Below, one piece after another: positions 1 through 64,000 of a stretch of 64,000 nucleotides of DNA. The notes beneath the pieces were generated by a model. The model saw only the letters and a program-made list of their open reading frames with translations, made no database searches and was not told the DNA's origin. The translations under genes and the position numbers were made by a program. Source of the DNA: Laspinema palackyanum D2c (GTDB lineage: Bacteria > Cyanobacteriota > Cyanobacteriia > Cyanobacteriales > Laspinemataceae). Position 1 is the stretch's first letter. Each line of letters begins with the position of its first letter. The DNA is taken from the NCBI RefSeq assembly GCF_025370875.1, contig NZ_JAMXFD010000001.1, forward strand, positions 553,819 to 617,818, written 5' to 3'.

Positions 1-60
1 GCCTATTTCGGCCTCGGGATGCCCTATCTCATCCTCCCCAAAGTTGCTTATTGGCAATAG
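1..60 (+). CDS. C-terminal end of an unidentified protein (left-truncated)
   Basis: Frame 1 is open from the first base to a TAG at 58-60 and encodes a short hydrophobic tail ending LPKVAYWQ. Codon choice and the aromatic/aliphatic mix look like the end of a membrane protein, but only 19 residues are inside the window, so the family cannot be named. It could be a chance open frame. Confidence 0.35.
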   Translation, partial: AYFGLGMPYLILPKVAYWQ

Positions 61-81
61 GTGATTCAATGAGCAAGAGTC

Positions 82-232
82 GGTCCCACTCTGCTTCCGT
101 CACGGGGCGAATATAGCGGTCTACCCCTTTAAAGTCCCAGGTTTGTGGTAAAATTGCGGCGACAGTGATTAATCCCAACGGGGTAACAACACCTGGCGAT
201 CGACCCATTCTAAAATCTTTTTGTAAGACCAA
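82..232 (-). pseudogene. Relic of a B12-binding-type radical SAM protein
   Basis: Reading the minus strand from 232, about 34 residues (near positions 184 to 82) contain PLGLITVAAILPQTWDFK and then RPVTEAEWD. I recognise these as the N-terminal region of the cyanobacterial B12-binding/radical SAM (DUF4070-type) proteins. Sequence before and after this block does not fit the family. There is no cobalamin-binding remainder and no CxxxCxxC radical SAM motif. The open frame ends at 29 and overlaps the tail of the gene stub at 1-60. It is best read as a short genomic relic, not a working gene. The family match is from memory of the conserved block. Confidence 0.5.
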
Positions 233-294
233 AACCTTGGAGGAAACAGGAGTAAAATTTACAGTATCTAGCCCTCCTTATGGAAGGTTTTATT

Positions 295-512
295 GTTCGT
301 AGTAACGACTTCAGTCGTTCTTAATTGTTCGTAGTAACGACTTCAGTCGTTCTTAATTGTTCATAGTAACGACTTCAGTCGTTCTTAATGTTCGTAGTAA
401 CGACTTCAGTCGTTCTCAATTGTTCGTAGTAACGACTTCAGTCGTTCCCTCTTAGTTCGTAGTAACGACTTCAGTCGTTCTCAATTGTTCGTAGTAACGA
501 CTTCAGTCGTTC
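295..512. repeat. Seven-copy array of a 16-bp quasi-palindrome, forward orientation
   Basis: Seven copies of GTTCGTAGTAACGACTTCAG followed by TCGTT are spaced 31-33 bp apart. The 16-bp cores AACGACTTCAGTCGTT start at 304, 336, 368, 399, 431, 464 and 496. Each core is an inverted repeat (AACGACT/AGTCGTT) around an asymmetric TC, so orientation can be read. Linkers are short and variable (TTAATT, CTCAATT, CCCTCTTA). The array lies between the radical-SAM relic and the end of the Calx-beta gene. Repeats of this kind are common in cyanobacterial intergenic DNA. Confidence 0.9.
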
Positions 513-610
513 CCTCCGGAGTTTAAAACCCCCGCCTAATCACTAAAGTCGGTTCATACCCCACGAAAATCTATATTCCGTAAGGTTTTTAGCGCGAATC
601 CTGGGAAGAT

Positions 611-745
611 AACGACTGAAGTCGTTACTACGAAAATGACGAAGATAACGACTGAAGTCGTTACTACGAACATGACGAAGATAACGACTGAAGTCGTTAC
701 TACGAACATGACGAAGATAACGACTGAAGTCGTTACTACGAACAA
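611..745. repeat. Four-copy array of the same palindrome, inverted, 36-bp period
   Basis: Four cores of AACGACTGAAGTCGTT start at 611, 647, 683 and 719, an exact 36-bp period. This is the reverse complement of the core at 295-512. Because 36 is a multiple of three, the array stays open in several frames and creates spurious open frames. It begins ten bases beyond the stop codon of the Calx-beta gene on the minus strand. Transcripts of that gene would therefore end in four successive short hairpins. Confidence 0.9.
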
Positions 746-754
746 TAGAAAACA

Positions 755-3694
755 TTATCCTAGGAGGATATCATCTAGGATGAGCTTGTTGGAAACGCTG
801 CCGAAGCTGACGGAACGTGCGACTCCGGTGAAGGGGACGATCGCCTGGTCAAATTCTGCATAAACATGGGGTAAGGAACCTGCTGCGGTGGTGGATAAGG
901 GGATGGATGCCAAGATGTTGCCGGATGCGTTTAATCCATCATAGAGAGTGACGGTGTGATTGGCGAAGGGGGAGGCATAGAAGAAGGAGAGTTGATTGTC
1001 AAATCCCCCTTCTACATTCATGACGATCGCCGAGTTTTCTCCGTAAGTGAGGGCAGTTGTACCGCTGGGGGGTGGGGCAAAGTTGCCGCCGAATTCATCG
1101 GGAATTCCCAAGGCATCTAAGGCATCGTTACTCATGATTCCCAAGGCGTTGGTGGAAAAAGATATCCCGCGATCGCCATAAAATCCGCTCACTGGGTCTA
1201 AATTTCTCACCCCTTCAAAGTTGAGTAAGGCAGGTAGATCGCTGCGGGGAATGACGAGGGTGGCACTACTTTGTGTCCCAATTTCTACCCCTGGAGTGGG
1301 ATTGACTAAGGCCAGATTGAGGGTTTCGGCAACTTCGGCGATCGCATCAGTGACCATCGGAATGGTCACGGTTTGAACGGTTTCTCCGGGAGCAAAGTTC
1401 ACCGGAATCGGGGTATTATTGTAATCAAAGGGTGCAGTGGCCGTCCCATCCCCTAAAACTACGGTTGCACCGGCAGGGAGATCAAGTCCTCCTGCGCGGG
1501 TGACGGTGACGGCGAGAATTGCGGTGCCCTCTTCTTCGACGGTGAAGGTTGGCGCACTAAATTCTAGGCGGATATCATTATCTAAAACCGCTAAAGTTGC
1601 TGCATTTTGCGGGCCAATTCTTGCACCTTGACTGGGATTTGTGAGGGTTAATTGGACGGTTTCGTTGGGTTCGCTTTCGATGTCATTGACGATGGGAACG
1701 GCAACGGTTTGGACGGTTTCTCCCGGGGCAAAATTGACGAGAATTGGGGTATTATTGTAATCCAAGGGAGCAGTGGCAGTGCCATTAGTGAGGGCGATCA
1801 CGGCGGAAAAAGCGCTCTCCAGTCGGCCTTCCCGGGTGACGGTTACGGGTGCGATCGCTGTGCCATCTTCATTGACAACAAAGTTCCCTCCACTAAACTG
1901 CAACAGCACATCATTATCGATAGTCGTGAACACTGCCGTATTCGGTTCCCCTAGGGTTGCCTCCCCGGTGGGATTGAGTAAGGCGAGATTGATGGTTTCA
2001 TCCGGTTCTAGTGTGTCATCATCCACCAGGGGAATGGCCACGGTTTGGAGGGTTTCTCCGGGTGCAAAGTCTACAGAAATTGGGGTGGGGTCGTAATCCA
2101 TAGGCGCCGTGGCGGTGCCATCACTTAATCCAAGGGTGACACCTATGGGGATTCCCGTAAACCCAATGCGCTGAACTTGGACGGGTTGAATGGGGGTACC
2201 GTCCTCGACTGCATTAAAATCGGGACGAGTAAACTGCAAGGCAGTATCATTATCGACAATAGTCAATGTGGCGGTATTCGGGGTTCCGAGGGTTGCGCCT
2301 CCGGTGGGATTAACTAAAGTGAGAGATAATGTTTCATCGGGTTCTATACGGTTATCGTTGACGATCGGAATTGAAACGGTTTGAGTGGTTTCTCCTGCGG
2401 CAAAGGTTACGGAAATCGGGGTAGTATCGAAATCCTCCGTTGCAGTTGCCGTGTCTTCTTCTAGGGCAATAGTTACGGTAACGGGACGATTGAGGGAACC
2501 TGTGCGGGTTAGGGTGACAGGAACAATGGGGATACCATCTTCCCCGGTTTGAAAGTCTGTTTGATTGAACTGTACAGTAACGGGATTAACGGTTTCATCG
2601 ATTAGGGTGAAGCTGGCGGTATTGGTTGTGCCTAGGGTTGCGCCTCCGGTGGGGGTGGTGAGGGTCAACCCTAGAGTTTCGACCCCTGCGGCAATCAGTT
2701 CATTGACGAGAGGAATCGTGACGGTTTGTGCGGTGACTCCCGGGGCCAAGTTTACCGGAACCTGCGGGATATTCAGATTACCGGGAGGGGTGGGGAGATT
2801 GGGGGCGAGGGAGATGGTTGCGCCGACTGTATTCTCAACTCTCCCACTGCGGAGGACGGTGATGGTGGCAACGGCCTCACCTTGGTCATTGAGGGTCAAG
2901 GTTTGCTGACCTAAAGAGAGTTCCACGTCGTCATCAAGAATGGTGATGGTGGATTGCGATCGCCCGGAGAGAAGCACATTTGCCGTGGGATTGACTAAAC
3001 TCACCGAGAAGGTTTCCGTCGGTTCCACAAGGTTATCATCAATAATCGGAATCGTGACCACCGCTTGAGATTGTCTGGGGGCAAAGGTGACCACCCGAGG
3101 TCCTCCGATGTAATCTGCTGAGGCGATCGCCGTTCCATCGGTGGGCAGAACTGTGACACTGGCCGTCTCACTTAGGTTGCCGGTGCGAACCAACCTCACT
3201 TCTACACTGGAAACCCCCTCCTGAACTGTAAAATTGGCGGCAGTCAACTCGACAATACTTGCCAGGGGGTCTAGGGTTTCATTTAAAAAATCCGTGGCAT
3301 CCAAATTAATCGACCCGGATACCTCCCCAATGACCTGGCGATCGCCATTCTGGACCACCACCAATTGAGTGGCGATCGCCACCGGATTGGAATTTCCATT
3401 TCCCGTTCGTTCAAAAATCGGTTCTAGGCGAATTTGGGCAGTTCTTAAGGTCCGGGAAACTGCCAGTCTATCCACCCCTTTTTGAAAATCAACAATCGTA
3501 TCTCTGCCGGATTCCAGAACAAAAATATCCGCCCCGGGACCGCCAATTAAGGTATCTTCTCCTAGACCTCCAAAGAGAATATCTTCTCCCGCATTACCCA
3601 GGATAGAATCATTCCCATCCCCGCCAATGATGGTATCGTTGCTGTCGGGACCAATTAAAGTATTCCCTTGATTATCCCCAAAAATGAACGTCAT
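755..3694 (-). CDS. RTX/Calx-beta repeat protein, probably secreted
   Basis: A 979-residue protein. Residues ~14-58 carry RTX-type glycine/aspartate nonapeptides ([21 protein letters not shown]) expected to bind calcium. About six Calx-beta domains follow between residues ~147 and 800. Each ends near [16 protein letters not shown]-like boundaries and contains the recurring [10 protein letters not shown] and EPDETLNL motifs. The last ~165 residues form an unrelated beta-rich domain resembling those found before PEP-CTERM anchors, but no anchor is present. There is no N-terminal signal peptide. RTX proteins usually leave by type I secretion, though there the repeats sit near the C-terminus, whereas here they are N-terminal. 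No secretion genes are nearby. A role in the cell surface or extracellular matrix is inferred. The start is the ATG at 3694, with AGGAGGAT just upstream on the minus strand. Confidence 0.85.
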
Positions 3695-4311
3695 CCGTTA
3701 ATCCTCCTATTAACCCGTTGTGCTTTGCCCCAATGCACCCCAATGCATCTGATCGCGAAGCGGGGCGTCGGCACGATCTGGCATTTAAACTCACTGGAAA
3801 TTGCCCTGGAAAATGGGTAATTCCCATCCGCCTAAATTTTCTCAGACTCTCCCCAAGGGACAGCGGAAAAAATGAATCTTTGATTTTCTTAAATGGGTGA
3901 AGAGTTTAATGCCACACCCATCGGTTTTTTCCCCATTTGAAGACCCCTTTAAATCATCCGGCAGTTCACGCCAGCAATTTGCTGCGGATCCAGTTGCCTG
4001 CCGATGCCACATCGAGACCCAACTGTAAGCGTTTTCGATATAGCATCTGACGTAGTTTCAGCGTCCAGATGCTCCCTGACGGTAAAATTCCTGGTAAAAA
4101 TAGTAGCATATTGGCGGGGGTCAAGGATGAGAAGCGTCACCTCAAATCTGCCAGTTGGCAACGGATTAGGGCCTTAAACCGGGTTGCTTCTCCCGAGGTT
4201 CTCATCCTGCCTCAGACGCTACAGGCAGCAACCGGGGGTCTCCAAATTTCCTCAAGAGTATGTCAAAATATCGATGCAAACGCGATCGAGCAATTGAGTA
4301 GGAGATTAGTC
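3695..4311. other. Intergenic region and long leader before leuS
   Basis: 617 bp between the divergently transcribed Calx-beta gene and leuS. The leuS frame stays open back to 4069, but the extra 81 residues do not resemble LeuRS. They are probably untranslated leader. No convincing promoter, riboswitch or repeat was recognised. Confidence 0.5.
4300..4304 (+). promoter_or_regulatory. Shine-Dalgarno fixing the leuS start
   Basis: AGGAG lies seven bases before the GTG at 4312. The GTG is followed by codons for ESRYNP, the usual beginning of cyanobacterial LeuRS. This favours the GTG over the ATG at 4069. Confidence 0.75.
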
Positions 4312-6876
4312 GTGGAATCCCGTTATAATCCCGCATCCCTTGAGGAAAAGTGGCAACAAACTTGGACAGAACGCCAGTTATACCAAACCCCAGAAACCCG
4401 CGATCGGCCTAAATTTTATGCCCTGTCCATGTTTCCCTATCCCTCGGGAAACCTGCACATGGGTCATGTCCGAGTTTACACTATCACCGACGTGATTGGT
4501 CGTCTCAAGCGGATGCAAGGGTATCGCGTCCTGAATCCGATGGGATGGGATGCCTTTGGACTTCCGGCAGAAAATGCCGCCATTGAACGCGGGATTCATC
4601 CGGCGAAATGGACCTATCAAAATATCGCCCAGATGAAACAACAATTGGAACGTCTGGGAATTGCCTTCGATTGGACTAGAGAAGTCGCCACCTGTTCCCC
4701 GGATTATTACAAATGGACCCAGTGGATATTTTTGCAGTTTTTTAATGCTGGACTCGCCTACCAAAAAGAAGCGGCAGTCAATTGGGACCCCATCGACCAA
4801 ACCGTACTCGCCAATGAACAAGTGGATAATGAGGGTCGGTCCTGGCGATCGGGGGCTAAAGTTGAGCGGAAATTGCTCAAACAATGGTTTTTCAAAATTA
4901 CCGATTATGCTGAACAATTACTCAATGATTTAGACCAATTAACCGGCTGGCCGGAACGGGTTAAACTAATGCAAGCCAACTGGATTGGTAAATCCGTCGG
5001 CGCTTATTTAGAATTCCCCATTGTTGGCAGTACGGAAAAAGTTGCTGTTTTTACCACCCGTCCCGACACGGTTTATGGGGTAACTTATGTTGTTTTAGCC
5101 CCAGAACATCCCTTAACCCGACAAGTCACCACTCCAGACCGATTAGCAGCGGTTGAATCCTTCATTGCAGAAGTTAGCAATCAAAGCGAATTAGAACGCA
5201 CTGCCGACGATAAACCCAAACGAGGAATTCCGACTGGAGGAACGGCGATTAATCCCTTTACTGGGGAAGAGATTCCGATATGGATTGCCGATTATGTCCT
5301 TTATGAATATGGAACCGGCGCGGTCATGGGAGTTCCCGCCCATGATGTCCGGGATTTCAAATTTGCCCGGGAACAGAACTTACCCATTAAACAAGTAATT
5401 GTTCGCGCCGATGCTGCGGATGAAAAAGCTGAGTTAAAAGAGGCTTATACCGAACCCGGAATTGTGATTAATTCCGACATTTTCAATGGCATGGAATCGA
5501 CTACAGCCAAAGGTGAAATTATCGCCCATGCCGAAAAGCAAAAATGGGGTAAGGCGCGAATCCAATATCGCCTCAGAGATTGGCTGATTTCTCGTCAACG
5601 CTATTGGGGTGCACCGATTCCCGTGATTCACTGTCCCAGTTGCGGCGCAGTCCCCGTTCCCGATGAAGATTTGCCCGTGCAATTGCCGGAAGATGTGGCC
5701 TTTTCCGGACGGGGATTATCTCCCTTATCCCAATTAGAAAGCTGGGTGAACGTGCCTTGTCCCAGTTGTGGAGAACCGGCGAAACGGGAAACCGACACGA
5801 TGGATACCTTTATCGATTCATCTTGGTATTTCTTGCGCTATCCCGATGCTCAAAATGCGGACAAAGCCTTTGATACCCAGCAGGTGAATGATTGGTTGCC
5901 CGTGGATCAATATGTGGGGGGAATTGAACACGCAATTTTGCATTTACTCTATTCGCGATTCTTTACCAAGGTATTGCGCGATCGGGGTTTATTGAACTTT
6001 GATGAACCATTCCAACGCCTGCTGACTCAGGGGATGGTCCAGGGTTTAACCTACAAAAATCCGCAAACCGGGAAATACATTCCTTCCGCCCAAGTGAATG
6101 CCAGTGACCCGAAATACCCGGAAACGGGAGAACCGTTGCAAGTCTTCTATGAGAAGATGTCCAAATCCAAATATAACGGCGTTGACCCCTTAGAAGTGTT
6201 GGGAAAATATGGGGCTGATACGGCGCGGATGTTTATTCTATTTAAAGCGCCACCGGAGAAAGATTTAGAATGGGAAGATGCCGACGTTGAGGGACAATAC
6301 CGCTTTTTAAATCGGGTTTGGCGGTTGGTCACAGAATATGCAGAAACCACTCCCGCGAAAGAGGTGAAAGGGGAGTTGAGCAAAGCCGAAAAAGAATTGC
6401 GGCGATCGATTCATACGGCAATTAAAGAAATCACCGAGGATTTAGAAGGAGAGTATCAGTTTAATACAGCAGTTTCGGAGTTGATGAAACTCAGTAATGC
6501 CTTGAATGATGCAGACTGCAAAAATTCTGCAATTTATACCGAAGGCATCAAAACCCTGTTGATTTTGTTGGCCCCGTTTGCACCGCATATTGCCGAGGAA
6601 TTGTGGCAGGAAATTGGCAATCAAACCTTAGTTCATGAGCAATCTTGGCCTGGGGTAGATTTGGATGCGTTGGTGGTGGATGAAATCACCTTAGTGATTC
6701 AAATTAGTGGCAAGACGCGGGGAACGATTCAGGTGCCTGCACAAGCAACTCGGGAGGAGTTGGAACAGTATGCGCGGGAGTCGGAAGTCGCCCAGAAGTA
6801 TATTACAGGACAGGAGATTAAAAAGGCGATCGTTGTTCCGGGTAAGTTGGTGAATTTTGTGCTGGGGAAATCCTAA
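4312..6876 (+). CDS. leuS: Leucine--tRNA ligase
   Basis: Class I aminoacyl-tRNA synthetase that charges tRNA-Leu in the cytoplasm. Counted from the GTG at 4312 it is 854 residues, normal for bacterial LeuRS. Visible landmarks are the HIGH-type signature in [12 protein letters not shown] near residue 50, the editing-domain TTRPDT motif, cysteine pairs of a zinc-binding insertion (HCPSCG and CPSCG), the KMSKSKYNG (KMSKS) loop, and a C-terminal tRNA-binding domain. An in-frame ATG at 4069 would add 81 residues unlike the family. A bulged hairpin follows the stop. It stands alone on the plus strand between unrelated genes. Confidence 0.97.
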
Positions 6877-6904
6877 TATGGATAGGGATTAAGAAGCGGG
6901 GAAG

Positions 6905-6930
6905 AGAGGGGCAATTTGTAAATTGCCTCT
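6905..6930 (+). terminator. Terminator-like hairpin after leuS
   Basis: AGAGG-GG-CAATTT (6905-6917) pairs with AAATTGCCTCT (6920-6930), leaving a GG bulge and a two-base loop. The downstream tract is only weakly T-rich. Confidence 0.5.
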
Positions 6931-6945
6931 ATCTTCCCGTTTATA

Positions 6946-7035
6946 GTAACGACTGAAGTTGTTACTATGAATCGGGGAAGAGAACGACTGAAGTCGTTAC
7001 TACGAACATTGGAAGAGAACCACTGAAGTCGTTAG
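6946..7035. repeat. Three diverged copies of the 16-bp palindrome
   Basis: Cores start at 6948, 6983 and 7018 (35-bp period), in the same orientation as the 611-745 array. The first has GTTGTT for GTCGTT and the last AACCACT for AACGACT. These are decayed members of the family at 295-745. Confidence 0.85.
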
Positions 7036-7126
7036 TGGAGGGGTTGGCTAGAATGAGAAAGAACCGATCGCAGGTGAAACTGCGATCGCCTCGGCTGCAT
7101 CTAGTTGCACCCACTGTTTAGAAACT

Positions 7127-8188
7127 ATGCAATCAATCATGTTTAGAAAACCTAAAATAATTGCAACGATTCTCCTAGCATTCGCGATCGCGGTGGCGGT
7201 CCATTGGATTGGGTTTGATCGCCCGATCTTCGCCCAATCCCCTATCCCAGAAACGACCATTGCCGCCAACTCCCTGCAATTAGCACCTCCAATTGACTGC
7301 ACTATAGACGAAGATTGCTTTATTTTGCTGTATCCCGATCGCGACCCCGGACCGGGAGAAGTGGATTTCGGTTGTGGGAGGCAAACCTTTGATGGTCACA
7401 CAGGGACCGATTTTGGCGTTGCCAATACAGACAAAATGAACGCTGGGGTTGCGGTCCTGGCTTCCGCCCCGGGTAAGGTGTTGCGGGTCCGCGATGGGGT
7501 CAGCGATCGCCTGATTACGGACCCCAAACAACTGGAAGCCGTAGAAGGGCGAGAATGTGGCAATGGGGTGTTTATTGAACATGGCAATGGGTGGGAAACT
7601 CAATACTGTCATCTGCGCAATGGGAGTGTTGCAGTCCGTCCCGGAATGGAGGTGGAGAGGGGGACGGTTTTAGGCATGGTTGGCGCTTCTGGGGCCGCAT
7701 CGTTCCCTCAAGTTCAGATTACCGCCCGGTATGAAGGAGAGGTGGTTGACCCGTTTGTGGGACCGGAAGCAGGTCCCGGTTGTCAGGTGTCGCGCAATCC
7801 GATTTGGACCGTTCCCCTGGATTATACTCCGACAGGGGCGATCGATGCCGGTTTTGCGGATACGCCTCCGGAAATGGATGCGTTGTGGGAAGGGGGATTT
7901 CCCCAAGGTGAGCTATCTCAAGATATTCCGGCCATTTTGTTCTGGGTACATATATACGGGGTGTTAGCGGGGGATAGTTATCAGTTTAAGTTGATTGCAC
8001 CCAATGGACAGGCCAGCGTGGAAGATACCGACGAAATCACTTCCCCCAGTAAACTCTGGATGGGTTATGTCGGTAAACCCAACAATCCCGATCGCCCGAT
8101 CGCACCGGGGGTCTGGCGTGGGGAGTATCAATTATCCCGAGGGGGTGAGGTCCTGGTGGATCTCGTTCGGGAAATTGAAGTGAGGTAA
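7127..8188 (+). CDS. Secreted M23/LytM-fold protein with degenerate active site
   Basis: 353 residues with an N-terminal signal peptide (hydrophobic stretch then FAQS near residue 38). Residues ~70-215 have the LytM/M23 layout: GHTGTDFG gives the usual first zinc ligands (H and D), and EHGNGWETQYCHL matches the central strand. The last motif, normally HxH in a sequence like PHLHFEV, reads FPQVQIT here, so both histidines are glutamine. Zinc endopeptidase activity is therefore doubtful. The protein may bind peptidoglycan or regulate amidases, as degenerate LytM proteins do. The C-terminal ~130 residues form an unassigned beta-rich region. Two start codons (7127 and 7139) are possible. Neither has a clear ribosome-binding site. 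Confidence 0.8.
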   Translation: MQSIMFRKPKIIATILLAFAIAVAVHWIGFDRPIFAQSPIPETTIAANSLQLAPPIDCTIDEDCFILLYPDRDPGPGEVDFGCGRQTFDGHTGTDFGVANTDKMNAGVAVLASAPGKVLRVRDGVSDRLITDPKQLEAVEGRECGNGVFIEHGNGWETQYCHLRNGSVAVRPGMEVERGTVLGMVGASGAASFPQVQITARYEGEVVDPFVGPEAGPGCQVSRNPIWTVPLDYTPTGAIDAGFADTPPEMDALWEGGFPQGELSQDIPAILFWVHIYGVLAGDSYQFKLIAPNGQASVEDTDEITSPSKLWMGYVGKPNNPDRPIAPGVWRGEYQLSRGGEVLVDLVREIEVR

Positions 8189-8198
8189 AATATAACTT

Positions 8199-8223
8199 CG
8201 TGACTTGGTTTTACCGAGTCACG
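8199..8223. terminator. Bidirectional terminator between convergent genes
   Basis: CGTGACTTGGT and ACCGAGTCACG form an 11-bp stem (one G-T pair) with a three-base loop. It sits in the 48-bp gap between the convergent M23-like gene and the CHASE2 gene. Confidence 0.7.
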
Positions 8224-8236
8224 AGTACCCGGTTTG

Positions 8237-11200
8237 CTATTTTTCGGTCATTGCTTCTATCCCGGCCCACCCTTGAGGAACCCCCTGTTGAATATATTTC
8301 TCACAACGCTGTAAATATAGAAGCGCCGCCCGATCGCTGGGGTTAAGGGTGATAATTTGCTGAAAGAGGCTTTGAGATGTCTCAAAATTGCCTTCTTTGT
8401 AAGCGGTGATCGCCATTTCAAAATTGGCTAGGGTTTTGTTTTTAAACTCGATGCGATCGGGGGATTCAGAATCGTAAATTTCAAAGACTGAGATGCTGGC
8501 TTTTTTTCCTTTGACTTGCACTCGGTCTAAAAATCGATATTGATAACAATTCCGGTTATTCAATTGATTGAGGGTATCTTCACTAATCAAAATTTCTGCA
8601 CCATACAGTTTGGTTAATCCTTCCAAACGAGAGGCTAAGTTGACCGCATCAGAAATGACGGTACTTTCCATCCGGTCTTGTTCGCCAATGGTTCCTAACA
8701 TTAAACTGCCAGTATGTAAACCGATGCCGATTTGAATAGGGACTTTGCCGAGTTGTTGTCGCTGTTCGTTGAATAGTTGGACTCGCTGCTGCATGGCGAT
8801 CGCCCCAGAGACAGCATCATCAGCAGAGTCAGGAAATAAGGCCATAATTGCATCCCCAATATATTTGTCAATAAATCCATTATGTTCGGGAATGACGGGG
8901 CTAACGCGACTTAAATAACTATTAATAAAATCAAACGTTTCTTCCGGAGACATGGTTTCCGAGAGGCTGGTAAATTGCCGGATATCGGAAAATAAAATGG
9001 TCATTTCTTTTTTGATGTGGTTGCCCAATTTCACATCAACAATACTTTCTTGTCCTAAAAATTTTAAAAAGTCATGGGGGACAAATCTGCCATAAGCCGC
9101 ATTAATTTTAGCAAGGCGAATATGGGTTTTAATTCGGGTCAGTAGTTCATTTTTATTAAAAGGTTTCATCAGATAATCATTGGCCCCGGCGTTAAACCCT
9201 TCTACCAGGTCAGAAACTTGATTTTTGGCAGTAAGCATGACGATGGGGAGGTCGATCGCCGCAAATTGTTGACGAATTTTTTCGCAAACTTCATATCCGG
9301 TCATCCGAGGCATCATGACGTCAAGCAGGATTAAGTCGGGCTTAAAGCCATTTTCAATAATTTCTAGGGCTTTTAAACCATTGGCGGCGCGGGTAATGGC
9401 GTAATTTTGCAGAGAGAGGGTATTCGCGAGAACTTGCAGATTGATGGGTTCATCATCGACGATTAAAATTTTAAATTCTGCACCTTCGGCGATGTGAATT
9501 TCTGTGACGAGAACGGGGGGATTTGAATAAGGCTGGTCACTGCCTGGGGCTGGGGTACGGATGATGTTTTCCGAAGCAACTACGGGGGGTTTTGTAGGGG
9601 CGACGGTGGCGGTTGTTTGGGGTAAGGTAAAGGTAAAGTGTGACCCTTTTCCGACTTCAGATTCAACCTCAATGGTTCCGTGATGTAATTCAATGAGTTG
9701 CTTGGCGATCGCCAATCCCAATCCCGTTCCCCCATATTCTCGGGCGGTGGAACCATCCGCTTGTTCAAAGGATTCAAAAATGCGACTGATTTTGTCTTGG
9801 GGAATACCAATTCCGGTATCGGTAACGGTAATGGCTACGAAGTCTTCTACAATTTTAGCCGAAACTTCAACGAAGCCGGATTCGGTAAATTTGATGCCAT
9901 TACCGATGAGGTTATGGAGGATTTGCTGCACCCGATTTTCATCGGCATTGACGGCGATAAAGTCTGGGGGGATGGCATTAATCAGTTGCAACTCTTTATC
10001 CCCAATTAGGGGTTTGCTGAGGTTGAGAACGACTTGGGCGATCGCCCGCAAATCCAAGGGTTTGAGTTGCAGTTCAATCTTTTTATGTTTGAGTTGAGAA
10101 AAATCCAGGATATCATTGACTAAATGAGATAACCGGCGACCGCTGCTGGTAATGGTTTCTAAGTTGAAAATAGTCGGGTCTGATAAGGGTCCCGTTACCC
10201 CATCAATTAAGGAATCGGCAATGCCAATAATCCCATTGAGGGGGGTTCTCAGTTCATGGGAAGTATTGGCTAGAAATTCATCTTTTAGTCCATCAAGACG
10301 TTTAAGTTCTTGATTTTTTTCTTCTAAAGTCTTCGCATATTCAGCTAATTGCTGATAGGATAATTTCAGGTTACTCCAGAGGGTGTAACCGATGCTGAAT
10401 ACTCCCGCAGTGACGAGGGCTAAGACGGGGGTGAAGACGGGAATTAATAAACCGGACAAAAACGCGATGTAGGAAGTACCAATTAGGACAACGGTCCCGA
10501 GGAGAATTCCCAGTCCGCACCAGCGGGTTTTCAGCCAGAGGGAACCGAGGATAGCACTATATCCAGAACTGAGAAAAATTAACCCCCATTTAAAGGATTT
10601 GGGGGTGGGATAGAGCATCGGACGATTGTCGAGGGCGCTACTTAAAATTTGGCTGGTTAAGTTGGCATGAATGACCACTCCGGGCATTAATTCAGGGTTG
10701 CCAAACAGGGTATTCGTATAGGGGGTTTGAAAGGAGTCATTCAGACTCGGGGCTGAAGCCCCGATGAAGATAATGCGATCGCGGAAGAAATCCGGGGGAA
10801 TTCTATTTTGTAAAACCTCGGTGAGGGAAATGTGAGCAAATCTGTCGAGTCCCCCGCGATAGTTGACTAATATTTGATAGCCACCCCCATCTTGTTTGCT
10901 ATATTCTCCCTCGTTGCCGGTGAGGGGAATAAATGTCCCTTGGCCCAGTTTATAAATGGATTGGGCTTCATCAGCAACTGACAATTGAATCCCTTCTGTT
11001 TCTAAATATTTTAAGCCTAAAAAGGTGGCGATTCCTTCGCGTAATGTCCCATCGGGTTTCCCCACTAATACCATACCCCGGCGGATTTTGCCATCGCGAT
11101 CGAGTAACATATCGTTGGCGGCTACTTGTCCGAGTTCCGCTAATCGGGGCGGAGGGGCAATCGGATTTCCGGCAACTTTTTCTACCCCAATTAGATTAGG

Positions 11201-11563
11201 AGTGATTTCAAATAGGGCATTTAATGGTTCATGACCCGGTTCTACGGGCAAATCCCGATAAATATCTAGTCCAATAACTCGCGGGTTTTGAGCCTTGATA
11301 TTTTTGATTAATTGGGTCATGATGCGATCGCTCATCGGCCATTGTTGGACATATTTGATGTCCGGTTCATTAATGGTAACGATGACAATGCGCGAGTCTA
11401 CAGGTTCTGGGGGACGCAGGCGAAACCAGGTATCTAGGGCGGCCCATTCAAACAGATGTAAAAAACCAGCGCTACTGAAGGTAATAATCACCCCAGCGAC
11501 TGCTGGAGTGATCAGGATTGGGCCACGCCACAAGCCGATTCTTTGTTGTAACTGTTGCCACAT
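8237..11563 (-). CDS. CHASE2 hybrid histidine kinase-response regulator-adenylate cyclase
   Basis: 1108 residues combining sensing, phosphorelay and cyclic nucleotide synthesis. An N-terminal membrane helix is followed by an extracytoplasmic CHASE2 domain (~50-320) and about three more helices (~330-400). Next come HisKA with the phospho-accepting histidine in [11 protein letters not shown], HATPase_c (DTGIGIPQDK, GGTGLGLAIA), a receiver domain with the aspartate in LILLDVMMP, and a class III cyclase domain (~860-1030). The cyclase has both metal aspartates (LFSDIRQF and YIGDAIMALF), the adenine-selecting lysine in DKYIGD, and the transition-state N and R in VNLASRLE. cAMP synthesis is therefore predicted. 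The C-terminus has one or two TPR-like helices. It is the last minus-strand gene of the block that includes DUF928, CHAT and the TPS adhesin, and may be separately transcribed. Confidence 0.93.
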   Translation of the reverse strand: MWQQLQQRIGLWRGPILITPAVAGVIITFSSAGFLHLFEWAALDTWFRLRPPEPVDSRIVIVTINEPDIKYVQQWPMSDRIMTQLIKNIKAQNPRVIGLDIYRDLPVEPGHEPLNALFEITPNLIGVEKVAGNPIAPPPRLAELGQVAANDMLLDRDGKIRRGMVLVGKPDGTLREGIATFLGLKYLETEGIQLSVADEAQSIYKLGQGTFIPLTGNEGEYSKQDGGGYQILVNYRGGLDRFAHISLTEVLQNRIPPDFFRDRIIFIGASAPSLNDSFQTPYTNTLFGNPELMPGVVIHANLTSQILSSALDNRPMLYPTPKSFKWGLIFLSSGYSAILGSLWLKTRWCGLGILLGTVVLIGTSYIAFLSGLLIPVFTPVLALVTAGVFSIGYTLWSNLKLSYQQLAEYAKTLEEKNQELKRLDGLKDEFLANTSHELRTPLNGIIGIADSLIDGVTGPLSDPTIFNLETITSSGRRLSHLVNDILDFSQLKHKKIELQLKPLDLRAIAQVVLNLSKPLIGDKELQLINAIPPDFIAVNADENRVQQILHNLIGNGIKFTESGFVEVSAKIVEDFVAITVTDTGIGIPQDKISRIFESFEQADGSTAREYGGTGLGLAIAKQLIELHHGTIEVESEVGKGSHFTFTLPQTTATVAPTKPPVVASENIIRTPAPGSDQPYSNPPVLVTEIHIAEGAEFKILIVDDEPINLQVLANTLSLQNYAITRAANGLKALEIIENGFKPDLILLDVMMPRMTGYEVCEKIRQQFAAIDLPIVMLTAKNQVSDLVEGFNAGANDYLMKPFNKNELLTRIKTHIRLAKINAAYGRFVPHDFLKFLGQESIVDVKLGNHIKKEMTILFSDIRQFTSLSETMSPEETFDFINSYLSRVSPVIPEHNGFIDKYIGDAIMALFPDSADDAVSGAIAMQQRVQLFNEQRQQLGKVPIQIGIGLHTGSLMLGTIGEQDRMESTVISDAVNLASRLEGLTKLYGAEILISEDTLNQLNNRNCYQYRFLDRVQVKGKKASISVFEIYDSESPDRIEFKNKTLANFEMAITAYKEGNFETSQSLFQQIITLNPSDRAALLYLQRCEKYIQQGVPQGWAGIEAMTEK

Positions 11564-11655
11564 AGTTTGCTCGAACCCTGTCCTGTTTTAAGAGAGAGAT
11601 AGATGCACCCGTTTGGAATTGCCCTTCAATGTCTTACTCGCACAATCAGAGAGAC

Positions 11656-12537
11656 TTAGGGTGAGGATTGGATCATCAGAGGAGTCGCGGCGATCGCCTC
11701 TAGTCCGACTTGTCCGAGGAGACTGCGCCACTCCTCGCTTAATGTGCGATTATCTGGCTGATTGACTCGGGCAACGGCTAAGGTTGTGAGGGTATCGTAC
11801 CAGACCCCAGATTCTGCATAAGCAGTCGCCAAGGAGAGGGCCTCTAAATCCCCTGCCGTGGGGATCGCTTCCACGCGCTTCACCCATCCCGTGACGCTGT
11901 AACTATCCGGGTGCAGCCTGCCACTGGCATCTAAGGGGACGAAGAACCAAAGATAGTCAGTGTCCATTTCCAGTTCCGGTGCAGTTTCCGGCAGGGTGAC
12001 ACTGACAATTGAGCCACCCCCGTTGATCTCCAAGGTGGTTTGGTAGTGATGATTGCCCTCTTTATCTTGGATGCTGAAAAAGACTTTTTCCGTTGCAGTG
12101 GGTGGCACATACACAAAGAAAGTCGGACGAGGGGACATGGTGCGTCCATGTTGGCTGGCGGGTAAGAGGGCGATCGCTTCTAGCCCCTGACCCTCCTGAG
12201 TGAGAGTCCCTTCATCCCCTCGGCTACCGCCACCGATACTGGTTGAGGGGGCAGATTCCCCAGGAGGGGCAAATCTCACGTTACCGCGAGTGCCTCCCCC
12301 CACGCTGGTTGAGGGGGCAGATTCCCCAGGAGGGGCAAATCTCACGTTACCGCGAGTGCCTCCCCCCACACTGGTGGCTGGTACCGGGTCGCCGGGGGGC
12401 TTAAATTGTAGGCTAATCAAGGCAGGAACTTTGACCGATTCAGCTTGAACGGGCTGGGCTAAAGCAGAGAGGGCCAATGCCCCAGCTAGGGTTACAAACA
12501 TGAATCTGGGAATAACAATGGATGGCCTGTGGTTCAT
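11656..12537 (-). CDS. DUF928 domain protein, exported
   Basis: 293 residues with a clear signal peptide (hydrophobic core ending ALAQPVQA). A low-complexity linker follows with two identical copies of a 22-residue unit (NVRFAPPGESAPSTSVGGG then TRG) and flanking partial copies. The rest matches DUF928, a cyanobacterial domain of unknown function (cues: LLPASQHGRTMSPRPTFFVY and LEALSLATAYAESGVWYDTL). In many cyanobacteria DUF928 genes sit beside CHAT-TPR and haemagglutinin-type genes, as here. It is therefore inferred to work with the adhesin in the envelope. It lies 49 bp downstream of the CHAT gene on the same strand, so an operon is likely. Confidence 0.85.
   Translation of the reverse strand: MNHRPSIVIPRFMFVTLAGALALSALAQPVQAESVKVPALISLQFKPPGDPVPATSVGGGTRGNVRFAPPGESAPSTSVGGGTRGNVRFAPPGESAPSTSIGGGSRGDEGTLTQEGQGLEAIALLPASQHGRTMSPRPTFFVYVPPTATEKVFFSIQDKEGNHHYQTTLEINGGGSIVSVTLPETAPELEMDTDYLWFFVPLDASGRLHPDSYSVTGWVKRVEAIPTAGDLEALSLATAYAESGVWYDTLTTLAVARVNQPDNRTLSEEWRSLLGQVGLEAIAATPLMIQSSP
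12241..12372. repeat. 66-bp tandem duplication inside the DUF928 gene
   Basis: Two almost identical 66-bp units (12241-12306 and 12307-12372) encode the 22-residue Pro/Gly-rich unit. A degenerate third copy extends past 12372. Identity at synonymous sites points to recent duplication or repeat homogenisation. Confidence 0.85.
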
Positions 12538-12586
12538 GGTGACACCTCATCAGTTTGGGGAAAACATAGAACAGTAGAAACCCGTT

Positions 12587-15181
12587 TCATAACCAATTGC
12601 CGACTAAAATAAACGCCGACCAATAATAGGGATGTTTGTGCAAGGGGTCATTTAATAGGGCCAATTGAGCTCGGCGCAATGCCTCTGCTTTTGTCATTCC
12701 TGCCTCGGATCGGGTTAATTGGCGATAAAACTCGCTCATTAAATTAGCGGTGGATTGGTCGTGAACGGACCAGAGACTAGCCAGGGTGCTGCGGGCTCCG
12801 GAACGGAGTGCAAATCCGGCTAAACCGAGTGTAGCACGTTTATCTCCAGTTGCTGTTTGACAAGCACTCATTACTAATAGATCAATGGGTTTGAGAATCC
12901 CTAGGCGTTGCTTATTGAAAAACTTATCGAAATCTTTAATAAAAATTCGCCCCTCCCAGGTCAGCAGAAAAGTTTCCTCGGGATTAGAACTAAATTGTCC
13001 GTGGGTGGCGAGGTGAATGATGGGGTAAGATTTGCGATTGAGTTGAGCTTCCAATTGGGCGCGGGTAAATTGGCGATCGAGCAACGTATCCCCGGGAACT
13101 TCCTGGGTAATTTGTTGGAACTCTTCGGCGACTCCCGGAAGGGGGGAAAATCCTTGTCGTCCTTCGGTTAATCCGGCGGTGAGGGCGGTGAGTTTTTCCT
13201 GGGTGAGTCCTTGGGGGAACAGTTGGAACCCGGGACTGAGGGCGGTATTATAGGTTTCAATTAAATAGCGGTTGCCGTCATACAGTGCGGCGAGGGGAAT
13301 GGAGGCAAAACCGCCATCAGGTATAAAAACCAGGGTGGCAATCTCACTTCTAGCTAAATCTTCTTCTGCCGGTCGAATCAGCCAGTCATAGACTTGGGCA
13401 AAGAGGCGCAAGCGTTCCGGGGAGGAATAGCCGGGGTGCATGGCCGATCGCAGGTCTTCGAGGGTGGCTTCGATGCGACTGCCACTCAGGGGCGTGGTAT
13501 AGTGGCGCAAGGGTTGACCGGGCAGGGAAAGTATCACTTCCAGGCGATCGGGTAAGACAATGGGATAAATGGCTGCTGCTTGGGTATCAATTTCCTCTAA
13601 TTGTACCGGCTGCATATCTAAACAAGCCTCTCGGAAAAAGTTGTCTAATTCAGCGATTTGCAAGGCTTCCATGACTTGTCTAGCCTGTTCAATCTCTTCC
13701 GGGGTGGCATCGGGTTGGAGGAGTAAACTCACCAATTCGCGATAGACAGGTTCTACACTTTCTTTGAAATCAAACTGGAGGTCCGGAGAAATGGCTACTA
13801 AGTCTCGGCGCAAGGTTTTCAAGGTTTCAAAGGCAATATTATACGCCGTGAGGGCAGGGTGGAGTTGCTGCTGCTGGGTGAAAATCTGACCCAGTTGCCA
13901 AGCGGCAGGGGCGATAATTTCATCGGCTTGGATGGATTGGGCAATTTGGAGGGCTTGTTCGGTCAGGGTTTTGGCCTCTTGCCACTGTTCGGCTTGGCGG
14001 TAAATCTGGCCGAGTTGGGTGAGGGCGTAGGCTTGCGATCGCCCATCTTGCAGGTCCTTGGCGATCGCAATGGCTTCGGCTAACCCTTGGGCAATTTCAG
14101 GCAAATCTTCCCCGATTTTGCTCCAAGTGGCGGCAAAATTGACGCGGGCATAGAGGGCCGCCTGACTAGGGGGAAGGCTGTCCAGGTGAGATTGCAGTTG
14201 GGGGCGTAATCTACGGGCGGCATCCCAGTCACCGAGGGCGATAAATAGGCTAAACTGGTTGAGTTGGGCTTGCGATCGCGTTAGGGGGTCAGTGGCTAAT
14301 TGTTCCGCTTGTTGATAGTAGGTAAGGGCGATATCATTGCGGTCTAAATACCGGGCGATGTTCCCGATATTGAGTAAGGTGGCGCTAGTATCCCCCGGGG
14401 ATTGGAGGCGATCGCTGATTCGCCAACTCTGTTCTAAAACCGCCTGGGATTGTTCTAAATCCCCGATGGTTTGGAGGGCAACCCCCAAACTCCGCAATCC
14501 ATCAGCTTTTAACAGGGTATCCGGTTTTTGATCTAATTCGATAATCCATTCCTCTAACAAAGTGCGGGCGCGGCGATACTGGCCCAAGGCTTGCAGGGCT
14601 TGGGCTTGGTTGATCAGACTCCCTAATTTACCCAGGTCATCTCCAGCGCGAGTATAAGTCGCTGCGGCTTCTCTCCAGGTGTCTAATGCCGCTTGATTCT
14701 GTCCAGCAGCGAGTTCGAGAATGCCTCGGGTATTCAGGGCTTGGGCAAAAATTGCCAAGCCTCTGGAGGGCAGGGGATTAACCTGTTGCAAGAGTTCCAA
14801 ACTCTCGGCGATGGCGGTGACGGCTTGGGGGCGGCGGCCCAACTTATGATAGGCTAAGGCCAAATAAGTGAGAGTTTGGGCTTGGTTTAACGGGGCGAGG
14901 CGATCGGTATAAATGGCGGCTGCCTCTTCCCATAGCTTAGTTGCTTCTATGAATTGTCCCTGCTGATAGTGGTTTGTGCCCCGTTCGACTAATTCGGTGG
15001 GGTCGGGGGTTTGGTCCTTGGTCATTGGTCCTTGGGCATTTGTCCTTGGGGGATGGGGGGTGGCGGGATGGGGGTGGAGGGTGGTGAGGATGATGAGGAT
15101 GGTGAGGAGGGTGAGGAGTGGGAGGAGGAGGAATTGTCGGATTTTACGGTACTTTAGATAGGTGGTGATGGGTTTGAGCAT
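12587..15181 (-). CDS. TPR-CHAT caspase-like protein
   Basis: 864 residues. An N-terminal membrane helix (~17-35) is followed by a proline-rich linker, about ten TPR units (~70-480) and a C-terminal CHAT domain (~560-864). CHAT is a caspase-family protease fold. The predicted catalytic dyad is His727 in HLATHGQF and Cys774 in VMSACQTATG, and both residues are intact. The C-terminal block LASLWSVHDQSTANLM is typical of the family. The start codon lies two bases after the stop of the haemagglutinin-type gene at 15184, so translation is probably coupled. Some CHAT proteins are effectors activated by sensors. The tie to a secreted adhesin here suggests surface processing or a proteolytic response instead. 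The substrate is unknown. Confidence 0.92.
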   Translation of the reverse strand: MLKPITTYLKYRKIRQFLLLPLLTLLTILIILTTLHPHPATPHPPRTNAQGPMTKDQTPDPTELVERGTNHYQQGQFIEATKLWEEAAAIYTDRLAPLNQAQTLTYLALAYHKLGRRPQAVTAIAESLELLQQVNPLPSRGLAIFAQALNTRGILELAAGQNQAALDTWREAAATYTRAGDDLGKLGSLINQAQALQALGQYRRARTLLEEWIIELDQKPDTLLKADGLRSLGVALQTIGDLEQSQAVLEQSWRISDRLQSPGDTSATLLNIGNIARYLDRNDIALTYYQQAEQLATDPLTRSQAQLNQFSLFIALGDWDAARRLRPQLQSHLDSLPPSQAALYARVNFAATWSKIGEDLPEIAQGLAEAIAIAKDLQDGRSQAYALTQLGQIYRQAEQWQEAKTLTEQALQIAQSIQADEIIAPAAWQLGQIFTQQQQLHPALTAYNIAFETLKTLRRDLVAISPDLQFDFKESVEPVYRELVSLLLQPDATPEEIEQARQVMEALQIAELDNFFREACLDMQPVQLEEIDTQAAAIYPIVLPDRLEVILSLPGQPLRHYTTPLSGSRIEATLEDLRSAMHPGYSSPERLRLFAQVYDWLIRPAEEDLARSEIATLVFIPDGGFASIPLAALYDGNRYLIETYNTALSPGFQLFPQGLTQEKLTALTAGLTEGRQGFSPLPGVAEEFQQITQEVPGDTLLDRQFTRAQLEAQLNRKSYPIIHLATHGQFSSNPEETFLLTWEGRIFIKDFDKFFNKQRLGILKPIDLLVMSACQTATGDKRATLGLAGFALRSGARSTLASLWSVHDQSTANLMSEFYRQLTRSEAGMTKAEALRRAQLALLNDPLHKHPYYWSAFILVGNWL

Positions 15182-15183
15182 GA

Positions 15184-18100
15184 CTATTGTGCCTGCTTTA
15201 TGGGTTCGGTGGGTGAGGAAGGACAGTCCGGGAGGCGATCGCCCAGGGTGGCGGGGACGGTCGTAATTAAGGCGATGTTTCCATCCGGATTCAGGGTCCA
15301 GCCGGTGGCCTCTATCAAGGGTTGCGATCGCCCCTGGGTTACAGTTTCAGTCTGGGTTGTGAGATTTTCTGGAAATTGGCGCAAATCCTCCCAGACGGTT
15401 TGACCCCGGATTGTCTCCTTGGGGTCTTCCGGTAATCCCCCCCGTCCAACAATGGTAAACGAATTGCCCTGGGCTGCTACACAACCCACCGTGACTTGGT
15501 TATTGATGTCTGAAAGCTGCTGCGGCAAGTCCACCAATCCAGTCCCCGGAGTGACTTCGGGGGTGGAGAGAGTGACATTGCCGGAAACACCCAGTTGAGA
15601 ACTCGCCGTGATATCACTTCCCGATGTGGATTCTGTTCTAAATTCTAATCCGAGAATCCCTTCAGCGGTGAGTTGAATATTGCCGCCATCCCCTTCAAAG
15701 GCATTGGCGGTAATATCACTATTTTCCCGGGGAAATGCGAGAATAACCGGGGCAGAAATCTGAATATTTCCCCCATCGCCACCGGCCCCATCGGTTCCCG
15801 CTGTGGCGGTTATTTGACTGCCTCGACGCATCAGGAGGCCACGGGTTAATTCTAATTGTAAATTTCCCCCTTGAGAGGAGGTGGTTTGTCCGGTAATAAA
15901 TGACCGATTCTCTAACAGTAAACTCCCCGCTTGAAGTTGCACATTTCCCCCAGTCCCCTCGGTGGCGCTACTGGTGGTAATCGTACTATTATCTAAGCTA
16001 ATCCTATCCTGAACTCGAATCCTAACTTGTCCCCCATCTCCCTCTCCCTCAGTTTTCGCACTAATTTGAGAACGGTTGATTAATGACAAGACTCGGGCAT
16101 TAATATTTACCTCTCCTCCGTCACCGACTGCCGTGGATTCCACACTACTATCAATTGATCCATCAGATACCACAATTTCTCCTGCCTGAATATTCACACT
16201 TCCGGCATTGCCAATGCCTTGGGTAAAGCTGGAAATAGCCGCCCTCTCATCCATGAAAATTCGGGGAGTGATCAAGGTAATATTTCCGGCATTTCCTCGC
16301 CCAGTCCCTCGGATGCGACTCCAGATAAATGACCCCCGTTCATTCGGTCCTAAGCGGGTTAAAGTCACTCCTTCTCTAGCCTGAATTGTAATCGGTCCCG
16401 CATCGCCTTCTCCATAGCTGGTGGAATTAATTCCTCCCCCATCTCCCAGAATCAATTCTCCCGTATTCAACTCAATTCCAGCGGCATTGCCGACGGAAGA
16501 AGGGCCTCCCACCAAATTTAAAATCCGACTTTCAATATTGTCCAAATTTCCCGTAATCACCAGGCGATCGCGAGCATTAATGGTCACCAGCCCCGCATTG
16601 CCACTCAGATAAGTGCTATTATTAATAATGCTCCCATTGAGTAAACTAACGCTTTCGGCTTCAATTTGAATATCTCCCGTATGTCCTTCTCCAAAATTAC
16701 TGAGATTGAGAATTCCGTTATTGTTCAAGGTAAAGGATTCCGCTACGGCCAAAATGCTGCCTGCACTCCCACTGCCTCGGGTGATATTCGCAACATTTGC
16801 CCGATTGAGTTCCACTGAATTAGCGACTAAAGAAATATCTCCCGACTGTCCGCTTCCGAAGGTTGTAGACAAGATTTGTCCTGGGGAACCTCCCCATAAA
16901 CTCCCCGTATTAATTTGGATATCGCCACTGTTTCCCCCCGTCCTAGTTAGGGAAACAATCCCACTACTGCCGCCATAATTGGGATTAAAATTACCCAAAG
17001 CAACGGGTTCTTGCGGCCACCCCCTACTCATTCCGGGATATTCCAATGAAATGTGCAACCGATAGGTATCTCCAATATCAATTTTATCCCCTTCCAGCAG
17101 TTCAACGGGATGGGGAATCGTATCAAATTCCCCAATCCCTATTACATAAGTTCCGGGAGATAAACTATCAAGGGACAGATACGAATCTTGCTCCACTGTA
17201 CTCCCGATCGCCCCATCATTAATACTAGAGTCATCATTCAGGGCAATAATTGCCCCAGTCGTGCGGTCAAATAGGACCATTTCTGTATCTAAACTACCCG
17301 GAATATCCTGATATCCATCTCCCCCATCTATATCAAAAATCCCCCTTCCGGTTGCAGCCATAGTAAATGAAAAATAGTCAAAATTTTCCGTTGCTGGACC
17401 TAAGCGGGTATTTCCGCTGATAATTTGTTCAGAAGTCCGTTCCACGGTAACAGAAGGAATCCCTTCCGGTCCTGATGCCTCGATTTCTGGATTAAAATTT
17501 TTGGGGAATTCTAAGTTATCCAGATTAAAAACTGTTCCCGCTTTTTCGTCAAAGGGTGACTCCAAAAATCGCCGACTATTTCCATCCAGGGTTACGCTTT
17601 CCGTTGCGGTAACCGTGAGGTTTCCGCCATTTCCGGTATGGGTGGCAATGGTAATGATTTGTCCCCCACTTTTTAAGGATAAGGTATTCACATTGATTTC
17701 AATATTCCCACCTGGCTGATCACTCTCCGTAACGGTAGCAATAAATCCGCGATCGCTCAACCGAACATCCCCTACCGGATTATTCGCACCATTAATCCTA
17801 ATCTGTCCACTCCCTCCACTATCCACTCCTTGGGATTGAGAGAGAATTCCACTAAATAACCCATCGGGACTAAACCCAGAAATCTCTAAAATAGGCGTAT
17901 TAATCTGAATCTGTCCAGCGCTTCCAATTCCTGCTGTCTCCGTGGTAATTCTCCCCCCCGAAGTCAAACTCACTGAATTAGCGGTTACCTGAATATTTCC
18001 CCCAGTTCCTAATGCTCCAGATTGGACTAAATTACTAATAAAACTGCGGTCACTCAGGCGGATATCCCCCCAGGCATGGACGCGAATATCCCCAGCCCGA

Positions 18101-19002
18101 GAACCGATTTCACCCCCATTCAGAGGCATTCCAGAGAGCAACTGAGAACCCCCGCTTAGGGTGAGATGATTCCCCTGGACTTGAATACTGCCATTGCTGC
18201 CGGTGACATTCACTATTGCCCCATTGGTGAGGGTAACATCAGCCCCACTGATCGTTTTAGAAAACTCAGGAATGGTATTTTCTAGGGCAATTTCTCCGGC
18301 AGTAATTCCCGCTAAGGTAATGTTACCGAACGGGGCAAGTAGCTGTCCCCCATTCATGACAACATTCCCGCCAAGAATGGCTAAATTTTGATTTTGTGCC
18401 ACTTCTAAGCGGGACCCTTCTAGGGTGATATTTCCGACGGTTGGACCATATTGTAAACCGATGGGAACTGCCACGGTGAGGAGGGGGGATTCGGTGGGAT
18501 TTGTAGCACTAAAGAGATAGCGATCGCTAAACTGGATCGCCTCCGCTGTAGACAGCACAAATGAACCGCCAATATCCAAGGTGGCATGGGGACCCAAAAC
18601 AATTCCATTCGGATTGATTAAAAATAGATTGCTGTTGCCATTAGCCCGAATTAACCCATCAATTTTGGAAAGATTACTGCCCGTAATTCGACTAATAATA
18701 TTGATAATATCCGGAGCATTATTAAAATAGGCTTCACTACCCGTGGGAACCGAAAATTCCGTAAAACTATGAAACAGATTCCCCCCGGCTTGGGTTCCCC
18801 CTTCAATCGTAAAACCTGTTCCTTGATTGATGATTTGGGAGGGATTGGGTAAGGTGCGATCGGGGACAATTTGCCCCTGCACTGGATGGACCATTCCCCC
18901 TCCAGACAGGGCCAAAAATAGGGCGGTGACCCCGGTCCTGTGCCCCCGAGGTTTTAGGATTCCTCCTGCTCGTTTTGCTTTTAACATTGTTTTGATAGAC
19001 AC
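15184..19002 (-). CDS. TPS-domain filamentous haemagglutinin-like protein
   Basis: 1272 residues. A signal peptide in the first ~45 residues is followed by the two-partner-secretion domain. This has the usual IVPDRTLPNPSQI and FLINPNGIVLGP motifs, the latter the cyanobacterial form of the NPNGI box. A long beta-helix with repeated GNIQI/GSILL-like rungs follows. Residues ~540-650 are inserted between rungs and resemble a pre-peptidase C-terminal (PPC/DVUA0089-like) beta-sandwich (FDYFSFTM, LSPGTYVIGIGEF). The protein would be exported through a TpsB/FhaC-type outer-membrane pore, but none is encoded in this window. It heads a likely operon with the CHAT and DUF928 genes. A role in adhesion, gliding surface or contact interactions is inferred. 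Confidence 0.92.
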   Translation of the reverse strand: MSIKTMLKAKRAGGILKPRGHRTGVTALFLALSGGGMVHPVQGQIVPDRTLPNPSQIINQGTGFTIEGGTQAGGNLFHSFTEFSVPTGSEAYFNNAPDIINIISRITGSNLSKIDGLIRANGNSNLFLINPNGIVLGPHATLDIGGSFVLSTAEAIQFSDRYLFSATNPTESPLLTVAVPIGLQYGPTVGNITLEGSRLEVAQNQNLAILGGNVVMNGGQLLAPFGNITLAGITAGEIALENTIPEFSKTISGADVTLTNGAIVNVTGSNGSIQVQGNHLTLSGGSQLLSGMPLNGGEIGSRAGDIRVHAWGDIRLSDRSFISNLVQSGALGTGGNIQVTANSVSLTSGGRITTETAGIGSAGQIQINTPILEISGFSPDGLFSGILSQSQGVDSGGSGQIRINGANNPVGDVRLSDRGFIATVTESDQPGGNIEINVNTLSLKSGGQIITIATHTGNGGNLTVTATESVTLDGNSRRFLESPFDEKAGTVFNLDNLEFPKNFNPEIEASGPEGIPSVTVERTSEQIISGNTRLGPATENFDYFSFTMAATGRGIFDIDGGDGYQDIPGSLDTEMVLFDRTTGAIIALNDDSSINDGAIGSTVEQDSYLSLDSLSPGTYVIGIGEFDTIPHPVELLEGDKIDIGDTYRLHISLEYPGMSRGWPQEPVALGNFNPNYGGSSGIVSLTRTGGNSGDIQINTGSLWGGSPGQILSTTFGSGQSGDISLVANSVELNRANVANITRGSGSAGSILAVAESFTLNNNGILNLSNFGEGHTGDIQIEAESVSLLNGSIINNSTYLSGNAGLVTINARDRLVITGNLDNIESRILNLVGGPSSVGNAAGIELNTGELILGDGGGINSTSYGEGDAGPITIQAREGVTLTRLGPNERGSFIWSRIRGTGRGNAGNITLITPRIFMDERAAISSFTQGIGNAGSVNIQAGEIVVSDGSIDSSVESTAVGDGGEVNINARVLSLINRSQISAKTEGEGDGGQVRIRVQDRISLDNSTITTSSATEGTGGNVQLQAGSLLLENRSFITGQTTSSQGGNLQLELTRGLLMRRGSQITATAGTDGAGGDGGNIQISAPVILAFPRENSDITANAFEGDGGNIQLTAEGILGLEFRTESTSGSDITASSQLGVSGNVTLSTPEVTPGTGLVDLPQQLSDINNQVTVGCVAAQGNSFTIVGRGGLPEDPKETIRGQTVWEDLRQFPENLTTQTETVTQGRSQPLIEATGWTLNPDGNIALITTVPATLGDRLPDCPSSPTEPIKQAQ

Positions 19003-19454
19003 TATTATCGGTTAGCTGGAATTTCAAACCCTATTCTCAGAGATTTTTAGACGGTTATGGCGATAAAAAAGGTTGAGGTGAGACCCTCTGCCGAACTCAA
19101 CGACCTTCAACCTTTCCCCCTCCTCAATGATTATACAGCAACAGCGCCCGAAATCGCTTACGAGCAAACTCGCTCAAAAGTTTTCAGGGTGATTGGATCT
19201 TAGGCGATTTTGACTCCTTTGGAGTGGTTCCCAGAATTCATTCCCTGTCTCACGTCGAACAGACTGACCACCTCGGACCATCTAGGGCATTCTATGGTAC
19301 CCTGGGTGCCGATCTCCTCAGTTTATAGCCACCCCAAGTAGAACTGATGGACTTGAACAACAAAAATGTTGCGAAACCCGTAACCCAGGGGGTAAATTTG
19401 TGAAATAATTTACAAATGCAAGGATTACAGATTCATAGAGGTTAAAAAATAAAC
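19003..19454. other. Divergent intergenic region
   Basis: 452 bp between the haemagglutinin-type gene (minus) and the thiamine-diphosphate enzyme gene (plus), so it should hold both promoters. I found no clear hairpins, repeats or conserved small open frame. GAGG at 19438-19441 is a plausible ribosome-binding site for the ATG at 19455. Confidence 0.4.
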
Positions 19455-21665
19455 ATGACGACAAAAACTCCATCGGCACCGGCAAAGACCCCTGCATTTT
19501 GTGAGGGTATTCAATATTTTGGCGAACAATGGCCGGATTTCGACCGTTATGGCAAAGAACCGGCGATCGCCACGGGGAAAACTGCGATCGCCTCACCCCC
19601 GGACCACTCCGCTGCCTACCAGACCCTCCTGGCTGCCGACGCCCTGCGCTACCTGATCCTCCAAGTCACCGCCTCTAAAGCCTCCGGACACCCGGGCGGA
19701 TTTGCCAGCGTTGCCGAGGGAATCGCCGCCCTAGTGATGCTCGGTCATAAAAACATTATCACCGAAGTCGGACACCATGCCCCGGGCTTCTACAGTAATA
19801 TGTTCCTCGATCGCTCCTTAGAGCAAATGGGCATTCATACCGTCCAACAAATGCGCGATCGCTTCCGAGAGCACAAAGGACTCCTCGGACACCTCTCCGG
19901 ACAAATTCCCGGACTCCTCAACCCCGCTGGACCCCTGGGACAAGGGCAGCATTTCGCAATGGCAGGGGCACTCCTCCATCCCGATATCCTCTTCCCCGTC
20001 ACCATCGGCGATGGCGGCATCGGCGAACCCTACGTCATGAGTAGCATGGCGCATTTCCACACCGCCTATCCCGAAGTGACCAACTTCCTCCCCATCTTGG
20101 TGTGGAACGGCTATTCCCAGGAACATCACAGCATGGTGTCCACCAAACCCAACCAAGAGATGATTGAATACTGGGAAGGCAACGGCTTCCAGGAAATCAT
20201 CCTCGTCAACGCCAAAGACTATGACGACGCCAACCAACCCGGAGAATATGTCGATAGCACAGCCTTTTCCTTCGAGAAACGGCTAGAATTTGCCCAAGCG
20301 GTCATCGAAGCCACGGACAAAGCCGCTAAATCCGCCCTGGGAGGCAAACTCACCGTTTTAATCATCAAACAACTCAAAGGGGCTGGAGTCCATGCCCTGG
20401 GGGCGAAATCCCATAACCTCTATGGACATCACACCCTGGATAACGCAGAAATCATCAGCGCCCTTCAAAACCGCGCCCTGAGTCCCGAAGCGTGGCAACT
20501 GGTCCGGACCAACTTTGAACGGGCTGCTGGGGGACCTGCCGCCAGTATTGTCAAAACTGAGTTTGAGTTAGCCTTGCCGGAGTTAGGCAAACTCCCCCTC
20601 CAGGAATATGCGACGGGTGAGAACCAAATCGCCACCACCGCAATGGGAGAACTTGTCGCCTATGTCGGCAAAAAAGACCCCAAATTTGTGATCACCAACG
20701 CTGATGGAAACGCCGCTTCCGGCATCAACAACATCAACGTTGCCCTCAAAATTATTCACCCCACAGCAGACGACGCCTATTTCCAAGGACCCAAGGGCCA
20801 AGTTTATGAACCCTTAAGCGAAGATGCCTGCGCCGGATTAGCGGCAGCTTTAGCCTTATTTGGGGCGCGGACCCTCTGGTGTTCCTATGAATCCTTTGCC
20901 ATCAATGGTGTCCCCGTCTGGCAAACTGTCACCCAAGCAATGGCGGAATTACGCCGTCCCACCCCCAGCACGGTCACATTATATACCGCAGGGGCGTTAG
21001 AACAAGGACGCAACGGCTGGACTCACCAACGTCCGGAAATCGAAAACTACTTTGCCGCCATGATGCGAAACGGCAACGTTTTCCCCTTGTTCCCCCCGGA
21101 TTCCAACAGCATCCAAGTCTGTTATGATTGGGCGCTAAGTACCCAAAATAAAGGGATTGTGATTACGGCGAGTAAAACCCCGTTACCGATTCGCACCACC
21201 TTTGAACAGACTCAACAAGCGTTACAAGATGGGGCAGTTGTCCTCCAAGAGATTCCCGGAGATAAAACTGTTGTGTTTGCGGTGATTGGGGATATGACCT
21301 TGATTCCCGTGTATGACGCCGCAGAGCAATTAAAAGCCCAAGGGATTGGGTCAAAGATTGTATCCGTTGTGAGTCCGCGCCGGTTGTATCGTCCCCATGA
21401 TGTCGCTTGGGATACCTGTTCCCAAGCTGATGGCGGATTCTTGGATGATGCTGGGTTCGAGAAGTTCTTTGGCGGCGATGCCTTGATCGGGGTAACTGGG
21501 GGTGCTTCGGGAATGCTAGAACCGATTATGTTACGCAGTACCGCCAAGCGGGATGTCTTTGCCTGGAAACGGGGAGAGACAACAGCAAGTGCGACGCAAA
21601 TCATGGAGTTTAATGGGTTGACTCCGGAGGCGTTAGCCAAGCGCGGGACTGAGTTGGTGGGTTAA
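19455..21665 (+). CDS. Thiamine-diphosphate enzyme, transketolase/phosphoketolase-like
   Basis: 736 residues with a transketolase-superfamily layout. The N-terminal half carries SKASGHPGGFAS, like transketolases. It also has a ThDP/Mg motif starting GDGGIGEPYV and ending in LPILVWNGYS, whose spacing resembles phosphoketolases. The C-terminal half has a pyrimidine-binding region and a transketolase C-terminal domain (IGSKIVSVVSPRRLY). It is shorter than true phosphoketolases (~800 aa) and lacks their usual N-terminal signature, so neither enzyme name is safe. It probably cleaves or transfers a two-carbon ketol unit on an unknown substrate. Expression looks monocistronic: a strong terminator follows within 11 bp. 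Codons are notably C-ending, as in well-expressed genes. Confidence 0.75.
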   Translation: MTTKTPSAPAKTPAFCEGIQYFGEQWPDFDRYGKEPAIATGKTAIASPPDHSAAYQTLLAADALRYLILQVTASKASGHPGGFASVAEGIAALVMLGHKNIITEVGHHAPGFYSNMFLDRSLEQMGIHTVQQMRDRFREHKGLLGHLSGQIPGLLNPAGPLGQGQHFAMAGALLHPDILFPVTIGDGGIGEPYVMSSMAHFHTAYPEVTNFLPILVWNGYSQEHHSMVSTKPNQEMIEYWEGNGFQEIILVNAKDYDDANQPGEYVDSTAFSFEKRLEFAQAVIEATDKAAKSALGGKLTVLIIKQLKGAGVHALGAKSHNLYGHHTLDNAEIISALQNRALSPEAWQLVRTNFERAAGGPAASIVKTEFELALPELGKLPLQEYATGENQIATTAMGELVAYVGKKDPKFVITNADGNAASGINNINVALKIIHPTADDAYFQGPKGQVYEPLSEDACAGLAAALALFGARTLWCSYESFAINGVPVWQTVTQAMAELRRPTPSTVTLYTAGALEQGRNGWTHQRPEIENYFAAMMRNGNVFPLFPPDSNSIQVCYDWALSTQNKGIVITASKTPLPIRTTFEQTQQALQDGAVVLQEIPGDKTVVFAVIGDMTLIPVYDAAEQLKAQGIGSKIVSVVSPRRLYRPHDVAWDTCSQADGGFLDDAGFEKFFGGDALIGVTGGASGMLEPIMLRSTAKRDVFAWKRGETTASATQIMEFNGLTPEALAKRGTELVG

Positions 21666-21675
21666 AAGTGATTCG

Positions 21676-21706
21676 ACCCTCAGCCTTCGGGCTGGGGGTT
21701 ATTTTT
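21676..21706 (+). terminator. Rho-independent-type terminator
   Basis: ACCCTCAGCC and GGCTGGGGGT form a 10-bp stem with a stable TTCG loop, followed by TATTTTT. Confidence 0.9.
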
Positions 21707-21769
21707 AGCTGTTCATTGCCAATGCCGAGAAGCAATGGATAAAATAGACTGAAACCAGAGGTAACGGCG

Positions 21770-22366
21770 ATGACAACACAACTCGCAGAAAAAATTATCC
21801 CCTTGCCGGAACAGCGGTTAATTCTTCCGGGATACCAGAGTTGGCAAAAATTCAAGGCAATTCAAGCCTTGATGGATCAGGTTGCGGGGGTGCGAATTTC
21901 TTATTTAGATGGGCGTGTGGAACTGATGACAACGGGGGAGCAACATGAGACTATCAAAACTATTATCGGTTTTTTACTAGAGCTTTATTGTTGCGAAATG
22001 GGGATTGAATATATCCCGGTGGGAAATGCAACGCGGGAGTCTGAAACTAAGGGGGTGTCTTTTGAGCCGGATGAATCCTATTATATTGGCGATCGCAAAC
22101 CTCATCCCGATTTAGCCATTGAAGTTGTCATCACCAGCGGCAATCCCAAAAAACTAGAAAAATACAAGCGATTTGAAATTACAGAAGTCTGGTTCTGGGA
22201 AAATAACCAGCTTACTCTTTACCACTTTCGCGGGGAAGACTATGAGCAAATTTCTACCAGCGAATTGTTTCCTGATTTGGATATTGAATTGCTAGTCCGT
22301 TGTGTGCAAATGCCTTCCCGTCTTCAGGCTAGAAACGAATTTCTGCAAGGGATTCACCGACAATAA
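21770..22366 (+). CDS. Uma2 family (DUF820) endonuclease-like protein
   Basis: 198 residues. It has the Uma2/DUF820 pattern of the PD-(D/E)XK fold: an early VELMTTGEQHE block, then PHPDLAIEVV (the conserved Asp and Glu), then KKLEKYKRF carrying the lysine, and VWFWENNQLTLY near the end. The family is hugely expanded in cyanobacteria. Its function is not established, though some members are linked to mobile elements or toxin-like activity. The gene stands alone, 104 bp after the preceding gene and separated from it by the terminator. Confidence 0.9.
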   Translation: MTTQLAEKIIPLPEQRLILPGYQSWQKFKAIQALMDQVAGVRISYLDGRVELMTTGEQHETIKTIIGFLLELYCCEMGIEYIPVGNATRESETKGVSFEPDESYYIGDRKPHPDLAIEVVITSGNPKKLEKYKRFEITEVWFWENNQLTLYHFRGEDYEQISTSELFPDLDIELLVRCVQMPSRLQARNEFLQGIHRQ

Positions 22367-22417
22367 TGATTAAGCCGGTGATTCTGGTAAACTGGGGGTA
22401 GTCTTTCGGTGTGTTCT

Positions 22418-22567
22418 ATGGTTTGGCAACCGGGTACGAAAATATTTGGCGATCGCTACATCATCGAAAAGCCGATCGAAGTCGGCGGTTTGGGCATCAC
22501 CTACTTGGTGAAAGACCGTCAGAGTCAACAGTTGGGGTTCAAAACCCTCAAAGATGAGGTGAGGTAA
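22418..22567 (+). pseudogene. Truncated Ser/Thr kinase N-lobe, 49 codons
   Basis: An ATG at 22418 opens a 49-residue frame: MVWQPGTKIF, then GDRYIIEKPI, EVGGLGITYL and FKTLKDEVR. This matches the first strands of cyanobacterial Pkn2-type kinases, with a glycine-rich loop and the lysine of the VAIK strand, and then stops. The rest of the kinase domain is missing. Its TAA overlaps the ATG of the next gene (TAATG), so the peptide may still be translated and couple the FGE gene. Kinase-FGE fusions occur in cyanobacteria, and this looks like one whose kinase was mostly deleted. Confidence 0.7.
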
Positions 22568-23589
22568 TGACCGAGGCAGTGGAACCGGGCGATCGTCCCC
22601 AAACCGTGGCGGCAGGACTGCCCCTTTTGCCCGACAGTGGCGGGGGTTTACCGTCCTTCACGTTTGAGACTGTGCGGGTCAACCGGCAGGGAAAAATTAT
22701 TGAGAAAATACCGGGTCAGGCGCGATTTTATCCCCAAGACTTGGGTCAGGGGGTGCGGATGGACATGGTACAAGTGCCCGGGGGAACATTTTTGATGGGG
22801 GCAGAAGAGGCGGAAATTGAGCAGTTAGGTAAAAAGTATAATAAGGATTGGTTTAGCTGGGAAATTCCTCAGCATTCTGTGCAGGTTTCGTCCTTTTTCA
22901 TCGGCAAAACCCCCGTCACCCAAGACCAATGGCGCACTGTGGTGACGCAAGTGGGGAAAATTGTCTGGGATCTGGACCCGGACCCATCCGACTGGAAAGG
23001 GGGGAATCGTCCCGTTGAAATGGTATCTTGGTCTGATGCAGTGGAGTGGTGCGCCCGACTGAGCAAGCTGACGGGCAAAGAATATCGCCTCCCCAGCGAA
23101 GCAGAATGGGAATATGCTTGTCGTGCTGGAACAACGACTCCCTTTGCCTTTGGGGAAGCAATTACCACAGAACTGGCAAATTATGAGTGGAATAGCAATT
23201 ACACCGTTGCTGAGGAAGCTACGGGGCAATATCGAGAAGAAACGACACCAGTGGCCAGCTTTCACCCCAATGGCTTTGGGTTGTATGATTGTCATGGCAA
23301 TGTTTGGGAGTGGTGTTTGGACCCCTTTCATGAGAATTATCAGGGTGCGCCTAGGGATGGTAGCGTATGGGATGAGACCACAAAAAAGAATGAGAATCGT
23401 TATCAAAAGCCTTCGGCAAATTTGAAAGTTTTGTTAGAAGAAAGCGATAAAATCTATGTGCTGCGGGGCGGTTCTTGGGCCGACTTCCCGATTCACTGCC
23501 GTTCTGCCTCCCGCTACCACGGCCAGTGCGACGTCTTCGACAACATCCTGGGGTTTCGGGTCTGTCTTGTGGGCGCAGGACTCTTATAG
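22567..23589 (+). CDS. Formylglycine-generating-enzyme family (SUMF1/C-type lectin fold) protein
   Basis: 340 residues. A short linker is followed by the FGE-sulfatase fold from ~residue 60 to the end: MVQVPGGTFLMG, FFIGKTPVTQDQW, RPVEMVSWSDAVEWCARLS, YRLPSEAEWEYACRAG, GLYDCHGNVWEWC, VLRGGSWADFP, CRSASR and GFRVCL. Bacterial members are seldom sulfatase activators. Many are ligand-binding or DGR-diversified display proteins. The last 45 codons have strong features of a DGR variable region (separate entry). The gene overlaps the kinase stump by one base. A pyrimidine-rich tail follows the stop, as after many cyanobacterial DGR targets. Confidence 0.9.
   Translation: MTEAVEPGDRPQTVAAGLPLLPDSGGGLPSFTFETVRVNRQGKIIEKIPGQARFYPQDLGQGVRMDMVQVPGGTFLMGAEEAEIEQLGKKYNKDWFSWEIPQHSVQVSSFFIGKTPVTQDQWRTVVTQVGKIVWDLDPDPSDWKGGNRPVEMVSWSDAVEWCARLSKLTGKEYRLPSEAEWEYACRAGTTTPFAFGEAITTELANYEWNSNYTVAEEATGQYREETTPVASFHPNGFGLYDCHGNVWEWCLDPFHENYQGAPRDGSVWDETTKKNENRYQKPSANLKVLLEESDKIYVLRGGSWADFPIHCRSASRYHGQCDVFDNILGFRVCLVGAGLL
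23479..23550 (+). other. Candidate DGR variable region at the FGE C-terminus
   Basis: Between the conserved LRGGSW and GFRV anchors, 18 of 24 codons end in C (GCC, GAC, TTC, CAC, TCC, TAC, GGC, GTC and so on) while their first two bases vary freely. This is the pattern left when AAC codons of a template repeat are rewritten at adenines by a diversity-generating retroelement. The conserved W, P, CRSA, R and GFR positions match the scaffold of known DGR lectin-fold variable regions. No reverse transcriptase or template repeat is in the window, so it would be a remote target. Confidence 0.55.
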
Positions 23590-23804
23590 CTCTTTACCCT
23601 TTAGCACTCTGCTCTTTTTTCCCCTTTACCCTCTTTTTGATTTCTTTGCGGGTTAAGAAACAGGGTTTCTGGGAGAGGCTAGAGGGAGCAGGGAGAGATA
23701 CAAGAAACGCGGTTTCTAGGGGAATTTTCAACCCGGACCCCCTCCAGCATAGGAACTCCATTGTTTTAGGTAAAGGCTGTAAGATAAAGTCGGGAGGATA
23801 AACT

Positions 23805-24074
23805 ATGGTTTCTCATCAATTATTAGAACTTGAACAGTCTATTCACAACTTGTCATTAGAGGATAAGTTATGGTTGCTTGATAAAATTTTTGAGCAAGTG
23901 CGGGGGACTGCTGAAAATGAGGAGGAAAGCTATCATCAAGAAAACATCGAATATGATGAGAGGGCGAAGCCGATTTGGGAAATTGCCGTAGAAATAGGGG
24001 CTAAAATCCCGGATTCTGAATGGGAAAAAGTACCGAGTGATTTGTCGAAAAACTTTGATTCATATCAAGGTTAG
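23805..24074 (+). CDS. Putative antitoxin of a PIN toxin pair
   Basis: 89 residues, acidic, predicted helical at the N-terminus (LLELEQSIHNLSLEDKLWLL), resembling small cyanobacterial antitoxins with a short dimerising helix region. It has no recognisable DNA-binding fold. It lies four bases before the PIN-domain gene, which is the main support for the call. Confidence 0.7.
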   Translation: MVSHQLLELEQSIHNLSLEDKLWLLDKIFEQVRGTAENEEESYHQENIEYDERAKPIWEIAVEIGAKIPDSEWEKVPSDLSKNFDSYQG

Positions 24075-24078
24075 GGGA

Positions 24079-24480
24079 ATGAGACGAGTTTTTGCAGATA
24101 CAGGTTATTGGGTGGCTTTACTCAATCCCAGAGATGACTTGCATCAAAAAGCCCGAGATTTGTCCCAAACAATGGGGTTGCTCTATATTTTTACCAGTGA
24201 AATGGTCTTGGCTGAGGTGTTGAATGATTTTTCTAAACGGGGTAAATTTTTTCGCGAGGTGGCGATCGCGTTAATTGAAAGTCTCTATAACCATCCGAAT
24301 GTAACAGTGATTCAGCAAAGTAGCCAGCAGTTTAAAGAAGGATTATTGTTGTACAAGCAAAGACCAGACAAAGAATGGAGTCTGACGGATTGCGTTTCTT
24401 TTAAGATTATGGAAGAATATGCAATTACAGAAGCCCTCGGTTACGACAAACATTTTGAGCAAGCTGGTTTTAATCCTTGA
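24079..24480 (+). CDS. PIN-domain toxin (VapC-like ribonuclease)
   Basis: 133 residues from the ATG at 24079, which has AGGGG close upstream and fits the family start MRRVFADTGYW. The PIN acidic residues are visible: Asp in FADTGYWVALL, Glu in SEMVLAEVLNDF, and Asp in WSLTDCVSF. The C-terminal part (EALGYDKHFEQAGF) is the usual PIN ending. Predicted to be a metal-dependent RNase held inactive by the upstream antitoxin. An alternative in-frame start at 24037 would overlap the antitoxin and is less likely. Confidence 0.85.
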   Translation: MRRVFADTGYWVALLNPRDDLHQKARDLSQTMGLLYIFTSEMVLAEVLNDFSKRGKFFREVAIALIESLYNHPNVTVIQQSSQQFKEGLLLYKQRPDKEWSLTDCVSFKIMEEYAITEALGYDKHFEQAGFNP

Positions 24481-24625
24481 TTACGCAATTAATTGTGAGC
24501 AGTTTGACTTGCGAAAACCTTGGCATGGGCGATGGGTGAGAGATACCGATTTTGTCTGTAGGGCAGATTTAGGTGTTATCTAACCTCTGCTATCCTTACA
24601 TTTGTTCTGAGGAGATCTATCAGGA

Positions 24626-25906
24626 ATGACGGTTTCAACAGTTTCTGCAAAAGGGCGAGAACAACAAGAGAAGCAGATTGCCCGATTTATTAAATTTAGT
24701 CTGATCGGGTCAGCGGTGGTGCATCTGGCGGCCCTGGCATTTGTGATGCCTTTGATTAATTTAAAATCGGAGGGAACTGAGGAACCGATCGAATTTATTG
24801 TCTTGGAAGAGTCTACACCAACAGCGGAAGACTCGATACCGGAACCGGAGGCGGTACCATCTGCCACTCCACAACCGATGCCGGAATCGGAGGCAATAGA
24901 ATCTGCTACCCCGGAACCCACCCCCGAAATGATGCCGGAATCGGAGGCAATAGAATCTCCCACCCCAGAACCCACTCCGGAACTGATGCCGGAACCCGAG
25001 GCGATCGCCTCTGCTACCCTAGAACCCGAGGCAATAGAATCTCCTACCCCAGAACCTACTCCGGAACTGATGCCGGAACCCGAGGTAATAGAATCTCCCA
25101 CCCCAGAACCCACTCCGGAACTGATATCGGAAGCTGAACCCCTGGATGCAGCGCAGGAAACCGCAGTCGCCGAAGTACCCGAAGCGATCGCCACGCCGAG
25201 CTCGGATTTGGAGGCAGAACCGTTATCCAGACAGAGGCCCCCGGAACCTATTGAAGACCCGGCCCCCATGCCGCCCCAGGAGATGTCTCCCTTTACGAAT
25301 TCTTCCCCTTTGGACCCCGGGCATAATTCCAGAATTACTAATTCTCAGGACATCTCACAGGGTTCGATGGTGACGGAATCCGTTACTCCAGAACGACTGC
25401 CGCAGGTCCCCGACGTCAAGATTGTTCAGGAAACGTGGGGAGGGCCCTCCCCGGTTAGATATGACTCGCCGTTCAATCCAGGGGTGATTGTCACGGGGGA
25501 ATCCGAGGACCCCTTTGAGTCGAATCTCGATCGCCTGTCAGAACCCTGGAACGAGACTGGGGGGACTCCCGAGGAAAATGAGGGTCAAGTCCCAGGGGGT
25601 GAGGCGGATTCCACCCTAGGCGAGACTAGAAGTTTGGGAAATGAGTCGGGACCGGAAGACAGTGCCTGTCGTCGTTGCGATCCGCCCCCCTATCCCCAAA
25701 TTGCCTTCGATAATGCCTGGGAAGGAACGGTAATTCTGATCGCCGATATCGCCCCGGATGGGACGGTGATTTCAGTAGACATTCAGCAACCCAGTCCTTA
25801 TCCGATCCTCGATAATGCGGCTAAAGAGCAAGTTAAAACCTGGATATTCGACCCTTCAGAAGGGGGTCAACAGGGGCTGGTGATTCCAGTCCTGTTTGCA
25901 CTTTAA
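24626..25906 (+). CDS. TonB-like energy transducer with Pro/Glu repeat linker
   Basis: 426 residues. One N-terminal membrane helix (~25-46) is followed by a long periplasmic linker rich in Pro and Glu. The linker contains repeated units of the form ESPTPEPTPELMPEPEAI. A TonB C-terminal domain occupies the last ~80 residues (CDPPPYPQIAFDNAWEGTV, IAPDGTVISVDI, KEQVKTWIF). TonB relays proton-motive energy from ExbB/ExbD to outer-membrane receptors. An ExbB/ExbD pair exists at 62379-63417 but is far away, and no TonB-dependent receptor is nearby. GAGGAG lies just before the start region. Confidence 0.85.
   Translation: MTVSTVSAKGREQQEKQIARFIKFSLIGSAVVHLAALAFVMPLINLKSEGTEEPIEFIVLEESTPTAEDSIPEPEAVPSATPQPMPESEAIESATPEPTPEMMPESEAIESPTPEPTPELMPEPEAIASATLEPEAIESPTPEPTPELMPEPEVIESPTPEPTPELISEAEPLDAAQETAVAEVPEAIATPSSDLEAEPLSRQRPPEPIEDPAPMPPQEMSPFTNSSPLDPGHNSRITNSQDISQGSMVTESVTPERLPQVPDVKIVQETWGGPSPVRYDSPFNPGVIVTGESEDPFESNLDRLSEPWNETGGTPEENEGQVPGGEADSTLGETRSLGNESGPEDSACRRCDPPPYPQIAFDNAWEGTVILIADIAPDGTVISVDIQQPSPYPILDNAAKEQVKTWIFDPSEGGQQGLVIPVLFAL
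24880..25130. repeat. Imperfect in-frame tandem repeats in the tonB-like gene
   Basis: Repeats of roughly 48-60 bp encode PTPEPTPE-(L/M)-MPE-(P/S)-EAIES. Near-identical stretches recur around 24900, 24950, 25040 and 25090, suggesting slippage or recombination that changes linker length. Confidence 0.75.
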
Positions 25907-25939
25907 AGCTGTTATGTTGCTGAAAATAGAGGAACAGAA

Positions 25940-26041
25940 ATGATGGAGAGTGGAAATTGGCAGGAGTGGGTGACGGTTTGGGGTTATCTGGGCTTTACCC
26001 TGTTCATTATGGGCTGTATTTGGGTGGCGGGGAAACGATAA
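25940..26041 (+). CDS. Small single-helix membrane protein (33 aa)
   Basis: ATGATG at 25940 with GAGGA upstream (25928-25932) encodes a 33-residue peptide with a short polar start (ESGNWQEWVTV) and one membrane helix (WGYLGFTLFIMGCIWVAGKR). It lies 33 bp after the tonB-like gene on the same strand and ends at a perfect hairpin. No family recognised. Confidence 0.5.
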   Translation: MMESGNWQEWVTVWGYLGFTLFIMGCIWVAGKR

Positions 26042-26064
26042 GCGATCGCCGGGATGCGATCGCT
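26041..26064. terminator. HIP1-based perfect hairpin
   Basis: AGCGATCGC and GCGATCGCT form a 9-bp stem with a six-base loop (CGGGAT). The hairpin starts within the stop codon of the small membrane protein. There is no T-run, so termination is uncertain. Confidence 0.5.
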
Positions 26065-26068
26065 AATC

Positions 26069-26252
26069 CTTACGGTTCGCTCATTTTTAATTGAGTTTTT
26101 GACAGGGCCTCCGAGTGAATGAGGGTTACAGACTTCCTCGGTGGCTCTTGACAAAAACCCCTGGATATGCTTTCCCGGCTTCCGTTACGGGTTTGTTCTC
26201 AACATCAAAGCCAAAACTCTATATATAGTGTTTTGGAATGCTTCAAACCCAT
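26069..26252. repeat. Structured direct repeat, copy 1
   Basis: The first ~90 bases are almost identical to 28235-28325, the middle ~30 diverge, and the last ~65 share a fold. Outer stem: GGGTTTG (26189-26195) with CAAACCC (26244-26250). Inner stem: CCAAAAC (26211-26217) with GTTTTGG (26230-26236), capped by self-complementary CTATATATAG. Compared with copy 2, both stems change sequence but keep pairing. Confidence 0.85.
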
Positions 26253-26703
26253 AAGGGAACTCCAAAAAATTGCCTGCTTGGTTGAGGGCAGAATTTACGA
26301 TGATAAGCTACCCCTTAAAATGCGGAATGTGCGTTGGGAGTTGGGAGGAACTTGCGGCTCCTCAGATGAACTTGAACCAAATTTTCCGGCATCATTGGGG
26401 TTTGGTCAAACGGCGACTGGCTTAATTTACAAAAACATATACCTACCAATCCTCAAATTTACACTCTCCTAAAAAATACTCCTTAAGATAGATGTCGATA
26501 CAAATCAAAAAATTATCAATAGAGTGGGATGCAAATTTTTGTAACCCCGATTTATTGATAACGTCCAAGATTGGATATAGCATCACCCTAATTTTCAGAC
26601 AAAGGAACAGCAAAAATACTTAATGATACCTGAATAATTATCAAAAATGAGTCTTTTTGCTAAAGCCAAGTTAAAACTCTAAGTTATTAGAAAAGGTGAA
26701 ATT
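26253..26703. other. Non-coding stretch before the DUF4157 gene
   Basis: 451 bp with no supported gene, AT-rich towards the end. AAAAGGTG at 26691-26698 could serve as a weak ribosome-binding site. It may hold the promoter of the DUF4157 gene and the remaining part of the element whose ends are the structured repeats. Confidence 0.4.
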
Positions 26704-28167
26704 ATGGCTCACAAAAAGCTCCCCAAATCTTCAGTTAAAACCTCTCCAGCCTCGGGAACATTTCAGGCTCCTCGTCCTTTCAGCGAACGAAAGTCCCCAG
26801 GTGTTGCTCAAGATGCGCCACAACAGGACATTCAGCGTTCACTGTCAAATAGCAACCGTCTAGGACAAATTTCTATCTATCCACCGACCTCTGAAGCACC
26901 CGTCCTGCAACCTAAGCTAACAATTGGCGCAGCGAACGACCACTATGAAAAAGAAGCTGACCAGGTGGCTCATCAAGTTGTCACAAAAATTCATAGTCCA
27001 GCTTTTCGCACTCCTCAGCCTCAAGCCAATGAGTCCATTCAGCGACAAATTGGGCCACGCAGTGCAGTGATGAGAAAGCCGACAGGTCAGGGTCAATCTG
27101 TAACAGCAACCCCTGATTTAGAAGCCTCCATTCGAGCCGCCCGCAGCAGTGGACATCCAATCAGACCGAGCATTAGAGAGCCGATGGAGCAAGCATTTGG
27201 CTCAGATTTTAGTCAGGTTAGAATTCATAGCAACGCGCAATCGGACCAGTTAAATCGCTCCATTCAAGCTAGAGCCTTTACCACCGGGCAAGATATTTTC
27301 TTTAGGCAAGGCGAATATAATCCAGATAGTAGAGCAGGGCAAGAATTGATGGCCCATGAGTTGACTCATGTGGTCCAGCAAACAGGCCAGATCCGCAGAC
27401 AAACAGTTTCAGGGGGTAGTCGCGCTAGAAGAGATCGCTTGCGTACTGAACAGCCTAGACCGTCTAGAATCATCCTAGGAGAAGAGATCCAAATTCAGGC
27501 TAGACCTGCTACAGATATAGTTATTCGGTTGCAAGATGAAACAGGGGGAGGAGTGCGAGCTATTACTCCTTCAGAAGTAGCCAGCATAAGGGTTGGGATT
27601 TTAAATGAGGATGGTGTTCAAGAAGATGGTCTATCTAGCCAATGGGATAGAGATAGAGGTTCTATTGTACTAGATGAAAGTCCTCCTATTAATCAAATCC
27701 TTGGTAGTAGCATTACCCCTGATGAAGCCTTACGCATTCAAGAGGAAAATTTCCCGGAAGAGCGTTGGCTCCCCTTAACATCAGGAGGAGTAATCAGATT
27801 CACAGAACGTGCTCTACCCGCTCGCTTTCAAGTTCAAATTCGGATTGATTTCAGGAATGGAGAGAGTGTTACGCGAATAGCCACTATTCAATCAGGAGGT
27901 GATACATCTACTTCAGGGGAAACAGTTATTGAGAATGAATATCGAGAACTTAATTTCCGTTTTGTCATTCAGGGTGATGTTGGTACAACCACAACCCAAG
28001 AAAGCCAAAGTGATGCCATAACAGGTCAAGCCCAAATCGGAAGAGGTCCTAATGGCGTCGCCATGACTGGAACCGTAGGAGGCACAACAACAACAACACG
28101 TGGTCGTTCTGTTAGTCGTCAAGGTAATAGATACAGTTTTCAGCTCTATAGGCTACAGAGACGTTGA
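26704..28167 (+). CDS. DUF4157 domain protein
   Basis: 487 residues. A disordered N-terminus is followed by a conserved PKLTIGAANDHYEKEAD segment (~78-94) and the DUF4157 core (~140-235: FGSDFSQVRIHSNAQS, FTTGQDIFF, GQELMAHELTHVVQQTG). The HELTH sequence is an HExxH metalloprotease-like motif. DUF4157 proteins are frequent accessories or effectors of extracellular contractile injection systems. The C-terminal ~250 residues are beta-rich, end in Thr-rich and basic segments, and match nothing I recognise. They could be a payload domain. No injection-system structural genes are in the window. The gene is bracketed by two structured direct repeats, which suggests a mobile cassette. Confidence 0.85.
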   Translation: MAHKKLPKSSVKTSPASGTFQAPRPFSERKSPGVAQDAPQQDIQRSLSNSNRLGQISIYPPTSEAPVLQPKLTIGAANDHYEKEADQVAHQVVTKIHSPAFRTPQPQANESIQRQIGPRSAVMRKPTGQGQSVTATPDLEASIRAARSSGHPIRPSIREPMEQAFGSDFSQVRIHSNAQSDQLNRSIQARAFTTGQDIFFRQGEYNPDSRAGQELMAHELTHVVQQTGQIRRQTVSGGSRARRDRLRTEQPRPSRIILGEEIQIQARPATDIVIRLQDETGGGVRAITPSEVASIRVGILNEDGVQEDGLSSQWDRDRGSIVLDESPPINQILGSSITPDEALRIQEENFPEERWLPLTSGGVIRFTERALPARFQVQIRIDFRNGESVTRIATIQSGGDTSTSGETVIENEYRELNFRFVIQGDVGTTTTQESQSDAITGQAQIGRGPNGVAMTGTVGGTTTTTRGRSVSRQGNRYSFQLYRLQRR

Positions 28168-28234
28168 ATTAAAATTCTCCAACAGTGCGATCGCCCACTC
28201 TTTCATCTTGATCTAAGACCACGCAACCCAACAA

Positions 28235-28419
28235 CTTACGGTTCGCTCATTTTTAATTGAGTTTTTGAGATGGCCTACAAGTGAACGAGGGTTACAGACT
28301 TCCTGAGTGGCTCTTGACAAAAGTTAGTTTTTATGTATTTTAGGCCGGAGTTAGGGGTTTGTTCTCAACGTTCAAGCCCCAGCGCTATATATAGTGTTGG
28401 GGAATTCTCCGAACCCCTA
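28235..28419. repeat. Structured direct repeat, copy 2
   Basis: Begins with CTTACGGTTCGCTCATTTTT like copy 1. Outer stem: GGGGTTTG (28354-28361) with CGAACCCC (28410-28417). Inner stem: CCCCAGC (28377-28383) with GTTGGGG (28396-28402), again capped by CTATATATAG. One inner pair is G-T, which fits RNA pairing better than DNA. Confidence 0.85.
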
Positions 28420-28429
28420 AAAAAAATGC

Positions 28430-28559
28430 GCGAACGGCAATCTAATAGGTGCGGTTGAGGAAATTGGAAAAGTTGCTACCCAGTCTGGCGTAGACAATGC
28501 CAAAATTGAAGTAAGAGACTGGCTTACTCATTCGACCCTATTCGGCAATGAAACACCAT
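28430..28559 (+). pseudogene. Remnant of an unidentified coding sequence
   Basis: An open frame without a start codon reads ANGNLIGAVEEIGKVA then [20 protein letters not shown]. It looks protein-like but matches no family I know. It begins just after the second structured repeat and runs into the start of the PAS kinase in another frame. It may be the displaced end of a gene interrupted by the repeat-flanked cassette. Confidence 0.35.
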
Positions 28560-31500
28560 CACGAAGCTCTCGACGGCAATGAAGGGCGATCGCATCAACT
28601 TCTGGCAGCCCTTCCCGTGGGGGTGGCCCTGATTAACCCCGAGGGCAACCTCGCTTATACGAATCATTCTTTCCAACAGTTGCTGGGGGCAGAAATTTGG
28701 TCTGGGGAGGAGAACCCCGGACCGAGGATGCCTTCCTGGGGAGGTCCTCACCTTTGGCGGCGATCGCTTTTAGGAGAACCCCTGACCATTGAGACCCTCC
28801 ACCGGAATCACCAGGGTGAGAACATCGCCCTAGAACTGCGATCGGTGCCGGTTTGGGATCAGAGTGGCACAATTACAGGGGCGCTGATGACGGTTGCTGA
28901 GATTGGCGATCGCTTCACCCCTGGAAAACAGGCTGCTGACCCCGTTGCGGAAGCAAGTCCTCCGCCAAGGAGTCAAGCCACTTTACATAAATTATCGACA
29001 ACGGTTCTGGAAAATTCGGAGATTTTTATTTATGGTGCTCAAACTTCCAGGAATCATTCTTGGGAGTATCAATACTGTTCTCCCAGTGCCGAGGCAATTT
29101 TTGGCTATACAGCGACTGAGTTATTAACCCAGCCCGGTTTATGGTGGTCGCACATTCACCCCAAAGAGAGAGCAGCCGTCATCCAACCCGCCTTAGAACA
29201 ACTCAAGGGTTCCGATAAACTGACCTTGGAGTACCAATTTCAGCATAAAAATGGCAGTTGGCGTTGGATTTCCCAAAGTTTCACTGTGCAACCCGAGGCG
29301 GGAACTGATGCCGGGTGGGTGACTGGAATTGCCTTAGATATTACCGAACGCAAACAGGCTGAGAAAGCCCTGCGGGAAAGTAAACAGCGTTATGCGGCAC
29401 TGGCGCAAGCTTCACCTGTGGGGATTTTTCGCACGGATCTCCACGGCAATTGCCTCTATGGGAATGAGCGCAGTTTTGAAATGATTGGCTTATCGGAAGC
29501 CGAGTCAATGGGACCGGGGTGGATGAGCCGGTTACACCCCCAGGACCGCGATCGCGTGATGGTGGCTTGGTTGAATTTTGTCCAGCAGGGGGTTCCGTTT
29601 AATTGTGAGTACCGCTTTCTGCGACCCGATGGCATCGTCGTTTGGGTCGTTGGACAAGCGGGGGTGGAAAAGGATGGAGAAGGAAAGCCCGTGGGGTATG
29701 TCGGCACGATTACGGATATCACCGAACGTAAACAAGCCCAAGCCGCGTTGCAAACGTCAGAGGAACGACTCCAAGCCTTGTTAGAGAACGCCTCGGTGAT
29801 GATTTCCAGTGTCCGATTGTATGGCGATCGCACCTGGGAGTATGAGTATATCTCCCCGGGGGCTGCTGCCTTGGTGGGATTCACGGCATCAGAACTGTTA
29901 GCAGAACCGGACCTCTGGCTATCGCGGGTGCCGAGGGAGGATGTAGATGCCGTCAGGGTTAATTTTAAACGGGTCTTGGTGGAAAATGCGATCGAAGTCG
30001 AATATCGGTTTCAGCATAAAAACGGCGAGTGGCGGTGGTTATTACAAACCCTAATTTCCCGATGGGATGAAGCGGAAAACTGCTGGATGATTACTACAGT
30101 CACTCGGGATATTACGGAACGGAAACAAACGGAACAACTGCTGGCGGATTATAATCGGACCTTGGAGATGCAAGTGCGCGATCGCACCGCTGAACTCGCC
30201 CAAATCAATCACCGCTTAGAGCAAGAAATTCGCGATCGCCAGGAGGTTGAAGCCTCCCTCCGCAAAAGCGAACAGACTTTATCTGCCATTCTGGAAAACG
30301 TTGGAGCCTGCATTTATATCAAAAATTTAAACAGTCAATATATTTATATGAATCGCGTCGGGGTCGAATGGCTAGGGGGAGTCAAAGACGAAGTGATCGG
30401 CTTTGATGATTTTAAGTTTTTCTCCCCAAAAATGGCACAGTTTATGCAAGAAAAAGACCGAGAAGTGATTCAAACGGGGTCAATTATTCAATCTTTTGAT
30501 ATAGGATTTGTTTCCCATACCAATCAATTGCACCACTATTTAACCCTCAAAGTTCCCCTCAAAAATCCCGATGGGAGCATCTATGCTATTTGTGGAATTT
30601 CCACGGATATTACAGAACTCAAACAAACTGAACAAGCGCTGCGTTTAAGCGAAGAACGGATTCAGGCCCTTTTAAATGCGATTCCCGATATAATGTTCCG
30701 GCAACGGATTGATGGCACTTATCTGGATGTGCAGTCTCAAGAACCGATTTTTAATCTCCTCCCCAAAGAGCTAATTGGCAGAAATTTGCGCGAGTTTCCC
30801 ATGCCTGAATCCATCAAAACCGATTTATTTGAGCGGTTCCAACGGGCGGTGCAAACTGGAACCTTGCAAATTTACGAACATGAACTGGAACAAGAGGATG
30901 GGGTACATAGCTACGAAGCGCGCATTGTCAAAAGTGCGGTAGATGAGGTGGTTTGTATCGTCCGAGATGTCACGGAAGGCAAGCGTGCAGAAGCGGCTTT
31001 ACATGAAAGCGAAGAACGGTATCGTTCAGTCATTGCAGCGATGGCGGAAGGGGTTGTCTTACAGGAAGCCAGCGGAGAAATTCGCACTTGCAATGCCAGT
31101 GCCGAACGGATTCTGGGGTTATCTCAGGAACAAATGACGGGAAAAACTTCCCTAGACCCCGGCTGGCGGGCAATTCGCGAAGATGGGTCTCCGTTTCCTG
31201 GACCTGAACATCCAGCAATGGTGACCCTAGCAACCGGGAAACTTTGTGCGAATGTGATCATGGGGGTGCATAAACCCGATGGCAGTTTAACCTGGATTTC
31301 TATCAACTCCCAACCGTTATTTCACCGGGGGGACGACCGGCCAAGGGCGGTGGTAACCTCGTTTTCTGACATTACCGATCGCTTCGAGGTGCAAAAAGTC
31401 CTGCGCGAAAGTGAGGCCCGCTATCGGGCTATTTTAGAGGACCAAACTGAGCTGATTGTGCGATTTTTGCCCGATGGCATGGTTACCTTTGTGAATGAAG

Positions 31501-33698
31501 CGTTTTGCCGATTTTTTGGGGTGACCCGAGATGAGGCGATCGCCCATCACTATGAACCGGCGATCGTGGCAGAGGACCGGGAATCTGTCGCCCGATGTCT
31601 GGATGAAATTTCGCCGCAAAATCCCGTGGTGACCTTTGAAAATCGGGCGATCGCCCGGGGAGAACGGCGCTGGACTCAGTGGGTGACTCGCGGCATCTTT
31701 GATGAATCCGGGCGGATTTTGGAATACCAAGCGGTGGGACGGGATATCAGCGATCGCAAACAAATCGAAGAGGCGTTAAGCACCAGTCAGCATTTTCTCC
31801 AAAAAGTCGCCGATGCCATTCCCCATATTTTATATTTGCGCGACCTTTCTACCAACACCAGCGTTTATCTCAATCAGCAATCCCTCGGGATTTTAGGGTA
31901 CTGTCCCGCTGAACTGGGGGATACCAACCCGGAGTGGTCTCTCGAACGCTGTCATCCTGAGGATCAAGATCTGTTCTCCCAGGGAACTGCTCGTTTTCTC
32001 TCGCTTCAGGATAGTGACGTCCTGTCTACAGAATACCGATTTCGGCACAAAAAAGGGGATTGGCGTTGGTTGAATGCCCGAGAAGTTGTCTTTTCCCGAG
32101 ATCCCCAGGGAGTCCCCACTCACATCCTCGGTTCTGTTGAGGATATTACCCCCCGTAAACTGGCGGAAACGGAACTCGAACGGGCCAAAGATGCCGCCGA
32201 AGCAGCCAACCGCGCTAAAAGTGCCTTCCTGGCCAATATGAGTCATGAATTAAGAACTCCCCTCACAGCTATTTTAGGGTTTTCCCAACTGATCAGTGCT
32301 GCCGCCAATCTCACCCGAGAACAGCAAGAGCATCTCAATATCGTTCGCAAAAGTGGGGAACATCTCCTCGATTTGATTGAACGGGTACTGGACCTCTCCA
32401 AAATTGAGGCGGGGACGATGACCCTGAGTGAAAATGATTTTGACCTGTACAGGTTGTTAATCGATGTGCAGAATATGTTTTCTTTGAAGGCGAAAGAAAA
32501 GGGGGTAGCACTGACGATGAATTCCGAGGTCAACGTCCCCAATTACATTAGAACTGATGAGGTTAAATTACGGCAAATTTTGATTAATTTGCTGGGAAAT
32601 GCGATTAAATTTACCGCTGAGGGTCAGGTGTCTTTACGCATCAGCCGAGTGGGTAAAGAGTCGGAAAACGGTTCGGTTCCCGGTCAGGCTCCATCGAAAA
32701 TTTGCTTTGAAGTTTCCGATACAGGAATCGGCATAGACCCCAGGTACTTTAAACATCTTTTCAAACCCTTTGCTCAAACCGAAGCGGGGATGTATTGTCA
32801 AGAAGGAACAGGTCTGGGGTTAAATATTAGCGCTCAGTTTATCCGATTAATGGGGGGGAATATCTCCGTCCAAAGCGGTGGCAAATCCTATACGGAAGGG
32901 GAGCAATCTTGTGAAATGATTAGAGAGGCCAACTCCTCCGTTGGGCCAATTACTACCTTTAAATTTGAGATTCCGGTCCGGGTCGTAATCGGGGGTGACA
33001 TTCTCCGAATTAATCCCTCTCCCCTGGAGCGATCTATCCCTCCGCAACAACCGGGCTACCGAATGATTGTGGTTGATGATCACGATTATAACAGCCAACT
33101 GTTGATGGAAATTCTCCGACCTTTTGGGTTTGAATTAAGACAAGCGTTTAACGGGGAAGAAGTCCTGGAAATGTGGCAGCAGTTTTTACCCCATTTAATT
33201 TGGATGGATATGCGAATGCCTAAAATAGATGGGTATGAAGCGACCCGTCGGATTAAAGCCTATTGTCGGAATCATCCTGAAATTCCGGTTCCGGCGATTG
33301 TCGCCATTACTGCGAGTGCTTGGCATTTTGATAAATCAGAAATTTTCGCGGCAGGTTGTGATGGGTTGATTCGCAAACCCTTTCGAGAAGTGGATATTTT
33401 TGAAGCGATCGCCACTCATTTAGGGCTATCTTTAATTGACCCTCATAGAATCCCAGGGTCTGCGCTTCCCCAAGAGGAACCCATCGCACTGAAAGCATCG
33501 GACCTCACGAATATTCCTCGGGAATACCTCGACAGTTTATGGGATGGTTTAGTCCAAGGGGATTTAGAACGGATTGCCGAGGCGATCCAACAAGTGGGTT
33601 TACAAGAACCCGCTTTAGCCGATGCTCTCCAATCTTTAGCAAATCAGTATCAATTTGAAAAGTTACTGGCGCTTATTTCAAGTTCAAGTCACAGATAA
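28548..33698 (+). CDS. Nine-PAS hybrid histidine kinase with receiver domain
   Basis: 1716 residues. About nine PAS/PAC units are strung together, most ending in ITERKQAE-like linkers (residues ~12-1190). Several show PAS_3 features ([13 protein letters not shown]). A HisKA domain follows with the histidine in [16 protein letters not shown], then HATPase_c ([27 protein letters not shown]), a receiver with its aspartate in [20 protein letters not shown], and a C-terminal helical segment common in cyanobacterial hybrid kinases. A coiled coil ([17 protein letters not shown]) sits between PAS 4 and PAS 5. No membrane helix is seen, so it is probably a soluble multi-input sensor. The cognate output protein is unknown. 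Confidence 0.93.
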
Positions 33699-34595
33699 CG
33701 GTTTTATTCAACTACTATTTAAGCTAAATAAAGGGTTGATTTTAGTTATCAAACATTTTTTTAATTCAGTAGTTAAAATATTATAATTTCCTTTTTTTAG
33801 CCGCAACAATATCGGTTACATCCAGTTTTTTAGGCCCAAATGAGGTGGAAAATTACTTCAGAAAATCACTCTATTTAATCTAAAAAAATGAAACGGGATA
33901 TTAAGGGCTTTATGGGTGGACTTTTTGCGAGAAAAGCGGTAAAATCCAATTAGGGCTGGCAATGCCGGGAAAACAATCCACGGGTCCTAAGAGCGCGCCA
34001 CGGTTGCTGAATCGGGAAACCAGGGGCGATCGCCTCCCTCAACCTCCAACCCAGACTAGGTGTAATCATTCCATCCCATTGGCGACGGGGAGCATCGGAA
34101 CTTGGTGGGGTGAATCGAAGGCATCTGGAATCGGACAATCCACCCAATATCCCCTCTAGCCTAAAATATAGGGTAGGAGTACAGTATTAGATCCATAGGA
34201 CAAGAACCCCTCTGGCCCTAATTTGTTGCAGATTAGCAGAATGTTGTGAAGAACCCCAGTTTGTCCTCCCGTCACTGAACTGGAGTCGTAGAGACTTTGA
34301 GTAGCGCATCGGAGATTCAAAGACAAGGATGGAAGAGTCAGGGATAAAAAGCTTGATTGATTTTTCCAGCCCCCGAATCTGCTATTATTAAAGCAAAAGG
34401 AAAATTGAGCCGGGATTTTTTGATGAATCCATGTTGATTTATTCAAGTTTGTAATCCCTCCCCCCCCCACCCCGGGGAAGTAGGAGAGGCTCGGTTTTTG
34501 AAACGGATTGGAAGGAGAAAAAGTTAAAATAAACTTGTTCGATCTAAAACCTCGTACAAATTTAGGAGAGTAGTCCTTATTCTCAAGAGACAGGA
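33699..34595. other. Intergenic region without recognisable gene
   Basis: About 900 bp. AT-rich at the left, with a run of C residues near 34450-34465 in the middle. Several short open frames exist but none has family features or a ribosome-binding site. It probably contains the promoter of the GGDEF response regulator. Confidence 0.45.
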
Positions 34596-36122
34596 GTGAC
34601 TCAATCAATGATGAATCAGCGGTCCGCATCAAACCCTAAAGCTAATGTATTAGTCGTTGACGATACCCCCGTCAACCTGTTACTTTTGAACCAAATACTC
34701 TGTCGGCATAATTATAAGATTAGAGTCGCTCCCAATGGAAAAATGGCGTTAAAATCTGTTTTCGCCAATCCACCGGATTTGATTTTATTAGACATTAAAA
34801 TGCCCGATATGGACGGGTACGAAGTGTGTCGTCAACTCAAATTAAATCCGGAGACGGAGGAAATTCCTATCATTTTTATCAGCGCATTGGATGGGGCGAT
34901 TGATAAAGTAACGGCTTTTAATTTAGGGGGAGTAGACTATATCACCAAACCCTTTGAGCCGGTGGAAGTTTTGGCGCGCATTGAACATCAATTGCGCCTG
35001 CGCGAATTGATGGTAGAACTCAAGTCGCAAAATGCTCAGTTACAACTCCTACTAACCACGACCCAATCCATTAACGAAGCCCTGGATATAGACTCCGCCT
35101 TAGCCATTATTTTAGAAAAAGTTTGTCAAACCCTGGGCTGGGACTTTGGGGAAGCGTGGATGCCAGATGACTCAGCCACTAAGCTAGTATATGGGCAGGC
35201 ATGGTATGGGAATGATGCCAAACTTGCCGAATTTCATGACTACAGCAAAAACCAGGATGTTTTTCACTGCCGGGGATTTGCTGCCCGAATTTGGCAGGAG
35301 CAAGATTTAAAATGGATTGCTGATGCATCTCAGGAAGAGTCGGAGATGTTTTCTCGCGCCGATATCGCCGCAACGGCTGGACTCAAAGGAATGCTGGGTA
35401 TTCCTATTTTGCTGCGGGATAGTACGACGGGGGATAACTCGGAAGTGTTAGCGGTTTTGGTGTTTTTTCAAAAAAATGAAATGCAACCGGACCGGCGATC
35501 GCTGGAATTACTCAAAGCCGTTGCCAGTCAGCTAGGGTCAATGATTCAGCGCAAAAAAACAGAAGCGGCTTTAAAAAAAGCTAATTTAGAATTAGAACGG
35601 CTGGCTAATTTAGATAGTTTAACCCAAGTGGCCAATCGCCGTCGCTTTGATGAATATCTCGATTGCGAATGGAACCATGCACAACGGGAAAAACATCCGC
35701 TTTCCTTGATTTTATTCGACCTCGACTATTTTAAAGCCTATAACGATTACTACGGACATCAAGCGGGCGATCGCTGTTTGCAACAAGTCGCCCGTTCCGC
35801 AGGCAGTGCAATCACCCGCAAGACTGATTTACTCGCTCGTTATGGGGGCGAAGAGTTTGTGATGATCTTACCCAATACCCCCGGTTCCGGGGCGCTTACG
35901 GTGGCAGAAACCATTCGCGATCGCCTCAAACAGTTGCAAATCCCTCACTTAGATTCCCGAGTCAGTCCTTGGGTCACCGTCAGTCTGGGAATCGCCACCC
36001 TGATTCCCACGGACTCCGAGAAACCCGAAGCGTTAATTGCTGCTGCCGATGCCGCCCTTTATGAAGCCAAATCTCAAGGACGAGATCGGGCTATCCTCAA
36101 AGAACTCCCCCCAGACCCTTGA
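34596..36122 (+). CDS. Response regulator diguanylate cyclase (REC-GAF-GGDEF)
   Basis: 508 residues. The receiver domain (~12-130) has the phosphorylated aspartate in LILLDIKMPDMDGYEV and a lysine in YITKPF. A GAF-like domain (~150-325) follows, then a GGDEF domain (~340-505). The active-site loop reads RYGGEEF and an inhibitory RxxD site (RKTD) lies five residues before it, so c-di-GMP synthesis with product feedback is predicted. Two close starts are possible (34596 and 34608). It may receive phosphate from the upstream hybrid kinase, but the 900-bp gap argues against a shared operon. Confidence 0.93.
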   Translation: MTQSMMNQRSASNPKANVLVVDDTPVNLLLLNQILCRHNYKIRVAPNGKMALKSVFANPPDLILLDIKMPDMDGYEVCRQLKLNPETEEIPIIFISALDGAIDKVTAFNLGGVDYITKPFEPVEVLARIEHQLRLRELMVELKSQNAQLQLLLTTTQSINEALDIDSALAIILEKVCQTLGWDFGEAWMPDDSATKLVYGQAWYGNDAKLAEFHDYSKNQDVFHCRGFAARIWQEQDLKWIADASQEESEMFSRADIAATAGLKGMLGIPILLRDSTTGDNSEVLAVLVFFQKNEMQPDRRSLELLKAVASQLGSMIQRKKTEAALKKANLELERLANLDSLTQVANRRRFDEYLDCEWNHAQREKHPLSLILFDLDYFKAYNDYYGHQAGDRCLQQVARSAGSAITRKTDLLARYGGEEFVMILPNTPGSGALTVAETIRDRLKQLQIPHLDSRVSPWVTVSLGIATLIPTDSEKPEALIAAADAALYEAKSQGRDRAILKELPPDP

Positions 36123-36297
36123 CCCCTCAATCGGCCTAACCCAGCCAGACAACGGCCTTCTCAGGGCATTTTCCACCCAATCCCTCTAATTGGGCTCAAA
36201 TTGCGATAAAGTAGTCCTGGGTTTTCACCCGTTTTAGGGTTAACCCTGGGAAAAATCCCGACTAAGGCAGCATCGATTCCTCGTTTTTATACAACCG

Positions 36298-37638
36298 ATG
36301 AGTGAGCAACGCGAAACTGATTCCCCTAAACCCGATTCCCATCCGTCCCCCGAACCGACGGAGAATCTCACCCTGGAATCGCCAGAATCAGCCCCAAAAT
36401 CCTGGACCGATCGCCTTTCTGGGGTCTGGAATCAGGCCACAGACCGGCTAAAACAACTCTCCCTAGGCGATCGCCTCCCCCAATATTTTCAGGATTGGTT
36501 CAGCGTCAGCGATGAACGAGTCGCTGAAATTTTGGCAACGGTTCGCGCCCAATTGCCCACCACCGAGGCCCTATTAATTGGCAAACCCCAAGCGGGCAAA
36601 AGTTCCATCGTCCGGGGACTCACCGGAGTTTCCGCAGATATTATCGGCCAAGGATTTCGTCCCCATACCCAACATACGGAACGCTATGCCTATCCCTCCA
36701 GTGAGTTACCCTTACTGATTTTTACCGATACCGTCGGACTCGGGGATGTCAACCAAGACACTGCGGCGATCGTCCAAGAATTAGTCGGGGATTTGCAGCA
36801 GGAAACGGGTCGGGCCAAAATCCTCATTCTCACCGTCAAAATTAACGATTTTGCTACAGATTCCCTCCGCCAAATTGCCCAACAGTTACGCGCCGCCTCT
36901 CCTCACATCCCTTGTTTACTGGCGGTGACCTGCTTGCATGAAGTCTATCCCCCCAATACTGAAAACCATCCCCCCTATCCCCCAGATTTTCCCTCGGTTA
37001 ATCGGGCGTTTGAGTCGATTAAAGCGGGATTTGCTGAGATTTGCGACTGCGCCGTTGCCCTCGATTTTACCCTAGAAGAAGATGGCTATACTCCGGTGTT
37101 TTATGGGTTAGAAGCCCTCAGCGATGCCCTGGCCGAACTCCTCCCCGAAGCCGAATCCAGCGCCATTTATCAACTGTTAGACCAAGGCGCAGGTGAGAAA
37201 ATTGGCACATTATATCGCGATGTCGCCCGACGGTATATTTTAGCCTTTTCCATCATGGCCGCCACCCTCGCTGCCGTTCCCCTACCCTTTGCCACCATGC
37301 CGGTCCTGACCGCCTTACAAGTCTCCCTGGTGGGATTGTTAGGCCGACTCTACGGACAAACCCTCACACCATCCCAAGCGGGAGGAGTCGTCAGTGCGAT
37401 CGCCGGTGGATTTGTCGCCCAGGCGATCGGGCGGGAATTAGTCAAATTTGTCCCAATTTTCGGCAGTGCGATCGCCGCCTCCTGGGCCGCCGCCTATACT
37501 TGGGCCCTCGGTGAAGGAGCGTGCGTATATTTTGGTGATTTAATGGGCGGTAAAAAGCCCGACCCAGACAAAATTCAAGCCGCCATGCAAGAGGCTTTTG
37601 ACGCAGCTAAAGAACGGTTCAAAGGCATCAAACGTTAA
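36298..37638 (+). CDS. GTPase with hydrophobic C-terminal (DUF697-like) region
   Basis: 446 residues. A disordered acidic N-terminus is followed by a Ras-like GTPase domain with P-loop IGKPQAGKSS (~98-107) and switch-II motif TDTVGLGD (~142-149). The NKxD position is unclear. The C-terminal third is hydrophobic (AFSIMAATLAAVPLPFA, AGGFVAQAIG) like the DUF697/YcjF tail of membrane-associated GTPases. Probably acts at the membrane in an unknown process. Monocistronic by spacing. Confidence 0.82.
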   Translation: MSEQRETDSPKPDSHPSPEPTENLTLESPESAPKSWTDRLSGVWNQATDRLKQLSLGDRLPQYFQDWFSVSDERVAEILATVRAQLPTTEALLIGKPQAGKSSIVRGLTGVSADIIGQGFRPHTQHTERYAYPSSELPLLIFTDTVGLGDVNQDTAAIVQELVGDLQQETGRAKILILTVKINDFATDSLRQIAQQLRAASPHIPCLLAVTCLHEVYPPNTENHPPYPPDFPSVNRAFESIKAGFAEICDCAVALDFTLEEDGYTPVFYGLEALSDALAELLPEAESSAIYQLLDQGAGEKIGTLYRDVARRYILAFSIMAATLAAVPLPFATMPVLTALQVSLVGLLGRLYGQTLTPSQAGGVVSAIAGGFVAQAIGRELVKFVPIFGSAIAASWAAAYTWALGEGACVYFGDLMGGKKPDPDKIQAAMQEAFDAAKERFKGIKR

Positions 37639-37818
37639 GGTTTTGGGGAAGAGATAACGGTGAGGGTTCAGAGTTGGGAAAGGCGATCGCATCCTCGAAA
37701 CCTGCAAACCAGTAGCTGACCCAAAACCCAAGCATTCTTTTGACTACTGTAATATCAAGCCTTTATCAAATGGTCTAATCATGATATTTTAAAGTTAAAA
37801 GCTATAACAAAAAAAACA

Positions 37819-38502
37819 ATGCTAACTGTCCATCATCTCAACGTTTCTCAGTCCGAGCGCATTATCTGGCTCCTAGAGGAACTGGAATTGCCCTACGAAC
37901 TCTGTCTGTACCAACGCCACCCGGTCACCCAATTAGCTCCCCCAGAACTGCGAACCGTTCATCCGCTCGGCAATGCGCCGGTGCTGGTCGATGGCGAGAT
38001 TGTGATGGCTGAGTCTGGAGCGATTGTGGAATACATCCTCGCTCGCTACGGGGAAGGTCGGTTGGCAGTGTCCGTCACCTCAACTGAGTATCCCGATTAC
38101 TTGTACTGGTTCCATTACGCCAATAGCAGTCTGATGATGCAGATTAGCATCAACTGGTTTGCGGGGATGGCTGTAGGACCCGATAGTAATTCTCCACTGC
38201 TCCCGGCCCTACAAGAGCGGCTCGATCGCCACCTCCAGATGGTCGAAGATCGCCTATCCCAAGTAAACTACTTCGCGGGTGCTGAGTTTACCGCCGCTGA
38301 CATCATGATGCATTTCCCGTTCGGCACGATGAAGGCATTTTACAACCTGGGTCTCGACAACCGGCCAAATATCAAAGCATGGCTGGCGCGGATCAGCGAT
38401 CGCCCTGGATATCAGCGAGGCATGAAAGCAGCAGGACACACTCAAGATCCGGCCCTAGAGTGGGACACCAGCCGCGCCGTTGGGTTAGACTCCCCTGCAT
38501 GA
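37819..38502 (+). CDS. Glutathione S-transferase family protein
   Basis: 227 residues. The N-terminal thioredoxin-like domain contains SQSERIIWLLEELELPYEL, NAPVLVDGEIVMAESGAI (the cis-Pro and glutathione-contacting ES) and EYILARYG. The helical C-terminal domain has FTAADIMMHFPF, the usual N-capping motif. Predicted to conjugate or reduce electrophiles with glutathione. The substrate is unknown. Confidence 0.93.
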   Translation: MLTVHHLNVSQSERIIWLLEELELPYELCLYQRHPVTQLAPPELRTVHPLGNAPVLVDGEIVMAESGAIVEYILARYGEGRLAVSVTSTEYPDYLYWFHYANSSLMMQISINWFAGMAVGPDSNSPLLPALQERLDRHLQMVEDRLSQVNYFAGAEFTAADIMMHFPFGTMKAFYNLGLDNRPNIKAWLARISDRPGYQRGMKAAGHTQDPALEWDTSRAVGLDSPA

Positions 38503-38899
38503 GTTCTCACAATCCGATAGGTTAACAGGGACGGAATGAACTGAGGCGAGTGCGAATAATGTTGAGGGGTGAGGGTTGGGAAGGGCGATCGTATAGATTC
38601 CGGCATCCGTCCCCCACACCCTTACTGTGCCGTGTGACTAACTAAGGCATCGGAAACCCTCAAATAGTGGCATGGAATCGATAATATTTGGAATTTCCTT
38701 AAAATAGCCAGTAAGCCATAGATGCAGGGTTATGAATCAAAGATTTGAGGCGGTATTTAAACTGGAGGCTCAAGAGCGAGCAAAATGCTCGCTCTCCCAG
38801 CATTTTGAGTGAAAATTTTCCCAATTTAGATGCTGAATAGCGTACCACCCTATTTGCTATAAAAAACTAGGAAATAAATATCATAGCCTATCTTTTATT
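38503..38899. other. Intergenic region with two overlapping hairpins
   Basis: No gene is supported. AGAGCGAGCA/TGCTCGCTCT (38772-38781/38785-38794) is a perfect 10-bp stem. AAAATGCT (38781-38788) can instead pair with AGCATTTT (38798-38805). The two folds exclude each other. They lie downstream of the DUF262 gene on the minus strand. Confidence 0.55.
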
Positions 38900-40714
38900 T
38901 TATTTGGATAAAAATCGGCCAAAAAGCTCAGTGTATTCTTCAACTGAAATTTCTTCAATATTTGCACCAATCCGTTGGTAGTATTTACCAAAGTATGAAG
39001 TAGGTTCTTTTCTGGGTTTTATACAAAAAAGGACAACTGATTTATTAAAATACGAAATTAGTTTAATATTGTTACCTAAATTAGTTTTGACTTCTTGATT
39101 AATCCCTTTATGGTTATTAATTTCTTGGCATATCCACCGATAAAAATTATCTAAATTTTTTTGTAGTTGCAAAGCTTCATGCTCTATACCAGTTATGTGA
39201 TAACCCTTATATTCTATGGAGTCAATGTTATATAGTTGGATAATTCTTTGGGCCGTTTGTTCATTATCTGCGACTCCAACACAAACATATCCAGTTGCTT
39301 GAGGCGAGTGATTTGCCATAGCAGTAAGAGTTTTAATTATTTTTTCAAAATTATCTGAATTAAATTCTCCTGCTCCATTTAAATTGGTAAACCCTTGCTT
39401 AAAATCATATAAAACTTGCTCAGTTTTGGATTGAGTTAGTAAAGTTTCAAATTCTGTTCTCCAGCAATCTATTGCCGGATCCTCTTGCTCTCGTATTTTA
39501 AAACAATCTTGAATTAAACCTTTTACTTTTCTAATATGACGAGTTTTATCATTAGAATTCCATGTGGGGCTTGTCCGAATATTTATTTCTCTGTTGATAT
39601 TTTTTAAACTTTTAATTAGTCCATCATAATCAGCTATTTCCATTCTTTTATTAATTATGAGATCATAAAAACTGAAAAATATTACTTGAAAAGGTCGTGA
39701 AATATAGTTAAGCGTATTTTGGCCGCATATTAATTCTGCGAAATTCAAGTTTGCTTCATGTAAAATTTTACGGATCTCATCGTAAATATAAATAAACTGT
39801 TTTTTTATATTTACTGCGGATTTTGATTTAATTGCTAATTGTATTCTTTCTTGATTTTCTCCTTCTTTAAATTCATAGTATTCATCTAAAATTTTAGAAT
39901 TAGTTGTGGGAACGGAAGGGGACAGAATCATATAAGCAATAATATTGGCAATTATTTCTTCATCTTTTGATTGTCTGAGCATTTCTTTGGTTAAAATTTT
40001 GTTTTTAACCCAAAAAATTTCATCAATTACAATCCCATATTTAAGCTGTTTGTTAGTAATACTAATATTTTTCATGTTATTTAGGAGAAGAACGTCGGAA
40101 GCGGATGCGTCCGTCCTTATTTCACTAGAAATCACTCTAACTAAATCAGCAAATTCGGAAGTGCTTCCTGCGGCTCTTAGTTCTTGCTTGGACAAGTGTT
40201 TTCCATTATAATTAATTCTTCTAAAAACCTCGTCAATTTTTTCTTCATTTTCAAATGAGTATATAGATAACGGCATTATATAACTTGAAATTGTTTCACA
40301 AATTTTTCGATCTAAAACAGGGGATTTTTGGAGTAAAGTTTTATTATCAAAAAGAGATTTGGATTCTACCATAGTTTGTAAATCAAAATATTCTCCCTTA
40401 AAATCAAATTCGCCTTCAATAAAAGATGTAACAGCATTTAACCTTTGCATTCCATCTATAATTTCAAAAACAAATTTTTTATCTTTTTCTATTTCCGCTA
40501 ATAAAATTATAGGGACTGGAAAACCTTGAAGGATTGAATCAATAAAATCTCTTTTCTCTTGAATTGTCCAAACGAGCTTTCTCTGATACCTTCTATTGAC
40601 ATAAAAATTTTGATTAATATAAAAATTATAAATTCTTTGAACTAATTCGCTCCTTATAGAGAGATCTCTTCTTGGTGAAGTTTGAGGTAAAGCAGGCATA
40701 TGAGATTGAGACAT
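38900..40714 (-). CDS. DUF262-AlbA_2 fusion, candidate antiphage protein
   Basis: 604 residues. The N-terminal half is a DUF262 (GmrS/SspE-like ParB-fold) domain with NRRYQRKLVW (~41), FPVPIILLAE (~66) and EIIDGMQRLNAV (~86), the motifs linked to nucleotide hydrolysis. The usual C-terminal DUF1524 HNH nuclease is absent. Instead, residues ~415-600 resemble a Schlafen AlbA_2 domain (LYDFKQGFTNL, IKTLTAMANHSPQATGYVCV, GVADNEQTA). The gene is far more AT-rich than its neighbours, and uses TTA, AAA and ATT heavily, pointing to transfer. DUF262 proteins act in restriction of modified phage DNA. This fusion's function is inferred only. It stands next to a NACHT gene. Confidence 0.8.
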   Translation of the reverse strand: MSQSHMPALPQTSPRRDLSIRSELVQRIYNFYINQNFYVNRRYQRKLVWTIQEKRDFIDSILQGFPVPIILLAEIEKDKKFVFEIIDGMQRLNAVTSFIEGEFDFKGEYFDLQTMVESKSLFDNKTLLQKSPVLDRKICETISSYIMPLSIYSFENEEKIDEVFRRINYNGKHLSKQELRAAGSTSEFADLVRVISSEIRTDASASDVLLLNNMKNISITNKQLKYGIVIDEIFWVKNKILTKEMLRQSKDEEIIANIIAYMILSPSVPTTNSKILDEYYEFKEGENQERIQLAIKSKSAVNIKKQFIYIYDEIRKILHEANLNFAELICGQNTLNYISRPFQVIFFSFYDLIINKRMEIADYDGLIKSLKNINREINIRTSPTWNSNDKTRHIRKVKGLIQDCFKIREQEDPAIDCWRTEFETLLTQSKTEQVLYDFKQGFTNLNGAGEFNSDNFEKIIKTLTAMANHSPQATGYVCVGVADNEQTAQRIIQLYNIDSIEYKGYHITGIEHEALQLQKNLDNFYRWICQEINNHKGINQEVKTNLGNNIKLISYFNKSVVLFCIKPRKEPTSYFGKYYQRIGANIEEISVEEYTELFGRFLSK

Positions 40715-40851
40715 AATTGAGTATTTTTTACTTAACTAATAGTGGGCAATATGGTAAATTATTTTACATTATAACACAAGGGTAAGCAAAAAATATTAAT
40801 TTTTTCTTAAATTAACAAAATTATAGACTTTAGGAGTATCCAGAAGATAGC

Positions 40852-41052
40852 TTATTCCCATCGCTGCAATTCTTCTGCTGCTAAAGGTTCAAAGAAGGCG
40901 TCTGAGAGTTTTCCGGTGAGTAAACCAGGGGTGCGCGGTTCGGCTTCATTCACCGTTAGAGTTGCAGTTTTTTCGTGAATTAAATCATAAATCTCTCCCA
41001 GCTTCTCTTCGGGGATATTTTGTAATTCTTGGATAATTTTTTGAAGTAACAT
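40852..41052 (-). CDS. DUF2281-like antitoxin, apparently orphan
   Basis: 66 residues from the ATG at 41052. MLLQKIIQELQNIPEEKL and RTPGLLTGKLSDAFFEPL match cyanobacterial DUF2281-type antitoxins, which usually precede a PIN toxin. Here the next gene downstream is the DUF262 fusion and no PIN gene is present, so the toxin has been lost. A longer frame from TTG 41088 exists but its extra residues do not fit. Confidence 0.75.
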   Translation of the reverse strand: MLLQKIIQELQNIPEEKLGEIYDLIHEKTATLTVNEAEPRTPGLLTGKLSDAFFEPLAAEELQRWE

Positions 41053-41084
41053 AAATCCTCGGGGGGTGAATCCTTCAAGCTTTC

Positions 41085-41198
41085 TCAAGCGCGGTTGATC
41101 CTTGGAAAGGACACACCGAAACGAGCGGCAAACTTCTCCTGGAAGAGGTTCAGTCGCTTCCGCAAGGCCGGGATGAGTTCAGAAATTGGCCACGTGGA
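41085..41198 (-). pseudogene. Relic of an XRE-type HTH regulator
   Basis: Minus-strand reading gives ELIPALRKRLNLFQEKF and then AARFGVSFPRINRA before a TGA. Family members continue NRWENGR at that point. Upstream there is a stop at 41199-41201. Only the first helices of the HTH remain, lying 32 bp before the antitoxin start. Confidence 0.65.
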
Positions 41199-41289
41199 TT
41201 AATACCAAATCCGGTCCTCAAACGTTGTTTTTCTGCGTTAGCCCGCGCAGGGGTCTACTGAGCTTGTCGAAGTACAGGCTTTGTCCGTG

Positions 41290-41318
41290 TAGCCCCAGGC
41301 TTTAGCCTGCGGGTTTTA
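41290..41318 (+). repeat. Hairpin AGCCCCAGGCTTTAGCCTGC with T-rich tail
   Basis: AGGCT/AGCCT with flanking CCC/GGG pairs forms a short stem followed by TTTTATT. It resembles dispersed cyanobacterial intergenic hairpins. No plus-strand gene ends here, so it is probably a repeat element. Confidence 0.55.
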
Positions 41319-41381
41319 TTATAACCTAAACAAGCAATTTCAGATCCTTAATATTTTATTAAAAAATCAGCTTTCTGCACT

Positions 41382-44300
41382 CTACTGCTCGATCGCCCCC
41401 AATGCTTTCAGAGTAGCTTTTTGAGCCTCAGTTAATCCCGTTGCGCCGGTAATATCCATCCCGGCGTAAGGTTTATTCACGATCGCCTGTACACAATTTC
41501 CTGACTCCAACTCCCACACTTTGATGGTTTCGTCATAACTCCCAGATACCAGGGTCTTCCCCTCGGGATGAAACACCAGGGATAACACGGCACTTCCATG
41601 TCCATCGAAGGTTTTGATACAGTCTCCGGTTTCGATATCCCAGAGACTCACAATGCCATCTTCCCGGCCAGAGGCGAGGGTTTTTCTATCCGGGGAGACG
41701 GCGACGGCCCAGACGTAATTACCTTGGCCCTGTAAACTTTTCAGGCATTCCCCTGTTCTAAAATTCCACAAGTTCATTGTGCCATCATCGGTTCCGGAAA
41801 CTAGGGTTGTGCTATCGCTACTGAAAGAGAGAGAGACGACCCGACTGGTATGCCCTTGTAAGAGGGTCATCCCCTGTTCAATTTGTTGCAAATCCCATAG
41901 TTTCACGGTAGAGTCCGCACTACCGCAGGCCAAAGTTTGACCATCCGGGGCCAGGGCCATCACATCCCCCGAACTGGGGGGTCTCCATTGGGTCGTGAGG
42001 TTCTCACCTGTTGGCATTTCCCAACGGTGGAGGGTGCCGTCATCGCTGATGCTGGTGAGGTAGTCTCCGGTGGGGGGAATGGCGACGGATAGCACTTTGC
42101 TGGGATGTCCCTGCCAGGTTCTTAAACATTCGCCGGTGGTTAAATCCCAGAGTTTGACGCGGCGATCGGCACTGCCGGAGGCGAGGATGTTGCCATCGGG
42201 GGCGACTGCCAAGGACCAGACGGCACTGGCATATCCTTGTAAGGTAGTGAGGCATTCTCCTCGCACAATATCCCAGAGTTTCACGGTTTCGTCATCACTT
42301 CCAGAGACCAAAGTGCGGCCATCGGGAGCAATGGCAACGGTTCCTACCCGACTACTATGATCCGCTAACCGATGTAAGCAGTCCCCCGTGGTCATATCCC
42401 AGACTTTCACGGTCCCATCGGCACTCCCTCCGATTAAGGTTTTGTTATCGGCAGCAACCGCTAAGGACCACACAGAACGACTCTGTTGTTCGATGGTTTT
42501 TTGACAGTTTCCTGTGCTTAAATCCCACAGTTTCACGGTTTGATCCGCACTGCCGGAGGCGAGGGTTTTGCCATCGGGTGTGACAGCGACGGATAATACC
42601 CATTCGGTATGTCCCTGTAAGGTTTTGCGACAGACGCCGGTTTCCAAATCCCAGAGTTTCACGGTTTGATCCGCGCTACCGGAGGCGATGGTTTGGCCAT
42701 CGGGGGTGACGGCGACCGACCATATAATGCTACCATGTCCATATAAGGTCGTATGACAGTGGCCGGTTTCTAAATCCCAGAGTTTCACGGTGCGATCGTT
42801 ACTCCCGGAAACGAGGGTTTTGCCATCGGGGGTGATGGCGACTGCTCTCACAAAATGGCTATGACCTGTCAAGGTTTGCAGACAGTTCCCTGTGCGGACA
42901 TCCCAGGTTTTTACCGTGCCATCATCGCTACCAGAAACGAGGGTTTTGCCATCGGGGGTGACTGCCACGGACCAGACTGGCGCAGAATGTCCTTGGCACA
43001 ATACCAAGGGTTTCCCCTCAACTTGCCACAGATAAATTTCCCCATTGGCATCTCCCGTGGCAAACCACTCGCCATCGGGACTAAATGCGGCGGATAAAAC
43101 GGTTCCAAATACGGTTGTGAAGGTACAATGTTTTAAGTTAGCTTGGGCTAAATTGACATTCCGTAAATTAGCCGAAGTAAAATCAGCCCCTAAGATAACC
43201 GTATCTTGGAGGTCGCTATTATCCAAAGCATTGGGGTCTATTTTTAACAATAAAGTGACGGCATTTCCCCCGAGATAGGCCGCTTCATTTTCACATTGAC
43301 CTTGAGTGGATTGGACTAATTGTAGTAATCGGGTTTTGGTCGCTTCCCCGGGGTCAATGGTGGGTAATAATAGCTCTAATACCGCTGGAGTTAAGGGTGC
43401 TTTGCCAAAGGTTTGGGAAAGGTTGGACGTAGAGGGAAACTGTTTCAGGTCCGCAAATTCCGTAAAATCTGGGGCTAAAATGCCCAATTCTACTGCAAAT
43501 TTGTAGGCAACAAAAAACTCTAATAAAGAGCGATGGGCGGGAGTATAGTCCCCTTCCGCATTGCGAATCAGCATGGTTTGAGCCATCATGTCATAATGCC
43601 AATGGTCCAAATCTTTTTGTTGTTGGACCACGGTACTAAACAGGCGGCGCAGACGATTGGGAAATTCCCGGAAATTGAGACTCATCTGGTCAGTAGAAAG
43701 CATTTCCCAAGACAGTTCGCAAAGGAAATATAATTTATCCGCCATTGAGGTAAAGGTGCGCTCGGTTTTAATATCCCGTTCCATCTTGCGGCGCACGGCA
43801 TAAAAGTAAATTCGGGATAAATCAATGGGTTTTCCTGATTCAATTTCCGGTAAGGCTTCTAAAATTAACTCAATCATCACAGGACGTTTTGCCAAATCCA
43901 ATAATTTGGCATTTTGCATCACTTTTTCCACCGTTGTCGCTGTTGCCCGTTTGCCAATTACGTCGCGGATTTGGGTGGAATTGAGCTTTTCAATTTCCAA
44001 CACTTCAAATTGAGGGGTTGCCCCAATTAAATTGGCGGTGGAGGCTTTTAATTCCGCATTTAACAGGGCGCGTCCTTCTTGAGCTTCGGGAAAATGTTCG
44101 GTCCGACAAGTGAGGATGACTTTGGACCCGGGAACGACGACTTTGGCGAGTTCCCAAAAGTTATTAATCATTTGTTGGCGATCGACTTTGGCGGCCATTT
44201 CATCAAAGCCATCAAAAATCAGCAACAATTTCCCCATGCGATTTAATTGCTCAAAGGCAGAGTATCCGGGTAAGCCAATTTCATGCTGTCGGAAAAAGAA

Positions 44301-45617
44301 TTCGGAAAACAAGGATTCCACGCTGACTGCTTTGGCATAATCCCGTAAGGGAATGACTAAAGGCAGGCGAGGACGGGGCAATCCTTCTTCTTTAGCATCG
44401 CGATATTTCTTAACCGTTTCCCAAGCATAATGAAGGGCAAACCAGGTTTTTCCCGTGCCAAATTCCCCTAAAATGGAGATATGTTCTTTCGCAGGGTCAT
44501 CCACCCAACGGTTGATATAGCGGTCAATCCAGCCGTTGCGTTCATCGTAGCGACTTTTAGCAAGGCGTTGGTGGGTGATGGGGTCTATTTCTTCTTTGGT
44601 ACAGGCTAGGGGAACATATAACTGTTCAATGTCTCGCTGCTTAACTTCTGCTTCTAACCAGTCGATATATCGACTAAAATCTGCTACTTCGTCAATGAGT
44701 TCGTCAAAGGTGTAGCAGAATAAAACATCATCATTTTCAACAATATCCACCGCCGCTTGACTAATCCGCCGGGGGGCAACTAACCAGCCTTCATCGGCTT
44801 TTTGAACATCGACGGATTGCCGTAAATGATTGACATCACTAATGGTAACTTCCCCTTCGATTCCTCGGACCACAATGCGATCGAACCCACGACGAGCGCG
44901 GATATTAATAATCCATTCAAAGTAATTGGGGATTTGAACGTCATAAGACTCAAAGTCATATAACGCTTCTAGCCAGTTGCGTAATTGTTGAGCAAATTCT
45001 GATTTAAGCCTGGGTTGGTTCCCGGCAGCCGGAAGAATGGGGTCGGGTTCGCTGGCGGTTAATTTAGCAATTTCTTGGCGGAGGTCTTCCAAGGCATTGA
45101 GATTTTCCAGCCGCTCTAAAATTTGGTTGGTATTGTATCGCAAATCTTCAATTTTGCGAAATTCCAAGACTTCCGCAGGAGTGCGGGTGCGGTTGGCAAT
45201 TTCCATAAAAATGCTGCTAAATTTCGCCAGTTCCCGCTTATAGTCAATATGGCTTTCCCGAATTTTATCTCCCAAGGCAAAGCCATCGATATAGGCTTCT
45301 GCTTCCTTGAGGAGGGTATAGGGGTCGTTGCGATCGAAGGCTTTGCGAAAGCCGTGATAAATTTCGTTTTGTCGGAACAGTTCGAGGACGAGTTGGAGCC
45401 GGTCTACGTCGAAATTATCAAGGTTTTGGATACCATATTCGACTAAGGCATACCGATAAACTCCGGTGAAATCTGCCGGAGGATGGTCTGCATCAATTTT
45501 AAATTTTTGGAGTAATTTAATAACTAATTCGTTGCGTCTAGCGGTATTAATGATGACGGGAGTGGCAACGCGAGCGATCGCCAGAATCGCCCGAACGATC
45601 TCGTCAATTCCTACCAT
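41382..45617 (-). CDS. NACHT NTPase-WD40 protein (NLR-like)
   Basis: 1411 residues in an NLR-like order. A helical N-terminus (~1-190) is followed by a region (~210-330) resembling a degenerate restriction-endonuclease fold (RGFDRIVVRGIEGEV, DEGWLVAPRRIS). The NACHT NTPase follows, with Walker A GEFGTGKT (Lys390) and Walker B LLLIFDGFDEMA. A helical segment and a short pentapeptide-type stretch (GADFTSANLRNVNLAQANL) precede about 13 WD40 repeats from ~860 to the end, with motifs such as SVAVTPDGKTLASGSADQTV. Many WD40 units are nearly identical at the DNA level. STAND NTPases of this layout serve in antiphage immunity or programmed death. The sensor would be the WD40 array. Its neighbours (DUF262 fusion, kinase-WD40) support a conflict role. 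Confidence 0.9.
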   Translation of the reverse strand: MVGIDEIVRAILAIARVATPVIINTARRNELVIKLLQKFKIDADHPPADFTGVYRYALVEYGIQNLDNFDVDRLQLVLELFRQNEIYHGFRKAFDRNDPYTLLKEAEAYIDGFALGDKIRESHIDYKRELAKFSSIFMEIANRTRTPAEVLEFRKIEDLRYNTNQILERLENLNALEDLRQEIAKLTASEPDPILPAAGNQPRLKSEFAQQLRNWLEALYDFESYDVQIPNYFEWIINIRARRGFDRIVVRGIEGEVTISDVNHLRQSVDVQKADEGWLVAPRRISQAAVDIVENDDVLFCYTFDELIDEVADFSRYIDWLEAEVKQRDIEQLYVPLACTKEEIDPITHQRLAKSRYDERNGWIDRYINRWVDDPAKEHISILGEFGTGKTWFALHYAWETVKKYRDAKEEGLPRPRLPLVIPLRDYAKAVSVESLFSEFFFRQHEIGLPGYSAFEQLNRMGKLLLIFDGFDEMAAKVDRQQMINNFWELAKVVVPGSKVILTCRTEHFPEAQEGRALLNAELKASTANLIGATPQFEVLEIEKLNSTQIRDVIGKRATATTVEKVMQNAKLLDLAKRPVMIELILEALPEIESGKPIDLSRIYFYAVRRKMERDIKTERTFTSMADKLYFLCELSWEMLSTDQMSLNFREFPNRLRRLFSTVVQQQKDLDHWHYDMMAQTMLIRNAEGDYTPAHRSLLEFFVAYKFAVELGILAPDFTEFADLKQFPSTSNLSQTFGKAPLTPAVLELLLPTIDPGEATKTRLLQLVQSTQGQCENEAAYLGGNAVTLLLKIDPNALDNSDLQDTVILGADFTSANLRNVNLAQANLKHCTFTTVFGTVLSAAFSPDGEWFATGDANGEIYLWQVEGKPLVLCQGHSAPVWSVAVTPDGKTLVSGSDDGTVKTWDVRTGNCLQTLTGHSHFVRAVAITPDGKTLVSGSNDRTVKLWDLETGHCHTTLYGHGSIIWSVAVTPDGQTIASGSADQTVKLWDLETGVCRKTLQGHTEWVLSVAVTPDGKTLASGSADQTVKLWDLSTGNCQKTIEQQSRSVWSLAVAADNKTLIGGSADGTVKVWDMTTGDCLHRLADHSSRVGTVAIAPDGRTLVSGSDDETVKLWDIVRGECLTTLQGYASAVWSLAVAPDGNILASGSADRRVKLWDLTTGECLRTWQGHPSKVLSVAIPPTGDYLTSISDDGTLHRWEMPTGENLTTQWRPPSSGDVMALAPDGQTLACGSADSTVKLWDLQQIEQGMTLLQGHTSRVVSLSFSSDSTTLVSGTDDGTMNLWNFRTGECLKSLQGQGNYVWAVAVSPDRKTLASGREDGIVSLWDIETGDCIKTFDGHGSAVLSLVFHPEGKTLVSGSYDETIKVWELESGNCVQAIVNKPYAGMDITGATGLTEAQKATLKALGAIEQ

Positions 45618-46319
45618 AGTTTTTTCCTCGATCTGCGATAGCTAATAACCTATAGGTGGGACAGCAATGGCTGTTTAGGGTATCGGGGGTGGGTTTCGTG
45701 AGTGGGGTTGCTTGTCGGTTGCGATCGCGGCCATGCTCATTATGGGGTGGTAAATGGGGTTACGGTGGAGTCCCTCATCAAACCTAACGCAATTTTCCCC
45801 AGTTAGCCTAGGGTGGGTAACCCACACTCGATTAGAAAATGGGGGAGATGAGTGCATAGCCTTCTGTTTATTCTATTGGGTCCTGAGAAATGCTAACTCG
45901 GCCTTGGGTTCCGTCTGTTGTGTTGGCGGGGTTGGGGAGGGGAGACCTAACCCCCCAACCCCCTTCCCTACGAGGGAAGGGGGAGCCGGAGAGGGAGAAT
46001 CAAAGCCCCTCCCCTCGTAGGGGAGGGGTTTGGGGAGAGGTCGGTTTCTGCAATTGACCAACCCACTCCCAACCAACGAAAGCCCGATCGCATCACCCAG
46101 ACCCTAAGCGCACCCAGACGGTTGCAAATCCCCTCAAACCCTTACTCTCCAAACTTTTTACTCTACGGAACCCGTAAAAATCCCCGGTTAAACCCTGCCA
46201 GTCTGAGGGACCTGTAGTTTGCACCCCCATCGGTAATCTCCCCCATTAGGGCCGAGATGCTTGTTTCAGATTAGCGAACCAAGATTTACCATAGAAATAA
46301 CCCCTTGGGAAAGTAGTTG
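45618..46319. other. Divergent intergenic region with two C-rich hairpins
   Basis: 702 bp between the NACHT-WD40 gene (minus) and the kinase-WD40 gene (plus). Apart from the hairpins at 45959-46028 no gene or site is supported. Confidence 0.45.
45959..46028. repeat. Pair of dispersed C-rich hairpins
   Basis: CCCCCTTCCCT (45959-45969) pairs with AGGGAAGGGGG (45973-45983). CCCCTCCCCT (46006-46015) pairs with AGGGGAGGGG (46019-46028). Both have three-base loops. A related hairpin lies at 52960-52982, so this is a repeat family. Confidence 0.8.
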
Positions 46320-48188
46320 ATGAGTTACTGTCCGAATCCCGATTGTCCGAATCCGATAAATCCTGACCTGACGACGTTTTGTCGCGCCTGTGGTACCAAG
46401 CTGGTGTTGGCACAACGGTATCGTTTGGTGAAACTCATCGGGACTGGGGGGTTTGGCAGAACGCTGTTGGCACTGGATGAATTCAAACCCTCGAAACCGC
46501 AATGTGTGGTTAAGCAGTTTTATCCCCAATCTCAACAGAATTCGGAGAAGGCGAATCAATTATTTCAGCAGGAGGCGATTCGTTTGGAACAATTGGGCAA
46601 ACATTCTCAAATTCCCGAACTGTTTGCACATTTTGAACAGGAAAATCGTCAATATATTGTCCAGGAATTTATTGATGGCCAAAATTTAACGGAAGAACTC
46701 GCCGAACAAGGGCGATTTTCTGAAGCGGCAATTGTTAGTTTGTTGGAAGATTTATTGCCGGTTTTACAGTTTGTGCATAAAGGTCAGGTGATTCATCGGG
46801 ATATTAAACCAGAAAATATTATTCGCCGTCGTCACGATCGCAAGTTGGTTCTGGTGGATTTTGGTGCGGCTAAATATGCCACGGGAACGACCCTGAATCA
46901 AACCGGCACTACCATTGGTACTAAAGGTTATGCCGCACCGGAACAAACTTTTGGCAAGGCGGTATTTGCCAGTGATATCTATAGTTTGGGGGTGACTTGT
47001 ATTCACTTGTTGACCAGCCGGGAACCGTTTGAGATGTATGATGCGATGGAAAGTACCTTCGTCTGGCGGGAGTATTTAGGGATTAACAAAGTGGGCGATC
47101 GCCTCGCAACGGTCCTCGACAAGGCGATCGAAAGTAGTGTGAGACGGCGTTATCAATCCGTTGAAGAATTCATGCTAGGGTTGAAAGCCCCCCCCTCAAA
47201 GGGCAGTAGGACCATCACTCCCCAATCCCGATCGCCTGCACCGCCTCCCCCACGAGCGATCGCCACGGTGCGCGTGAGTACGCCTCCGGTTACGGTGTCG
47301 GAAATTGGCAGTTTGAAGGGACATGGTGCGCCGGTTAAAACCGTTGCCATTAGTGCTAATGGTCAACTCTTGGTCAGTGGCAGTCGTTCCGGGATTAAAT
47401 GGTGGCAACTCCATGAGGGTCAAGAATTACCCACCCTCCGCAGCAGTTGGCCCGAGGAACCCTTTGCGGGGGTGAGTGCGGTAGCGTTTTCCCCCGATGG
47501 GCGACTGTTGGCCGCAGGCAGTGGGGGAGGGGCGATCGCGTTGTGGGATGTGACGTTACGCAGGATTCTGCGCCTGCTGAAAGCGCCATCGGGGGTCAAG
47601 TCGGTGGCGTTTTCCCCCGATGGCCGACTGTTGGCTGCTGGGGGAACGGATGGGGCGATCGCCCTGTGGGAGACGGCGTCTTGGCGGCTATTTCGTCCCC
47701 TGATGGGTCATTCTGCTGCTGTCAACTCTGTAGCCTTTTCTCCCGACTGCCGCACTTTAGTCTCTGGAAGTGAGGATACTTCCATTGTGTTCTGGGATGT
47801 GACCACTCAGGCGGATACACAGACGGGATGGGGACGTTCAGGGGCGGTGAATGCGATCACCATTTCTCCCTGTGGTCGCTTCCTCGCCAGTGGTTGTGCG
47901 AATCGCACCATTTTGTTATGGGAACTGCCCTCGGGCCAACAAATTGGCACACTCACGGGACATTCCACGGGAGTTAATTCCGTGGTTTTTTCTCCTGATG
48001 GATCAACCCTGGCCTCGGGAAGTGATGATACTTCCATTGTGCTATGGGATGTGAAAACGGGACAAGAAAAGCGCACCTGTTGGGGGCGATCGGGTGTGGT
48101 TTATGCTGTTGCCTTTACTCCCGATGGGAATACCTTAGTGAGTGGGACTGAGGATACAACCGTGAAAATTTGGCAGTTGCGGGGATAA
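46320..48188 (+). CDS. Zinc-ribbon Ser/Thr protein kinase with WD40 propeller
   Basis: 622 residues from the ATG at 46320. The start is a four-cysteine zinc ribbon (CPNPDC and CRACG), usual in cyanobacterial kinases. The kinase domain (~30-285) is complete: GTGGFGRTLL, the lysine in CVVKQF, catalytic loop IHRDIKPEN, DFGAAK, and the activation-segment GTKGYAAPEQ. A Pro-rich linker and seven WD40 repeats (~335-622) follow, enough for one propeller. It should phosphorylate Ser/Thr of partners recruited by the propeller. It is divergently placed from the NACHT-WD40 gene, and both use the same repeat type. Confidence 0.95.
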   Translation: MSYCPNPDCPNPINPDLTTFCRACGTKLVLAQRYRLVKLIGTGGFGRTLLALDEFKPSKPQCVVKQFYPQSQQNSEKANQLFQQEAIRLEQLGKHSQIPELFAHFEQENRQYIVQEFIDGQNLTEELAEQGRFSEAAIVSLLEDLLPVLQFVHKGQVIHRDIKPENIIRRRHDRKLVLVDFGAAKYATGTTLNQTGTTIGTKGYAAPEQTFGKAVFASDIYSLGVTCIHLLTSREPFEMYDAMESTFVWREYLGINKVGDRLATVLDKAIESSVRRRYQSVEEFMLGLKAPPSKGSRTITPQSRSPAPPPPRAIATVRVSTPPVTVSEIGSLKGHGAPVKTVAISANGQLLVSGSRSGIKWWQLHEGQELPTLRSSWPEEPFAGVSAVAFSPDGRLLAAGSGGGAIALWDVTLRRILRLLKAPSGVKSVAFSPDGRLLAAGGTDGAIALWETASWRLFRPLMGHSAAVNSVAFSPDCRTLVSGSEDTSIVFWDVTTQADTQTGWGRSGAVNAITISPCGRFLASGCANRTILLWELPSGQQIGTLTGHSTGVNSVVFSPDGSTLASGSDDTSIVLWDVKTGQEKRTCWGRSGVVYAVAFTPDGNTLVSGTEDTTVKIWQLRG

Positions 48189-48211
48189 TTTTCAGCGAAC
48201 CCGAACTGTTT

Positions 48212-49594
48212 TTATTCCTCCTCGCCTGTTAACTCCCTCTCGCTTTTTCGGTCTAAGGGTAAGATGATTTCAAATTCCGTGCCGATTCCCTCTTGGGAGT
48301 TGAGATTGAGTTGACCCTTGTGCTTATCTCGGACAATTTCATTACTAATGGCTAATCCTAATCCCGTCCCTTTCCCCACAGGTTTGGTGGTGAAAAAAGT
48401 CTCAAAAATTCGCTGTTGAATTTGAGCGGGAATTCCAATCCCATTATCTGCAATTCGGATAATGACTGCGGATTGGTCTTCGCGGTTGATTAGTTCCGTG
48501 GCGATCGCCAACTGGGGTTTCCACGTTTGATTCCCATTCAAATTCCGGGATTCTTTTTCTTTCCGTTCTAATATTGCATCAATAGCATTTCCTAACAAAT
48601 TCATAAACACTTGGCTCAACTGCCCGGAATAACAGTCCACTAAGGGCAAGTCTCCATAATTTTTGACTAGCTCAATATCATACTTGATTTGATTGTTTAA
48701 AATCAACAGGGTACTATCGATACATTCATGTAAATCCGCTGGTTTACGCGCGGTTTCATCCAAATGAGAAAAGTTTTGTAACCCGCCAACAATCTTCGTG
48801 AGTCGGTCTGAACTCACGACCAAAGATTGCACCAGCTTGGGTAAATCTTTCCGTAAAAACTCTAAATCAATATTCTCGATGGTTTCAGTAATTCGGGGGG
48901 AAGGTGTTTCCACTTCCTCTTCATAGACCGACACCAGTTCTAGCAAGTCTTGACAGTAGTTGGCTAAAAATCCCATATTTCCGGAAATACAATTCACGGG
49001 ATTTTTAATTTCATGAGCAATTCCCGCTACCATCCGCCCTAAAGAGGCCATTTTTTCCGTTTGAATGGTATGGGAACGGGTTTGCTCTTGCAGCATCTGG
49101 GTTGTGAGTTCATAAATTTGGGATTGGGCGATCAGTAACTGATGAACGTCTAAGAGACGATAAACATCCGGTTCCATCTCAATCACAATCGGTTCATAGA
49201 GAAACTCTGGCGATCGCTCTAACGATTGCCTTGCTGCCATACCAATGGGTAGATAGCTGGGAAAGGTGAGAGGTTCGATTTTTGTAAAGTTATGTAAGGC
49301 TTTTAAGGGTCTTCTGGAGAATAATTCTAACCCATAGGGACGGCTCAAATGCTCCAAAAATTTCCGGCGAGAAATCGTCCCCGCAAACTTACCTGAGTCG
49401 GTTAAAATCGCCCCGGGAAGCAGTGGGTTTTCAGCTAAGGCTTTAGCTAAGTCGGATCCTGGACAAGTGACTTCTATTTCAAAATCAAACAGGGTCAGGT
49501 CCGCCAGAGTGGAGTCTAATGTAAGTTTACCAACCAGTCGGTCTGGAGTCACTGGAACGACTTGTTCTAAATTTTCCACAGATGTTGCAAGCAT
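48212..49594 (-). CDS. Sensor histidine kinase with CBS-like N-terminal domain
   Basis: 460 residues. The N-terminal ~165 residues (NPLLPGAILTDSGKFAGTIS, FLEHLSRPYGLELF, SPEFLYEPIVIE, YRLLDVHQLL) look like a degenerate CBS-type sensory module. The same module heads the GGDEF protein at 49999-51129. A coiled coil leads to HisKA with the histidine in VAGIAHEIKNPVN and a HATPase_c domain (NLLGNAIDAI, DNGIGIPAQI, GKGTGLGLAIS). It has no membrane helix and no receiver. Its partner regulator is unknown. Confidence 0.92.
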   Translation of the reverse strand: MLATSVENLEQVVPVTPDRLVGKLTLDSTLADLTLFDFEIEVTCPGSDLAKALAENPLLPGAILTDSGKFAGTISRRKFLEHLSRPYGLELFSRRPLKALHNFTKIEPLTFPSYLPIGMAARQSLERSPEFLYEPIVIEMEPDVYRLLDVHQLLIAQSQIYELTTQMLQEQTRSHTIQTEKMASLGRMVAGIAHEIKNPVNCISGNMGFLANYCQDLLELVSVYEEEVETPSPRITETIENIDLEFLRKDLPKLVQSLVVSSDRLTKIVGGLQNFSHLDETARKPADLHECIDSTLLILNNQIKYDIELVKNYGDLPLVDCYSGQLSQVFMNLLGNAIDAILERKEKESRNLNGNQTWKPQLAIATELINREDQSAVIIRIADNGIGIPAQIQQRIFETFFTTKPVGKGTGLGLAISNEIVRDKHKGQLNLNSQEGIGTEFEIILPLDRKSERELTGEEE

Positions 49595-49998
49595 TACGGG
49601 TTTCCTCAGTATGGGGAATGGGGAGCATGGAGAATTTAAAAGTTATTTATTTTACAGAATTTCATTATTTTACAATAAATTTCTCCTCTCGGTTAATTCC
49701 TTAAAAAAGTTTAAATTAAAATTAACCTGGAATTAACCTGGGGTATCAAGAATAGGAGTCAACAATTAAAAACCGAATCTTCCTGGGCCTAAGGGGTTAC
49801 AGATTCGCCAAAAATTGATAAAACCCTGGGTGAGTCTTCTCTCTATTATACCCAATTCCTCGCGATCGCTGTGATAACCAGGACACCGATCGGGAGGAGA
49901 TGAATTGAGGAACGCCTATTCAATCCCATAGACTAGTAAATCCGTGGATTTTGATCCGTTTCGAGGCAAACTGCTGGGGGTTTAAGGTCGTCGATTTG
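49595..49998. other. Intergenic region
   Basis: 404 bp between the histidine kinase and the downstream end of the diguanylate cyclase gene, which are transcribed in the same direction. It should contain the kinase promoter. No repeat or small gene was found. Confidence 0.4.
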
Positions 49999-51129
49999 TT
50001 AATTTTCGTGACAAATCGAACAGTCCCGACCCCTTTGTTTGGCCCGATAAAGGGCCTGATCGGAGAAGGCAATCAAATGTTCTAAGGAGTCATGTTTTGT
50101 GGGGATGACCGTAGCAATACCTATACTGAGGGTGATCCGATCGCAGACTTTGGAGTTGCGATGGGGGATCTGGAGGGTGGCGAGGGCCTTACGGATGCGA
50201 TCGGCAACGGCGATCGCCCCATCGGTGAAGGTATTGGGCAAAATTACCGCAAATTCTTCCCCGCCATATCGCGCCACTAAATCTTCCCGACGACTGCCAC
50301 AGTCCTTTAAAACTTGTGCCACCTGTTGCAAACATAGATCCCCAGCCTGATGTCCGTAGGTGTCATTATAATCCTTAAAAAAATCAATATCGCATAACAG
50401 CAGAGATAGAGGTTTTTTCTCCTGGGTTAGGCGGTCCCATTGTTGAGACAAATAACGATCAAACATTCGCCGGTTCGCGACTTGAGTTAATCCATCTAAC
50501 GTCGCCTGCCGGTGTAACTCTTGATTCGCAACTTCCAGTTGATGATATAATTTTTGCAGTAACTCCGTAGCTAATTCGTGAATGTGGGCATGGGCGAGTA
50601 ATAATTGATGCACGTCCAGCAAGCGATAGGTTCCCGGAGCGATTTCCACCACAATCGGTTCATACAGGGAATCCGGCGATCGCGACAAAACCCCCTGGAC
50701 TGCTGCAACAATAGTGACGGAACTTTTAAACTGTAAATATTCGATTTGAGTGAACCGATATAAAACTTGAATCTGCCGTTTAAAAAATAATTCCAACCCA
50801 TAAGGACGGGAAAGCTGCTCAAAAAATCTCCCCCGAGAAATCATCCCTAACAGTTCGCCTTCTCCCAGCAAAATCACCCCGGGTAGTAAAGGATTTGCAT
50901 TAAAAGTTTCCGCCACTTCCCGTCCCCTTACGTCCGCATTCACCTGATAATGATAGAGGGAGAGGGCGGATAGCGTTGACTCTAAATGCAATGTTTTCAT
51001 GCAACAGCGATCGGACAACAAAAAGGAGGAATCGGGGGAGGACTGATTCAAGATAGGAGAGTTCCCCAGATCCATTGCATTCGCTGTATAAAGTTTCATA
51101 TCTTTTCCGTCATTTAGAACGTTTAACAT
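49999..51129 (-). CDS. Diguanylate cyclase with CBS-like N-terminal domain
   Basis: 376 residues. The N-terminal half is paralogous to the histidine kinase downstream (NPLLPGVILLGEGELLGMIS, EQLSRPYGLELF, SPDSLYEPIVVE, TYRLLDVHQLLLAHA). The C-terminal half is a GGDEF domain (~205-375) with active-site loop RYGGEEF and an RxxD inhibitory site (RRED) five residues before it, so it should make c-di-GMP. A start at Met11 (51099) is equally possible. The two adjacent genes probably arose by exchange of output domains on one sensor and may respond to the same signal. Confidence 0.93.
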   Translation of the reverse strand: MLNVLNDGKDMKLYTANAMDLGNSPILNQSSPDSSFLLSDRCCMKTLHLESTLSALSLYHYQVNADVRGREVAETFNANPLLPGVILLGEGELLGMISRGRFFEQLSRPYGLELFFKRQIQVLYRFTQIEYLQFKSSVTIVAAVQGVLSRSPDSLYEPIVVEIAPGTYRLLDVHQLLLAHAHIHELATELLQKLYHQLEVANQELHRQATLDGLTQVANRRMFDRYLSQQWDRLTQEKKPLSLLLCDIDFFKDYNDTYGHQAGDLCLQQVAQVLKDCGSRREDLVARYGGEEFAVILPNTFTDGAIAVADRIRKALATLQIPHRNSKVCDRITLSIGIATVIPTKHDSLEHLIAFSDQALYRAKQRGRDCSICHEN

Positions 51130-51470
51130 TGCCGAGTTCAGGGAGAGTTATCTCCCCTGGATTGTTGAGCCGCGAGGGTTCACTGGGTTTGAGTAGAGTC
51201 TATCCGGGGATTTCCAGTCAGAAACACCGGGGGCACAGGGAGAAGAGGAACCAAATTTTAGATAAGAATATCCTAAACCCATTCAGGAGATTTCTGGGGC
51301 ATCCTACAGATTTTTTAATGTTTTGATACAATTACTGAGGCTGATACTGATCCAGTAGCAAATTTTTCTGGATTCTTCATGAATTAGATAAAATTAAATT
51401 AAATTAAATTTAAAGTTTTGTTAAACTTTTAAGGAGTTTAAGCCGGTTTTCAATCATCCGTTACCCGAAT

Positions 51471-51588
51471 GCTCTCGAAGGGTGGACCTGGGAAAGCCGA
51501 CTGCCCGAGTGGGACTATACCCGGGCAAAATAGACTGGGGATCAGCCCGGGTAGAGGCGATCGCCCACCCCAGGTTTTCCTCTAGAGC
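51471..51588 (+). ncRNA. Candidate structured RNA, multibranched (unassigned)
   Basis: GCTCT (51471-51475) pairs with AGAGC (51584-51588), and ACCTGGG (51486-51492) with CCCAGGT (51569-51575), giving a long imperfect closing stem. Inside it are GCCCG/CGGGC (51503-51507/51522-51526) and a HIP1-centred hairpin at 51556-51565. No known riboswitch consensus was recognised (it lacks cobalamin, TPP and yybP-ykoY boxes). Strand is assumed from the downstream gene. Confidence 0.3.
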
Positions 51589-51618
51589 TTGTAATATGGT
51601 GAGGGCGGTTTGCACTTC

Positions 51619-51689
51619 GCTTCAATCTCCAGGGCATCCAGAGATTCTTCTGGATTCATTCCCGTTCCGTGACGGGAAGGATTGAAAGC
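51619..51689 (+). promoter_or_regulatory. Candidate three-way-junction leader element
   Basis: Closing stem: GCTTCAATC (51619-51627) plus C51629 with GGATTGAAAGC (51679-51689), allowing single-base bulges. Arm 2: ATCCAGA (51636-51642) with TCTGGAT (51649-51655). Arm 3: TTCCCGT (51659-51665) with ACGGGAA (51672-51678). All arms are well formed and joined by short linkers, about 100 bases before the permease start. Its 3' half also looks like a single cyanobacterial CRISPR repeat (ending GGATTGAAAGC), an alternative reading. Confidence 0.4.
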
Positions 51690-51790
51690 AAAAGGCGACC
51701 TGACCCGATAAGCAATCTGGACGGATCAGGGGATTTCCCCCGGGTTCATTGATATCGAAGCTCCTCACTGCGAAAAATAGGCCGAACCGC

Positions 51791-52879
51791 ATGATGAATC
51801 AAGTACACAACGCCTTTACCCTGTTTATGAGTCTGCTTGTAGAGGCTCTGCCATTTTTGCTCCTCGGGGTGTTGTTCTCCAGTGCATTGTTGTTGTTCGT
51901 CGATGAAAAGAAACTCATTTCATTCATCCCTCGCAACCCGGTTCTCGGGGCCTTGATTGGGAGTTCCATTGGGTTCCTGTTTCCCGTCTGCGAGTGTGGC
52001 AATGTCCCCGTGGCGCGACGATTACTGATGCAGGGAGCCTCCCCCTCCGTGGCGATTGGGTTTTTACTGGCGGCTCCCACGGTGAATCCGATTGTGATTT
52101 GGTCCACTTGGACGGCATTTCGGGACCAACCCGAAATTGTGGTGTTGCGGTTGGTCTTTTCCCTGGCGATCGCCACGATTATTGGGTCAATTTTTAGTTT
52201 CCAAAAAGATTTAACCCCCTTCGTTCAACCAATGGTAGCGCGGGCGATGGGTCAATCCTCGGGGGCAAAATCCTGGGACGCCCCCATCAAAAAGGATTTG
52301 TCCTCGGATTCTGAAAACTTCTCCCCCCTGTTACAGTCCGGAACCTTTTTATTAGGGACTCCAGGCAGTCCCCAGCGCCTCGATGCCACCACAATGGAAA
52401 CGATGTTATTGGCGTCGAAAGCCGGAAATTTGGGGGGTGCAGGGGCCGCCATCCCCGGCGATCGCCTGTTTTCCCAGCGCCTACGCTTATTTGTCGAGAA
52501 TGTCCTGGCGGAACTGCGGGAACTCGGAGGGGTCCTCGTCTTCGGCAGTGCGATCGCTGCCATCATTCAAGTCGCCGCACCTCGGGACTTAATTATCAGC
52601 TTAGGACAAGGCCCCGTCACTTCCATTCTGGCAATGCTCGTCCTCGGAGCCGTTGTATCAATTTGCTCCACCGTAGATGCCTTTTTTGCCCTCTCCTTTG
52701 CCGCCACCTTTACCACCGGCTCCCTGTTAGCCTTTTTAGTCTTTGGACCCATGATTGACATCAAAAGTATCGGACTGATGATGTCAATTTTTAAACCCAA
52801 ACCCCTGGTTTACTTGTTCTTAATTTCAGGACAGTTAACCTTTTTACTCGCCCTAGCTTATAACTTGAAATTTAGTTAG
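51791..52879 (+). CDS. UPF0718 (DUF318) permease
   Basis: 362 residues from the ATGATG at 51791. About eight membrane helices are seen. The family signature PVCECGNVPVARRL lies in the first third, followed by APTVNPIVIWSTW. A loop of ~80 polar residues separates the two halves, and the second half repeats the topology (FGSAIAAIIQVAAP, STVDAFFALSF). Members are predicted permeases of unknown substrate, often paired with TIGR03943 proteins as here, and sometimes linked to metal homeostasis. A TTG at 51749 would extend it by 14 residues unlike the family. Confidence 0.88.
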   Translation: MMNQVHNAFTLFMSLLVEALPFLLLGVLFSSALLLFVDEKKLISFIPRNPVLGALIGSSIGFLFPVCECGNVPVARRLLMQGASPSVAIGFLLAAPTVNPIVIWSTWTAFRDQPEIVVLRLVFSLAIATIIGSIFSFQKDLTPFVQPMVARAMGQSSGAKSWDAPIKKDLSSDSENFSPLLQSGTFLLGTPGSPQRLDATTMETMLLASKAGNLGGAGAAIPGDRLFSQRLRLFVENVLAELRELGGVLVFGSAIAAIIQVAAPRDLIISLGQGPVTSILAMLVLGAVVSICSTVDAFFALSFAATFTTGSLLAFLVFGPMIDIKSIGLMMSIFKPKPLVYLFLISGQLTFLLALAYNLKFS

Positions 52880-52959
52880 GAAAAATCGGGGATAAAGCGG
52901 GAGGGCGGCTTAAGAATCGCTTGATGGTGATTGGCTTGAGATTAAGAACCCCACCCTAA

Positions 52960-52982
52960 CCCTCCCCTTGCTAAGGGGAGGG
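52960..52982. repeat. Dispersed C-rich hairpin in the permease operon
   Basis: CCCTCCCCTT (52960-52969) pairs with AAGGGGAGGG (52973-52982) around a GCT loop. There is no T-run. Same repeat type as at 45959-46028. Confidence 0.7.
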
Positions 52983-53079
52983 GACCAAAGGTGCAGTTAA
53001 GTGTGAAAAATGTACTCTTGTAAGCTCCTATCCCTCGCCCATCCTGTTCCTATTGCAACTGGAAACCTTTATATCTAAC

Positions 53080-53880
53080 ATGGCTGTTCAATCTCCCAAA
53101 CTTTTCCGATTCTCAACCTGGGGACCCTGGATCGAAGTCCTCGCCGTCTTCGCTTGGGGTGTATTACTCCTCAAATATTGGGTGAGTGGGGAATTAAATA
53201 TCCTCATTCACCCCAATTTCTTTGCCCTCACGAACGGGACTGGAGTATTCTTGATTCTGCTTGCCTGCTATAAAGGTGCACAATTGCTCCATCAACAGTG
53301 GCGATCGCGACGGGTCCGGAATCGCGGGACGAGAACCGCAACTGCGGCGACGGATCACATTACCCTGTTTCCTCCGGGATGGAGTGCGACGATACTTTTA
53401 GTGACTGCTCTGCTGGGGTTCTTAATCAGTCCGAGGGTCTTTGCCAGCGATAAGGCAATGATGCGGAATGTCAACGATTTTTTACCCGTCACCCAATCCC
53501 AACCCCAAGCCTTTCGCACCGCCAGAAAACCCGAGGAGCGATCGCTCATTGACTGGGTGCGAACCTTAACCGTTTATCCCGAACCCGATGCTTATACCGG
53601 GCAACAGGTCAATGTGCAAGGGTTTGTCATTCATCTCCCAGACTTGCCCGAAGAATACTTCTTAATCTCTCGCTTTGTGATTACCTGTTGTGCGGCAGAT
53701 GCCTATCCCGTCGGGCTGCCAGTGAAATTATCCCAAAGTCGCAGCGCCTATCCGCCGGATACTTGGTTAGAAATTCAAGGGGAAATGAGTACGGAAGTTT
53801 TGGGCGATCAGCGTCAATTAACGATTGTGGCGAATTCAATTCAAGAAATTCCCGAACCCCGAAATCCTTATGAATATTAA
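53080..53880 (+). CDS. TIGR03943 family (YcgQ-like) membrane protein
   Basis: 266 residues from the ATG at 53080. Two N-terminal membrane helices and a third near residue ~115 precede a soluble C-terminal domain. That domain has VNVQGFVIHLPDLPEEYFLI and a conserved FVITCCAADAYPVGLPV motif, a possible metal-binding Cys pair. The family accompanies UPF0718 permeases and is thought to be a partner subunit. It follows the permease by 200 bp on the same strand and ends at a strong terminator. Confidence 0.85.
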   Translation: MAVQSPKLFRFSTWGPWIEVLAVFAWGVLLLKYWVSGELNILIHPNFFALTNGTGVFLILLACYKGAQLLHQQWRSRRVRNRGTRTATAATDHITLFPPGWSATILLVTALLGFLISPRVFASDKAMMRNVNDFLPVTQSQPQAFRTARKPEERSLIDWVRTLTVYPEPDAYTGQQVNVQGFVIHLPDLPEEYFLISRFVITCCAADAYPVGLPVKLSQSRSAYPPDTWLEIQGEMSTEVLGDQRQLTIVANSIQEIPEPRNPYEY

Positions 53881-53900
53881 GTGATGGGGTTCCCTGAACT

Positions 53901-53932
53901 AAAAACCGGGTAAGTTAACTCACCCGGTTTTT
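53901..53932. terminator. Bidirectional terminator
   Basis: AAAAACCGGGT (53901-53911) and ACCCGGTTTTT (53922-53932) form an 11-bp stem with A/T tails on either side. It lies between the convergent TIGR03943 and DUF3082 genes. Confidence 0.9.
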
Positions 53933-54006
53933 AACCTGAACTGTTTATATAACAGTCCCAGGTTCGGGGGATTCGGTTGTGTCTTCCCCAGTTTCTGCCC
54001 GACAAT

Positions 54007-54336
54007 TTAGGATTTTTGCGTAAATTTTTGAAACAACAGTTGCAGTCCCAGACAAAATAAACCCAAGGCAGCAAAGGCAAAAATAAAGGTTGCCAGGGTA
54101 CTCACCCCGGTGACTAATGTCCGCACTGCGGCGGAAATATTCACGGCGATGGGATTATCCGAGTGAATCGGTTTGTTGGCAAAGGTGGAGGCGATCGCAT
54201 GGGTGAGCATCATACAGGCATAGGCAAACCCTCCGGAAATCAATGAACCCATAAAGCACCGCATCAGGGTGGGTTGGACGGTTTCTTCATGGGTCACTGA
54301 GAGGGGTTTGGGTTGAGTCGGTGTGGGATTGGTCAT
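54007..54336 (-). CDS. DUF3082 membrane protein
   Basis: 109 residues with two membrane segments (CFMGSLISGGFAYACMML and LATFIFAFAALGLFCLGLQL) and a short Pro-rich start. It matches DUF3082, a family restricted to cyanobacteria and plastids, function unknown. Same strand as ispE and rsmA, 71 bp after ispE. Confidence 0.85.
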   Translation of the reverse strand: MTNPTPTQPKPLSVTHEETVQPTLMRCFMGSLISGGFAYACMMLTHAIASTFANKPIHSDNPIAVNISAAVRTLVTGVSTLATFIFAFAALGLFCLGLQLLFQKFTQKS

Positions 54337-54407
54337 GAATTTTTTAGGGTGAATGAACTGTTTAAATTTTAACGTTTTGATTTGGATATCGAGAGAACAG
54401 ACCCCTC

Positions 54408-55361
54408 CTAATGGACCCCTGGGGCTAACTGAATCCCGGTATTAATGAATTGAGCAATCCAAAAATCTAGGTCCGGATTTCCTAGGGTGTTTTGAACTTG
54501 CGCGCGGATTTGTTCTGCTTTTTCCCGGGAGTCGGTGAGGGCAAATACGGTGGGTCCGGAACCGGACATCAGGGTTCCTAACACATCACATTGTTCAAAG
54601 GTTTGCCGCAGTTTTAACACTTGAGGATATTCCGGCAAGACGACTTTTTCTAAGTCATTGTGCAGGAATTGGACTACTTTCATCTCATCTCGCTGGGCGA
54701 TCGCCTTGACAATAGGTCCGGAATGGACTCGCTGTTGTCTCGCGGCTAAATCGGTGGTTTCTCGAACGTAGGTACTGCCAAACTGCTGGCGATAGGTTTG
54801 ATACGCCCAAGCGGTAGAAACCCCTAAACTGCGATATTTTGCCAAAATGACATACAATCCTTCTAAATCTGGCAGGGGTTCGAGTTCGTTTCCTCGTCCC
54901 GTTGCCAAGGCGGTCCCCCCAGTGATACAAAAGGGAATATCCGAACCCAGTTGACTGGCTAAATCTTGTAATTCCGGTTGAGTTAAGCCGAGGTCCCAGA
55001 GCATTTCTAGTCCCACCAAAACCGCAGCGGCATTGCTGGACCCCCCAGCTAATCCGGCAGCAACGGGAATCTGTTTATCGATGAAGATATCGGCACCGCC
55101 ATATTGCTCAAAAGCGTTGGGATATTCGGTTTTGAGGAGTTCGGCGGCGCGGTAGGCGAGGTTGGTGCGATCGCAGGGAACCTCGGGATGTTGGCAGTGG
55201 ATCCGAAATTCCTCGGTGCCATTGGCGCGAATCTCCAGGCGATCGCCTAAGTCGATGCTTTGCAGGACCATTGACAATTCGTGATACCCATCGGGGCGAT
55301 CGCCGATAATTTCCAGATACAGATTGATTTTAGCCGGTGCAATTAAGGAATAAGAGCGCAT
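54408..55361 (-). CDS. ispE: 4-diphosphocytidyl-2-C-methyl-D-erythritol kinase
   Basis: 317 residues, GHMP kinase fold. It phosphorylates CDP-methylerythritol in the non-mevalonate isoprenoid pathway that feeds carotenoids, chlorophyll and quinones. Landmarks: APAKINLYLEIIGDRPDGYH at the start, the ATP-binding loop PVAAGLAGGSSNAAA (~95-109), the SDIPFCITGGTALATGRG block, and GTLMSGSGPTVFAL near the end. It starts nine bases after the rsmA stop, a common pairing in bacteria. Confidence 0.98.
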   Translation of the reverse strand: MRSYSLIAPAKINLYLEIIGDRPDGYHELSMVLQSIDLGDRLEIRANGTEEFRIHCQHPEVPCDRTNLAYRAAELLKTEYPNAFEQYGGADIFIDKQIPVAAGLAGGSSNAAAVLVGLEMLWDLGLTQPELQDLASQLGSDIPFCITGGTALATGRGNELEPLPDLEGLYVILAKYRSLGVSTAWAYQTYRQQFGSTYVRETTDLAARQQRVHSGPIVKAIAQRDEMKVVQFLHNDLEKVVLPEYPQVLKLRQTFEQCDVLGTLMSGSGPTVFALTDSREKAEQIRAQVQNTLGNPDLDFWIAQFINTGIQLAPGVH

Positions 55362-55370
55362 GGGGGATAT

Positions 55371-56210
55371 TTAAGGGGTGACGGAAGGTTCTAGGGTTAA
55401 GAGGTTACTTAAAGCCACCCACTGCGACACACTCAGGTCTTCGGCACGCACTTGGGGGTTAATGTTTAATTGTTCCAGAAACTGGGTCAGTTGATCGCGA
55501 TCGACCAGTCCTTTTAAATTATTTCGTAACATTTTACGCTTGCTGGAAAACCCAACTTTTACTAAAGTCTCTAACCACCGAGGGCGATCGGCAGGAAGGG
55601 CTAAGGGTCGCGGAGACAACCGCACCACCGCAGAATCAACTTTAGGCACGGGGTAAAAGGCTTTGGCGGGAACGGTACAGATATATTCGCACTCAGCGAC
55701 ATACTGCACCCGCACAGATAATGCTCCATAAGTGCGGGATCCAGGTGCGCCCGTGATCCGTTCGGCAACTTCTTTTTGAATCAGCAGGACGACAGACTGA
55801 TAGGGAATTTGGGGCGGTTGGGAAATGGTGCCGAGGAGTTTTTCTAAAATCGGGCCGGTGATATTATAGGGAATATTGGCAACGACTTTATTGGGATGGT
55901 GAAAGTGTTCCGGAGTTTGGGTTAAGACGGACTCTAAATCCAGGTCCAAAAAGTCCGCGCATAAGAGTAAGAAATTCGGGATATCCCCTAATTTTTTGGC
56001 AAGTTTTTGGGACAAATTGCGGTCAATTTCTACGGCGACCACAGATTCAGCCCGGGAGAGTAACTGGCGGGTGAGGATGCCGGTCCCGGGGCCAATCTCT
56101 AGGATGCGATCGCCGGGAGATAATGCCGCCGCGTTGACAATTTCATTGAGGGCTTTATCGCTTTGCAGCCAGTGTTGAGCAAATTGTTTTCGAGGATAAG
56201 GCGAGGGCAT
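55371..56210 (-). CDS. rsmA: 16S rRNA (adenine-N6,N6)-dimethyltransferase
   Basis: 279 residues, SAM-dependent methyltransferase (KsgA) that dimethylates the two adenines in the 3' terminal 16S rRNA loop. Visible: the Gly-rich SAM site LEIGPGTGILTRQLL, the acidic VAVEIDRNL, the catalytic VVANIPYNITGPIL (NxPY), and the family ending SSKRKMLRNNLKGL. First gene of an rsmA-ispE-DUF3082 unit. Confidence 0.98.
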   Translation of the reverse strand: MPSPYPRKQFAQHWLQSDKALNEIVNAAALSPGDRILEIGPGTGILTRQLLSRAESVVAVEIDRNLSQKLAKKLGDIPNFLLLCADFLDLDLESVLTQTPEHFHHPNKVVANIPYNITGPILEKLLGTISQPPQIPYQSVVLLIQKEVAERITGAPGSRTYGALSVRVQYVAECEYICTVPAKAFYPVPKVDSAVVRLSPRPLALPADRPRWLETLVKVGFSSKRKMLRNNLKGLVDRDQLTQFLEQLNINPQVRAEDLSVSQWVALSNLLTLEPSVTP

Positions 56211-56230
56211 TGGATTCAGGGGTGGGTTCG

Positions 56231-56380
56231 GTGAAACGTTTAGCTTTTTTATTGTACCGGGTTTGGGACGGAAAAATTGCCCTCTCTCTCCCGGAAGATT
56301 TGCGGGTATTTCTGGAGGAGGAATTTTTGAGGATTTGCCCCGGATACCGATTTTCCTCCACCTACAAAGAAAGAGATTAA
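56231..56380 (+). CDS. Possible small protein (49 aa)
   Basis: GTG at 56231 with AGGGG about nine bases upstream. The peptide VKRLAFLLYRVWDGKIAL then SLPEDLRVFLEEEF has a protein-like residue balance and ends EIC-type RICPGYRFSSTYKERD. It lies in the divergent gap before the rhodanese gene. No family recognised. It could be a chance open frame. Confidence 0.35.
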   Translation: MKRLAFLLYRVWDGKIALSLPEDLRVFLEEEFLRICPGYRFSSTYKERD

Positions 56381-56471
56381 AAACGTTCTACCTTAAGGGA
56401 GAGGAAGGTTAGAGTAAAAGTTACTAAAGTTTACATATCGTGTAAAACACCATTAAGGATATACAATTATC

Positions 56472-56981
56472 ATGGCAAATTTAGCAGACAACATCAAACA
56501 AGTCAAAGAAACTCTCCCGAATATTACGCCGACTCCACCGGATATAAAACCCCAGGTTACCCCAGGAGAACTCAAGTCTCGTCTGGAGTGGGGAGAACCC
56601 GGTTTAACGATTATCGATGTGCGCGATCGCGAATCCTTTAACTACGAACGCATCACCGGCGCGATCTCCATGCCAATGGAAAACCTCGCCGAAACCGTCA
56701 GTTCCAGCTTAGAATTCAAGCGGGACATCTACCTGTATGGTGACAGCGACGAGCAAACCAAACAAGCTGCCAGCGAACTCCGCAGCGGCGGCTTTATTAA
56801 CGTTGCTGAAATCAAAGGCAGTTTACCGGCTTGGAAGGCGATCGGCGGTCCCACGGAAGGGATTGCTTCGATGGAAGGTCCTTCCGGTCCTAGTTCCGTG
56901 AAGAAAAGCGAAAGTAACGTGGCTGCTCGTGTTGCCAAGCAAGGGGATTTAGAAGCCAAAAAATCTCAACAACATCGCTAG
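56472..56981 (+). CDS. Rhodanese-fold protein lacking the active-site cysteine
   Basis: 169 residues. Rhodanese-like core (~35-125): LTIIDVRDRESFNYERITGA, DIYLYGDSDEQTKQA, GGFINVAEIKGSLPAW. Active rhodaneses have a cysteine at the start of the loop after the central strand (VVYC). Here the position is glycine (LYGDSDEQ), so sulfur transfer is not expected. The protein probably binds a ligand or partner. The C-terminal ~45 residues are charged and disordered. An acceptable GGAT lies ahead of the start. Confidence 0.88.
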   Translation: MANLADNIKQVKETLPNITPTPPDIKPQVTPGELKSRLEWGEPGLTIIDVRDRESFNYERITGAISMPMENLAETVSSSLEFKRDIYLYGDSDEQTKQAASELRSGGFINVAEIKGSLPAWKAIGGPTEGIASMEGPSGPSSVKKSESNVAARVAKQGDLEAKKSQQHR

Positions 56982-57058
56982 AGTTAAGTTTTTAACTCGG
57001 CGATTGATTGGGTGATTAAGTCTAAATTAAGCTTCTAGGCTTACCATCATCTTTAATT

Positions 57059-57086
57059 GTAGAGGCGCGATTAATCGCGTCTCTAC
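57059..57086. repeat. Dispersed palindrome GTAGAGGCGCGATTAATCGC-type
   Basis: A 28-base inverted repeat centred on TTAA with one mismatch. It is the common cyanobacterial GTAGAGACGCGATTAATCGC family. A diverged relative forms the terminator at 61239-61270. Confidence 0.75.
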
Positions 57087-57114
57087 TCTGGCGTTTTGAT
57101 CGCGGGTTTTGAGA

Positions 57115-58047
57115 CTACTGAGCGATCGCAGTGAAGGAGTCCAGATTAACGACTTTCCAGGTACTTGCTAACGCCTCAGCAATCGCACCTGTAATAAAGT
57201 TATCACTCCAATAGGCGACATGAGACAAAGGATTCCAACTGGTTAATAAATTCCCCACATTCACCGGCCAATCTGTCGTTACAACCTTTTCATATTCAGG
57301 ACTCAGAGATTTGAGCGGATAGGAAATAATATCATTGGGGTCATAAAAATTAACCCATTCCCCGACTAAATTCGGATGATAATTCGTTAACGGCTTCGCC
57401 GGAACCTGGATGGGACGGTCAAACTTTTGATGCAAACTCCACAAGGCGATCGGGCTTCCGAGACTATAAAATAAAGTCAGGGTTTCCCCGCGTTCTAACG
57501 GGGTATTTCCCATCTGGTTCCTCACGGATTCAGGCATCAGCACTTTACTCCCCCGGGTCCGCGTAAATTCCTGAAGATCATAAAAGTAATTGCTGGCGAT
57601 CACGGTCCCCAGACTATGAGCAATGGTGCAGAGGGGGGCGGTGGGACCTGCTTTTTCCGCTAAAGTTCGCAGACTTTGTGCAACCCTGCCGTGAATCCCA
57701 TCATACAGACGGCGATCGCGTTCCGATGTGACTTGATAGGCGATCGTATCTCCCAAAACATTGATGAAAAAAAACCGCAACCATTCAAACCGCAAATTCT
57801 CTCCCTTCACTTTGTCCCATAACTCTTGTTGTTCCGGTTGCAGCAGCGGTGCCCAATAAATATATTCAAATACTAATCGAGATTCAGATTCTTCTGGGGA
57901 AATTCCCAACTGCTGGGCAAATCTTTCAATAATTTGACGGGATAACTTACTAAAATATTCCGGTTTTTCTAACTTCCCCTCATCCACATCCGGATCTCCC
58001 GACCCCATGCCATGAATGACCGCAACAGCTATTTTTTGAACTGACAT
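57115..58047 (-). CDS. Alpha/beta-hydrolase-like protein
   Basis: 310 residues. The start AVAVIHGMGSGD resembles the oxyanion HG region of lipases. The nucleophile elbow reads IAHSLGT, a variant of GxSxG with alanine for the first glycine. A histidine late in the chain (NPLSHVAYWSD) could complete the triad. The middle is helical with no membrane segment. A cytoplasmic esterase or lipase is inferred. The substrate is unknown. Confidence 0.7.
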   Translation of the reverse strand: MSVQKIAVAVIHGMGSGDPDVDEGKLEKPEYFSKLSRQIIERFAQQLGISPEESESRLVFEYIYWAPLLQPEQQELWDKVKGENLRFEWLRFFFINVLGDTIAYQVTSERDRRLYDGIHGRVAQSLRTLAEKAGPTAPLCTIAHSLGTVIASNYFYDLQEFTRTRGSKVLMPESVRNQMGNTPLERGETLTLFYSLGSPIALWSLHQKFDRPIQVPAKPLTNYHPNLVGEWVNFYDPNDIISYPLKSLSPEYEKVVTTDWPVNVGNLLTSWNPLSHVAYWSDNFITGAIAEALASTWKVVNLDSFTAIAQ

Positions 58048-58208
58048 GATGCTAACCCTTTTAAAAAAATTCGCAAACTTTTCCCTATCATAAATCCCTT
58101 CGCCCTTCTAAACTGCCTCCTGTAGGCTGATCTTGACAATCAGGGGTGGGAACGGCACCCAACCCCCAAATTTCGTCATCTCAAGCGGGTTTAGCCTTTT
58201 AAAAAATA

Positions 58209-58240
58209 TCAAACCTGACCCCTTCAGGGGTCAGGTTTGA
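58209..58240 (-). terminator. Terminator of the debranching enzyme gene
   Basis: TCAAACCTGACCCC and GGGGTCAGGTTTGA form a perfect 14-bp stem with a four-base loop. On the minus strand it is followed by ATATTTTTT. Confidence 0.92.
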
Positions 58241-58264
58241 CTGAGATGATTATTGCTCAATCAT

Positions 58265-60283
58265 TTACTCTTCAATCTTTAATTCAGCCACAACCCGCAG
58301 CACTTCCGCCACTGTCCAAGCTTGAGCGAAAGCCCCCGTCGGTGTCATCGGCGCATCTCCGTCAAAAATCTCACTGAGATTGCCGATACAAGCTTCTAAC
58401 AAATGATTGGCAAGGGGAATCAGGAATGTAGCCGCAGTTTTCGGGTCCTTTGTGACCCGCAAATAGGCTGAAATATAAGGTCCAATTAGCCATCCCCAGA
58501 CGGTTCCCTGATGGTACGCGCCATCCCGTTCTAGGAGGGTTCCCCCGTAATGTCCGATATAATTGGGGTCGGTTGCAGCCAGACTCCGTAATCCGTAAGA
58601 TGTGAGTAGCGATCGCCCACAAGCCTCAACCACCGCTCGTTGTCGCTTACCCGGTAACGGACTATCCGGCAAAGAGACCGCAAAAATCTGATTCGGGCGC
58701 AAGGAGGCGTCATTGCCATTGGCTGTATCAATCACATCGTAACAATATCCCAACTCTTCATTCCAGAACCGCTCAAATCCCGCCAAGGTGCGATCGCCTA
58801 ACTTCTGATATTCCCCCTCGGGCTTTCCTAACTTCCGCGCAAACTCCCCCATTGTCCGCAAGGCATTATACCACAAAGCATTCACCTCCACGGCCTTACC
58901 CTGACGGGGAGTCACCACCCACTCGCCGACTTTCGCATCCATCCAAGTCAGTTGCACTCCCGGTTCCCCGGCATACAGCAATCCATCCGCCTGATCCATT
59001 TGAATTTGATATCTTGTGCCTTGTTGATGCCAGTCAATAATCTCTCTCAACACCGGCCATAATTCTTTCAGCAGCTTTTTATCTTTTGTAGCTTGATAGT
59101 AAGCCCGGATAGCCTGAAAATACCACAGGGTCGCATCAACAGTATTATAATCTGGGGTTTCTCCCTGATCCGGAAACCGATTGGGTAACATTCCCTGATC
59201 CACATACTGGGCAAAGGTTTGGAGAATTAATTTCCCAATCTGTGGACGTCCGGTACAAAGGGTTAAACCGGGGAGGGCGATCGCCATGTCCCGTCCCCAA
59301 TCCCCAAACCAAGGATATCCGGCAATAATGGTTTTCCCATTGCGATTCTCAGGGTAAGGGCGATCGACAATAAAGCGATCGGCGGCCAATACAAGCTCAC
59401 GCACCCACTCCGGGGATTTTCGGGACAACTGATACGCTTTCGCTTTTTTACCTTTCAATCCTTTCCCTTTGAGGGCGCGTTTGATTAACTGTTGATCCCA
59501 CTCCCGACGAGACTGTAAAGCACTTTCCACCCCTAAACTAGCATGGGAGTCCGTACTCACTGCGATCGCCAAAGATTGTCCCGGTTGTAACTCACCCTGA
59601 ATGGTTGCCACTTGCAGTAAATCTTCCAGACAGTCCCCTCCGCGACTCTTTTCCACCGCAAAATCAAACCCATAATGCCACTGATGCGCCGGACTAACTG
59701 CGCCTCCAACGGCATACAAATAGAACGGAACCGCCCCGGGAAAGGCCGTAATACACAGACCCGACTTCACCGACTCCACCTGCATCAACCGGCTATTCCC
59801 TTGGGTCGTATGATGGCGATCGCGATAGGTTGCAAACCCTTTTATCATCAAAGTAATCGGCAAACTGGACCTGCGTAGGGTATAAGAAATATAGGTAGTA
59901 TTTTCCCCCTGCTGCATCCAAATTCGCTTTTCTAACAACGCATCCCCAAACCCATAACTCCACACCGGAATAGAACCTTCTAAATGAAAGCGATCGAGTA
60001 CCAAATATCCTCGCGGTTCTACCGTCCCATCCGCCCATCGATTCGTAAACAGAGGATAATCTTCATTCCCATAACTCGCCACTTCATCTAGTTTAGAAAA
60101 CATCAGGGTATGACCCAAAGGCGGATGAAGTGCCGCCATCAGTAATCCGTGATAGCGCCGTGTCAGCAGTCCAGCCACAGTACCGGAGGCATAGCTGCCG
60201 GTCCCATTTGTGACTAGCCATTCGCGAGATTCAGCGGTTGCTAACTCGCCACACAATTCTCGACCCAGTTCACTTTTGAGCAT
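58265..60283 (-). CDS. Amylo-alpha-1,6-glucosidase (glycogen debranching enzyme, GH133-type)
   Basis: 672 residues. The N-terminal domain (REWLVTNGTGSYASGTVAG, RRYHGLLMAA) matches the archaeal/bacterial GDE N-terminal family. The C-terminal catalytic (alpha/alpha)6 barrel has AGYPWFGDWGRDMAIALPG, with catalytic acids expected in this region and around the later EIFDGDAPMTPTGAFAQAW. It removes alpha-1,6 branches during breakdown of cyanobacterial glycogen. Monocistronic, with its own terminator. Confidence 0.93.
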   Translation of the reverse strand: MLKSELGRELCGELATAESREWLVTNGTGSYASGTVAGLLTRRYHGLLMAALHPPLGHTLMFSKLDEVASYGNEDYPLFTNRWADGTVEPRGYLVLDRFHLEGSIPVWSYGFGDALLEKRIWMQQGENTTYISYTLRRSSLPITLMIKGFATYRDRHHTTQGNSRLMQVESVKSGLCITAFPGAVPFYLYAVGGAVSPAHQWHYGFDFAVEKSRGGDCLEDLLQVATIQGELQPGQSLAIAVSTDSHASLGVESALQSRREWDQQLIKRALKGKGLKGKKAKAYQLSRKSPEWVRELVLAADRFIVDRPYPENRNGKTIIAGYPWFGDWGRDMAIALPGLTLCTGRPQIGKLILQTFAQYVDQGMLPNRFPDQGETPDYNTVDATLWYFQAIRAYYQATKDKKLLKELWPVLREIIDWHQQGTRYQIQMDQADGLLYAGEPGVQLTWMDAKVGEWVVTPRQGKAVEVNALWYNALRTMGEFARKLGKPEGEYQKLGDRTLAGFERFWNEELGYCYDVIDTANGNDASLRPNQIFAVSLPDSPLPGKRQRAVVEACGRSLLTSYGLRSLAATDPNYIGHYGGTLLERDGAYHQGTVWGWLIGPYISAYLRVTKDPKTAATFLIPLANHLLEACIGNLSEIFDGDAPMTPTGAFAQAWTVAEVLRVVAELKIEE

Positions 60284-60468
60284 AATTTTTTCCGTTTATT
60301 TAGATTAAATGATTCTGATTTCAAGACTGAAATATGAACACCGATATCTTAGGGGCAGTCTTAAGATTCTGCCCCGAGAAGTCGGCTGATCTCGCCCAAT
60401 TTTTATTATTTAATCATCTATTTCCTCAATAAATGTGAGATAAATTATTCCTCAGTAATCCCCTCGCT

Positions 60469-60930
60469 TCATCCTTCCGTAGAAACCGGACTAGGTACAG
60501 AGTCGGATTTAGGGAAAAACTTTTCCGTGACCCCTGCCGTGACCAAATGAGATAACAATCCCATCGGACCTGCAAACAAGCATAACAGCAGGGAGTGAGT
60601 CGTCCAATCCCCGGTTTGCTGTCCTTGCCAATAGATCCAGCGACCTACAAACAAGTCCATGACTAAATAATGAACCCACCCCGTAGCGGCAGGCCCTTCA
60701 TTGCCAAAAAATCGGGCAATATCTGCCAGAGTGGGATTAGACATGGCTTGGGCTGTTTCTGCATCCACTTGTCCGAAAAATAGATAAATATACAAGAGGG
60801 CGAGGGGGACAAAGGGCAGATAGGATTCCATCACCTTGCGACTGACTCCCCAATTGGGTAAGACAATCATCAAGAACCAGAAGGGCAAGACAAAGAGGTT
60901 CCCGGCATTAAACAAAAGTTCAAGGTTCAT
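60469..60930 (-). CDS. ABA4-like (DUF4281) membrane protein
   Basis: 153 residues from the ATG at 60930, preferred over an upstream start because the family begins directly with the helix after MNLELLFNAGN. About four membrane helices. Motifs PFWFLMIVLPNW, GWVHYLVMDLFVGRWIYW and LFAGPMGLLSH are those of the ABA4 family, whose plant member is needed for neoxanthin synthesis. The cyanobacterial role is not established. A carotenoid link is possible. Confidence 0.85.
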   Translation of the reverse strand: MNLELLFNAGNLFVLPFWFLMIVLPNWGVSRKVMESYLPFVPLALLYIYLFFGQVDAETAQAMSNPTLADIARFFGNEGPAATGWVHYLVMDLFVGRWIYWQGQQTGDWTTHSLLLCLFAGPMGLLSHLVTAGVTEKFFPKSDSVPSPVSTEG

Positions 60931-61125
60931 GGTTCGCTGTTTTTCTCTCAATTTGACCAAATGTTACAATAAAACCACGGACACACAAAATTCAGCGGGA
61001 GAAGTTTGAAGGGGCAATCCCCGGGGGTTGCCTCGGACAAAGGGTTCGGTGCATCGAGGCAAGCCGTGCTAAGATCAGCGAAAACCACCGCTTAACGGTT
61101 CCTATCCAATCCCAGGAGAACTCTG

Positions 61126-61221
61126 ATGACTGTTCATGATTTATTAATGCTTGTGCTGTTACTTTCCCCAGGTTTAGCGCTTTCTGCTTTGGTAATGGTC
61201 GCTTTTGCGGCTGGGGGTTGA
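61126..61221 (+). CDS. Small single-helix membrane protein (31 aa)
   Basis: ATG at 61126 with AGGAG (61114-61118) seven bases upstream. The 31-residue product is almost entirely one membrane helix (LLMLVLLLSPGLALSALVMV, ending FAAGG). A terminator follows 18 bases after the stop, so this is a complete small transcription unit. It resembles small thylakoid-type subunits but I cannot assign a family. Confidence 0.7.
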   Translation: MTVHDLLMLVLLLSPGLALSALVMVAFAAGG

Positions 61222-61238
61222 GATCCGGTGAATGGCCT

Positions 61239-61270
61239 AGAGACGCGATTGATTGCGTCTCTATTTTTTT
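61239..61270 (+). terminator. Rho-independent-type terminator
   Basis: AGAGACGC and GCGTCTCT form an 8-bp stem with an eight-base loop, followed by A and seven T residues. Confidence 0.9.
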
Positions 61271-61798
61271 CTCCAGAGGAATTTCTTTGGGATAAAAACG
61301 GTTCTACTCTAAAATAGAATCCTCCCATTTCACGGTTCTCACAAGCCACCCTTTGAGATCTGCCTCTGGGGAAGAGGTGACTCCTTTGCTCCCGGGGCGA
61401 TCGCCAAGGATAAGATTACCTTAAAGACATTTTGTATCCTCCGTTACAACTTTTGAATCAAGCCCAGGCAAACAGCGAAGAAGACCGTTTTTTTAGGGTG
61501 CAGTCTGGTCTTAAAGTTGAGGACAAACCGACAACTGATTTGGCTGAAACTCATTGTTGACAAGGATTCTAGCCCCACACTCTCCTCATTCCTACTCCCC
61601 TTCTCGTGGGAAATGTTAATTTTTGTAAAAAGCCGTTTTAGGGGTTCCCATTTTGACCAAAGCGTGCTAATATGTCTGTCGAGAGTGAATTCGGTAGTAG
61701 CGTTTGTTTCTGGTATTGAGTAGGTATTTCCCTTTTCGTATTGGCAGCTTCTCTCCGAAATCTCAAACTCTACAACTCGTGAATTTTGGAGACATCCC
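61271..61798. other. Long leader of the RRM gene
   Basis: 528 bp without a supported gene. Cyanobacterial RRM genes often have long 5' leaders involved in cold regulation, which would fit, but no defined element was recognised. Confidence 0.4.
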
Positions 61799-62113
61799 AT
61801 GTCTATTTATGTAGGCAACCTTTCTTACGACGTAACTCAAGAAGATTTAAGTGCTGTTTTTGCCGAATATGGTTCGGTTCAGCGAGTTCATCTTCCCACA
61901 GACCGCGAAACAGGCCGTCCTCGCGGCTTTGCCTTTGTGGAAATGAAGAGTGAGACTGAAGAAGCTGCGGCAATTGAAGCACTGGATGGTGCAGAATGGA
62001 TGGGTCGCGATATGAAGGTCAACAAAGCCAAACCCCGGGAAACCCGGAGTTCCTTCGGTGGCGGAGGCGGCGGTGGTCGTCGCAACAGCAACTTTTCTTC
62101 TAACCGTTACTAA
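61799..62113 (+). CDS. RRM-type RNA-binding protein (Rbp family)
   Basis: 104 residues. A single RNA recognition motif (1-~80) has RNP2 IYVGNL and RNP1 RGFAFVEM, both with the aromatic residues that stack on RNA. A short Gly-rich tail follows (FGGGGGGGRR). Cyanobacterial Rbp proteins bind RNA in the cytoplasm, and glycine-tailed members are often cold-induced. A 16-bp terminator-like hairpin follows. Confidence 0.96.
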   Translation: MSIYVGNLSYDVTQEDLSAVFAEYGSVQRVHLPTDRETGRPRGFAFVEMKSETEEAAAIEALDGAEWMGRDMKVNKAKPRETRSSFGGGGGGGRRNSNFSSNRY

Positions 62114-62162
62114 TCCGGGCGATCGCATCACACAGTAATTCAACCCTTTGAATTTTATCTGA

Positions 62163-62198
62163 AAACGCTGAGGCACTTGATGAAGTGCCTCAGCGTTT
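62163..62198 (+). terminator. Terminator-like hairpin of the RRM gene
   Basis: AAACGCTGAGGCACTT (62163-62178) and AAGTGCCTCAGCGTTT (62183-62198) form a perfect 16-bp stem with a GATG loop. Confidence 0.85.
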
Positions 62199-62378
62199 CC
62201 TGTGCTTGTGAGTTGTATAGCGATTCTTTCTTGGAGGAATTGGAGCCTCTTGTTCCCTTGCTGTAATCCTGATTTTCAATCCGATCATTTTAAAAAATTG
62301 TCGCGGCTGATTTCTAGGGACCCACCCAGTCCTTTGTCGGTAAAAATCAGAAATCAGCCCCGAAAAAAGCGGGATGAA

Positions 62379-62783
62379 TTAGGGTTTTTCAGCAGCGATC
62401 GCCAATTTGGCCCCTTCAATGCGACGCACCCGATCCATCACTGCCACCACCTGTCCATGTTCAACGGCTTTATCCGCTTTTAACACCACCACAGAAACAG
62501 GTTCAGCCTTCATGCGATCGCGCACCGCTTGTTCTAAATCCTCCAGGGCGACTGCCTGTTCATCCAGCATCAACAATCCCTCAGCATCAATAGAAACCGT
62601 TAATTTCACCGTCTCCGTTTGCACTGCCGCCGTAGAAGCTTGAGGCAAATTCACCGGCAATCCTTCGGATTTCGATAAAAACATCGACGAAATGATAAAA
62701 AACGCCAAAATACTAAAAATGACGTCAATCATCGGGACAATATTAATCTGAGCTTGAGTTTCTGGTTCATCGGGTAGACGCAT
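62379..62783 (-). CDS. exbD: ExbD/TolR-family protein
   Basis: 134 residues from the ATG at 62783, where the usual start MRLPDEPETQAQINIVPMID lies. One membrane helix (VIFSILAFFIISSMFL) contains the conserved Asp of MIDVIF, which carries protons. The periplasmic domain is ExbD-like (LPQASTAAV, DKAVEHGQVVAVMDRVR). Works with ExbB to energise TonB. It overlaps the exbB 3' end by 17 bases, so translation is coupled. The nearest TonB-like gene is at 24626. Confidence 0.93.
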   Translation of the reverse strand: MRLPDEPETQAQINIVPMIDVIFSILAFFIISSMFLSKSEGLPVNLPQASTAAVQTETVKLTVSIDAEGLLMLDEQAVALEDLEQAVRDRMKAEPVSVVVLKADKAVEHGQVVAVMDRVRRIEGAKLAIAAEKP

Positions 62784-63417
62784 ACTTTTGTTCCCCTCGG
62801 TCTCTTTCATAACGATGACGATAGAGTAACTCAAGTTGACCCCCAACTTCTTGAATTAACGCAATCTGTCGCACATAAAAACTGCGAAACGTATTGGCAA
62901 ACAGCAGGGTAAAAATTGCTACCACTAATCCCATCACCGTAGAAACGAGGGCCTCGCTAATCCCACCCGTGACCCCGGTGGTATCGCTACCTCCCACATC
63001 CCCGAGTCTCAGGGAGCCAAACGATTGCATCAAGCCTAAAATCGTTCCTAATAACCCCAATAAAGGGGCGACATTAATAATCGTCTCAAACACCATATTG
63101 AAGCGCTTGAGCAGAGGAAATTCCGCCTGGGCCGCACTTTCGAGCGCCAGTCGAAACTCTTCCGGATTGGGGTCATCTAACGCCAAGGCCTCTAAAAAAA
63201 TTCGGGCGACTGGTAAATCTGCATTCAGTTGCAGCTTTTTCATCGCCAGATCGGGGTCTTGGCGGTAGAGTTGCAAGACTTCTCGGACCATTCTCCCCTG
63301 GCGGCGATTCACCCGAAACCAGAAGAATAGACGCTCTGCAATCAGCGCTAATGCCAGAATTGAAGCAATCAGGAGCGGTACCGAGACTATCCCGCCCGCA
63401 GCCATTAAATTACCCAT
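62767..63417 (-). CDS. exbB: ExbB/TolQ/MotA-family proton channel protein
   Basis: 216 residues from the ATG at 63417 (MGNLMAAGG). Three membrane helices: an N-terminal one (IVSVPLLIASILALALIAER) and a pair in the C-terminal half (INVAPLLGLLGTILGLMQSF and ISEALVSTVMGLVVAIFTLL) typical of ExbB. Forms the pentameric stator with ExbD. First gene of the exbB-exbD pair. Confidence 0.94.
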   Translation of the reverse strand: MGNLMAAGGIVSVPLLIASILALALIAERLFFWFRVNRRQGRMVREVLQLYRQDPDLAMKKLQLNADLPVARIFLEALALDDPNPEEFRLALESAAQAEFPLLKRFNMVFETIINVAPLLGLLGTILGLMQSFGSLRLGDVGGSDTTGVTGGISEALVSTVMGLVVAIFTLLFANTFRSFYVRQIALIQEVGGQLELLYRHRYERDRGEQKYASTR

Positions 63418-63789
63418 GTAGTTTACGTTCCTCGAACCCACAACAGAGACCCTGGCGGGTCCTGATGCTGTTATTTGATAAAGATTCTCAAAAAGCCTAT
63501 ATCAAATTTAGAGAGTTTGTCAAGAGGGGTTGTAAAATTAAGGTGAAAGAAACCGACGAGGGTTGATATCAAGTCAGGGACAGGAGTTTGGAGCGATCGC
63601 CAGGTCGTCCCAGCTTGTTTCCCCGGTTTAAAATTATTGCAACTTAGTCCCAATTATTGCAACTGCCCCTCAGAAGCGCTTCCCTGGAACCCTGCTCAAA
63701 CCCCTCGGTCTGTGCCAGAATAAAACAGGCGATCGCCTCATGGAGCATCCCTGCTCCTGGACTATCGACAAGATAGGGAGATTCACGCT
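63418..63789. other. Divergent intergenic region
   Basis: 372 bp between exbB (minus) and the truncated gene at the right edge (plus). It contains a short direct repeat of ATTGCAACT near 63635-63663. No gene is supported. Confidence 0.4.
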
Positions 63790-64000
63790 GTGCGACCGGA
63801 CCTCAAAGACTTGCCCATTCCCAAAACTGAACTCAAACGATTGAGTGGTTTAGATATTGAAGCGGTTAACCACTTTTCTATCCCCACTCTACTCAGTTTA
63901 GATCCCGGACCCGATTCACCGGGGTTAATTCGGTATTTACCCTTTCTGGTAGCCTTTGCGATCGGGTTAACTTATCCCGTGGCGATCGCAATTTTAAATC
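63790..64000 (+). CDS. N-terminal part of an unidentified membrane protein (right-truncated)
   Basis: GTG at 63790 opens a frame of 70 codons that runs off the window. It begins RPDLKDLPIPKTELKRLSG and has a hydrophobic segment RYLPFLVAFAIGLTYPVA near the end. The exact start is uncertain because the frame is open further upstream. No family assigned. Confidence 0.5.
   Translation, partial: MRPDLKDLPIPKTELKRLSGLDIEAVNHFSIPTLLSLDPGPDSPGLIRYLPFLVAFAIGLTYPVAIAILN

Follow-up and report, generated by a model that had tools for sequence, protein, structure and literature searches.

On the evidence of the comparisons given below, positions 22418 to 23589 of the window, by which we mean the whole 64,000-nucleotide stretch that was analysed, are a remote target of a diversity-generating retroelement (DGR) that lies on contig C11, and contain a remote variable region, VR2. 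Taking all parts of the reading together, we consider it quite probable that the locus derives from a DGR cassette, that its gene has lost the kinase and VR2 is frozen, and that the product is a fixed binder. The window corresponds to C1:553819-617818 of a genome of 7.03 Mb in 81 contigs (G000). Congeneric genomes for comparison were Laspinema sp. D2d (G007) and L. olomoucense D3b (G002), the genus search covered 8 genomes and the wider search 59 genomes, 18 of them with a match. Each species was represented by one genome. In blastn comparisons, matches of at least 36 bp were kept. The coordinates and features given in a preliminary description of the locus, made from the letters of the window alone, were found as described. 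From the kinase stump to the PIN-domain gene, they lie on the + strand.

The retroelement on contig C11 and its match in the window

The genome holds a DGR on contig C11, away from the window. A search of the genome with 23380-23620 gave, besides the query itself, two strong matches on C11, 1.7 kb apart. The C11 locus (L009) comprises a kinase-FGE target gene (7066-8817) with the variable region VR1 (L009 8692-8813), an Avd gene (from L009 8918), a reverse transcriptase (RT) gene (L009:9249-10307) and a template repeat (TR) that begins 20 bp past the RT gene (from L009 10328); all are present and open. Thus an RT gene adjoins a TR, Avd is present and the VR differs from the TR at adenines, with 17 of the 18 mismatches between TR and VR1 at A (p=1e-13). 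Over positions 0-104, VR1 has 17 changed A sites and no change elsewhere. VR1 also shows a 3-bp loss against TR inside the variable core. Laspinema D2d has the same TR/RT arrangement.

Avd on C11 matches NF033474 with 141 bits (cut-off 80; E 1.4e-41), and bAvd PF22296 is also above cut-off. The RT is the sole RVT_1 match in the 7.03-Mb genome. It is 66% identical to an RT gene on an Acaryochloris plasmid, where an annotated avd lies under the match, and shares 73% identity with an RT gene of the Fischerella plasmid AP018301, which is named as DGR-bearing in the text available from PMC7517822. Against NCBIfam it matched no DGR-RT model, the best being a group II intron maturase below cut-off (142.6 of 300 bits). 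PADLOC at E 0.01 assigned neither Avd nor the FGE protein to a family; the C11 RT matched 86 models, which among the 25 listed are mostly of other RT kinds. Its assignment as a DGR RT is accordingly a predicted one, made by neighbours and similarity and not by a DGR-RT model.

VR2 (23461..23585) is 81.6% identical to the TR of the C11 DGR, above the threshold of 50% VR-TR identity used in PMC7517822. Over 125 bases, 14 of 26 template adenines are changed in VR2, but 9 of the remaining 99 bases (p=2e-6), so that 14 of its 23 mismatches are at A. A pattern of the TR start with masked adenines matched three times in the 7.03 Mb, at the TR, at VR1 and in the window, and controls gave no match. VR2 thus combines adenine-biased homology to a TR, a position at the 3' end of a CLec/FGE gene and an RT elsewhere, as expected of a remote VR. 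The D2d ortholog of VR2 differs from it at 19 of 26 A sites and at 9 of 92 others (p=6e-10), which speaks for writing in the past. At the 3' end, a segment that we call IMH-like by analogy (23549..23579) closes with a fixed TR/VR difference at its final base, 23579, which is C in all three TRs and G in all eight VRs of the family of VR2. Within this segment VR2 carries further non-A changes at 23568 and 23571.

The preliminary description had proposed, from codon pattern, a DGR-like variable region, and had noted that no RT or TR lies in the window. Both lie on contig C11, and the near-match repeat beside the RT has A at most of the variable positions, as foreseen. Its count of 18 C-ending codons among the 24 between LRGGSW and GFRV (23479-23550, within VR2) was obtained again, whereas the preceding part of the ORF has 59 of 298. 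Among the 31 ATG-started ORFs of at least 150 codons in the window, 29 of 16,540 stretches of 24 codons contain at least 18 C-ending codons, and these come from four ORFs including the FGE ORF. By itself this bias is rare, not unique; it becomes meaningful because a matching template exists. Another ORF of the window (12590-15181) reaches 22 of 24 C-ending codons near one end and exceeds the VR in this respect.

A pyrimidine-rich tail, likewise noted earlier, follows VR2 (23592..23635) and is shared with VR1, being 91% identical in DNA to L009 8827-8871 on the 3' side of VR1 in the C11 cassette. A hairpin after the VRs was considered and rejected, as the sequence there does not fold better than shuffled sequences (z -0.20 in the window, 0.81 at VR1); the stretch after TR has a folding z of -1.88 against shuffled. 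Paralogs on contigs C8 and C16 were considered as additional targets and rejected, as they differ from the TR at 35 and 38 non-A positions.

The kinase deletion and the remaining protein

The locus begins with a kinase N-lobe stump (22418..22567). Its ATG lies at 22418, it runs for 49 codons, and its TAA (22565-22567) overlaps the ATG of the FGE ORF (22567) as TAATG; by comparison with relatives, the remaining kinase domain is absent. In blastn, the stump aligns at 80.7% DNA identity with the 5' end of the kinase gene on C11 and at 92.4% with the D2d ortholog. Unlike the C11 copy (Pkinase PF00069, E 2.9e-37), it has no complete Ser/Thr kinase catalytic domain, and its 49 residues alone gave no Pfam match at E 0.01. 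That stump and FGE ORF stem from a former kinase-FGE fusion, as had been supposed, is shown by a syntenic full-length ortholog in Laspinema D2d. This is a kinase-FGE gene with a VR, of 590 codons from the first start and 587 from MVWQPG, and its flanks are those of the window: Uma2, the PIN pair, and genes that we take to be phosphoketolase-like and TonB-like. In the window, the presumably TonB-like ORF (24626-25906) has internal repeats of ~110 bp with 88% identity, and the repeat matches vary by species.

The codons for LKTL and DRPQTV are 639-642 bp apart in five full-length relatives and 53 bp apart in the window. Window and D2d together fit an in-frame loss of 591 bp and an insertion of 5 bp. 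This insertion, absent from the five full-length relatives compared, is near-tandem (GAGGT-GAGGT) and is followed by the TAATG stop-start overlap, the two occupying 22556..22569; just 3' of this segment is the point where ~590 bp of kinase were deleted. The insertion creates TAATG and places GAGG 7 bases before the ATG, and the two ORFs may be translationally coupled there. The stump might then act as a leader peptide, as the preliminary description had suggested.

At the same site, blastn showed no kinase-FGE gene and a second Uma2 in D3b and G005, a kinase piece of 666 bp with part of Uma2 behind it, where the contig ends, in G006, and a Uma2 interrupted by ~3.7 kb without match in G004. In G001 the contig ends at this site, and in G003 it continues for 1.2 kb without match. 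Downstream of VR2, a stretch (23758..23796) is homologous to that behind the TR of the C11 cassette (87% over 39 bp, L009 10614-10652); between VR2 and this stretch blastn gave no match to Avd, RT or TR. The D2d spacer is 90% identical to that of the window. Then follow a small ORF, without match in Pfam, and a PIN-domain gene (PF01850, E 9.7e-7), a toxin-antitoxin-like pair (23805..24480). Synteny places the pair 3' of the DGR cassette in both D2d and G005 as well, and C11 has a PIN remnant there. The matches to the VR1 tail and to the post-TR stretch, together with the PIN pair 3' of VR2, point to a whole cassette as the source of the remote locus.

The FGE ORF (22567..23589) encodes 340 residues, the C-terminal half of the former kinase-FGE variable protein, with a predicted FGE-sulfatase (C-type-lectin) fold (PF03781, E 1.9e-52). 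Its AF2 model has a mean pLDDT of 79.4 and falls below 50 at residues 1-25, 194-203, 207-218 and 337-340. In Foldseek, PvdO (5hha, two chains) and then 2y3c take ranks 1-3. We take 2y3c, Treponema denticola variable protein 1, to be the DGR protein TvpA. The window protein resembles it in fold (Foldseek E 5e-17), and a C-terminal VLRGGSW...LGFR stretch of TvpA aligns in sequence with the window VR, but identity over the structural alignment is 24%. Profile and model thus identify the window protein as having the FGE fold, as a fold and not as an enzyme.

Whether the ORF still serves a function has to be weighed against the tentative reading, to which we give some weight though less than an even chance, that it is a decaying pseudogene of which neither part is used; this would be compatible with a frozen VR. 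The deleted kinase and the split frame fit such decay, as do 18 private amino-acid changes in the window protein compared with 2-7 in five relatives, and 20-24 own amino-acid changes compared with 3-4 in the D2d ortholog by relative-rate comparison. Against it, 340 codons have stayed open, dN/dS of the FGE body is 0.17-0.28 against the five relatives, and none of the 31 residues that are invariant across the other 18 aligned homologs has changed. Private silent changes are likewise more numerous in the window (11 compared with 3-5), and the nonsynonymous share is not significantly raised (p=0.32). These figures indicate a longer branch and leave neutral decay unproven. Relaxed selection after kinase loss was also considered and set aside, as neither the relative-rate p of 0.013-0.098 with four outgroups nor the private changes amount to proof.

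Is VR2 still written?

We compared 12 VR/TR pairs with both partners in one genome. VRs without a TR of their own (D3b, G049, and G021 at 3994843) and other VR-like matches were left unpaired. The pairs were aligned locally, with 2-3 bases trimmed at the TR 5' edge in four pairs of G021 and G027, and non-A changes were counted before the boundary, taken as the first difference fixed between TR and VR towards the 3' end, at position 113-128 depending on the family. Eight cis VRs lie beside an open RT; seven of them have no such change and one has a single change. Here the RT of D2d, which has 348 codons and a TAG just short of the end of the C11 RT alignment, was counted as intact, and for the second DGR of G002 the VR would have one change before the next difference if C113A were not the boundary. 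The remote VR of G017 has none. The window VR2 has eight, and does not show the non-adenine match of an active target; its D2d ortholog has six, and the VR of G005, which lies beside an RT remnant, has seven. VR2 of the window thus resembles a VR that lacks a working RT, even though one is present in its genome.

Over positions 0-104, compared with the TR of the same genome, the cis VR1 of G000 and of D2d have no non-A change, and the two VR2 have six and five. Together this gives 0 of 160 sites in the cis and 11 of 161 in the remote VRs (p=8e-4), and within G000 alone 0 of 80 in VR1 and 6 of 81 in VR2 (p=0.03). T87, found among three TRs only in that of D2d, is also carried by D2d VR1, as if cis VRs followed their template. 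Of the two possibilities offered in the preliminary description, a remote target or a stranded relic, remoteness is borne out, and a relic-like state is favoured because the non-A changes of VR2 are absent from VRs beside intact RTs. VR2 is probably no longer written; most likely, it is frozen and not refreshed by the present TR, and VR1 still follows the TR.

Three of the six core non-A changes of VR2 fall on the five non-A sites at which the TR of D2d or G005 differs from the local TR (p=0.002). T44 and T75 are the letters of the G005 TR, and the T48 site is A in the TRs of G005 and D2d. At sites 5 and 87, variable among the other TRs, VR2 agrees with the local TR; its changes G57C, C64A and C66T are not accounted for by the three TRs compared. 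The overlap with template-variable sites suggests that VR2 was last written from an older version of the template.

That the C11 DGR instead still writes VR2 in trans, be it rarely or in part, appears improbable to us. RT, Avd and TR are open in the genome, the A sites of VR2 differ widely from the D2d ortholog, and an adenine-biased and open VR2 could be rewritten in trans on occasion. In its 3' tract (23537-23567), refreshing could leave no mark. Trans-writing has been inferred in Thiohalocapsa (PMC10907252, in the text available), and the G017 remote VR agrees with its TR at every non-A site before the boundary. This last case also weighs on the other side, since none of its non-A sites is changed and at most one in the eight cis VRs, compared with eight in VR2. 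Agreement at all non-A sites does not by itself prove activity, and a mismatch does not prove silence. Replication-strand bias as a cause of freezing (an idea in the accessible text of PMC12875486) was rejected, as the window shows weak GC skew of changing sign. A DGR-free origin, with an ordinary FGE paralog rich in C-ending codons, as other stretches of the window are, and resembling the TR by ancestry or gene conversion, is scarcely credible in view of the adenine bias against the TR and between orthologs and of three adenine-masked matches, one directly past an RT gene with Avd, and it would need a misassembled TR/RT neighbourhood that D2d shows in identical arrangement.

For the preferred reading, a frozen remote target, we propose the following order of events. 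As known from the family, an Avd-RT complex would copy TR RNA with errors at A, and the resulting cDNA would replace the VR. Duplication of a DGR cassette together with the PIN pair downstream would be the simplest origin of the remote locus. Avd, RT and TR would have been lost from it before the split from Laspinema D2d; later, in the window lineage, loss of ~590 bp of kinase and gain of 5 bp would have left the FGE/CLec binding domain standing free behind a stump. VR2, written for the last time from the older template, would since have gone unrefreshed by the present TR. Lacking kinase output, the product would probably be a fixed ligand-binding domain, be it a stand-alone binder or an early relic.

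Several related loci were met in the search. In G017 the remote VR ends a gene that reads as caspase-like-CLec (L142 4645-6567, G017:C72), and the TR lies in L079 (G017:C54); the one RT match of this genome is on another contig than the remote VR, which is likely an active trans target by its agreement with the TR. A decaying DGR in G005 (L071, G005:C1:7366000-7385000) retains residues 288-352 of the RT, the last 65, and the TR, followed by the PIN pair, with no Avd match. VRs of the same family in G049 (L078) and G021 (L076, G021:C1:3986000-4004000) are orphaned, with no matching TR among the matches of the 59-genome search; G049 gave no RT match at E 1e-30.

Relation to known remote targets and meaning

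Remote VRs are of a kind already described in cyanobacteria. The text available from Vallota-Eastman et al. 2020 (PMC7517822) counts 76 remote targets among 21 genomes, knows both CLec-only paralogs and kinase-CLec remote targets, and describes all3226 of Nostoc PCC 7120 with remnant TR-VR homology and no RT nearby. The remote proteins described there share with that of the window a C-type-lectin-like module that carries the VR at its 3' end and often follows a Ser/Thr kinase. The window differs from them in that comparison with a syntenic full-length ortholog reveals its kinase loss as a deletion, and that its VR can be judged stale against the TR of its own genome and related TRs. In Thiohalocapsa PB-PSB1, remote VRs are likewise judged by non-adenine match to a TR elsewhere, and such a match to a distant TR is taken to argue for trans activity; DGR1 of this organism matches perfectly and yet shows no variation, whereas VR2 does not match (PMC10907252, as far as its text is available). 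In cultured Nostoc punctiforme, adenine mutation is described as low yet detectable in the accessible text of PMC12691664. The metagenome survey of PMC8144416 would overlook remote targets, as stated in its available text. PMC9500459 covers eight Laspinema strains, of which D2a and D2b share 97.6% ANI. The word retroelement does not occur in its main text, as far as that text was available, and a limited literature search gave no paper title on frozen remote VRs, which does not prove their absence.

The window locus is a real element of a known sort, whose late history can be read unusually well. As this case shows, codon pattern alone can be enough to recognise a remote DGR target, and comparing the non-adenine sites of a remote VR with the present TR is a simple way to ask whether it continues to be written. 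With the VR1/VR2 pair and the ortholog pair of D2d, halted writing of a VR despite an intact-looking DGR becomes directly testable. One might go further and suppose, since the cis VR1 is in step with its template and the remote VR2s of two species are not, that remote targets in Laspinema are uncoupled from a working DGR and that VR2 is an archived, kinase-free fixed binder, acting alone or in competition with its kinase-linked paralog. We regard this as speculative and rather unlikely. If true, the writing history of DGRs could be dated from fossil template letters in such VRs.
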